This document shows, in pieces, positions 1 to 33,152 of a stretch of DNA of 33,152 bases. Below the pieces are notes generated by a model. The model was not told the DNA's origin and did not search any database. It saw only the letters and a program-made list of their open reading frames with translations. The stretch comes from a virus. The stretch spans positions 1 to 33,152 of the IMG/VR virus record IMGVR_UViG_3300031951_000722; one strand, written 5' to 3'. The translations under genes and the position numbers were made by a program. The stretch's first letter is position 1. Every line of letters begins with the position of its first letter.

Positions 1-12
1 TATATAAATTAT

Positions 13-52
13 ATAAAAATATAAAAATAATTTAAAAAAAGTGTGAGGTCAA
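13..52. repeat. Left copy of imperfect terminal repeat
   Basis: This AT-rich segment, ending in A7 then GTGTGAGGTCAA, resembles the last 40 bases of the window (33113-33152), which end in A7 then GTGCGAAGGCAA. The match continues leftward through the AT-rich part with small gaps and substitutions. It is not an exact assembly overlap. It could be a diverged copy of the same locus read twice around a circle, or two similar terminator regions. Confidence 0.5.
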
Positions 53-62
53 TTCCCCACAC
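34..62 (-). terminator. Rho-independent terminator of the left early operon
   Basis: Read on the minus strand, GTGTGGGG, loop AATTGA and CCTCACAC form an 8-bp stem with one G.U pair, followed directly by T7 (complement of A34-40). It lies 27 bases past the stop of the last leftward gene and would end the long minus-strand transcript. The plus strand has no T-tract after the stem, so it acts in one direction. Confidence 0.8.
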
Positions 63-88
63 CATCAAACGCACTTTAAACCAGTTAC

Positions 89-814
89 TTATCTCTTTAG
101 CACCTTCCTCCACACTGCCAGCTGCTGTGCAATGACTACTGCTCTCCTTGTGTTGCCCTGTTCTATTTTCTTTGCATGGCTTCTAATAGACATGAGATCC
201 ATACTTTCCGGTGGCTCTTTCAATGCCAGTGCCTGTGCTTCCTCCCACAATGCTCTTTTCTCTCCTTCCTCGTATTCTATCATGCCGAACTGTACGCACA
301 TATCGTACCAATACAATGGCACTGTGGTATAATCTTTGCCTTTAAACTCCTTTAGCATGGTGGGAAAGTTAGCATATAACTCCTCTCTTGATTTCCTTGC
401 TTTCTCTTCCATGTTGGCATTGTGCCGAAGGGCAGCAATTTCATTGTCGTGAGCTGCAATAATCTTTCTCCGGTAAATCAGGTAGGCATTTAGTATTTTG
501 CCAATAGTGTGCATATTTGCCTTACCATAGAATTTTACATCATCATCCAAGTCAAGGGACTGGGCAGCGAATAAGCGGAAAGCTATTTCAATTTCATTGG
601 CAGCTATCTGCCCAAAGGTTTTAACAATTTCTTTTGTAACTGTGCTGTAAAAATTAAGATCACCATCAATGCCATGCAGAGGGAAGAGCGTGCTGATAAC
701 ATTCAACACATTCCTAAATGCGTCTTTAGGTTCAATGTTTGCTATCCTGTTTGGCCTTGATTCAATGATCGCTTGTTCGTCTTGATTGTGTGGTTGGTAC
801 TTTGTCAGATTCAT
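89..814 (-). CDS. Hypothetical phage protein, 241 aa
   Basis: Last gene of the leftward operon, starting at an ATG complementary to 812-814 and overlapping the upstream 88-aa gene by 53 bases. The product looks mostly helical and soluble, with a mixed-charge middle (about residues 115-150) that could be a short coiled coil and a basic C-terminus ending VWRKVLKR. There is no signal peptide, membrane segment or catalytic motif that I recognise. Its place downstream of the replication initiator suggests a replication or recombination accessory role, for example loading a helicase, but nothing in the sequence proves this. The terminator at 34-62 follows it directly. Confidence 0.75.
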   Translation of the reverse strand: MNLTKYQPHNQDEQAIIESRPNRIANIEPKDAFRNVLNVISTLFPLHGIDGDLNFYSTVTKEIVKTFGQIAANEIEIAFRLFAAQSLDLDDDVKFYGKANMHTIGKILNAYLIYRRKIIAAHDNEIAALRHNANMEEKARKSREELYANFPTMLKEFKGKDYTTVPLYWYDMCVQFGMIEYEEGEKRALWEEAQALALKEPPESMDLMSIRSHAKKIEQGNTRRAVVIAQQLAVWRKVLKR

Positions 815-1028
815 TGTTCTTGTTTTTCATCCAATAATATAATTTTTGTTTCTGTCGCTGATATTCTCTGTTTTTTTCAATCTGCTCTGGTGTGCGATTA
901 TCATATCTCTTTTTATGGTAAGCATTATTTTTGTCTCTAAATGCTCTCCATTCTTCAAAGGTCATGTTGTCGCGTTTGCGCTGCTGGTACGCTTTCATGT
1001 AAGCGTTATATTCTTCTCTATTCCTCAT
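762..1028 (-). CDS. Small basic Lys/Arg/Tyr-rich protein, 88 aa
   Basis: Product rich in K, R, Y, N and Q, with repeated small motifs such as YMKAYQQRKR, YHKKRYDNR and YQRQKQK. It is probably a helical nucleic-acid-binding protein. Its start overlaps the end of the 77-aa gene by 11 bases, and its 3' end overlaps the start of the 241-aa gene by 53 bases, which is long but plausible in this compressed operon. No family is recognised. The function is unknown; DNA binding is inferred only from composition. Confidence 0.6.
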   Translation of the reverse strand: MRNREEYNAYMKAYQQRKRDNMTFEEWRAFRDKNNAYHKKRYDNRTPEQIEKNREYQRQKQKLYYWMKNKNNESDKVPTTQSRRTSDH

Positions 1029-1251
1029 AGCTTTCTATTTCGTGTTCTACTTCTTCCCAATAATAATATTCATCATAGCTGCCTGGTACATCAATGTTCC
1101 ACTTTTCCTTTAGCACCTCCCTTGCTGCAAACAGAGCGCATTGTTTTGCCAGGATAGATACAAGGATCTCCTGTCCAAGTTCACCGCCAATGTCCTGGAT
1201 AAGGTTGTGGTAATGAGTGAATAATTCCTCTGCTTTTTCTTTCGGTGTCAT
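1018..1251 (-). CDS. Small acidic protein, 77 aa, paralogue of next gene
   Basis: Begins MTPKEKAEELF and contains AKQCALFAAREVLKE then a Tyr-rich region and WEEVEHEIES near the C-terminus. The same order (MTAKEKANELV, GKQCALVAVDEILN, FWQEVKKEIEKL) is found in the adjacent upstream 85-aa protein, so the two are tandem paralogues. Start and stop overlap by four bases with the neighbour (1248-1251), showing translational coupling. Proteins of this pattern recur in Bacteroidota phages as small hypothetical proteins, to my knowledge without an assigned function. No catalytic motif is visible. Confidence 0.75.
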   Translation of the reverse strand: MTPKEKAEELFTHYHNLIQDIGGELGQEILVSILAKQCALFAAREVLKEKWNIDVPGSYDEYYYWEEVEHEIESYEE

Positions 1252-1505
1252 AGTTTTTCTATTTCTTTTTTAACTTCTTGCCAAAAATGAAGTGCGTGTG
1301 TTTTTTGAGCATCGTAGAAATATCGATGTTCTCCGCCACAATCATCCCAATCAGCAAAGTTTGGTTCTAATGGCACTGAATTTAAAATTTCATCGACGGC
1401 AACCAATGCACATTGTTTGCCTTGTTCTTTAGATAAAAATGGGTTTATTTTATCCATTAGCCAATAATTATCTACTAATTCATTTGCTTTTTCTTTAGCT
1501 GTCAT
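1248..1505 (-). CDS. Small acidic protein, 85 aa, paralogue of neighbour
   Basis: Tandem paralogue of the 77-aa protein downstream. It shares the K-E-K-A-x-E-L opening, the KQCAL helix and the tryptophan plus E-x-x-x-E-I-E ending. Between them lies an insert rich in D, W, H and Y (about residues 45-75) that differs between the copies. The start ATG (1503-1505) overlaps the stop of the replication gene by four bases. Function unknown. The duplication with divergence suggests two related binding roles, perhaps to different partners, which is inference. Confidence 0.75.
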   Translation of the reverse strand: MTAKEKANELVDNYWLMDKINPFLSKEQGKQCALVAVDEILNSVPLEPNFADWDDCGGEHRYFYDAQKTHALHFWQEVKKEIEKL

Positions 1506-2398
1506 AACGTAAATTCATTTACAAGTTTATCAATCTCCTCCTGCCTTTTCTTTTCCTTTGCCAATGGGCTGGCATATAAAAATTTAGTATAAATGTTATT
1601 AGCCTGGGAGTAAATGTTACTAATAGTAAAGTTTGCCTTCAACCACTTATCACTTATCTGCCATGCTGCCGTTGTAAACATTGTTACCATGTCCTCCGGT
1701 GCTTGCTCACTGGCACTTACCTTCTTTAGCCATGTTACTAACTTTTTACAGTTACTTCCATCCTTTGCTGTCATAATGTAATTGCCCTTGTCAGATGGAT
1801 ATGTAACACCGGCAAGGCGTTCATAGGTAGAGGCGAAGGCGGAGAAGCAGGCAAAGGTCTCGGAAGGGAGGCGGTCGGCTACCTTTTCTTTAGCGCAACT
1901 TTCTTTTGGGTCAGAGTCAGTGTTCAGAGAATCATAGATACTTTGCCGAAGAAAAGGGTTAACAATGTAAGCATCGGAAGAGGGGAGTGAAAAATCATTT
2001 TCACAACCTTTCTCTGTTGTATTATTACTTGTATTATTCTCTGTATTATTATGTTCACGTTTTCGTGTAGGCTGCTTTGTTGTTTTCGTTAAGTCTGCTT
2101 TCACGTTTTCGTTAAAGCTGCTTTCACTTTTACTAATCCTCAATCCTCGATTTCTGCCATCAAAAAACACTTGAATAATAAATTTACGCTTCTTTAGGTC
2201 ACTAATAATATTAGCTACTCTACCTTCAGAAAGTTGCACAAACTTTGCAAGGTATTCATTGGAGGCAAAACAGCCTCGGTCGGAGTTATCCAGTGAATCA
2301 ATTTCAACTAATAAGACTTTTTCTATAATAGACAAATCTGTATTAAGCCAAATTTCTTTAGGAATCCATACGCCTTTAAAATCTCTATTTTCTTTCAT
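1502..2398 (-). CDS. Winged-helix replication protein, phage O-like
   Basis: 298 aa. Residues about 5-90 form a helix-turn-helix region of the kind seen in phage replication initiators: GVWIPKEIWLNTDLSIIEK, then FASNEYLAKFVQLSEGRVANIISDLKKRKFI as the recognition part, then a wing ending GLRISK. A hydrophilic, Asn/Thr-rich linker (about 95-130) follows, with NNTENNTSNNTTE, and then a helical C-terminal half containing aromatic and Ala residues. This arrangement matches phage O or DnaD-like initiators, which bind origin DNA with the N-terminal domain and recruit helicase machinery with the C-terminal part. The linker-coding DNA holds tandem repeats that look like an origin (2017-2121), as in gene O of lambda. 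Exact family not certain. Confidence 0.7.
   Translation of the reverse strand: MKENRDFKGVWIPKEIWLNTDLSIIEKVLLVEIDSLDNSDRGCFASNEYLAKFVQLSEGRVANIISDLKKRKFIIQVFFDGRNRGLRISKSESSFNENVKADLTKTTKQPTRKREHNNTENNTSNNTTEKGCENDFSLPSSDAYIVNPFLRQSIYDSLNTDSDPKESCAKEKVADRLPSETFACFSAFASTYERLAGVTYPSDKGNYIMTAKDGSNCKKLVTWLKKVSASEQAPEDMVTMFTTAAWQISDKWLKANFTISNIYSQANNIYTKFLYASPLAKEKKRQEEIDKLVNEFTL
2017..2121. repeat. Candidate replication origin: AT-rich 12-mers plus 23-bp iterons
   Basis: Positions 2017-2052 are three consecutive 12-bp units: TTGTATTATTAC, TTGTATTATTCT and CTGTATTATTAT. They abut three 23-bp units (2053-2075, 2076-2098, 2099-2121) sharing the core GTTTTCGT and the ending CTGC. Units 1 and 3 match at 19 of 23 positions, units 2 and 3 at 18 of 23. 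A decayed fourth copy may start at 2122. Because 23 is not a multiple of three, the long repeats fall in different codon frames, so selection is more likely on DNA than on protein. The layout (AT-rich repeats next to iterons inside an initiator gene) matches the lambda ori in gene O. Confidence 0.55.
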
Positions 2399-2996
2399 TT
2401 AGATAATTATTTATAAATAATTGTAATTCGTAATTTAACTTTTCTAATTGGTTAATTTCAAGATTATTAATAGCTTTTATTAAAAAATCCTCTGCTTTAC
2501 ATTTTACAACAACAGTCCTATCTTTTAATCCAGCTATCTCCATGCCTTGCTTTGCGCTTATTTCACGGTTAATTACCTTTACGGCAATGTCAGGGGCATC
2601 GCGTTTTAAACGTTGGATTGTATAATCTCTATTACTACCTCCATTTATTTTTAATGTTTCTATAGAAACATTATTATTCCAATCTCTTCCAACATTTTTT
2701 GATGGATTAATTTGCTCTTCATATTCTTTCCAAATATATGTTGGTATTTTACAATGTGCTTTAATTATATCTTTATCCCAACCTAATCCCCAAGGTACTT
2801 CGTACATTGCAAATTCAACATAGCTTTTAAAAGTTTTCGATGATAAATTTTTAGGAGATCTGACAGACCAAAAATTTCTATCTTCATATAACATTGTAAA
2901 ATAATCCATATTTAATGTCCATGCATTATGACCATTTATATCTATAAGAATATTATAAATATCATCAGCAGATTTATTAGTAGTTGTTAATTGCAT
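2385..2996 (-). CDS. Protein with ParB/KorB-like helical motif, 203 aa
   Basis: Residues about 122-160 read NRDYTIQRLKRDAPDIAVKV then INREISAKQGMEIAGLKDRT. This resembles a motif found in many phage, plasmid and cyanobacterial proteins (Y-T-x-R-R-L-x-R-D-x-P, then G-E-I-S-x-x-x-A-x-x-x-A-G), which looks like the helix-turn-helix part of ParB-type DNA-binding proteins. The N-terminal 100 residues are aromatic-rich and unassigned. The gene overlaps the helicase stop by 20 bases and the replication gene start by 14, so it is in the same transcript. The DNA is visibly more AT-rich than the flanking genes, like the helicase gene. DNA binding is likely; the precise role is unknown. Confidence 0.65.
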   Translation of the reverse strand: MQLTTTNKSADDIYNILIDINGHNAWTLNMDYFTMLYEDRNFWSVRSPKNLSSKTFKSYVEFAMYEVPWGLGWDKDIIKAHCKIPTYIWKEYEEQINPSKNVGRDWNNNVSIETLKINGGSNRDYTIQRLKRDAPDIAVKVINREISAKQGMEIAGLKDRTVVVKCKAEDFLIKAINNLEINQLEKLNYELQLFINNYLNERK

Positions 2997-4791
2997 TTTG
3001 TATATGGTTTAGTTTTGTTTGTAATAAATTTACATCATGTAAAGTAGTTTGTTTATCAATCCCAATTTTTTTATTAAAAAAGGCATGAGCATATTCGTAT
3101 GATTCAAAATCACCTCTTCTAACTAATACTGAAATTTTTGTTCTTATTTTACTTTTTATAATATCAACTTGTTCATATTTTGGTACTGGATCATATGTAG
3201 TTGTTATTTCTTTATTTTTTTTAAATTCATTATAATATTCCATTTGTACACGGTTTGCAAGAGATGGATTAATAGTTGTAATATGATTTATCATTTCATT
3301 CCATGATGGTAATAAAGGTACCTCTCTTATGGTTATAGACTTATCTCCAGCTTCAATAGTGTCAAATAATGAAGGCATAACATCTTTTCTGTTAACTCTT
3401 TCCACATATTCTCTATTATTTTGTAATTGCTCTAATAAAAAATGTTTATACCCTGCCTCAATAGTATTTTTTATATCTGTTAATTCTTGATATTTTGGGT
3501 ATAAGAAAAAACATATATCAATATCTTTTTCACAATTCCTTACACCCCTTCCCATTACTTGCTCTATAAACATTCTGGTAGTTGTGTTATTTAAATATAC
3601 TATAACTCTAATATTAGGTATGTCAACTCCTTCAGCTACCATACCAACCGCAACAACCCAAGATTTATCACTTTTTTTAAATGATTCAATGGTATCATTA
3701 TTTATTTTATCATCACTTACAATACAAGATGCCTTTATATTTAATTTTACTAATCTATTATATATATTATTTGCATCTTCAATACTATTTGCAACAATCA
3801 ATCCTTGTGCACTTGGTTTATATGTTTTTACTGCATTTAATTGAATAATTCCTTCCTCTATTGCTTTGTCGATAAAATTATTAGTTGGATGTGATGCATC
3901 TAATATTTGCGATAGGTATTTTCTTTGATCATCAACGTTATCGTAAAATTGACCATTAACTGTCCAATTAATTTCAATAAAGGATGTTGGACAACAAATA
4001 CCATCTACAACACTTTTATGGTAACTGTATGAATAATCTACTAATATTTCATTACCATCAATACCATTAATGTTTTTTTCTATGTAATTAGTAAATGGTA
4101 TTTTTTTATTGTCACTTCTAAAAGGAGTTCCTGTTAAACATATTACTAAAGCTGCATTATTTGCAAGTGTTTCTAAAGCAGATCCCCATTTATCGTTTTC
4201 TGTTAAATGGTGATGTTCATCTAAAATAAATACAGTTTTGCTATCAATTCTTCTTTCTAATAATTGATAATTAAGTAATGAGGCATAACAAATAGAAATA
4301 CCATCGTAATCTTTTTTATAATCATATTTTGAATCGTAGTCAGCATCAATATTTATATGAAATTTAGCAGCTTCTTTTGACCAATTTCTTTTAACATTAT
4401 TTTGAGGACTTATAATAACAAAATTATGATTTTTGCATTTAAGTTCATTTAATAAATTACATACAAACATTGTTTTACCAGATCCAACTCCAGCATGGAT
4501 AGTAAAATCTTTTTTATAAAAATTACCATCTTTATACCTGTTTTTAAATGTTTGTTCACATTCAATTTGCCATTGTCTTGGCTTGTAGTTTACCATTTTA
4601 TTTGATTTTAATAAGTTACAATTTCTGCATAAAGCCTGACCATTATCTATAATAGTTAGACCACCTTTACTATAAGGAATTATATGATCTGCATGAAAAT
4701 TTTTTTTTAGTTCTATATTACAAATCTGGCATATACCATTGCATTTATGGTAAATCTCAGCTCTTTCATATGAATTAAAACTCCTTCTCAT
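2977..4791 (-). CDS. HNH endonuclease fused to superfamily II DEAH-type helicase
   Basis: 604 aa with two enzymes in one chain. Residues 14-65 are an HNH nuclease domain: zinc cysteines C21-x2-C24 and C55-x2-C58, and the catalytic HADHIIPYSKGG with the final Asn near 50. The rest is an SF2 helicase: Walker A HAGVGSGKT (99-107), DEHH box (191-194), motif III LTGTPFR (219-225), motif V near 380-392 (VAVGMVAEGVDIP) and motif VI QVMGRGVR (411-418) with its arginine fingers. The C-terminal 150 residues are helical and unassigned. It probably unwinds or remodels phage DNA during replication, with a nuclease that could cut DNA. The start lies only 8 bases after the T-tract of a terminator. Its codons and bases are strongly AT-biased compared with neighbours, suggesting separate acquisition. 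Confidence 0.88.
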   Translation of the reverse strand: MRRSFNSYERAEIYHKCNGICQICNIELKKNFHADHIIPYSKGGLTIIDNGQALCRNCNLLKSNKMVNYKPRQWQIECEQTFKNRYKDGNFYKKDFTIHAGVGSGKTMFVCNLLNELKCKNHNFVIISPQNNVKRNWSKEAAKFHINIDADYDSKYDYKKDYDGISICYASLLNYQLLERRIDSKTVFILDEHHHLTENDKWGSALETLANNAALVICLTGTPFRSDNKKIPFTNYIEKNINGIDGNEILVDYSYSYHKSVVDGICCPTSFIEINWTVNGQFYDNVDDQRKYLSQILDASHPTNNFIDKAIEEGIIQLNAVKTYKPSAQGLIVANSIEDANNIYNRLVKLNIKASCIVSDDKINNDTIESFKKSDKSWVVAVGMVAEGVDIPNIRVIVYLNNTTTRMFIEQVMGRGVRNCEKDIDICFFLYPKYQELTDIKNTIEAGYKHFLLEQLQNNREYVERVNRKDVMPSLFDTIEAGDKSITIREVPLLPSWNEMINHITTINPSLANRVQMEYYNEFKKNKEITTTYDPVPKYEQVDIIKSKIRTKISVLVRRGDFESYEYAHAFFNKKIGIDKQTTLHDVNLLQTKLNHIQNAINNY

Positions 4792-4799
4792 AAGGAAAT

Positions 4800-4830
4800 A
4801 AAAAAAGCCAGCAGGTGATAGACTACTGGC
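4800..4830 (-). terminator. Intrinsic terminator just before the helicase start
   Basis: On the minus strand, GCCAGTAG, an 8-nt loop (TCTATCAC) and CTGCTGGC make an 8-bp stem with one G.U pair, followed directly by T7 (complement of A4800-4806). The helicase start codon lies at 4789-4791, so any RNA that makes this gene must read through. Seven of the eight loop bases are complementary to the loop of the upstream hairpin (4863-4894). Confidence 0.8.
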
Positions 4831-4894
4831 TTAGGTGAAACAAAATGTAATTTGCTTCATGTTCCTTTGGAAAGCTATCACTCTGTCCAAAGGA
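4800..4894 (-). ncRNA. Candidate structured leader or small RNA with kissing loops
   Basis: A minus-strand RNA of about 95 nt would start near 4894, after the promoter element at 4899-4906, and stop at the terminator. Its first stem (TCCTTTGG with CCAAAGGA, 4887-4894 and 4863-4870) is 8 bp and perfect, with a 16-nt loop. That loop holds GTGATAG (4881-4875), the exact complement of CTATCAC (4821-4815) in the terminator loop. Between the hairpins is a 9-codon reading frame, MKQITFCFT (4831-4860), whose stop codon touches the terminator stem. AAGGA precedes its ATG by only 2 nt and lies within the 3' arm of stem 1. It may be an attenuator controlling the helicase or an independent regulatory RNA. 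No known RNA family is recognised. Confidence 0.45.
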
Positions 4895-4898
4895 TATA

Positions 4899-4931
4899 CA
4901 AAGATAAACTATTTTTAATTCTTTTCGCCAA
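4899..4931 (-). promoter_or_regulatory. Candidate Bacteroidota-type promoter for the helicase leader
   Basis: The minus strand carries TATCTTTG (4899-4906), matching the -7 consensus TAnnTTTG. A TTG lies 22 bases upstream (complement of CAA, 4929-4931). The spacing is longer than the 19 bases seen at the main divergent promoters but within the range reported for Flavobacterium. The predicted start, about 4892-4895, coincides with the first base of hairpin 1. Confidence 0.4.
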
Positions 4932-5154
4932 TACTTTTAATATTTTCCATTCTTCCCTCTTCTATGAATCCACTGCCCTGGCTACCTCCGACTATCTTCA
5001 AATACTGATTCTCCACCGATGCAGAGTTAATAATAGTCTGTGCAACATTGGCAATGACCTTTGCTTTTTCAAGGTCGTACTTGGAATCGGGATCGCTTAG
5101 TTCTTCAAGGACAACGAAAAGGTGGTTGCGGAGGTCGCTGATTTTGTTTTTCAT
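4915..5154 (-). CDS. Hypothetical small helical protein, 79 aa
   Basis: I take the ATG at 5152-5154 (MKNKISDLRNHLF). A longer version from a TTG at 5181 would overlap the gene upstream, while the ATG leaves a 4-base gap. The protein is helical in its first 55 residues (LFVVLEELSD then KAKVIANVAQTIINSASVENQYLKI) with a glycine-containing tail. The pattern of a conserved A-Q-T-I-I-N-S-A helix followed by E-x-x-Y-L is familiar from small hypothetical proteins of Bacteroidota phages. No function can be assigned. It is the last gene before the leader RNA. Confidence 0.65.
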   Translation of the reverse strand: MKNKISDLRNHLFVVLEELSDPDSKYDLEKAKVIANVAQTIINSASVENQYLKIVGGSQGSGFIEEGRMENIKSIGEKN

Positions 5155-5158
5155 CTGA

Positions 5159-5389
5159 TTATAATTTATTTTGTTTTGCAAATCTTACAAATAGGTCATG
5201 TAAATCATCCTGTGATGTTCTGCCATACCTGCGTTTATCATCACCAAATATTTCTAATTTGTGTTGTAAATCGTGTAGTTTATTAAACAGACCTAATTCT
5301 TTATAACTTCCATTACTGGCTACTAATTTGTACTTATACTCATCCATAGCTTCACCTAATATGCGAGCTTCATCTTTTGTCAGTCTCAT
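5159..5389 (-). CDS. Hypothetical protein, 76 aa
   Basis: Short charged protein starting MRLTKDEARILGEAMDEY, with helices at about 4-20 and 30-50 and a C-terminal segment SQDDLHDLFVRFAKQNKL. Start and stop overlap the upstream HNH gene by four bases, implying translational coupling. No signal peptide or membrane segment. Function unknown; the position within the replication operon is the only clue. Confidence 0.65.
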   Translation of the reverse strand: MRLTKDEARILGEAMDEYKYKLVASNGSYKELGLFNKLHDLQHKLEIFGDDKRRYGRTSQDDLHDLFVRFAKQNKL

Positions 5390-6030
5390 TTTACTTTTTG
5401 TTTAATCTGGTTTATTAATATTTGCACTTCCTTTAACTCTGGTGTTAACTTAGCATGGTTTCGGTTTAGCTTTGCCAAGTCCTTCCTGGATACAAGGCAG
5501 AGGTTGCTAATGTCATCATTGTATTTATCACCATCAAATTTAAATACACACATACCTTGAGGCACCGGCCCATGCACTTGTTCCCAGTTGTAACGGGCAA
5601 GGCTTATCCATTTGTGGTATCTTACCTTAATCTCTGTGTAGTCGTTAATGAAACGGGTAGAGCCTATCTCCTTCATGTTGTGCGGAACATTGCCTTTCTT
5701 AAACACACCTGTGAGCTTTGAAATATGTTCTGTGGACAATTTTTGTCCTTTGCACCAGGGGACATGACCTTTTTTAAAGTTAGACTTTAATTCTAAACCA
5801 TTTTCTTTTAACTCCTTCCATTGTGCATTTGCTACGGCTCTGCCGTTTTCTCTAATGTATTCCTTTGTCTTCTTTAATCCCATCGTGTGTGCTTTCTTAC
5901 TGATGGAAGTAGCGGAGTGCGGTATCATAGTAGCAATGACCTTGTTAGGAGTGTCGGGATATACCTTTCTAATTATTTCTAAATGCTCCTCTGTAAAGGC
6001 ATTGTGTAGCTTCTTACTTTTGTATGCCAT
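5386..6030 (-). CDS. HNH endonuclease with N-terminal DNA-binding region
   Basis: I start at MAYKSKKLHN (ATG 6028-6030), giving 214 aa. An ATG at 6037-6039 (MRI) is equally possible, but farther upstream the frame runs only inside the methyltransferase gene. Residues 10-52 look like a helix-turn-helix of the type that reads spaced sites (FTEEHLEIIRKVYPDTPNK to KKAHTMGLKK). Residues about 138-182 form an HNH_3-like nuclease core: RYNWEQVHGPVPQG, then FKFDGDKYNDDISNL. In this variant the second metal-site histidine is replaced in the VFKFDGD segment, as often seen in phage members. It is probably a homing-type or phage-interference nuclease. Two other HNH domains are encoded in the window. Confidence 0.75.
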   Translation of the reverse strand: MAYKSKKLHNAFTEEHLEIIRKVYPDTPNKVIATMIPHSATSISKKAHTMGLKKTKEYIRENGRAVANAQWKELKENGLELKSNFKKGHVPWCKGQKLSTEHISKLTGVFKKGNVPHNMKEIGSTRFINDYTEIKVRYHKWISLARYNWEQVHGPVPQGMCVFKFDGDKYNDDISNLCLVSRKDLAKLNRNHAKLTPELKEVQILINQIKQKVK

Positions 6031-6601
6031 GATTCTCATTTTTAGTAAATAACAATCCCCATGAACATACATCGGTAGCATCACGCATATAGTCAAAGCC
6101 ATGCTTTTTAAACAATGCTATCCATTCATCTTTTTGCTTTATGTTAATGTGTCCCCATTCAATGTCCCAGGCAGGATCGGCAGAGGCATGAGGAGTGGAT
6201 GTAAAATAGAAATACTTCTTACAGGCTTTGTAAAGTATTGGCATGACTTTCTTTAACTCTGCATCTGTCATGTGTTCAAATACCTCCGTAGAATATATGG
6301 CATCGTAACTGCCATGCGTTTTAAATTTACCGATTAAGTATCTTTCAGGATCAATGCCCTTGCTTATCGCAAAGTCACGCTCATAAGGATTAATATCATA
6401 TCCAACGTGTTTATACAAGCCTACACGCTGGCAGGCAGATAAAAAGAAACCTAATCCACTACCAAATTCAAACACAGATGTACATCCCATTATCTGCAAT
6501 GTCCTTGCACCGTTGGTGTGCAGATTAACCAGTGATTCATAGTCACGGGTAGTAAAGCCAAGTTCTACCGATTTGTCAAAAAAGAATTTATTATCTATCA
6601 T
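6014..6601 (-). CDS. Class I SAM-dependent methyltransferase
   Basis: 195 aa with the usual Rossmann-type signature: motif I VFEFGSGLGF (43-52), an acidic end of strand 2 at GYDIN (67-71), and EVFEHM (106-111) following strand 4, as in Methyltransf_23 proteins. The later part includes WGHINIKQKDEWIALFKKHGF, a pattern seen in methyltransferases acting on small molecules or sugars. There is no DNA-methylase (D/N)PPY motif, so DNA modification is less likely. The substrate is unknown. A link to the glycosyltransferases, such as methylating a transferred sugar, is possible but speculative. The 3' end overlaps the start of the HNH gene. Confidence 0.8.
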   Translation of the reverse strand: MIDNKFFFDKSVELGFTTRDYESLVNLHTNGARTLQIMGCTSVFEFGSGLGFFLSACQRVGLYKHVGYDINPYERDFAISKGIDPERYLIGKFKTHGSYDAIYSTEVFEHMTDAELKKVMPILYKACKKYFYFTSTPHASADPAWDIEWGHINIKQKDEWIALFKKHGFDYMRDATDVCSWGLLFTKNENHGIQK

Positions 6602-6602
6602 A

Positions 6603-7361
6603 TTAATATTCCATTTCGGGAAAACTGGCTTTTACTGTCCAGTATTCTGTTGATAAATTACTTCTTACTTTCCATAAATTACTTGTATGGTAGCCTGACT
6701 TATAAAAGCATTTACAAGTAGCATCTACTATTTGCTTTGCACTCATGCCTCTGTTATACTTTGCCAACATATACCTCTTGCAATTCTTGTACCTTGGTAG
6801 ATTAAGAACATCTGCCCAACCTTGCACCATGGCATTGTAGGAGGAGAAAGCCTGGAAGGCGCAAGGTATCTTCTTACCATTCTTATAGCAGTCATCCATT
6901 GCATTCATCTTCTTACCAGTGCCTCTGTATTTTATCCCACCTGGATTAAGTGCTTTTGCCATCAACTTACTTTCTATTCCGGCATTGGTAGCCTCAATAA
7001 TAAAAAAAGCATAGATAACGGAGATAGGAAGATCTGTTTTCTTGTGCATTGTGTAAAAGAAATCTTCATACATAAAGCCTAACCATACTCTTCTTAAATC
7101 AACCAGACTTTTGTTTTTTAATCTTCTAAATCCTTGGTCTTCTAAAAACTGTTGTAACTCCTCCTTGCCCATGCTCTTTATCTGTGTGCCTGGCAGATTC
7201 TTCATATCAATTACCATTAGATTATCCTGTGGATATTCCTTTGCAGGATTCGGAGCTGATACCTTGGTAGCTGTGTAGCCTTGGCCAACAAGGGAGATGA
7301 AGAGGGAGGAGATGACGAGGAGTAAAAGCAGATAGCCTTTTACTTTTGTTTGTTTGTTCAT
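6603..7361 (-). CDS. Exported glucosaminidase-like cell-wall hydrolase
   Basis: 252 aa. A basic start followed by a hydrophobic stretch at 10-27 (YLLLLLVISSLFISLVG) is a signal peptide or anchor. The mature part from about 105 resembles the glucosaminidase (LYZ2/FlgJ) domain: SVIYAFFIIEATNAG with the likely catalytic E123, NPGGIKY (139-145) in place of the usual N-x-F-G-I-K, AFQAFSSY (168-175), then WADVLNLPRY. These enzymes cleave N-acetylglucosaminyl bonds in peptidoglycan. Four cysteines (158, 167, 194 and one near 219) could form disulfides in the periplasm. It is in the early block beside SSB rather than the lysis cassette, so it may act before or independently of lysis. Confidence 0.7.
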   Translation of the reverse strand: MNKQTKVKGYLLLLLVISSLFISLVGQGYTATKVSAPNPAKEYPQDNLMVIDMKNLPGTQIKSMGKEELQQFLEDQGFRRLKNKSLVDLRRVWLGFMYEDFFYTMHKKTDLPISVIYAFFIIEATNAGIESKLMAKALNPGGIKYRGTGKKMNAMDDCYKNGKKIPCAFQAFSSYNAMVQGWADVLNLPRYKNCKRYMLAKYNRGMSAKQIVDATCKCFYKSGYHTSNLWKVRSNLSTEYWTVKASFPEMEY

Positions 7362-7385
7362 ACTGATAATGTTTAAAATAAATAA

Positions 7386-7772
7386 TTAAAATGGCAGATC
7401 ACCATCCATGTCAACCTTGCCAGTTGGCGGCATAGTGGTGAGAGGTGTGGGTTCTGCGGTTGGCTTTCCTCCAAATTCTAAAGAGGTGACACGGCAGTTA
7501 ATAACGGCAGCTGCTTCTCCATTTTTTTGGGTGTAGGCATTTACTCCACCACTACCTTCTACTACAATGTAAGTACCTTTAGTAATAAATGGCTTTAGCT
7601 TTTCACCTCGCTCTCCCCAGACATTACAACTTACCCACACTGTTTTTTCAGATGGATTAGGGCCATACACCTTTTCAGTGTGAGCAACACTAAATGAACA
7701 TACAGTAGTATCACCAACGCTTTTTAATTCAGCATCTTGTCCTACTCTTCCAGAAACAATTAATTTTATCAT
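7386..7772 (-). CDS. ssb: Single-stranded DNA-binding protein
   Basis: 128 aa with an OB-fold of the bacterial SSB family: MIKLIVSGRVGQDAELKSV, then VCSFSVAHTEK, VWVSCNVWGERGEKLKPFITKGTYIVVEG and INCRVTSLEF. A Pro/Thr-rich linker leads to an acidic tip ending DMDGDLPF, the hallmark SSB tail that recruits replication and repair partners. It coats single-stranded DNA during phage replication. It is first in the leftward operon, starting about 10 bases after the predicted transcription start from the promoter at 7789-7818. Confidence 0.95.
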   Translation of the reverse strand: MIKLIVSGRVGQDAELKSVGDTTVCSFSVAHTEKVYGPNPSEKTVWVSCNVWGERGEKLKPFITKGTYIVVEGSGGVNAYTQKNGEAAAVINCRVTSLEFGGKPTAEPTPLTTMPPTGKVDMDGDLPF

Positions 7773-7784
7773 ATAAATTTATTT

Positions 7785-7815
7785 TTTGCAAAGTTATATA
7801 TTTATTATATATTTG
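7785..7815 (+). promoter_or_regulatory. Rightward Bacteroidota-type promoter
   Basis: TTTG (7785-7788), a 19-base spacer and TATATTTG (7808-7815) match the primary sigma consensus of Bacteroidota (TTTG, N19, TAnnTTTG). The predicted start near 7822 gives a leader of about 14 bases before the 52-aa regulator gene. It drives the whole rightward operon as far as the sequence shows. Confidence 0.8.
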
Positions 7816-7818
7816 CAA
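7789..7818 (-). promoter_or_regulatory. ssb: Leftward promoter interlocked with the rightward one
   Basis: On the minus strand, TTG (7816-7818), a 19-base spacer and TAACTTTG (7789-7796) form a second consensus promoter. Its -7 box lies next to the -33 box of the rightward promoter and the reverse, so polymerase can hardly occupy both. Inverted copies TTGCAAA (7786-7792) and TTTGCAA (7812-7818) are 26 bases apart and are a plausible operator for a dimeric regulator. Confidence 0.75.
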
Positions 7819-7835
7819 CATTAAAACAAATAAAT

Positions 7836-7994
7836 ATGGAAAAAATTATGTTGGCTAAAAAGAAAGGTGTTTTATTAAGTGATGAGATTCATGAGAAATT
7901 ATTAAAAATTCAAATTGATATATCGTATAAAACAAGGAAACGAGTATCACTTGAAAAGACTATTGAACACATTTTAGATAACTACAAGAAATGA
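7836..7994 (+). CDS. Ribbon-helix-helix-like small regulator, 52 aa
   Basis: Reads MEKIMLAKKKGVLLSDEIHE to the end TIEHILDNYKK. A short strand (KGVLLS, 10-15) is followed by helix A (DEIHEKLLKIQIDISYKT) and helix B (SLEKTIEHILDNY), the order of the Arc/CopG/MetJ fold. Such proteins are dimers that insert the paired strands into the major groove, usually repressing their own promoter. Here the gene sits directly behind the interlocked divergent promoters with a dyad, an ideal place for autoregulation and for choosing between early and late transcription. Its stop overlaps the glycosyltransferase start by four bases (ATGA). The fold is predicted from pattern only. Confidence 0.65.
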   Translation: MEKIMLAKKKGVLLSDEIHEKLLKIQIDISYKTRKRVSLEKTIEHILDNYKK

Positions 7995-8980
7995 AGTTAA
8001 CCACATTTACATCATCTAAAAGTCAGGCTACTGATTATTACCGTAGCATAGGCCCATTTACAAGGTTAGCTTTACAGAAGAAATTTGAGCATACTATCTG
8101 CCCACAAGAAAGAGCGCAGTGGCATGACATTTATAATACTGACATTGTATTGATACAACGGCCTAACTCAACGGCATCGCTGGGAATAATGGCAGATGCT
8201 AAAAGGATGGGAAAGAAGGTTATTATTGACTTTGATGATCACTTATTGGAAGTGCCAGAAGATAATCCTGCTAATCATTATTTTGCTAATCCACAGGTAC
8301 AAAAACAAATACAAGATACTTTCCTATTTGCCGATGCAGTCATAGTATCTACTAAAAAGCTATATGACCTTTACCATCCAATGTGCCAGGGAAAGATACC
8401 TATGTTTGTCATTCCTAATGGTTGGAATCCAACAGACCTACCAATGTTTGAAGTAAAGGAAAGGCATACTCCGACAAGATTTGTTTGGAGAGGTGGTTCA
8501 ACACATTTTGCAGATTTACATACTATCAAGGCTGAAATAAATCAGATGATAGAAATGAATACAGAAGTTACCTTTTTTGGCTTAAATAAGTTTATGATGT
8601 ACGACTTAAGCAAGAAGGCTATCAATGTTGATTGGTCTTCTATGTTTGTCTATTTTACATTCATGCAGCGTATAGAAGGTGACTTTGGTTTTTATCCATT
8701 AGTAAGGAATGATTTTAACTTATCTAAAAGTAATATCTTTGCCATAGAGTGTATAGCTAATGGTATGCCAGTCTTAGCAGATAGTTACTTTCCAGAGTTT
8801 AATATACCTGGTGTATTGCATTACGATAATCCTGCACAATTTATAGACTTAGTGACTAATATAGTTAATGGCAACATTGACAAGGTGGCAAGCGTTAAGG
8901 CAGGAAGACAATATGTTAAGGAGGTGTTGCACATAGATTTACTTAATAAGAAGCGATGGGAGATATTAAAAGGGATATAG
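7991..8980 (+). CDS. GT-B glycosyltransferase 1 (group 1 / GT4-like)
   Basis: 329 aa. The N-terminal half has MKLTTFTSSKSQATDYYRSI and KRMGKKVIIDFDDHL (71-85). Then come VIPNGWNP (140-147), FVWRGGSTHF (164-173), and a C-terminal nucleotide-sugar region NLSKSNIFAIECIANGMPVLA (243-263), corresponding to the Glu-containing donor site of Glycos_transf_1 enzymes. It probably transfers a sugar to a phage or host acceptor. A full-length paralogue lies at 18354-19325. It is coupled to the regulator gene by an ATGA overlap and followed immediately by the HNH gene, so it is expressed with packaging genes. Candidate acceptors are virion proteins, notably the Thr/Ser-rich fibre. DNA glycosylation is less likely, as no modified-base synthesis gene is seen. 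Confidence 0.8.
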   Translation: MKLTTFTSSKSQATDYYRSIGPFTRLALQKKFEHTICPQERAQWHDIYNTDIVLIQRPNSTASLGIMADAKRMGKKVIIDFDDHLLEVPEDNPANHYFANPQVQKQIQDTFLFADAVIVSTKKLYDLYHPMCQGKIPMFVIPNGWNPTDLPMFEVKERHTPTRFVWRGGSTHFADLHTIKAEINQMIEMNTEVTFFGLNKFMMYDLSKKAINVDWSSMFVYFTFMQRIEGDFGFYPLVRNDFNLSKSNIFAIECIANGMPVLADSYFPEFNIPGVLHYDNPAQFIDLVTNIVNGNIDKVASVKAGRQYVKEVLHIDLLNKKRWEILKGI

Positions 8981-9427
8981 ATGCCATACATAAGCAAGGG
9001 AATAAGTAGTACTATACACAAGGCTAAGATGCAGCGCACACCAAGCGGTGAGCAAGGTAGCTACAATAACGCATGGCATAAGATGAGCAAGTCTTATCGT
9101 CGTGCTAATCCTTTATGTGAATGCTGTATAGTGTTAGGTATAATGACAGACATAACGCCTGGTGATTATAAAGGATGCGTAGATCACATGATACCTATTA
9201 CTCGCAATGGTTCGATGTATAACTTAAACAATCTATTAGCTTTGTGTAAGTCATGCCATGATACTAAGTCAGTCAATGAGAAGGGCAACATAGCACCTGT
9301 AAACATACACATGGATGTGGATGGGAAGTATATACCTGCGGACAAGGCACAGGTCATAGCATGGTTAGCGGACAAGGTGAGGAAGAGGGCAGAGGTCGGT
9401 GGAGACGGGGGAGGAGGAAAAACATAG
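8981..9427 (+). CDS. HNH endonuclease of the packaging module
   Basis: 148 aa. Zinc-binding pairs C112-x2-C115-like are seen as CECC (residues about 45-48) and LCKSCHDTKS (about 87-96), around the central VDHMIPITRNGSMYNLNNLLAL segment, which gives the H-N-H core. Such HNH proteins often lie directly before terminase small subunits in HK97-type phages, where they support cutting of concatemeric DNA by the terminase complex. The gene starts one base after the glycosyltransferase stop. The C-terminus is Gly-rich (GGDGGGGKT). Confidence 0.88.
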   Translation: MPYISKGISSTIHKAKMQRTPSGEQGSYNNAWHKMSKSYRRANPLCECCIVLGIMTDITPGDYKGCVDHMIPITRNGSMYNLNNLLALCKSCHDTKSVNEKGNIAPVNIHMDVDGKYIPADKAQVIAWLADKVRKRAEVGGDGGGGKT

Positions 9428-9520
9428 GCAAATACAGGATAATCGGTAGCCCAAACTTATCTCGCATCAACGCAGACCTAAAAGGGGGGTTTAATAAAAA
9501 ATTTTATAAAGTAAAATAAC

Positions 9521-9970
9521 ATGGCACAAAAGAGCATAAAAACAAAACTACTCCAAGGCACCTTGGAGAAATCAAGGGTTAAGACATTCACTCCTGGTGA
9601 AATCGGTGAGCCGATGTTTAACCTTGACGCAGGTGAGCAAAGAATTTACAACAGAATCCGTGAACACCTACATCTTCACAAGGCTGGAAAGCAGGTAGAT
9701 GAGATTTACCTTTCAATCGCAGCTCGGGCAATAGGTCATTTATTGCACAATGCCGAGATATTGAGCAAAGATGGCGCAGTTATGGTGCATCCTAACGGTG
9801 CAAGGCAGGTAAGTGCCGAATGGACTGCATTTAAGCAAGGATTTGAACTTTTCCTTGAATTATCTAAGACATTAGGTCTTGATCCGAAGTCAAGGCTAAC
9901 TTTAGAGTATTTCCAGGATGGAAGTGGTGATGAGGAGGATGAAATAGCTAAACTACTTAAAATGAACTAA
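9521..9970 (+). CDS. terS: Terminase small subunit, P27 family
   Basis: 149 aa. Pattern of the P27 family: an N-terminal region leading to LDAGEQRIYNRIREHLHLHKAGKQVDEIYLSIAARAIGHLLHNAEIL, then NGARQVSAEWTAFKQGFELFLELSKTLGLDPKSRLTLEYF, where the L-G-L-x-P-x-S-R segment is typical. It recognises phage DNA for packaging and loads the large subunit as a ring. An acidic C-terminal tail (DGSGDEEDEIAKLL) follows. It lies between HNH and terL, separated from terL only by a small membrane-protein gene. The start ATG is preceded by an A-rich stretch without a Shine-Dalgarno motif. Confidence 0.9.
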   Translation: MAQKSIKTKLLQGTLEKSRVKTFTPGEIGEPMFNLDAGEQRIYNRIREHLHLHKAGKQVDEIYLSIAARAIGHLLHNAEILSKDGAVMVHPNGARQVSAEWTAFKQGFELFLELSKTLGLDPKSRLTLEYFQDGSGDEEDEIAKLLKMN

Positions 9971-9973
9971 ATC

Positions 9974-10189
9974 ATGGAACAAATTAAAGAAATTGCCATC
10001 TCTATCCTTGCCTCTGCCGTTGCTCTGGCACTTATCTCCGTGCCGGTGTACATTATGTGGAATTGGTTAATCCCTAATATTTTTAATCTCCCATACATTG
10101 ACTATGTTGAGGCATGGGGACTAATGGCATTTGCAGTTTTGCTAAATAGTATTTTTGGATTAACTGTAAAAAGTAAAAAAGATAAATGA
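9974..10189 (+). CDS. Small two-helix membrane protein, 71 aa
   Basis: Two hydrophobic segments, about residues 9-33 (SILASAVALALISVPVYIMW) and 47-66 (AWGLMAFAVLLNSIFGLTV), separated by a short polar turn and followed by a lysine-rich end (KSKKDK). It is predicted to be an inner-membrane protein with both ends on the same side. Its position between the terminase subunits is unusual. Small two-helix proteins can be holin or antiholin-like, but a separate holin gene lies with the lysis genes. Stop and next start overlap as ATGA. Function unknown. Confidence 0.7.
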   Translation: MEQIKEIAISILASAVALALISVPVYIMWNWLIPNIFNLPYIDYVEAWGLMAFAVLLNSIFGLTVKSKKDK

Positions 10190-11853
10190 AATTTATTGAG
10201 GATGTTGTTTCGGGGAAGTTATTGTTAGGCAATTACGCAAGGTTGGCAGTTGAACGGCATCTGAATGATTTAAAAAATAAAGATTGGGAATATACTTACT
10301 CCGAGGCATACGCTAACCGGGCCTTTAACTTTATCTCTGCCCTCCGGCATACCAAAGGAGAATTTGCTGGTCAAAGGTTTAACATCCAACCTTTCCAGGA
10401 GTTTTTCATAAAGGTACTGTTTGGGTGGCAGAGAAAAGAAGGAGGCAGACGCTTCCGCAAAGCATATCTTGAAATAGCAAGGAAAAATGGAAAGACAGAG
10501 TTAGCCGCTGCCATTGCTGTGTACTGTTTCCTCTGTGACAATGAAACGGGAGCGGAAGTTTACACAGCTGCGACTACCAGAGATCAGGCAAGGATAGCAT
10601 TTGATACTGCAAAGGTGATGCTTAAATCATTAAAGGCAGATTCACGCACATTTAACAAGTTAGTTAATGTTTTAAAGTATAATTGCAACGTACCATCCAC
10701 TAATAGTAAATTTGAGGCAGTGGCATCGGAGGCAGACACATTGGATGGACTTAATCCGCACTATGCAGGAATTGATGAATACCATTCACATAAAACAAGT
10801 GACGTTTTAGAGGTAATGGAGACTGGCATGGGATCACGTTCACAGCCATTACTTCTTATTACTACTACGGCTGGCTTTAACCGTGAATCACCTTGCTATA
10901 TGTTCCGGAAGGTAATGGTTGACATATTAGAAAATAGGAAAGTAGATAATAGCGTTTTTACTTTGCTCTTTTGCCTGGATGAAGGTGACGATTGGCAGGA
11001 TAAAAAGAATTGGACAAAAAGCAATCCTAACCTGGGAGTTACTCCTTATATCAGCTATATGGATGATCAGTATCAAAAGGCATTGAACGAAGGAGCTGCT
11101 AAACAGATTCAATTCATGACAAAAAATCTAAACGTATGGACAACTACCTCCAGCGTTTGGATTTCCAATAGTTACATTGAATCTACCAGGTTAAAAGTAG
11201 ATGATGAAATTCTTTATAACAAAAAATGCTTTGCAGGCTTAGACCTTGCCTCCACTCGTGACATTGCGGCCTTAGTGCTTTGTTTCCCTGTGCAACAAGG
11301 ACTTGATAAACCACATATTAAATCCTATTTCTTTTGTCCAGAGGATAACGTAAGGGAGAGATCCTTGTCCGATGGAGTGCCTTATGTGCAATGGGCACAG
11401 GATGGAGATATTATTATGACTGAAGGGAATGTTACTGACTATGATTTTATAAAAGCTAAGGTTATTGAGTTAACTGCAAAATATAAAATAGAGTGTATAG
11501 CGTTTGATAGATGGAATGCAAGTCAACTTGTTATACAGCTGACAAATGATGGTGCAAATATGAAACCATTTGGACAAGGCTTTATTTCGATGTCTGCACC
11601 AACAAAAGAAATAGAAAAGATGTTTTTATCAAATGAGATAACACACGATGGAAATCCAGTCATGGAGTGGATGATGACAAACGTAATGCTTAGGTTTGAT
11701 CCTGCTGGAAACATAAAGATAGATAAAGCTAAGTCAACTGAAAAGGTAGATGGGCCGGTCGCAATGGTTATGGCATACGCACAAATTATGGTAGAGGACA
11801 GACCAACCATTTACACATCTGGTGAACGTGAACAAGGATTATTAATGTTATAA
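10186..11853 (+). CDS. terL: Terminase large subunit (Terminase_1, HK97-like)
   Basis: 555 aa packaging motor. The ATPase domain has Walker A ARKNGKT (98-104), the adenine/translocation region YTAATTRDQARIAFD (126-140), Walker B GIDEYH (195-200) and coupling motif TTTAG (226-230). The nuclease domain begins at about 345 with FAGLDLASTRDIAAL, whose Asp 353 is a metal ligand of the RNase H-like fold, followed by IECIAFDRWNASQ and a later acidic patch. It pumps DNA into the prohead and cuts the concatemer. Length and motif order are normal. The stop overlaps the next ATG by one base. Confidence 0.96.
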   Translation: MKFIEDVVSGKLLLGNYARLAVERHLNDLKNKDWEYTYSEAYANRAFNFISALRHTKGEFAGQRFNIQPFQEFFIKVLFGWQRKEGGRRFRKAYLEIARKNGKTELAAAIAVYCFLCDNETGAEVYTAATTRDQARIAFDTAKVMLKSLKADSRTFNKLVNVLKYNCNVPSTNSKFEAVASEADTLDGLNPHYAGIDEYHSHKTSDVLEVMETGMGSRSQPLLLITTTAGFNRESPCYMFRKVMVDILENRKVDNSVFTLLFCLDEGDDWQDKKNWTKSNPNLGVTPYISYMDDQYQKALNEGAAKQIQFMTKNLNVWTTTSSVWISNSYIESTRLKVDDEILYNKKCFAGLDLASTRDIAALVLCFPVQQGLDKPHIKSYFFCPEDNVRERSLSDGVPYVQWAQDGDIIMTEGNVTDYDFIKAKVIELTAKYKIECIAFDRWNASQLVIQLTNDGANMKPFGQGFISMSAPTKEIEKMFLSNEITHDGNPVMEWMMTNVMLRFDPAGNIKIDKAKSTEKVDGPVAMVMAYAQIMVEDRPTIYTSGEREQGLLML

Positions 11854-12116
11854 TGTACCTAATTGAAAAGTTAAAAATGTCAATTATGGAGATTTTAATG
11901 AAGAAACATGAGTACGCTCAACAAGTCAGGCAGATTAATTGCACAAGCGGTTATTTTCACAGATTTTATGAACTTGTTGGCGATTGTCCCAGGCATGAGG
12001 ATGCGTGGAGAAAGTTAGAAGAGGAAAGGCAGGAGTTAGGACTAAATGAAAAATATAGTACTTATAACTCATTCAGAAAAGCTAAAAAAACATACATGGA
12101 CATTAGGTTCATTTAG
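11853..12116 (+). CDS. Small hypothetical protein after terL, 87 aa
   Basis: Charged helical protein with YFHRFYELVGDCPRHEDAWR followed by LEEERQELGLNEKYSTYNSFRKAKKTY. The last part, with a Y-S-S/T-Y-x-S-F-R-x-A pattern, is common in small proteins of Bacteroidota phages and mobile elements. No known enzyme motif. Start overlaps the terminase stop (TAATG), so it is translationally coupled. Downstream are 51 non-coding bases and the portal hairpin, making this the last gene of the packaging segment. Confidence 0.7.
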   Translation: MYLIEKLKMSIMEILMKKHEYAQQVRQINCTSGYFHRFYELVGDCPRHEDAWRKLEEERQELGLNEKYSTYNSFRKAKKTYMDIRFI

Positions 12117-12162
12117 CTTGTTACTAAAAGTTGTTGATTTCATACTGATTTTGTTTATTTTT

Positions 12163-12201
12163 ACCGCATGGCAATACTCGACACCATGCGGTCTTTTTTT
12201 T
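12163..12201 (+). terminator. Perfect terminator hairpin containing the portal start codon
   Basis: ACCGCATGG (12163-12171), a 12-nt loop and CCATGCGGT (12184-12192) form a perfect 9-bp GC-rich stem, followed by C and T8 (12194-12201). The first portal ATG (12168-12170) lies in the 5' arm and the second in-frame ATG (12186-12188) in the 3' arm. The structure can stop transcription from the packaging genes and can hide the start codon from ribosomes. I see no convincing TAnnTTTG promoter between it and the terminase genes. Confidence 0.75.
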
Positions 12202-13451
12202 CTACAAAGCGAGGCTCGATAGAAAATCCATCTACACCTATAAACGGTGACACTTTAGGTGCATTGTTCCAGCGTGGCAGTGCTGCTGGTGTGGCAGTGG
12301 ATGAATACGCAATTATAGGACTTCCTGCTTTTTATCGCGCTACTCAAATACTTGGAGGTGTTATTGCCTCTATTCCTTTTGATATTATAGAAAAACAAGA
12401 TAATGGAGGAGTAAGAATAGCAAAGGATCATCCTAACTACAAAGTAATATCAAGAGAGCCATCGGACTTATATACCTCCCACACTTTTTATAAGACAATG
12501 GTGCTTCACTATTTGGCGCATGGTGCATTTTACGCTGCAATCAATAGAAATAGCATAACTACAAGAATAAACAGCCTTACTATTCTTAATCCTACCAAAA
12601 TGGAGATTGGATATAATAGTAGGAATGAACTCGTTTTTAAGAATAAAGAAAATAATAAAACATACAGAGGGGAGAATATTATCTACATTCCCAATCTTGC
12701 ATGGGATGGCGTTAAGGCGTTGTTAGTGCCAGACGTTCACCGTGACAATTTTGGGTTAGCTTTAGCCAACAGAAACTACGGTGCTAACTTTTACAAAAAC
12801 GGTGCGCATCTTAACGGTGTATTAAAGCATCCTGGTAGATTGACTAATGAGGCATACGATAGATTAAAAGGTAGTTTTAATAGAGCATTTGGTGGAAGTC
12901 AAAACGCTGGAGGTACAGCTATTTTAGAGGAAGGTATGGACTTTCAAAAGGTAGGTCTTAATCCCTCTGATGCAGCATTTAACGAAACGAAGAAAGCTAC
13001 CATTTCCGACATTGCAAGGATAACAGGTGTTCCTGGTGTTTTATTGGAAGATATGGACAAAGCAACCTTTGGCAACATGGAACAGTTGAGCCAAATGTTT
13101 GTGAACTATACAATTATGCCATTATGCGAAACTATAGAGGCAGAATTTAATAAAAAAATATTTTTTGAAGTAGAAAAGGAAAAGTTTACTACTCGATTTA
13201 ATCTTGATGGCTTATTGCGTGGTGATATAGCTGCAAGATCATCCTATTATACTACGATGCGTAATGTACTGGCGATGTCTCCAAACGAGATTAGGATTAA
13301 AGAAAATATGAATCCCTACGAAGGTGGTGATTCTTATGAGTTACCATTAGCATCTAACATAAAGATAGAGCCATCATCTGAAGGCATTGCACATGAGCAA
13401 GAAGAAGATGTGATTGACATAAATGACGATAGTAACGATACTAACGATTAA
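12168..13451 (+). CDS. Portal protein, HK97 family
   Basis: 427 aa. Typical portal features: an early hydrophobic start MAILDTMRSFF, then YAIIGLPAFYRATQILGGVIASIPFDIIE (V-x-R-x-x-x-I-x-A-x-I-A type helix), DHPNYKVISREPSDLYTSHTFYKTMV, a central YRGENIIYIPNLAWDG, and DIARITGVPGVLLEDMDKATFGNMEQLSQMFVNYTIMPL near the clip and crown. Twelve copies form the ring through which DNA enters and leaves. The acidic C-terminal tail ends in DDSNDTND. The start at 12168 is chosen because it gives the usual MxxLDxxRSFF beginning, although ATG 12186 is possible. Both lie in a terminator-like stem. Confidence 0.95.
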   Translation: MAILDTMRSFFSTKRGSIENPSTPINGDTLGALFQRGSAAGVAVDEYAIIGLPAFYRATQILGGVIASIPFDIIEKQDNGGVRIAKDHPNYKVISREPSDLYTSHTFYKTMVLHYLAHGAFYAAINRNSITTRINSLTILNPTKMEIGYNSRNELVFKNKENNKTYRGENIIYIPNLAWDGVKALLVPDVHRDNFGLALANRNYGANFYKNGAHLNGVLKHPGRLTNEAYDRLKGSFNRAFGGSQNAGGTAILEEGMDFQKVGLNPSDAAFNETKKATISDIARITGVPGVLLEDMDKATFGNMEQLSQMFVNYTIMPLCETIEAEFNKKIFFEVEKEKFTTRFNLDGLLRGDIAARSSYYTTMRNVLAMSPNEIRIKENMNPYEGGDSYELPLASNIKIEPSSEGIAHEQEEDVIDINDDSNDTND

Positions 13452-13456
13452 AATAT

Positions 13457-14056
13457 ATGGAAAAGAGAAGCATAAATTTTGAATTAAGGGCTAAACCTGA
13501 AAGCCGTACTATCTTTGGTACTGCCACAGTGTTTAACTCTTCCTATGACATGGGATGGTATGACGAGGAAATGTCTTCAGAGTCATTAAATGAGGCTGAC
13601 ATGAAAGATGTTGTAGCCTTGTTTAACCATGACATGAATATGGTACTGGCAAGGACATCATCTGGCACATTAAAGCTAAATGTCACAGGCAATGCGATGG
13701 AGTATGAATTTGATGCACCAAACACTACATTAGGCAATGATCTCTTGGAAATGGTAAAGCGTGGTGATGTTTATCAAAGTAGTTTTGCATTTACAGTAGA
13801 GGCAGAGGACTGGCAAGAAAGATCGGGAATGAAACCTAAAAGAGTTATACGTTCTATTAAAAAAGTGTATGATGTTTCACCTGTTACTTATCCAGCTAAT
13901 CCGGATACAATGGTAGCTAAAAGAAGTTACGATGCTACAAAGCAAATAGATGAAGATTTGCTAAAAGTGATTGATATATCTGTTAAATCAGAAATTAATA
14001 TACAGAATGAACTACGCAGGAATGCCCTGCACTTATTAAATTTAAAAACAAAATAA
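13457..14056 (+). CDS. Prohead maturation protease, HK97 family (S78)
   Basis: 199 aa. Has the usual opening (RSINFELRAKPESRTIFGTATVFNSSYD), the catalytic histidine in ALFNHDMNMVLAR (H58) and the catalytic serine in DVYQSSFAF (Ser 108 or 109). Then comes the conserved end VYDVSPVTYPANPDTMVAKR. It cleaves scaffold domains off the capsid protein during prohead maturation, then is lost. It lies between portal and capsid, the standard order, and its stop overlaps the capsid ATG (TAATG). Confidence 0.95.
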   Translation: MEKRSINFELRAKPESRTIFGTATVFNSSYDMGWYDEEMSSESLNEADMKDVVALFNHDMNMVLARTSSGTLKLNVTGNAMEYEFDAPNTTLGNDLLEMVKRGDVYQSSFAFTVEAEDWQERSGMKPKRVIRSIKKVYDVSPVTYPANPDTMVAKRSYDATKQIDEDLLKVIDISVKSEINIQNELRRNALHLLNLKTK

Positions 14057-15282
14057 TGAACTCTAAATTATTAAGAGAAAAGCGGGCTTCCGATTATGCT
14101 ATAATGGAAGACTTGCAGAAGAGAGCAGCTGGCGAAGGTCGTCTAATGAATGCCGAGGAATTGGCACAATGGGATGCAGCTGATGCTAACTTTAAAAATT
14201 ATACAGACCAGATTTCTCGTTTAGAAAGATGGAATGAGATTAACACAGAAGAAAGAGGTGTTAATGCAGTTGAGCAGACAATAAATGCAATGCCAAGAGA
14301 TGCAAGGGAGATTGTAAAATCACCTGAGTATCACACAGCATTCATGAAAGCTCTTGCAAAGCGTGACTTAACAAGCAACGAGCAATCAATGCTTAGAGAG
14401 ATGCGTGGAACTGCTACGATTACTACTGCGGAAAGTGGTCTTGCAGGTGGTTATGTTATTCCTTACCAATTTTCCTATGAGTTGGAGAAGACAATGGCTT
14501 ACTATGGGCCAATGCTTAATGTTAGCCGTATAATCACTACTCCACAGGCAGGTACTTTGTACTGGCCAAAAGTAAATGATACAGCAACTGCTGGCTCATG
14601 GCATACTGAAGGTGGAGCGGTGACTGTACAGGACATGACCTTTACAAGAGAGACTTTCTCTGCACACGTTTTAAACACACTTGTAAAAGTGTCTGTTGAA
14701 TGGGCAAATGACGAGTTTGGTTTATTGAACACAGAGTTACCAATTATGTTAGGTGAGCGTTTAGGCCGTGGCCTAAATACTGCATTTACAACTGGTGATG
14801 GTTCTGGTAAGCCAACTGGTTTTAAAGATGTAGCACCTTCCGGTGTTGAATCTGCATCTACCGGTGCATTCACAGCTGCTAATTTAGTTGAACTTGTTCA
14901 CTCTGTTGACATCGCTTACCGTAATTCACCATCTGCTGCATTTATGATGCATGATCAGATTTTGAGCGCGGTTAGAAAGTTAAACTTAGACACTAACAAT
15001 ACTACTTTGTTCCAACCATCACTTCGTGAAGGAACACCAGATAGATTGTTAGGATACAACTTCTTTGTAAACAATGATCTTCCATCTGCACAGGCTGCTG
15101 ATGCAAAGATTATTTACTTTGGAGATTGGTCTAAATACATTATTCGCCAGGTAGCTAACAATGTGCTTGTGCCATTGCGTGAGAGGTTTATGGATGAGAT
15201 GGAGCTTGGCTTCTTAATGTATGCGAGATTTGATGGCAAGTTAATTCAGACTGCCGCAATCAAGCACTTGAAGAATCTGTAA
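14056..15282 (+). CDS. Major capsid protein, HK97 fold
   Basis: 408 aa. The N-terminal 90 residues are charged helices (LREKRASDYAIMEDLQKRAAG to FKNYTDQISRLERWNEI) forming the delta/scaffold domain removed by the protease. The mature shell region contains ESGLAGGYVIPYQFSYELEKTM, TAGSWHTEGGAV, AHVLNTLVKVSVEW, LGRGLNTAFTTGDGSGKPTGF and a C-terminal DEMELGFLMYARFDGKLIQTAAIKHLK, all typical of HK97-type capsids. The gene is followed by a strong hairpin. Codons look adapted and GC is higher than in the early genes, as expected for a highly made protein. Confidence 0.96.
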   Translation: MNSKLLREKRASDYAIMEDLQKRAAGEGRLMNAEELAQWDAADANFKNYTDQISRLERWNEINTEERGVNAVEQTINAMPRDAREIVKSPEYHTAFMKALAKRDLTSNEQSMLREMRGTATITTAESGLAGGYVIPYQFSYELEKTMAYYGPMLNVSRIITTPQAGTLYWPKVNDTATAGSWHTEGGAVTVQDMTFTRETFSAHVLNTLVKVSVEWANDEFGLLNTELPIMLGERLGRGLNTAFTTGDGSGKPTGFKDVAPSGVESASTGAFTAANLVELVHSVDIAYRNSPSAAFMMHDQILSAVRKLNLDTNNTTLFQPSLREGTPDRLLGYNFFVNNDLPSAQAADAKIIYFGDWSKYIIRQVANNVLVPLRERFMDEMELGFLMYARFDGKLIQTAAIKHLKNL

Positions 15283-15298
15283 ATAATAGGGGATAGTA

Positions 15299-15326
15299 AA
15301 GGGATAGGGAGAAATCTCTATCCCTT
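15299..15326 (+). terminator. Hairpin after the capsid gene
   Basis: AAGGGATAGGGA (15299-15310), tetraloop GAAA and TCTCTATCCCTT (15315-15326) make a 12-bp stem with one G.U pair. The following ATTAAAATTATAAAC has no good T-tract. It is more likely a transcript-stabilising or partly attenuating hairpin that raises capsid mRNA than a full terminator, since connector and tail genes follow with no clear promoter. Confidence 0.6.
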
Positions 15327-15341
15327 ATTAAAATTATAAAC

Positions 15342-15902
15342 ATGGGATGGAAAGTAACTACGCAGCCTGCAACAGAAATCTTCACACTACAAGAAGTAAA
15401 AAATTATCTTAAAGTTGATGATTCAACAGAAGATACTCTAATTTCTACCTTGTTGCAAAGTGCAAGGCAAGCAGCTGAAAGTTATCTTAACCAGGCTTTA
15501 ATAACTCAAACAATTACAGAGAAATTAGATAGGTTTAATAATGGAACTATTTACTTATCTGTATCTCCCGTTATCGCAGTAAGCAGCCTTCAATATGCAG
15601 ATGGCGATAATACTACACAAACATTTGCAGCTTCTAATTATGTTGTAGATACCTTTTTGAAACCAGCAAGATTATCTCTTGGTTACGGCAAAACATGGCC
15701 AACACTATACGGTAATATAAATGATATTACTATTACCTATACAGCAGGATATGGCACAGAGCCAAGCGGAGTGCCTGCACAAATAAGACAAGCCATTTTA
15801 TTAATGGTAACAGATGCGTATGATAACAGACAAGATTATGTCAAAAGATTACCAACGGCATCAGAATATTTATTAGACCAATATCGTGTTCAAGTATTAT
15901 AA
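15342..15902 (+). CDS. Head-tail connector, gp6-like (phiE125 gp8 type)
   Basis: 186 aa. Signature of the connector family: FTLQEVKNYLKVDDSTEDTLISTLLQSARQAAESYLNQALITQTITEKLD at the start, an all-beta middle (NNGTIYLSVSPVIAVSSLQYADGD), and a C-terminal helix VPAQIRQAILLMVTDAYDNRQD. It forms a ring below the portal and joins head to tail. The stop abuts the next ATG directly. Confidence 0.9.
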   Translation: MGWKVTTQPATEIFTLQEVKNYLKVDDSTEDTLISTLLQSARQAAESYLNQALITQTITEKLDRFNNGTIYLSVSPVIAVSSLQYADGDNTTQTFAASNYVVDTFLKPARLSLGYGKTWPTLYGNINDITITYTAGYGTEPSGVPAQIRQAILLMVTDAYDNRQDYVKRLPTASEYLLDQYRVQVL

Positions 15903-17945
15903 ATGAAGTACAACAAAAACGAAGTTACTGGAAAGATGCGAGATAGGATTATCTTGCAGAATGTTAACCGGTCACGGAGTTTAACTGGTTTTGCTTCTGA
16001 ATCTTGGGCAGATACGGCTACTATCTGGGCATTTGCAGAAAGCAAGTTACCAGGATCAAACGAGACAATTATTGATGGTAAAAACACGGCAAAGAATGTT
16101 TGTGATTTTACCATTCGTTATATATCCACAATCACCGAGGAATCTCGTGTAGTTTGGGGAGATAAGTTATACCAAGTAAAAAATTTAAAGGTTAGTCACG
16201 ACAGGAGGTTTATCTCCTTCCAAGGCGTGTTCTACGATTCATACATCCTTACCGGTGTAAATGTCGCTGCCTCTGTTACGGGCATTGCTACGACATCTGC
16301 TAATCTTAAACTAATAATGTCTGTTATTGGGCAGGCTAATGCCATTGCCTCTGCTATCGGTGAAATTACCACAGCACAGCAAGGACTTGTCGAAGTGGCT
16401 TCCTTTGTTGTAGCTAATGGCACATCTACGGCGAATGTTACAAAGGTTATTCCGATAAATAGTAGTGTATCAGCAAGTGCTAATGTTAGCGGAGCAGCTA
16501 CTATTGTACAAAATATTGCATCAAGTGTAAATGCTGCGGCTACAAGTACAGCAGATGTACAACTTGTTAAAACATTTATAGCTTCTGTCAACGCTAATGC
16601 TACCGTTACAAGTGCCATTGATGTCATACAACAAGGTCTTGTAACATTTGAGGCAAGTGTTACAGCAACAGGCACAACTACGGCAGATATACTAAGAATA
16701 GCTACTTTACAAAGTAGTGCAACTACAACTGCCGACACATCTGCTATTGCTTCCTTGACCAAGGTGTTTGAGGCAAGTGCTACGGCTACGGCTCAGACAT
16801 CTTCCAATGCTCAATTAACATTGGCAGTAAATGCAGCGGCTACAACTACGGCAGTTACTACGGCTGATGCTCAACTGTCATACACGGTTAACGCTGCGGC
16901 TGATGCTACGGCACAAACAAGTGCAGATGCCTTTATCACAAGGATAATAAGTGCAGACGCAACGGCAACGGCAAACAGTAGCGCAGAGGCTGGCATAGGT
17001 GTAACCTTTGTCGCAGCTGCGGTGGCAAGTGCCTCTGTTACATCTGCAAGTGTTACCACGGTGGACAATGTAGCGGCAAGTGTGAGCGGAGCGGCAACAC
17101 AAGTATCTAATATAGATGTTGCAGCGCCAACCGTATCAGTTGAATACCTTGTAGTTGCTGGTGGTGGTGGTGGTGGTGGAAGAAGTTATTCTGGTGGCGG
17201 TGGTGCTGGTGGGTTATTAAATAATACACTAACATTAAATAAAAATACTGCATATACAGTTACTGTTGGTGGTGGTGGTGCTGGTGGTTCAACAGGCACG
17301 ACAACTGCAAAAGGTGGAAATGGTTCTAATAGCGTTTTATCATCAATTACCGCAACAGGAGGTGGTGGTGGTGCTGGTGGTGACGTGACAGATGCTAATA
17401 AAAATGGAAATAATGGTGGCTCTGGCGGTGGTGGAGGTTCTAATGAATCAGCATCCCCAAGTACAGGAATTGGAGGTTCAGCGTCGCCAAGTGGGCAAGG
17501 AAACGCTGGTGGAAATGGTGGAACAGACGCAGCTACTTATAGAGCTGGTGGCGGTGGAGGTGGTTCAGCTGGTGCTGGTGGCAGCAACTCCTCGGGAAAT
17601 GGTGGAAATGGTGGAGCGCAAACTTCATTAAGTATAACAGGGTCATCTGTTGGTTATGCTGGTGGTGGAGCTGGCGGTGGAAATACATCAAACGGTACTG
17701 CAAGCTCAAGTGGTGGAACTGTTCCTTCTGGAAATGCAGCCGCTAATAGAGGTGGTGGAGGTGGAGGTGTTACAACAAGTGCTTCAGGTGGTTCTGGTGG
17801 AAAAGGTGTAGTAATAGTTAAATGGTTAACATCAAGCGCAACTATAACCTTATCAGCTGGCGCAGAAACTGATGCGGTAAGTTATACTGATGGTAGTTAT
17901 AGTGTTAGAGAAATTAAAAATACAGGAACAGTTAGTTTTAGTTAA
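15903..17945 (+). CDS. Head-closure protein fused to Ala/Thr repeats and Gly-rich domain
   Basis: 680 aa, about six times the length of an ordinary head-closure protein. Residues 1-117 are an SPP1 gp16-like head closure domain (MRDRIILQNV, GFASESWADTATIWAFAESKLPG, NVCDFTIRYISTITEESRVVWGDKLYQVKNLKVSHDRRFISF). Residues about 118-405 are degenerate repeats of about 20 residues rich in A, T, S and V. Residues about 412-640 are a Gly-rich region beginning EYLVVAGGGGGGG, like the glycine-rich domains of phage tail fibres. The last 40 are beta-like. No frameshift separates the parts. The design suggests a collar or whisker fibre at the neck that could bind cells or surfaces. Thr/Ser density also makes it a plausible acceptor for the two glycosyltransferases. 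Confidence 0.8.
   Translation: MKYNKNEVTGKMRDRIILQNVNRSRSLTGFASESWADTATIWAFAESKLPGSNETIIDGKNTAKNVCDFTIRYISTITEESRVVWGDKLYQVKNLKVSHDRRFISFQGVFYDSYILTGVNVAASVTGIATTSANLKLIMSVIGQANAIASAIGEITTAQQGLVEVASFVVANGTSTANVTKVIPINSSVSASANVSGAATIVQNIASSVNAAATSTADVQLVKTFIASVNANATVTSAIDVIQQGLVTFEASVTATGTTTADILRIATLQSSATTTADTSAIASLTKVFEASATATAQTSSNAQLTLAVNAAATTTAVTTADAQLSYTVNAAADATAQTSADAFITRIISADATATANSSAEAGIGVTFVAAAVASASVTSASVTTVDNVAASVSGAATQVSNIDVAAPTVSVEYLVVAGGGGGGGRSYSGGGGAGGLLNNTLTLNKNTAYTVTVGGGGAGGSTGTTTAKGGNGSNSVLSSITATGGGGGAGGDVTDANKNGNNGGSGGGGGSNESASPSTGIGGSASPSGQGNAGGNGGTDAATYRAGGGGGGSAGAGGSNSSGNGGNGGAQTSLSITGSSVGYAGGGAGGGNTSNGTASSSGGTVPSGNAAANRGGGGGGVTTSASGGSGGKGVVIVKWLTSSATITLSAGAETDAVSYTDGSYSVREIKNTGTVSFS
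16250..17116 (+). repeat. Degenerate coding repeats, Ala/Thr/Val-rich
   Basis: Codons for units such as VNAAATSTADVQL, VNANATVTSAIDV, VTATGTTTADIL, VNAAATTTAVTTADAQL and VNAAADATAQTSADAF recur every 16-24 residues. The repeats have diverged at the DNA level while keeping the pattern, suggesting an old expansion maintained at protein level, probably a beta-rich shaft. Confidence 0.7.
17147..17810 (+). repeat. GGT-rich region encoding the Gly-rich domain
   Basis: Dense GGTGGTGGTGG-type runs alternate with Asn, Ser, Thr and Ala codons. Such tracts are prone to slippage and length change, so the fibre length may vary between close relatives. The purine-rich runs may also complicate assembly here. 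Confidence 0.7.
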
Positions 17946-17946
17946 T

Positions 17947-18357
17947 ATGGCACACTACGCACTTTTAAATAATGATAATTTTGTTACTGCTGTTATAAGT
18001 GGTGCAGATGAAATATATTTTTATAATGGCAATAATACTGAGGTTCATTATGGATTAATGTATAATTGCATATCAAAACGCACCTCTTACAACACTCGTG
18101 GCGGCATCCATTATCAAGCCGATAATAACACGCCTTCCATTGACCAAAGCAAGGCTTTCCGAAAAAACTATGCAGGCATTGGCTATTATTACGATAGCAT
18201 CCGCGACGCATTTATTCCACCTAAGCCTTTTCCTTCGTGGATATTGAACGATGAATCATGCCTATGGGATAGCCCAGTGCCTTATCCCAACGATGGCAAA
18301 AGGTACACATGGAATGAAGATATTTTAAATTGGATTGAAATAAACCTAACACAATGA
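17947..18357 (+). CDS. Conserved phage virion-associated protein, 136 aa
   Basis: Starts MAHYALLNNDNFVTAVISGADE at the ATG directly after the fibre-like gene. Later parts read SKRTSYNTRGGIHYQ, AFRKNYAGIGYYYDSIRDAFIPPKPFPSWILNDESCLWDSPVPYPNDGKRYTWNED. This layout (MAHxAxLxxxxxVxxV, then SYNTxxGxHxx, then RKNYAGIGYxYDxxxDAFIPPxPxPSWxL) is familiar from small proteins of marine and freshwater phages, often next to structural genes, with no proven role. It probably belongs to the virion or fibre assembly. A longer version of the frame would overlap the fibre end and is less likely. Stop overlaps the next ATG (ATGA). Confidence 0.85.
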   Translation: MAHYALLNNDNFVTAVISGADEIYFYNGNNTEVHYGLMYNCISKRTSYNTRGGIHYQADNNTPSIDQSKAFRKNYAGIGYYYDSIRDAFIPPKPFPSWILNDESCLWDSPVPYPNDGKRYTWNEDILNWIEINLTQ

Positions 18358-19325
18358 AACTTGGAATTTTTACAAACATTGAGGCTCCTGCTACCGACTT
18401 TTATCGGACAGTTGGCACATACTCCTACCTTGAACACGAGATAAAGTACCTTGACATTCAAAATACAAAGTGGTACGATATATTTAGCTGCGATGTTATC
18501 ATAGCTAAATCACCAAACGGGCAGTTGTACCTTGACATCCTTCGCGACTGTAAACGCATGGGCAAGAAGATAATCATTGACCATGACGATAACTTGCACA
18601 GAACAGAGCGTGTTAATCCTTCGCACAAGGCATTGTCAAGCGAGGCATCAAAGAAGACAGTAGAAGAGTGTTTATCACTTGCTAATTTTGTTAGCTATTC
18701 TACTCCTGCCTTACAGGACTATTACAAGGAATTTCACGAATGCCCAAGCCTTGTTATCCCTAACGCATGGAATCCAATGCTCCAGCCTTTCATGGCAGTG
18801 CCAAAGATAGAGGACAAGGTCAGAGTGCTGTGGAGGGGAAGTATGCACCATTTGGATGACATTGCAACGATAAAGGATGAGATAAACACGATGGCATCTT
18901 CAGATAACTTTGATGTTGCTATGTTAGGTATACAGGACTTTTTAATGGGACATTTATTTCCAAAGGTTCATGTGAAGGAATGGACAAACAATTTATTTAG
19001 CTACTTTGAATTATTAAATAACAGTCAATGTCACTATGGTGTGTTTCCGTTACTTAAGAATGATTTTAACTTAGCTAAAAGCAATATATTTGCGATTGAG
19101 ATGTTAGCCGCAGGAGGAGTAGTGTTAGCTCCTATTGGCATACCAGAGTACAACATACCTGGTGTATTGAAATACGATAAATTTTCTGATGTGTTACGCA
19201 TCATGAAAGATAAGACATTTGACAGGGAAAACATTGTCAGAGAGGGAAGGCAATACCTAAACGATGTTTTACGCATTGACAAGGTAAACCAATTAAGGCA
19301 ACAAATTTTAAACAATTTAAACTGA
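18354..19325 (+). CDS. GT-B glycosyltransferase 2, paralogue of the first
   Basis: 323 aa, similar over its full length to the enzyme at 7991-8980: MKLGIFTNIEAPATDFYRTV, KRMGKKIIIDHDDNL (67-81), VIPNAWNP (134-141), VLWRGSMHH (158-166) and NLAKSNIFAIEMLAAGGVVLA (239-259). It is predicted to be a group 1 GT-B transferase. Its acceptor may be the adjacent Thr/Ser-rich fibre or another virion protein. The gene is inserted between neck and tail genes, overlapping its upstream neighbour by four bases, and is co-transcribed with them. Divergence between the two paralogues suggests different sugar donors or acceptors, or sequential action. Neither has a signal peptide, so action is in the cytoplasm. 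Confidence 0.82.
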   Translation: MKLGIFTNIEAPATDFYRTVGTYSYLEHEIKYLDIQNTKWYDIFSCDVIIAKSPNGQLYLDILRDCKRMGKKIIIDHDDNLHRTERVNPSHKALSSEASKKTVEECLSLANFVSYSTPALQDYYKEFHECPSLVIPNAWNPMLQPFMAVPKIEDKVRVLWRGSMHHLDDIATIKDEINTMASSDNFDVAMLGIQDFLMGHLFPKVHVKEWTNNLFSYFELLNNSQCHYGVFPLLKNDFNLAKSNIFAIEMLAAGGVVLAPIGIPEYNIPGVLKYDKFSDVLRIMKDKTFDRENIVREGRQYLNDVLRIDKVNQLRQQILNNLN

Positions 19326-19331
19326 TAAACA

Positions 19332-19730
19332 ATGAGTGCTTTTAGTGATTATTTAGAAGACCAAATAACTGGATGGATAGCAGGAACAACATTTGCTGGT
19401 GCTCCTTCTGCAACATTTGTACAGTTATTTAATGGCGATCCTACCGATGGTTCAACAGGTGGTACTGCAATTTATTCAAGAGTAAGTGTAGCAAGTGGCG
19501 CAGGTTCATGGACAAGGGGAACAGGTGGAGCTGGTACAATTACCAATGCTTCAGCTATTACCATTACTGCATCTGCAACTGCTACGGCATCTGCAACGCA
19601 CTTTGCTGTATTTACATCATCTACTGGTGGTGATAAATTATTCTATGGTGCATTGTCAACTGCTAAAACTATTGCAAGTGGTGATGAAGTTAAATTTAAT
19701 GCAAGTTCATTGACTTTAACTATTGCTTAA
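19332..19730 (+). CDS. Tail fibre-like structural protein, 132 aa
   Basis: Pattern of a phage family with FSDYLEDQITGWIAGT, ATFVQLFNGDPTD, YSRVSVASG, GTITNASAITITASATATASATHFAVFTSSTGGDKLFYGALSTAKTIASGDEVKFNASSLTLTIA. This order (F-x-D-Y-L-E, VxLFxxxPTDxGxG, F-P/T-x-A...THFxIFDxxxGGxLLFxGxL, GDxxxFxAxxLTLTI) is known from tail fibre or baseplate wedge-like proteins of siphoviruses (Gp80-like). It is small and beta-rich. It is followed by a hairpin before the neck-tail genes. Confidence 0.8.
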   Translation: MSAFSDYLEDQITGWIAGTTFAGAPSATFVQLFNGDPTDGSTGGTAIYSRVSVASGAGSWTRGTGGAGTITNASAITITASATATASATHFAVFTSSTGGDKLFYGALSTAKTIASGDEVKFNASSLTLTIA

Positions 19731-19735
19731 AAAAC

Positions 19736-19763
19736 ATTCCTGCCTTGAAATATAGGCAGGAGT
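19736..19763. terminator. Hairpin between fibre-like and tail-completion genes
   Basis: ATTCCTGCC (19736-19744) pairs with GGCAGGAGT (19755-19763) over 9 bp with one G.U, loop TTGAAATATA. A6 precedes the stem and only TTT follows it, so it is a poor plus-strand terminator. It may act as an RNA stability or partial attenuation element within the structural operon. Confidence 0.5.
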
Positions 19764-19778
19764 TTAAAAAAATGTATC

Positions 19779-20336
19779 ATGTTTATATCACAGGCAAAGT
19801 TAAATAGGCTAAAAAGATTGGAGGGCAAGACTAATAAAAAAGGTCAGCCTTTAGCCATATCTAATTTTGCAGAATCTGTTATAGAACTTGATAACATTAT
19901 GCAGCAAATTACTATTACAAAGAGAAAAGAAATTACAAAAGCAGCAGAGCCTATTGCACTTGCTGCTTATAGAAATCTTGTTCCTAAATCAAATAAGCCG
20001 CATAAATTTTATATAAAAGGTAAAGGTTTAAGGTATAATATTATGCCTGGTAATTTACAGCGTTCAATACAAATAGTTAGCGATGTAAAAAACCTTAAAT
20101 ACCTTACATCTGCTATTGGGCCATTATACAAAGACGCTGGTAAAGGTGTTACATTAGGTAGTGATTCTAAATCAGATGGCTTCTATGCGCACATGGTTTA
20201 TGGAAACACTAAGGCATGGGTAAAGAGAGTAAAAAATAAAGCTGAAAGAGCAAGTCAAATGGCAGTTATTAATAAAATGTCATCTGAAGCTATGTTAATG
20301 GCTAAACAATATCCTCGTAAATTCTGGGAGTTATGA
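19779..20336 (+). CDS. HK97 gp10-like tail-completion protein
   Basis: 185 aa. The middle region SNFAESVIELDNIMQQITITKRKEITKAAEPIALAAYRNLVPKSN followed by PGNLQRSIQIV, DGFYAHMVYGNTKAW and a C-terminal helical part matches the HK97 gp10 family, which helps complete the head-tail joint. The LxxSI and FYAHMVxxGxxxxxx segments are the diagnostic parts. Start at 19779 is chosen, as an ATG at 19772 is in another frame. Stop overlaps the next ATG (ATGA). Confidence 0.85.
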   Translation: MFISQAKLNRLKRLEGKTNKKGQPLAISNFAESVIELDNIMQQITITKRKEITKAAEPIALAAYRNLVPKSNKPHKFYIKGKGLRYNIMPGNLQRSIQIVSDVKNLKYLTSAIGPLYKDAGKGVTLGSDSKSDGFYAHMVYGNTKAWVKRVKNKAERASQMAVINKMSSEAMLMAKQYPRKFWEL

Positions 20337-20722
20337 TAGGTAAATTAATATATAGTAGGTTATCCACAGATGGATCAATAACGGCTTATATCGGCACAAA
20401 GATATATCCTGACATTACTCCACAGAATGTGCAATATCCTTTTGTTGTTTACACTATCACCAATAGCTTGCCAGTTGATTACAAGGATGGTCAAAGTAAC
20501 CTGGAAGAGATTACATTACAAATAGATGTATATACGCAGAGTTACGATGATACACAAGATTTAGCTAATCTTATTAGAAATAGATTAGACAGATTTACAG
20601 GCACAGTAGAAGGTGTCGAAGTGCAGACTATTAAATATGTATCAAGTGATTCACAAGTATTTAATGCTGAATTGTCTGTGTATTGGATGAGCATTGATTT
20701 TATGATAAATATGAAACGATGA
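20333..20722 (+). CDS. Tail terminator-like protein (DUF3168)
   Basis: 129 aa. Matches DUF3168/tail-completion proteins: IGKLIYSRLSTDGSITAYIGTKIYPDITPQNVQYPFVVYTITNS followed by LEEITLQIDVYTQSYDDTQDLANLIRNRLD and an all-beta ending. It caps the tail tube and joins it to the connector. Overlaps both neighbours by four bases, showing coupled translation. Confidence 0.88.
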   Translation: MIGKLIYSRLSTDGSITAYIGTKIYPDITPQNVQYPFVVYTITNSLPVDYKDGQSNLEEITLQIDVYTQSYDDTQDLANLIRNRLDRFTGTVEGVEVQTIKYVSSDSQVFNAELSVYWMSIDFMINMKR

Positions 20723-20970
20723 AACTAAGACTTTTAAAAGAATGGAATGGAAAGGCACCTGGTAAAGTAGGTGTATTTTTATCGGAATATGGTGAGCAAA
20801 TGATAAAGGATGGGATTGCAGAATTACTTGATGAAGACTTTGTCGTTGAACAAATGCCGCAGAAAGAAGAGACTAAGCAAGATCCAGTCTACATTCCTAT
20901 TCCAGTGCCTAACTCATATTTTAATGACGAGGCAGATGAAGAGAAAATTAATAAACCAAAAAATAAATAA
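20719..20970 (+). CDS. Small protein with a phage linker-like motif, 83 aa
   Basis: MKLRLLKEWNGKAPGKVGVFLSEYGEQMIKDGIAELLDEDF resembles small phage proteins with KxRxLKDWNGxxxGxVxxVxxxxAxxLIxxGIAE. A hydrophilic tail rich in E, P and K follows. It lies between tail terminator and major tail protein, so a minor structural or assembly role is likely. Unassigned. Confidence 0.75.
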   Translation: MKLRLLKEWNGKAPGKVGVFLSEYGEQMIKDGIAELLDEDFVVEQMPQKEETKQDPVYIPIPVPNSYFNDEADEEKINKPKNK

Positions 20971-20972
20971 AC

Positions 20973-21401
20973 ATGGCAACTACTGGCATAATTAATGGCA
21001 CGCTCATGCGCCTATACAAAGATTCAACTGCGATAGGGTATGCAACCTCGTGCCAAATGAACATCTCCGCAGCTATGCGTGAAATCTTGACAAAGGATTC
21101 CGCAGCAGGTGGATGGAGAGAGGTAAAGAAAGGTCAGCTTTCCGGCACATTGTCCACCGAGGCATTGTATGCAGGGCCTGGCGATTCTTCCACCAATTAC
21201 TTATTTGATGATCTCTTTACCGATTTAATATCTGGTACAGCATTGACCATTAAGTTTACCACAGACGTGCAAGGTGACAATGTCTTTACCATGAGTGCTA
21301 TTTGTACATCATTAGACTTAAACGCAGGTGTAGAAGAGAATACAAGCTATTCAGCATCCTTCGAGGTTACTGGTGCTATTACAAAGACAGTTAAAGCATA
21401 A
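20973..21401 (+). CDS. Major tail protein (TP901-1 type)
   Basis: 142 aa. ATTGIINGTLMRLYKDSTAIGYATSCQMNISAAMREILTKDSAAGGWREVKKGQLSGTLSTEALY and ENTSYSASFEVTGAITKTVKA match the TP901-1-like tube protein: a beta-rich fold, a K-D-S-x-x-x-x-W-x-E-x-x-x-G motif and a final beta segment. Many copies stack into the tail tube. It is followed by the tail chaperone with a frameshift, the standard order. Confidence 0.9.
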   Translation: MATTGIINGTLMRLYKDSTAIGYATSCQMNISAAMREILTKDSAAGGWREVKKGQLSGTLSTEALYAGPGDSSTNYLFDDLFTDLISGTALTIKFTTDVQGDNVFTMSAICTSLDLNAGVEENTSYSASFEVTGAITKTVKA

Positions 21402-21417
21402 TTTTAAATCCTAACAC

Positions 21418-21786
21418 ATGAAAACAATAACAATCGCCAACACATCCATACCGATTAAATTTGGTATGTATGTGTTAGGTACATTTCTAAGGGAGAGGAA
21501 ACTTAAATTAAGTGACCTTTCCCTTTTAGGAGAAGACCTTTTACTTGCCCTTGAACTTGCCTTTACCGGTGTTGAGCATGGTTACAAAGCGAAAGGGGAG
21601 AAATGCCCTTACACTTTGCAATCATTCTGCGACCTTGTAGATACAGACATGGGAGGGATAACTCGCATAATGGAAATGATTTCAAATGAGATTTCACCAC
21701 CAGAAGATGAGAGCCAAAAAAACGTAGTGGCGAAGGAGGAGAACTCACTCTTGAATACATCGAGCGCTTTTGTTTCGGAGTTTTAA
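21418..21786 (+). CDS. Tail assembly chaperone, short form
   Basis: 122 aa, upstream frame. Starts MKTITIANTSIPIKFGMYVLG and contains DLSLLGEDLLLALELAFTGVEHGYKAKG, which matches tail-tape chaperones of siphoviruses. It ends NVVAKEENSLLNTSSAFVSEF. About 17 codons before the tail of this frame lies the slippery site A AAA AAC (21717-21723), where a share of ribosomes shift to the -1 frame and make the long form (to 22064). The 0-frame stop (21784-21786) lies inside the loop of the stimulatory stem. The short form is the analogue of lambda gpG. Confidence 0.88.
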   Translation: MKTITIANTSIPIKFGMYVLGTFLRERKLKLSDLSLLGEDLLLALELAFTGVEHGYKAKGEKCPYTLQSFCDLVDTDMGGITRIMEMISNEISPPEDESQKNVVAKEENSLLNTSSAFVSEF

Positions 21787-22064
21787 GATTTCCTCCTTCG
21801 CAATACTATGAGATGAGTTTCAAAGAGGTTGTTATAGCTATGCAAGGTTATAACAATCAATTTGAACAACAGGAGCAAACAGAGTGGGAACGAATAAGAT
21901 GGCAGACAACTTTACTTTTAAATGTTCACACAGCAAAAGGTAAAAGTTTAAAGCCTAAAGATTTAATTGAGTTTCCGTGGGAAAATCCGATTAAGAAAGA
22001 AACTAATAGAAGTTTGACAAATAGTGACAAGTCAATATTTGACAAATGGGATAAAGAAGCATAA
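21418..22064 (+). CDS. Tail assembly chaperone, -1 frameshift product (gpGT-like)
   Basis: After A AAA AAC (21717-21723) the -1 frame reads on without a stop, through RSGEGGELTLEYIERF and CFGVLRFPPSQYYEM, and into the second frame, MSFKEVVIAMQGYNNQFEQQE to DKWDKEA. I calculate 215 aa. The joined segment LEYIERFCFGVLRFPPSQYYEMSF has the look of a conserved C-terminal chaperone domain. Independent translation from ATG 21813 is possible but would start in the middle of this helix. The product would bind the tape measure and tube proteins during tail assembly, as gpGT does in lambda. Confidence 0.85.
21717..21801 (+). promoter_or_regulatory. Programmed -1 ribosomal frameshift element
   Basis: Slippery heptamer A AAA AAC (21717-21723) is in the correct frame for a simultaneous slip. 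Six bases later, 21730-21742 pairs with 21789-21801 as a 13-bp stem with one G.U pair (core CGAAGGAGG with CCTCCTTCG), loop 46 nt. Both the distance and the stem strength match known stimulators. The 46-nt loop contains the 0-frame stop. Confidence 0.88.
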
Positions 22065-24118
22065 TGGCAATAGGTAAACTACTTTTAAAACTTGGTATTG
22101 ATACTACTAACCTTGACAAAGAGTTAGGAAAGGTAGAGAAGTCTATGAGTAAGTTTGGACAAAATATGTCCAATCTTGGATCTACCTTAACCCAGTCATT
22201 GACATTGCCTATTATTGGTGTTGGTGCTGCTGCTCTCAAATCCTTTGCCGACATGGAAAAGTTGGAAAATGGATTAATAGCCATTATGGGAAGTAGTGAG
22301 GGAGCAGCTATTGAATTAGAGAAGCTCCGCAAAGTAGCCGAAAATCCTGGCCTTGCCCTTCCCGAAGTTGTCAAGGCCTCTGCCTCTTTACAAAGTGTAG
22401 GAATGAATGCCGATGCGGCTCGTGAAACCATCACACAATTTGGTAATGCTGTAGCAAGGGCAGGCGGTGGCGCAGAACAATTTGATGGAGTAGTATTGGC
22501 ATTATCACAAATAAGCGCGGTTGGCAAAGTTACGCAGGAAGATCTTAATCAGATTAAAGAAAGGTTGCCAGAGTTTGCCAGAGTAATGAAAGAAGAATTT
22601 GGAGTAGTGACTGCCGAAGGAATTAGAGAACTTGGAATAAGTAGTGAGGAATTTATACAAAGGTCGGTAGGTGCTTTAGGTAATTTGGAAAGAGCAAATG
22701 GTGGATTAGCAAATACGTTTGATAATTTAAAAGATAACGTAGGTGCATCATTAGCAGAACTTGGTAAAGCAATAAACGAAACATTAAATTTAGAGGCAGT
22801 TGCCGCAGCATTAAGCGCAGGATTGCAAAGGTTAGTAGATGGTTTTAAGTCACTTAATCCGGAGACACAAGGCTTTATTGTTAAGGCTGGTTTATTAGTT
22901 GCTGCAATAGGGCCTGCTATTTTTATAGTAGGTAAATTAATATCTACTTTTGGTGCATTGATAGGTACTACAAGATTAATAATGACAACAGTCAAAAATT
23001 TATCTACGGTAATATCTGGTGCTTTTGCAAAAATACTTGCTAATCCTGCAATACTTGGTGTTACTTTAGCCATTGCTGCGGTTGGTTCTATTGCCTTATA
23101 TGTTTACGATAACTGGCAAGCATTTAGTGATAGATTTAAAAACATTTGGATAAATATAAAGAACTCCGTAATGCAAGGAGTTACTTTTGTTTTAGGTAAA
23201 TTAGATAGTTTACAAAAGGCATTAGGTTTAGATTTATTTGATTTGTCAGGCATGACAAAGTACCAGGAAGAACAAAGAGTAGTTGCAGCGGAGTTTAAAA
23301 CGATAGGCGAAACAGTTGACAGTCTTAAAGGCAAGTTTAAAAGCCTATTCATGGCTGCACCGGGCAAAGGTGGAGGTGGAGGTGGAACAGAAGGCACAGG
23401 TGAATTAGTGTTTGGTGATGGTGGCGCACCGACAGGAGGAGGCACGGGAGGAGGTAAAGGTGTTGGAGCGGCTTTAAATACTCCAATAGACACAGTAAAT
23501 TTACTACCTACCTTAGATTTACTTCCAGATAAATTAGAAAGTATATCAGCCGCAAATGAAAGATTAAAACAAACAAATGAAGATGTAGCTAAATCATTTA
23601 ATAATATTGCACCTACGGCAAAAAGTGCTTATGATATGTTAGGTGATGGTCAAAAAATAATTGCTAATAGTATTTTAAGTTTTGGCGAATTAGCAGCAAG
23701 TGGATTTGAAAGCATGAAAGAACTTGCTGCGGCTGTAAGAAAAAGTATTGCTGATATAATTGCTAATTTTATTAGAATGTATGTAGCAAAAGCATTAGCA
23801 TCCGTACCATTGTCACCTTTCATGGTGGCTATTGCGCCTGCTATTGCTGCCGCTGCTGGAGGTGTAGCAAGGTCATTAATAATGAAGATTGGCGCTCCAA
23901 AGTTAGCCGAAGGAGGATTGGCATACGGCCCTACTTTAGCAACTGTCGGAGATAATCGTGGTGCACGAGTTGACCCTGAAGTAATAGCACCTTTATCCAA
24001 GTTAAAATCAATGATGGGAGACATGGGTATAGGTGGCACATTGGAGACAAGGATAAGCGGAAATGATTTGATTATATTGTTAAACAGATCTCAAAAGGGA
24101 TTAAGTAGAATACAATAA
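22064..24118 (+). CDS. Tape measure protein
   Basis: 684 aa. A charged N-terminal helical region (LGIDTTNLDKELGKVEKSMSKFGQNM) is followed by a phage TMP domain (GEEQFDGVVLALSQI-type segment at 138-160, EDLNQIKERLPEFARVMKEEFG at 159-180). Hydrophobic segments are at about 271-301 and 326-348, then a Gly/Thr linker (about 430-470), helices and a second hydrophobic patch (about 570-610). It sets tail length and probably helps DNA entry through the host membrane. At about 1.5 angstroms per residue, a tail near 100 nm is expected, which is an estimate. Start overlaps the chaperone stop (TAATG). Confidence 0.93.
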   Translation: MAIGKLLLKLGIDTTNLDKELGKVEKSMSKFGQNMSNLGSTLTQSLTLPIIGVGAAALKSFADMEKLENGLIAIMGSSEGAAIELEKLRKVAENPGLALPEVVKASASLQSVGMNADAARETITQFGNAVARAGGGAEQFDGVVLALSQISAVGKVTQEDLNQIKERLPEFARVMKEEFGVVTAEGIRELGISSEEFIQRSVGALGNLERANGGLANTFDNLKDNVGASLAELGKAINETLNLEAVAAALSAGLQRLVDGFKSLNPETQGFIVKAGLLVAAIGPAIFIVGKLISTFGALIGTTRLIMTTVKNLSTVISGAFAKILANPAILGVTLAIAAVGSIALYVYDNWQAFSDRFKNIWINIKNSVMQGVTFVLGKLDSLQKALGLDLFDLSGMTKYQEEQRVVAAEFKTIGETVDSLKGKFKSLFMAAPGKGGGGGGTEGTGELVFGDGGAPTGGGTGGGKGVGAALNTPIDTVNLLPTLDLLPDKLESISAANERLKQTNEDVAKSFNNIAPTAKSAYDMLGDGQKIIANSILSFGELAASGFESMKELAAAVRKSIADIIANFIRMYVAKALASVPLSPFMVAIAPAIAAAAGGVARSLIMKIGAPKLAEGGLAYGPTLATVGDNRGARVDPEVIAPLSKLKSMMGDMGIGGTLETRISGNDLIILLNRSQKGLSRIQ

Positions 24119-26346
24119 TGGCTATAAGGTTTTCAACGACAGTATATAACGAGAAAAGTAGAAAGATTACTGTATCTATTAAAGATAGTGCTTTCTCTGG
24201 TACTGTGAAAACATTTGACACATTATCATTAGGCATCCAATACGACAGCGAAAGTCAGCAAGGTCAGGAAAGATTTACACCTATCATTGGCTCACGTTGT
24301 TCATTGTCTTTATTGATAAATAACGAGGATTTACAAACATTGCTCCTTGACATTGGCTTGGCAGTGGAGGGAAGATTTACGATGGAGCTTACAGCCTATG
24401 AGGATGATAACACAACGGTATCATTTAAATGGTATGGCTATATAGTGACTGATTTAGTAGAGTTTGAAGATGTGCCATTATCCATAGGTTACCAGGCTCA
24501 AATATCTGCAATAGATGGATTAGGCTGGCTAAAGACATTGGACTACAAAAGTGCGGTTGGGCCTTACAATGGGCAGGACACAGTTGTACAACATATTTTA
24601 AACTGCCTTAATCAGTTAGATTTTGTCCAAGAGAATCTTGTGGCAAATAGTTTGCCAGTGTTACATACTATTTTTAACTGGCATGAAAGTACATTAACAT
24701 ATAGTGCTAATAATGATTTTGCTTTAAAAACTGCAATCCAACATAGAGCATTTTATCACATTGACACAAAGAAAAATTATACTTACCAAAGTTGCTACGA
24801 TGTAATTAAAAAAATATGTCAAGCACTTGGAGCAAGAATATTGTTTAGTGGCAGTCAGTATTGGTTTATTCAGATTAATCAATATGCAAATAATCCTGCA
24901 TCATTAAGATATTTTAAATACAGTGCCTTAGGTGTACAAACATCTGGCACATTTACCGATGACTTTACTTTGTCTAATGTACAAGGCAATTTAGGAAGTA
25001 GCGATTTAATGAGATTAAGCGGAGGAAAATGGACATATTACTCTGCTTTAAAAAATGCTTTAGTACGTTATAATCACAATGCTAAAAAGAATTTAATGCC
25101 TGGTGTAGTTTATAACTACATTACAAATACAGATCCTGTTATTGTTAGAACAGATACTTTAGATAGTACAAATAATGAAGCTAAATTAAGCTACACAGGA
25201 ATGTTATACCAAAGGTCTATTTGGTCAACTGGTGGCGGTTTTGTGCCTCATATCTTTGTATATGCTGTAAAGGTTGCATCTATTATAGATTACATTCCAT
25301 TAATGGGATTTAACATCTTACAAACATGGACACTTGGAAGTGGATGGAGTATATTAAATGGTAGTTTATTTGCTACCACAGTCACAGGTGTAGTCGAATG
25401 GACAGGCAGTGCAGTTGTAGCTAATAGATATTATTATATTACAATAAAAGTTGGTTCATTGCAACAAGGTGAATTAAGGTTGCGCATCGGTGGGGTAACT
25501 AAAACAATAACTACTGAAGGTGATTATGAGTATAAAATTTATACAACAAATACTGATGCCTTTAAATTAGATTCAATATCAGCAACAAAATTTACTGGAG
25601 TTATAGATAATCTACAAGTTAAGCAAGAAAATAAATATTTAAAAAGACCAGTAACTTTTACTAATGGTTTTAATTATCAATTAGGTGCTGCCAGTTGGGA
25701 GAGTAGCTTTTACGAATGGGAATTTGTTACTGACATTATTAATTTAGATGGCACTGAAATTAATAATAAAACTATTTCATTTGACACTTTAGCTATTCCG
25801 GAGACAGGAGAATATGTCTGGGAAATGCGTCTAAAAGAAGTAAGAGACGAAAGTGGCACAGATATTAAAGCAGATTATGCTATTGAATATTATTTGACTA
25901 ATAATTATTTGGAATTTCTGCCAGATGGCACTATTCAAGGTCAATCAGATCTAAAAGAATTTGCCAGTGATAACGATGATAAATCTTCTGTTGTCTGCAA
26001 CCTTGATACATACCTTGGCGATGGGCCTTCTGCCACTACTACCGGTGGACTTAGAATATTAAATGCCTCAAGTGTTTACGAACCATCAGACGCATGGAAA
26101 ATAGGTAACACTGGCACGGCTAAAAATATTAGTCAATTATTAGTAAACGAGATCATCCGAGGACAACTTACTCCGAAGCTCCGCATGGTAGATATGCCAT
26201 TCCAAAATCTATCAGTTGACAATCCTTACCTTCCTCACAAGGTCATAGAATATTCCTCTGGATATTACGTTTTTGAAAGAGGAAGTTTAGATTTAAAAAC
26301 AGAGATTTGGCAAGGTGATTACTTTAAAATAGAACTTGATGCCTAA
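24118..26346 (+). CDS. Distal tail / baseplate hub protein, 742 aa
   Basis: Beta-rich protein directly after the tape measure, the position of Dit and Tal proteins. Its start includes MAIRFSTTVYNEKSRKITVSIKD and ISAIDGLGWLKTLDY (about 150), familiar from tail proteins of Bacteroidota siphophages. Middle and C-terminal parts are Tyr/Asn-rich and probably include a carbohydrate-binding-like beta-sandwich at about 400-500 (WTLGSGWSILNGSLFATTVTG to YRITIKVGSLQQGELRLRIGG-type pattern). No peptidase motif is seen. It probably forms the tail tip and contacts the receptor with the fibres that follow. Confidence 0.75.
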   Translation: MAIRFSTTVYNEKSRKITVSIKDSAFSGTVKTFDTLSLGIQYDSESQQGQERFTPIIGSRCSLSLLINNEDLQTLLLDIGLAVEGRFTMELTAYEDDNTTVSFKWYGYIVTDLVEFEDVPLSIGYQAQISAIDGLGWLKTLDYKSAVGPYNGQDTVVQHILNCLNQLDFVQENLVANSLPVLHTIFNWHESTLTYSANNDFALKTAIQHRAFYHIDTKKNYTYQSCYDVIKKICQALGARILFSGSQYWFIQINQYANNPASLRYFKYSALGVQTSGTFTDDFTLSNVQGNLGSSDLMRLSGGKWTYYSALKNALVRYNHNAKKNLMPGVVYNYITNTDPVIVRTDTLDSTNNEAKLSYTGMLYQRSIWSTGGGFVPHIFVYAVKVASIIDYIPLMGFNILQTWTLGSGWSILNGSLFATTVTGVVEWTGSAVVANRYYYITIKVGSLQQGELRLRIGGVTKTITTEGDYEYKIYTTNTDAFKLDSISATKFTGVIDNLQVKQENKYLKRPVTFTNGFNYQLGAASWESSFYEWEFVTDIINLDGTEINNKTISFDTLAIPETGEYVWEMRLKEVRDESGTDIKADYAIEYYLTNNYLEFLPDGTIQGQSDLKEFASDNDDKSSVVCNLDTYLGDGPSATTTGGLRILNASSVYEPSDAWKIGNTGTAKNISQLLVNEIIRGQLTPKLRMVDMPFQNLSVDNPYLPHKVIEYSSGYYVFERGSLDLKTEIWQGDYFKIELDA

Positions 26347-26710
26347 CTATACAGAAAGAACAGTATTATCTAAACCTCGTGACTTTGACCAGGTGGCAAA
26401 CAATGCCGGAAGTGGTGGAGTGGTAAATAACAATGTCACAGAGACAATAAATAATGTTACAATAAATGGCTCTGCCGTTTCCATCTTTAACCAAGAATTT
26501 CTTGATACAACCTCCGGCACATTGACTTGGACACAGAATAGCGGAAAGCTACCAACAACTAATTTATTAGCAGCTATTCATGTTTACCAGAATGGTCAGA
26601 AATTAATAGATAGTCAATATTCTATCACATTACCTGCAACTATTACCATTGATTCAAATACGCATTACGATGGAAGTAATTACATTGTATTTGCAATAAA
26701 CATAAACTAA
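26339..26710 (+). CDS. Small tail-tip or fibre protein, 123 aa
   Basis: Start taken at ATG 26339 (MPNYTERTVLS); the codon before it is TTG. Reads NNVTETINNVTINGSAVSIFNQEFLDTTSGTLTWTQNSGKL and ends with IYVFAININ-like beta strands. The NxTETxNNxTxNG pattern and the QNGQKLIDSQY segment recall fibre connectors and small tail proteins of Bacteroidota phages. It overlaps the previous gene by eight bases and abuts the next. Role in fibre attachment is likely but not proven. Confidence 0.75.
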   Translation: MPNYTERTVLSKPRDFDQVANNAGSGGVVNNNVTETINNVTINGSAVSIFNQEFLDTTSGTLTWTQNSGKLPTTNLLAAIHVYQNGQKLIDSQYSITLPATITIDSNTHYDGSNYIVFAININ

Positions 26711-28935
26711 TGGAAGAAATTAAAGCACCAAAAAAAGAAAGAAAGTTTTTAAAAGCCATGGGCGAAGTTGCCCTGACCTTGTTCCGTGAGCTTGTTCTTG
26801 GCATCGGGAAGAAGGTCATAAACAAAGTAGGCAACAAACGCCAAAGCCTTGCCATTGCCCTTGTCATGGTTGCAGGTGTTTCCTATGCTGCCATTGATTC
26901 TATTCCCTATCCTATTACAGGAAATAAGCAAAAATTAGGATGGCAGACCAGTGGAAACGGGCTCGTATACAGAGGCACTGCCGCAGACACTGTGACAAAG
27001 CCAAGCAACTACACAAACAAAGATATAAAGGCTTATTTGTTAGTTGATACTGTAAACAATGTAATGTATAGCTATATAGCATCTAAAGGAGGATGGCAGT
27101 TTAATAATAGTGATACAGTAATTGTAAACAACAATTTTGCACAGCCAGTAGATTCATTGTTCTTTGATACAAGTGTTCCGAGTAATAATGTTGACACTGC
27201 TAAAATGCGGTGGGATAGTGAGTTGGCAACTGTTGTGCTTGGAATGTACGACCAGGTACCAAACGAGCTTGGCTTTAAAAACTTTTGGTTAGTGAAGAAT
27301 CAAACAGGCTTAACAATTACTAAAGGTAGTATAGTCTATGCAAATGGCACGGTTGGAGCAAGTGGCAGGATAACAGTGGCAAAGTTTATAGCTGATGGCT
27401 CAATAGATGCAAAATATTTACTTGGAATAACGGCACATGATTTGACAGATGGTGAAGATGGGTATGTAATTTCATTTGGCAAAATACGACAAGTGAACAC
27501 CGATACTTTTGCGGCTGGTGCAATCCTTTACCCTTCACCAACTGTTGCAGGTGTTTGGACAGACGTTGAACCTGTTGCTCCAAATATTGATATGCCTATT
27601 GGATTTTGTATTAATTCATCGTCAAACAATGGAACAATAGCAATACGGGTGGCATCAGGTTATAAATTGTCAGAGCTTCATGATGTTGCTATTACTTCAC
27701 CGGTTGACAAGGCTTCTTTATATTATACTGGTGGATTGTGGAGAGATACTACTCCTGCACTTTTAGCAGGTGATTTAAAAACAGTAAATTCTAATAGTTT
27801 AGTTGGTTCTGGTAATATATCTGTTGGCACAGTTACCTCTGTCGGTGGCACAGGCACCGTAAACGGTATTACTTTAACAGGCACAGTCACCTCTTCTGGC
27901 AACCTTACACTTGGTGGCACATTGTCCGGTGTTTCTCTTTCTTCCCAAGTTACAGGCACTTTGCCTATTGCCAACGGTGGGACAGGTGCAACAACTCAAT
28001 CATCTGCAAGGACTGCTTTAGGTGCAACGGTGCGAGGTGCAAATACTTTTTTATTAACAGACATAGGAGCTATTTCATTTCTCCGTTACAATGCTGATAA
28101 CACTGTGAGTCAAAGGGCAGCGGATGGAATGAGAAGTGATTTAGGAGGTACAACTATTGGACAATCAATGTTTACTTTAACTAATCCATCTGCCGTGACA
28201 TTCCCAAGATTTAATGCCGATAACACAGTAAGTGCTTTGGATGCGTCTACATTTAGAACGGCAATCGGAGCAGGTACAGGAACAGGAACGGTTACAAGTG
28301 TAACAGGAACCGCTCCTATTTCAGTTGCTACTGGTACAACTACACCTGCTATTACAATAGCTAATGCTGGAGTATCTACAACAGGAGTAGTAACTGCATC
28401 TACTCAAACGTTTGGAGGTGCTAAGACTTTTAATGGTGTTTTAAATGCAAGTAGTGATTTAAATGTTACGGGTATTGCATCATTAAATGGTGGTGTAATT
28501 ATAGCTCCAGCAGGTTCAATGACTAAAATAGCCGGATTAAATGTATCAAATGCAATAGGTTCAATAACAGTTGGTTCTGGATTATCTTTAACAAGTGGCA
28601 CATTAACTGCAACGGCTGGAAATGATATTAATACATATCTTGCTATTAATGGACCAGGTATTACTCTGTCATCAAGTTTTGGTGTCTATTCACATTGGTA
28701 TGTAAATATTAACCAATCATCTACTGTTACTATTACTTTACCATCTGCAAGTGGAAATACAAACAAAACTTTAGTAATTAAAAATACTGGTTCTGGTGCA
28801 GTTAATTCACAATCAACAAATATAGAGCCATTAAATAGTACATCTCTTACAGATGCTATTTTAGTATCTGGTGGAGGTAAATATGCTACACTTGTTAGTA
28901 ATGGAACTAACTGGATAAAAATGTCAGGAAACTAA
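26710..28935 (+). CDS. Tail fibre protein with N-terminal membrane-like segment
   Basis: 741 aa. Residues 1-43 are basic and amphipathic, and 46-61 (SLAIALVMVAGVSYAA) form a hydrophobic segment that looks like a signal peptide ending at an AxA site, unusual for a virion protein. From about 370 there are fibre repeats: GTVTSVGGTGTVNGITLTGTVTSSGNLTLGGTLSGVSL, then LPIANGGTGATTQSSARTALGA and a second copy near 480, then TGTAPISVATGTTTPAITIANAG. These IANGGTGATT units are typical of long tail fibres. The C-terminus (about 640-741) is a beta-rich tip, probably receptor binding. No chaperone gene for it is evident. Confidence 0.8.
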   Translation: MEEIKAPKKERKFLKAMGEVALTLFRELVLGIGKKVINKVGNKRQSLAIALVMVAGVSYAAIDSIPYPITGNKQKLGWQTSGNGLVYRGTAADTVTKPSNYTNKDIKAYLLVDTVNNVMYSYIASKGGWQFNNSDTVIVNNNFAQPVDSLFFDTSVPSNNVDTAKMRWDSELATVVLGMYDQVPNELGFKNFWLVKNQTGLTITKGSIVYANGTVGASGRITVAKFIADGSIDAKYLLGITAHDLTDGEDGYVISFGKIRQVNTDTFAAGAILYPSPTVAGVWTDVEPVAPNIDMPIGFCINSSSNNGTIAIRVASGYKLSELHDVAITSPVDKASLYYTGGLWRDTTPALLAGDLKTVNSNSLVGSGNISVGTVTSVGGTGTVNGITLTGTVTSSGNLTLGGTLSGVSLSSQVTGTLPIANGGTGATTQSSARTALGATVRGANTFLLTDIGAISFLRYNADNTVSQRAADGMRSDLGGTTIGQSMFTLTNPSAVTFPRFNADNTVSALDASTFRTAIGAGTGTGTVTSVTGTAPISVATGTTTPAITIANAGVSTTGVVTASTQTFGGAKTFNGVLNASSDLNVTGIASLNGGVIIAPAGSMTKIAGLNVSNAIGSITVGSGLSLTSGTLTATAGNDINTYLAINGPGITLSSSFGVYSHWYVNINQSSTVTITLPSASGNTNKTLVIKNTGSGAVNSQSTNIEPLNSTSLTDAILVSGGGKYATLVSNGTNWIKMSGN

Positions 28936-28941
28936 AATAAC

Positions 28942-29346
28942 ATGAAAACAACAATAATAAACCTCCTCCACCTCGGCTACGAAAAAATAGCTTATGCAAT
29001 ATGCTGCGGCTGGATTGCCTCGTTTTTTATTCCAATTAAAGGATTTTTGATTTTTACAATATTTGTTGTATTTGCTGACATGGCAACAGGAATCATGGCT
29101 GCAAGGAAGGAGCAACAAAAGATAAATAGTAAAGGGCTTTATCGCACAATGGAAAAAATAGTTGTATATTTCTGCGGCATCCTCATATTTGAAGGAGCAA
29201 GGAATACCTTTTCTCTTCCGTTTAACATTACATATATGGCTGCTTTTTTAATGGCAGCCGTGGAACTTACAAGTATTTCAGAGAACATTAAACGCATCAC
29301 TGGTGTAAACCTTGGAGTATTAATAACAAGATTTTTCAGACGTTAA
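28942..29346 (+). CDS. Holin, phage_holin_4 type
   Basis: 134 aa with hydrophobic segments at about 17-35, 37-55, 72-90 and 92-108. The middle ADMATGIMAARKEQQKINSKGLYRTMEKIVVYFCGILIFE matches the holin family 4 (Cph1 / Bacteroides phage holin) pattern: D-x-x-T-G, a basic loop and S-x-x-x-x-x-x-x-K-x-x. It makes membrane lesions that let the amidase reach the wall. Encoded just ahead of the lysis genes. The basic C-terminus ends in TRFFRR. Confidence 0.85.
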   Translation: MKTTIINLLHLGYEKIAYAICCGWIASFFIPIKGFLIFTIFVVFADMATGIMAARKEQQKINSKGLYRTMEKIVVYFCGILIFEGARNTFSLPFNITYMAAFLMAAVELTSISENIKRITGVNLGVLITRFFRR

Positions 29347-29358
29347 AAACAAATAAAC

Positions 29359-29652
29359 ATGGAAACAAATTTTAAAGAGGCTTTAAAATCAGCCGACACA
29401 ATCAAAAGTCCCATTGGTGACATTGCTTGCTATTCAATGAATATAGCGGAGCTTGCCTCGGAGGTACATATTTACATGGAAGGAAATAAAATTAAATTCA
29501 CATGGAAAAATTACATCCAACTTGCCCAAATAATTTGGGACAAAATTAAAGAGACATCCAAAGAGTGCGCTGGCAAAGAAATAGAGGTCAAACTACCTCC
29601 TAAACTTTCTTTAATTTCGGCAGCCTTTGCACTTATTGGCTTTAAATTATAG
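29359..29652 (+). CDS. Small hypothetical protein of the lysis region, 97 aa
   Basis: Charged N-terminal half with helix LSEIAELASEVHIYMEG-like content (MNIAELASEVHIYMEGNKIKFTWKNYIQLAQIIWDKIKE), then a basic middle and a hydrophobic C-terminus (LSLISAAFALIGFKL) that could insert in the membrane. It could be a holin partner or spanin-like component, but no signal peptide or lipobox is seen. The terminator-like hairpin at 29684 follows. Unassigned. Confidence 0.7.
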   Translation: METNFKEALKSADTIKSPIGDIACYSMNIAELASEVHIYMEGNKIKFTWKNYIQLAQIIWDKIKETSKECAGKEIEVKLPPKLSLISAAFALIGFKL

Positions 29653-29683
29653 GCGCAGCAGGAATCGCTACCTTAGGCAGCCG

Positions 29684-29714
29684 AGGGGAGTAGATTGATT
29701 TCTATTCCCCTTTT
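29684..29714 (+). terminator. Plus-strand terminator in the lysis region
   Basis: AGGGGAGTAGA (29684-29694), loop TTGATT and TCTATTCCCCT (29701-29711) give an 11-bp stem with one G.U pair, followed by TTTT (29711-29714). It lies 32 bases after the 97-aa gene and before the metallophosphoesterase gene, so the last two genes depend on read-through or an unseen promoter. Confidence 0.65.
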
Positions 29715-29727
29715 AAATAAAAAAACT

Positions 29728-30558
29728 ATGTTACAAAAAATATTTCCAAATACTTATCAATTTATGGACTATCAAGTCTACAAAAAAGATAGGTATTTCT
29801 TACTTATTTCCGATGTTCACCTTGACAGTGTGCATTGCGACAGAGTAAAGCTAAAGCAACACCTTGACCTTGCAATGGAAAGGAATGCTCCAGTATTTAT
29901 CTTTGGTGATTTACTTGACTTAATGCAAGGCAAATATGATCCTCGCAGCAACAAGGGAGATTTAAATCCAAAATACAACTCTGCCAGATACATTGACGAA
30001 GTAATTAAAGATGTTGTAGAATTTCTAATGCCATACAAATCTATCTTAGCTTTCTATTCACCTGGCAACCATGAAACAAGTGTTGAAAAGCGCATTGAAT
30101 ATGGCATAGTAGATAAGATATGCGAAAAGTTAGAAATGACACAGGGCAATTATTCCGGATATATTTATTGTCGAATGTATGCTTACCTTGATGAAGGTTC
30201 TAAAGTGCCTTTGATTATTGCTTACCATCACGGCTACGGAGGTGGAGGGCCTGTAACTAAGGATGTTATTCAAACTAATAGAAGAGCTGTATATCTGCCA
30301 GATGCTAACATTGTAATTAGTGGACATACGCATGACAGATGGATTGTTCCCGTTACAAGGAATCGCATTTCGCGATACGGTGAAAGTGTAGATCAGCAAT
30401 GGCACATAAAGACAGGCACCTACCAAAATGCACCTATTGATTTTAATGGTTATGCCGTTGAAAAAGGTTTGTCTCCAAAAGCAGGTGCTGGTATTTGGAT
30501 GAAATACACAATTGATGTTAATAAACAATTATTGTACAACTTTCAATTTGCAGAATGA
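29728..30558 (+). CDS. Calcineurin-like metallophosphoesterase
   Basis: 276 aa from ATG 29728. A longer version would start at a TTG inside the terminator stem-loop and is rejected. The metal sites are complete: D29-x-H31 (ISDVHLDS), GD 60-61 with DLLDLM, GNHE (113-116), H167/H168 (IAYHHGYGGGG) and GHTH (199-202). The enzyme class cuts phosphodiesters or phosphomonoesters with two metal ions. The substrate in phages is unclear: nucleotides, DNA ends or a signalling nucleotide are candidates. Overlap of four bases with the amidase suggests coupled translation. Confidence 0.88.
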   Translation: MLQKIFPNTYQFMDYQVYKKDRYFLLISDVHLDSVHCDRVKLKQHLDLAMERNAPVFIFGDLLDLMQGKYDPRSNKGDLNPKYNSARYIDEVIKDVVEFLMPYKSILAFYSPGNHETSVEKRIEYGIVDKICEKLEMTQGNYSGYIYCRMYAYLDEGSKVPLIIAYHHGYGGGGPVTKDVIQTNRRAVYLPDANIVISGHTHDRWIVPVTRNRISRYGESVDQQWHIKTGTYQNAPIDFNGYAVEKGLSPKAGAGIWMKYTIDVNKQLLYNFQFAE

Positions 30559-31214
30559 AACCAAATGATTTTGTAGTATGTGTAGATGCTGGGCATGGTG
30601 GTCTTAACAAAGGAATAGGGCCGGACAAATATGTGACCTATCCATCCAAGTGCTTCCAACATAAACATGGTAAGTTTCACTCCTATGGCTGGTTCTTTGA
30701 AGGTGTGTTCAATCGCTCCCTTGCCAACTTCCTTGAACAGTTTCTTATTGACTATGGCTTCCAAGTTAAACCAGTCTATGAGCCTATTAACGATACATCA
30801 TTAAACAAACGATGTCAGCTCGTAAATAGCTATGCTTCTTTAGGCAAGGCAACTGTGCTTGTTTCCATTCATGGTAATGCCGCAGCTTCTACATCCGCCA
30901 GAGGATGGGAGGTGTTTACATCCCCAGGTGATACAAAGTCTGATCTGCTTGCAACCATGATAGGAGAAGAAGTAAAAGATGCTACTCCTGGCTGGGTGCA
31001 TCGGCATGATTACAGTGATGGTGACCTTGACAGAGAGGCAAGGTTTCAAATGTTAACTGCAACAAAGGTGCCAGCGGTGTTGACAGAAAATGGATTCTTT
31101 ACAAATTACAACGATGCTGTGTTAATGATAGACAGAGAATGGCAGGAGGCAGTGGCGAAAGCTCACGCTAAAGGCATTCTTGAATATGCCATAAAGCAAG
31201 GTGTAGAGTGGTAA
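30555..31214 (+). CDS. Endolysin: N-acetylmuramoyl-L-alanine amidase (Amidase_3)
   Basis: 219 aa. Zinc and catalytic residues of the Amidase_3 fold are visible: DAGHGG with H14, E49 in FFEGVFN, H106 in VSIHGNA and E178 in LTENGFF. No signal peptide or wall-binding repeats, so it needs the holin to reach the wall. It splits the peptide stem from muramic acid to burst the cell. Last gene of the rightward operon; the terminator at 31216 follows at once but faces the opposite strand. Confidence 0.93.
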   Translation: MKPNDFVVCVDAGHGGLNKGIGPDKYVTYPSKCFQHKHGKFHSYGWFFEGVFNRSLANFLEQFLIDYGFQVKPVYEPINDTSLNKRCQLVNSYASLGKATVLVSIHGNAAASTSARGWEVFTSPGDTKSDLLATMIGEEVKDATPGWVHRHDYSDGDLDREARFQMLTATKVPAVLTENGFFTNYNDAVLMIDREWQEAVAKAHAKGILEYAIKQGVEW

Positions 31215-31215
31215 C

Positions 31216-31245
31216 AAAAAAGCCGCAGGAAAAACACCTGCGGCT
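31216..31245 (-). terminator. Terminator ending the right leftward operon
   Basis: AGCCGCAGG (31221-31229) and CCTGCGGCT (31237-31245) form a perfect 9-bp stem with a 7-nt loop. The minus strand continues into T6 (complement of A31216-31221); the plus strand lacks a T-tract. It separates the two converging operons and stops leftward transcripts before they enter the lysis genes. Confidence 0.9.
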
Positions 31246-31269
31246 GAAAACACACTAACTAAACACCAC

Positions 31270-31548
31270 TCAACTTTTGAAGAGTTTTTTGAACATCGTA
31301 GCTGCCTTAGCTTTGACCTCGTCTTTTTCTGATGTATTATTTACTATTGTAAATAAAATAGCTTGTAATCTTTCCGGATTCATGTACTCATAAAACTTTC
31401 TACCTGCTCCATCGTTACCAGAGTAAAATTGCAGCAAGGCACTATTTGTGTTTACAACATTATTTTTATTAATAGGTTTTGGATATTTTTCTATCAATAA
31501 TAAACCATGTTTTATTTCCTTGTCGTTTAATAATTTAGTTATCTGCAT
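31270..31548 (-). CDS. Hypothetical helical protein, 92 aa
   Basis: MQITKLLNDKEIKHGLLLIEKYPKPINKNNVVNTNS, then FYSGNDGAGRKFYEYMNPERLQAILFTIVNNTSEKDEVKAKAATMFKKLFKS. A possible loop GNDGAGRKF resembles nucleotide- or phosphate-binding turns but is not a known motif. The C-terminal half is helical. Last gene before the terminator. Function unknown. Confidence 0.7.
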   Translation of the reverse strand: MQITKLLNDKEIKHGLLLIEKYPKPINKNNVVNTNSALLQFYSGNDGAGRKFYEYMNPERLQAILFTIVNNTSEKDEVKAKAATMFKKLFKS

Positions 31549-31642
31549 GACTTCCTATTTTTAAAAGTGTTAGTTTAGTTTCTTCCTGCCTTATCCTGGT
31601 GGCTAAGTAATCAACGTAAAAATAATTAATCTTTCTCCTCAT
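31535..31642 (-). CDS. Possible micro-protein, 35 aa
   Basis: Frame from ATG 31640-31642 reads MRRKINYFYVDYLATRIRQE then ETKLTLLKIGSHADN. It starts inside the last codons of the resolvase gene (AATGAGG) and ends 14 bases inside the next gene, filling an otherwise empty 77-base gap. Overlap on both sides fits the compressed, coupled style of the operon. The basic N-terminus and amphipathic helix would be consistent with a small binding protein. Confidence is moderate because of its length. Confidence 0.45.
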   Translation of the reverse strand: MRRKINYFYVDYLATRIRQEETKLTLLKIGSHADN

Positions 31643-32165
31643 TGTCTCCTCTATGTATGCCAGGGTCAACCGGTGGAGCTTCTTTTCTATAACCTTTATT
31701 TGCATCATTTTCGTAATAAGTTTTAGAAATTAACGCTATTTGAAAAGCGTCTATTTCGTCTTGTGAAAGTTTTTTATTTCCATGCACTTCCATCTTCATT
31801 GCCTTTATTACAGACATACAATAATCAATAGTCCATTTGCTGCCTTTGTGCTGCGGTGAAATACCTTTTACTTTATGCCCATTTAACTCTAATAAGTCAA
31901 TGATTGTCCTGGATGCACCTTGATTCATGCCGACGTTTCGGCTGATTTTGTTGCTTGCTTTTACATTTGCGTGTTTACGAAAGGTAATATTTTGGAGGGA
32001 AGAATCTTCTACAACTATCGCACAATCTCTCTCCCATGTTAGGCTATCCATGATCCATGCAGCAAGATTCTTGTACCTACCAAAATATACCTTTTTATCA
32101 TCAATCACGCATACTGCCAAGCCGTTTAGCCGCATGGCTGGATCTATGCCTACGAATTTCATCAT
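31626..32165 (-). CDS. RuvC-like Holliday junction resolvase
   Basis: 179 aa with the RNase H-fold acidic motifs of RuvC: FVGIDPAMRLNGLAV (Asp 8), IVVEDSS (Glu 53), the helix GMNQGASRTIIDLLE, and QDEIDAFQIAL (Asp 136/139). It would cut branched DNA in replication and recombination and help make linear packaging substrates. The C-terminus is acidic and low complexity. Two adjacent ATGs (MMKF) are possible starts. Its 5' end overlaps the membrane gene by 65 bases. Confidence 0.85.
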   Translation of the reverse strand: MMKFVGIDPAMRLNGLAVCVIDDKKVYFGRYKNLAAWIMDSLTWERDCAIVVEDSSLQNITFRKHANVKASNKISRNVGMNQGASRTIIDLLELNGHKVKGISPQHKGSKWTIDYCMSVIKAMKMEVHGNKKLSQDEIDAFQIALISKTYYENDANKGYRKEAPPVDPGIHRGDNEEKD

Positions 32166-33045
32166 AATTTATCTTTTTATTTAAGAAGTTACGCTTTACA
32201 TACTTACTTACAAATTTCAATAAATCATGATAGTCATAGTATTTTTTACCATGCTTCCATAATTCGAAAAAAGGATAATACTCTAAATTAAGTGTTCCAA
32301 ATGTCATAAATAAACAATTATCAGATGTAGTATTGCTATATCCATCCCACAAATCTATTCCAGATAGCATATCATAGGTAATAGTATCAACAGTATAGCT
32401 ACCATCTGCTACACTATAATAACTCCTTTCTAACAATTTGTTACCTATCTTTTCAAAGCCAACAGTATTATAGGCTAAAAAGTGATTGTTTTGAGCATTT
32501 ACAGTAGTTACTCCCAACACCAACATGATTGCCAATGATAACTGTACGCTGCGCACAGTTGTATTCATCTGTACTGGCTCTTTACCTTTACTTGGTACAT
32601 TGCGCTTCCTTGGTGCTTTCATGCCAATACCGTACGCTTCTATGCCCTTTTCAATGAATTGTATTTCTAATACATAGCCAAAGCAGATAATAGTGCCAAT
32701 AAAAAAGAACATGGCATAGAACTCTGCGCCAGTTGCCTGACCTTGGATAGAGAAGAATAATTCCAACAATGCTACTACGGTGGCTATTGCTGCAACCTTC
32801 GGAGGATACATTGATCTCTTACTGGATGGATTAAGAAAATCAATAAACACGATGGCAAATCTGCCAAACTGCAACATAAGAGAGGCAGGAATGGAAAGAA
32901 GTAAAGGAAGAGGAAGAAAATACACGTTAAGTGCTGCTGTGATAAGGTAGGTTAAAATTATACCTACAAAAATAATCTTTGGCATTGTAGATGTAATGTC
33001 ATCAAATAGCCATTCAAAGTTTTGGTTGTTAAAATTCTTTTTCAT
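32101..33045 (-). CDS. Membrane protein with an internal signal-peptide-like segment
   Basis: Start chosen at MKKNFNNQNFEW (ATG 33043-33045), giving 314 aa. A farther ATG at 33070-33072 is only about 4 bases from the predicted transcription start. Positions below count from that far start. Hydrophobic segments lie at about 33-52, 54-78, 92-109 and 118-136. A basic cytosolic stretch (KAPRKRNVPSKGKEPVQ) follows, then at 169 MNTTVRSVQLSLAIMLVLGV ending in a V-N-A-Q cleavage-like site (190-194), after which comes a soluble, Tyr-rich half to the end. It looks like a four-helix membrane module joined to a secreted protein, or two proteins made from one frame with an internal start at 32566-32568. 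The role may be host-envelope or superinfection related, unproven. The last 65 bases overlap the resolvase gene. Confidence 0.7.
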   Translation of the reverse strand: MKKNFNNQNFEWLFDDITSTMPKIIFVGIILTYLITAALNVYFLPLPLLLSIPASLMLQFGRFAIVFIDFLNPSSKRSMYPPKVAAIATVVALLELFFSIQGQATGAEFYAMFFFIGTIICFGYVLEIQFIEKGIEAYGIGMKAPRKRNVPSKGKEPVQMNTTVRSVQLSLAIMLVLGVTTVNAQNNHFLAYNTVGFEKIGNKLLERSYYSVADGSYTVDTITYDMLSGIDLWDGYSNTTSDNCLFMTFGTLNLEYYPFFELWKHGKKYYDYHDLLKFVSKYVKRNFLNKKINYDEIRRHRSSHAAKRLGSMRD

Positions 33046-33082
33046 TGTTGTGATGTTTAATGTGTTTGTCATAATGACTTTA

Positions 33083-33090
33083 CAAAAGTA
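33083..33090 (-). promoter_or_regulatory. Candidate -7 box for the right leftward operon
   Basis: The minus strand reads TACTTTTG, matching TAnnTTTG. I see no TTG at the ideal distance upstream, so the promoter is weaker than the ones at 7.8 kb. The start would lie near 33076, giving a short leader to the ATG at 33045. Confidence 0.4.
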
Positions 33091-33112
33091 ATATAAAATA
33101 AATAACTTGTAT

Positions 33113-33152
33113 ATAAATATTAAAAATAATTATAAAAAAAGTGCGAAGGCAA
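33113..33152. repeat. Right copy of imperfect terminal repeat
   Basis: Partner of 13-52. The minus strand of this segment looks like the 3' half of a terminator (TTCGCAC followed by T7), but the 5' arm is missing at the window end. This fits either a circular join at this place or a window cut inside a longer genome. Confidence 0.5.

Follow-up and report, generated by a model that had tools for sequence, protein, structure and literature searches.

A conserved three-hairpin RNA with complementary loops in environmental phages, a candidate switch or small RNA

A structured RNA of about 95 nt is predicted from positions 4906-4800, minus strand, of the 33,152-base virus record analysed here over its full length (the window). 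Comparison with related sequences indicates that the element is real and conserved, and is made of three hairpins. It occurs in many related environmental phages, and has the appearance of an RNA switch or small RNA not described before. Pairing between the loop of the first hairpin (H1) and the loop of the third (H3), a kissing interaction, is strongly supported by covariation and appears to be under selection. The window derives from a tailed phage. Terminase, holin, endolysin and tail genes lie on the plus strand; the early region, which includes an HNH endonuclease gene, lies on the minus strand. The features relevant to the element are the following.

7772-7386, minus strand: gene for an SSB-like protein, early region
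5154-4915, minus strand: conserved gene of about 79 codons, stop codon just 5' of the promoter; used as bait for relatives (90 relatives in viral_contigs)
4906-4899, minus strand: promoter -7 box TATCTTTG, TAnnTTTG, Bacteroidota sigma-A type (direct reading)
4894-4863, minus strand: H1, 5' hairpin at the predicted transcription start (fold; covariation among 38 relatives)
4881-4875, minus strand: H1 kissing-loop segment GUGAUAG, complementary to 4821-4815 (covariation)
4860-4831, minus strand: 9-codon frame MKQITFCFT, ATG(AAGCAAATTACATTTTGTTTCACC)TAA, present and judged not functional
4859-4836, minus strand: H2, middle hairpin of 9 bp, GAAGCAAA/UUUGUUUC (fold)
4832-4800, minus strand: H3, intrinsic terminator, a 10-bp hairpin (4832-4805) with T7 (4806-4800) (fold)
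4821-4815, minus strand: H3 kissing-loop segment CUAUCAC, complementary to 4881-4875 (covariation)
4791-2977, minus strand: HNH-helicase gene (Pfam HNH PF01844, ResIII PF04851), ATG 8 nt 3' of the U-run
2398-1502, minus strand: replication initiator gene (RepO/DnaD-like) of the downstream operon (PHROGs 2880, 270, 678, 186; HTH_36)

The TATCTTTG box, the 5' hairpin at the predicted start and the terminator with its T7 run had all been pointed out in a previous reading of the window made without database searches (the sequence-only reading), and are borne out by direct reading and by the fold. The box has the TAnnTTTG form of Bacteroidota sigma-A promoters. In Flavobacterium psychrophilum such a box occupies -12 to -5 (PMC9723704), which sets the predicted +1 at 4894, 5 nt past the last base of the box and on the first base pair of H1. 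In 62 of 68 copies, 4-5 nt separate the box from H1. It is the promoter type, and nothing else in the window, that suggests a Bacteroidota host for the phage. The RNA would consist of the three hairpins with little free end, and would finish at the U-run. Its predicted fold has an energy of -38.4 kcal/mol (z -6.5), and none of 200 shuffles folded equally well. The stem of H1 reads CCTTTGGA/TCCAAAGG. A leader of two hairpins had been described; both are real, but there are three in total, H2 having been overlooked.

Relatives were gathered by using as baits the terminase (80 loci) and the 79-codon gene (another 80 loci). Copies of the element were sought by a descriptor scan, then by a covariance model (R1) built without the kissing pairs, then by pattern scans. 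In all, 77 copies corresponding to 58 distinct sequences were examined. The element was found in each of the 13 phage records tested, and almost all copies of the 79-codon gene with an identity of 63% or more are followed by it. The sequence-only reading had staked itself on related phages carrying both hairpins and the loop complementarity, and the relatives do keep both. It had recognised no known family in the element, and searches of Rfam 15 at gathering and relaxed thresholds agree, as nothing exceeded the cut-off (best match P14, 26 vs 45 bits). We are dealing with a structured RNA family lacking an Rfam counterpart, and broadly distributed in one group of environmental phages. BLASTN searches against named phages returned chance fragments only, and literature searches on kissing loops and structured RNAs in phages yielded no matching RNA. 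The helicase, used as bait in viral_contigs, retrieved no relatives. The element was not found in 56 loci of cellular genomes hosting distant homologues of the upstream gene, nor in 395 genomes sampled within the phylum to which a Bacteroidales anchor belongs, a search run with stricter filters and therefore weak as evidence. Distant relatives of the 79-codon gene reside in genomes of Proteobacteria and Acidobacteria, among them Pseudomonas aeruginosa PA7, and the RNA is absent nearby. Three fetched loci (L082, L083, L086) end within the element, the 3' side being cut off, as if assemblies break at a shared boundary.

The three hairpins are maintained in the alignment of 38 distinct relatives, where 97% of the cells of the 29-pair structure are paired. 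The covariation score of the whole structure is 0.579, vs 0.230 after shuffling; slid controls did not exceed 0.15. In H1, 97.4% of cells are paired, and changes on both sides occur in seven of nine pairs; in H3 seven of eight pairs covary, and the hairpin is followed by a U-run in every aligned copy as in the window, the hallmark of intrinsic (Rho-independent) terminators. Pairing in H2 (95.8% of cells) is accompanied by GU exchanges. G.U pairs are common in both H2 and H3 across relatives, a signature at the RNA level. The H2 stem is the most conserved sequence of the three hairpins (column diversity 0.11-0.20). This stem, AACAA/UUGUU in the family, is far more constant than the stems of H1 and H3, and may be a protein-binding site. 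Unpaired positions are mostly variable (diversity 0.64 before H1, 0.59 in the H2 loop, 0.56 in linker 1), and the two linkers are short, with medians of 2 and 4 nt.

In the window, GTGATAG (4881-4875) in the H1 loop and CTATCAC (4821-4815) in the H3 loop are exact 7-nt complements engaging seven of the eight bases of the H3 loop, as the sequence-only reading had stated. The reading had rated the match as hardly fortuitous, and had placed loop kissing at the centre of the element; covariation across relatives supports it on both counts. The H1 and H3 loops are complementary in all 77 copies, over 6 nt in two, 7 in 55, 8 in 15 and 9 in five. At each of the seven loop-loop pairs both partners vary among the 38 distinct relatives, and pairing is kept in 97.7% of cells. 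When loops of different copies were paired randomly, complementarity of at least 7 nt was observed in 11% of the trials (227/2000), vs 75 of the 77 real copies. Since the first descriptor required complementarity, the test was repeated on matches of the model which the descriptor had missed. Four copies (L088, L090, L097, L092) were found in this way by a model ignoring kissing pairs, and all keep the complementarity. It largely ends at the loop edges, which argues for a loop-loop helix rather than for an alternative long stem. That six to nine exact pairs survive such extensive change implies that the interaction itself is selected. The loop sequences define at least 19 types, among which GUGAUAG, GUGCAAG, GUAGCAG, GUAGACA, GUGGAGA, GUCGAGC and CUGGACA; GUGAUGUAC is the loop type found in another phage group. 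Loop types differ in 90% of 20 pairs of loci in which the upstream genes are 94-97% identical. Other potential targets of the loops in the genomes of the same phages number 82 vs 71 expected, and the lack of a clear excess makes it most likely that the partner of each loop is the other loop. No association was seen between loop type and downstream gene, one loop type occurring with several families. The central interaction of the element thus rests on strong covariation, and the many natural, already-paired variants may be exploited to assay the effects of loop-loop pairing on intrinsic termination or RNA dimerisation.

The genes following the element are manifestly heterogeneous. In the 70 copies tabulated, the next start codon lies 5-26 nt past the U-run, and the downstream genes fall into nine unrelated families, at least eleven when two in a tail operon are included. 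ParB-like/N6-N4 methylases, Dam methylase, an AP2-HNH protein, the HNH-helicase, MUG113/GIY-YIG-like proteins and RepO are among them. The HNH-helicase directly follows the element in the window, as the sequence-only reading noted, but no specific link ties the two, and its position is incidental, judging from the variety of genes found in its place. The element marks what would be a regulatory module ahead of exchangeable methylase, HNH, GIY-YIG-like, helicase and replication genes. None of the 77 copies has a TAnnTTTG box between the start of the element and the next gene. The gene would therefore need read-through of H3, unless another promoter type is used. In one locus (L124, 5420-5490) the RNA has been naturally lost, and an HNH gene begins about 45 nt past the retained TATCTTTG box. 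In two records from a different phage group (G411 and G409), the element is part of the tail operon, where a tail gene and the tape-measure gene lie on either side. The corresponding copies (L242:5792-5894 and L244:3583-3685) each precede a different gene without Pfam match, and resemble moron-like cassettes. Two copies with different loops, each before its own operon, reside in L101 and in L249, the second directly before RepO. In L249 (1070-2967) the two elements flank a methylase gene and a 151-codon gene, possibly encoding a nuclease. A third record (G012) also has two copies, and may be an assembly of two phages. The idea that two loop types in one genome serve to avoid cross-talk was considered and set aside as not significant, loop types being many and such cases only two or three.

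The sequence-only reading had envisaged either a read-through attenuator or an RNA of about 95 nt pairing via its loops, and both options find support. We tentatively favor, with slightly less than even confidence, a transcription-attenuating leader which also releases a stable three-hairpin small RNA, and in which kissing sets the level of read-through. According to this view, transcription would begin with the first base of H1 and mostly end at H3, yielding a compact RNA of about 95 nt with structured ends. A minority of transcripts would continue past H3 into the gene that begins a few bases on, making H3 the attenuator of an operon of accessory and replication genes. The working of the element would require pairing of the H1 and H3 loops, and the loop-loop helix, formed within one RNA or between two copies, would alter the formation or the persistence of H3, thereby setting read-through. 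Conservation of kissing in the copies retrieved by the model ignoring it, the constant closeness of the start codon to the U-run in front of nine unrelated families, and the presence of the element before single genes in the tail operon of another phage group all favor such a leader, as do the double copies of L101 and L249 and the promoter left behind in L124. The box, the fold, the terminator, the kissing and the lack of a further TAnnTTTG ahead of the gene are read from the sequence; transcription, read-through and the influence of kissing on termination are inferred. Given the placement of the element, H3 would attenuate whatever follows, unless the genes use a promoter type unrecognised here. 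Downstream genes could indeed use such promoters, and a 5' end on H1 together with the strong structure also fits an RNA which is itself the product. A classical antiterminator is not apparent, as the 5' arm of H3 pairs upstream in the nascent folds of only one of the 38 members. A straight cis complex, its two stems formed and stacked, would span a median of about 74 A, beyond the linkers' reach of about 66 A; the linkers are too short in 33 of 38 relatives, by a crude estimate drawn from helix rise and linker lengths which ignores bending. The excess length speaks for dimerisation, or for bending or fraying of the cis form. In a further reading, which we regard as rather unlikely, the terminated RNA may act as a self-antisense switch, using its two complementary loops to bind nascent leaders that share its loop type and so to regulate read-through. 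If so, terminated RNA would build up with the copies of the phage genome, and would control read-through into replication and accessory genes. Loops would be identity tags, sparing cross-talk among co-infecting relatives or between two operons of one phage, which would explain why loop letters turn over and complementarity is kept.

A different scenario, to which we assign about one chance in three, sees the element as an autonomous small RNA of the phage, forming dimers or higher oligomers. H1 of one copy would kiss H3 of another and vice versa, generating a closed two-fold complex endowed with a job in trans, either the binding of a host or phage factor through the conserved H2, or a decoy function. 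The position before genes would simply be where an RNA fits between operons. The 5' end on H1 and the 3' terminator delimit a self-contained RNA, which stays while downstream genes change; the H2 sequence is the most conserved, and the loops, having no excess of targets elsewhere, seem made for each other. In a dimer both bases of one molecule would be on the same side, as the short linkers permit, whereas the straight cis complex is too long in 33 of 38 relatives; the crudeness of the geometry weakens the point. Against an autonomous RNA, a start codon always follows the element within a few bases, in varied genomic settings, with no recognised promoter left for the gene, and the L124 locus retains the promoter without the RNA. 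Moron-like positions (cassette starts, the tail operon, the second copy before a replication gene) may hint at a portable boundary in which promoter and terminator insulate an inserted cassette, and kissing only stabilises RNA or terminator with no regulatory effect. This is improbable, because a cassette with a terminator right behind its own promoter would be silenced, and because of the selection implied by the exact loop pairs. A riboswitch whose kissing complex is stabilised by a metabolite ligand would suit a leader position and a terminator; it is very unlikely, as a conserved, pocket-like unpaired core is missing, no pathway is common to the downstream genes, and Rfam offers no match. 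We give still less credit to an element working at the DNA level, such as origin hairpins, or a packaging or recombination site. Its position before the replication module and the exchange of downstream genes at the boundary could be so explained, but promoter and U-run are oriented, G.U states are frequent in the stems, some genomes host two copies, and the site differs in another phage group.

Least credible of all is control by ribosomes translating the 9-codon frame. The frame exists in the window, as had been noted by the sequence-only reading, which considered a ribosome at its stop codon as the switch. The ATG of the frame comes just after AAAGGA. An ATG frame is present in only six of 38 relatives, a frame with any start codon in 14, and neither length nor residues are conserved as would be expected of a leader peptide. 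As a family-wide mechanism, ribosome-controlled attenuation is refuted.

Beyond an intrinsic terminator and a Bacteroidota promoter, the element fully displays the defining features of no known class. The phage-encoded pRNA of phi29, of about 174 nt, assembles through intermolecular contacts which include loop-loop pairing. ROOL and GOLLD, phage-encoded RNAs of several hundred nt, also assemble by intermolecular contacts including loop-loop pairing (PMC12286853). All are much larger than the 95-nt element, which is without Rfam match. Attenuators of the pT181 type, found in plasmids, share with it a leader location, kissing hairpins, an intrinsic terminator and loop specificity, yet need an antisense RNA, and an antiterminator capturing the 5' arm of the terminator (PMC4878617). 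In the element complementarity is internal, and an antiterminator is not conserved. In the satellite phage P4, the leader-derived CI RNA (with seqA/seqC), complementary to other parts of the same leader, stops transcription prematurely, before the replication genes. It is excised from a longer transcript and ensures lysogenic immunity (PMC4825925). In the element the complementary segments are two hairpin loops within one RNA, and termination looks intrinsic; integrase and recombinase domains (PF00589, PF00239) are absent from 13 of the phage records, several of which are incomplete. The IsrK small RNA of Gifsy-1 has two forms, one short and terminated, the other a read-through mRNA on which the first acts in trans (PMC4825925). 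Like the element, IsrK is a phage RNA with its own promoter and terminator, and the terminated and read-through forms would share the leader. It differs in being a translational switch at a single Salmonella prophage locus, for which the sections on which we draw describe no comparable H1-H3 kissing (PMC4825925); sequence relation was compared through Rfam only. The layout of the element is compatible with a short RNA and a read-through mRNA of the IsrK type, both made from one promoter.
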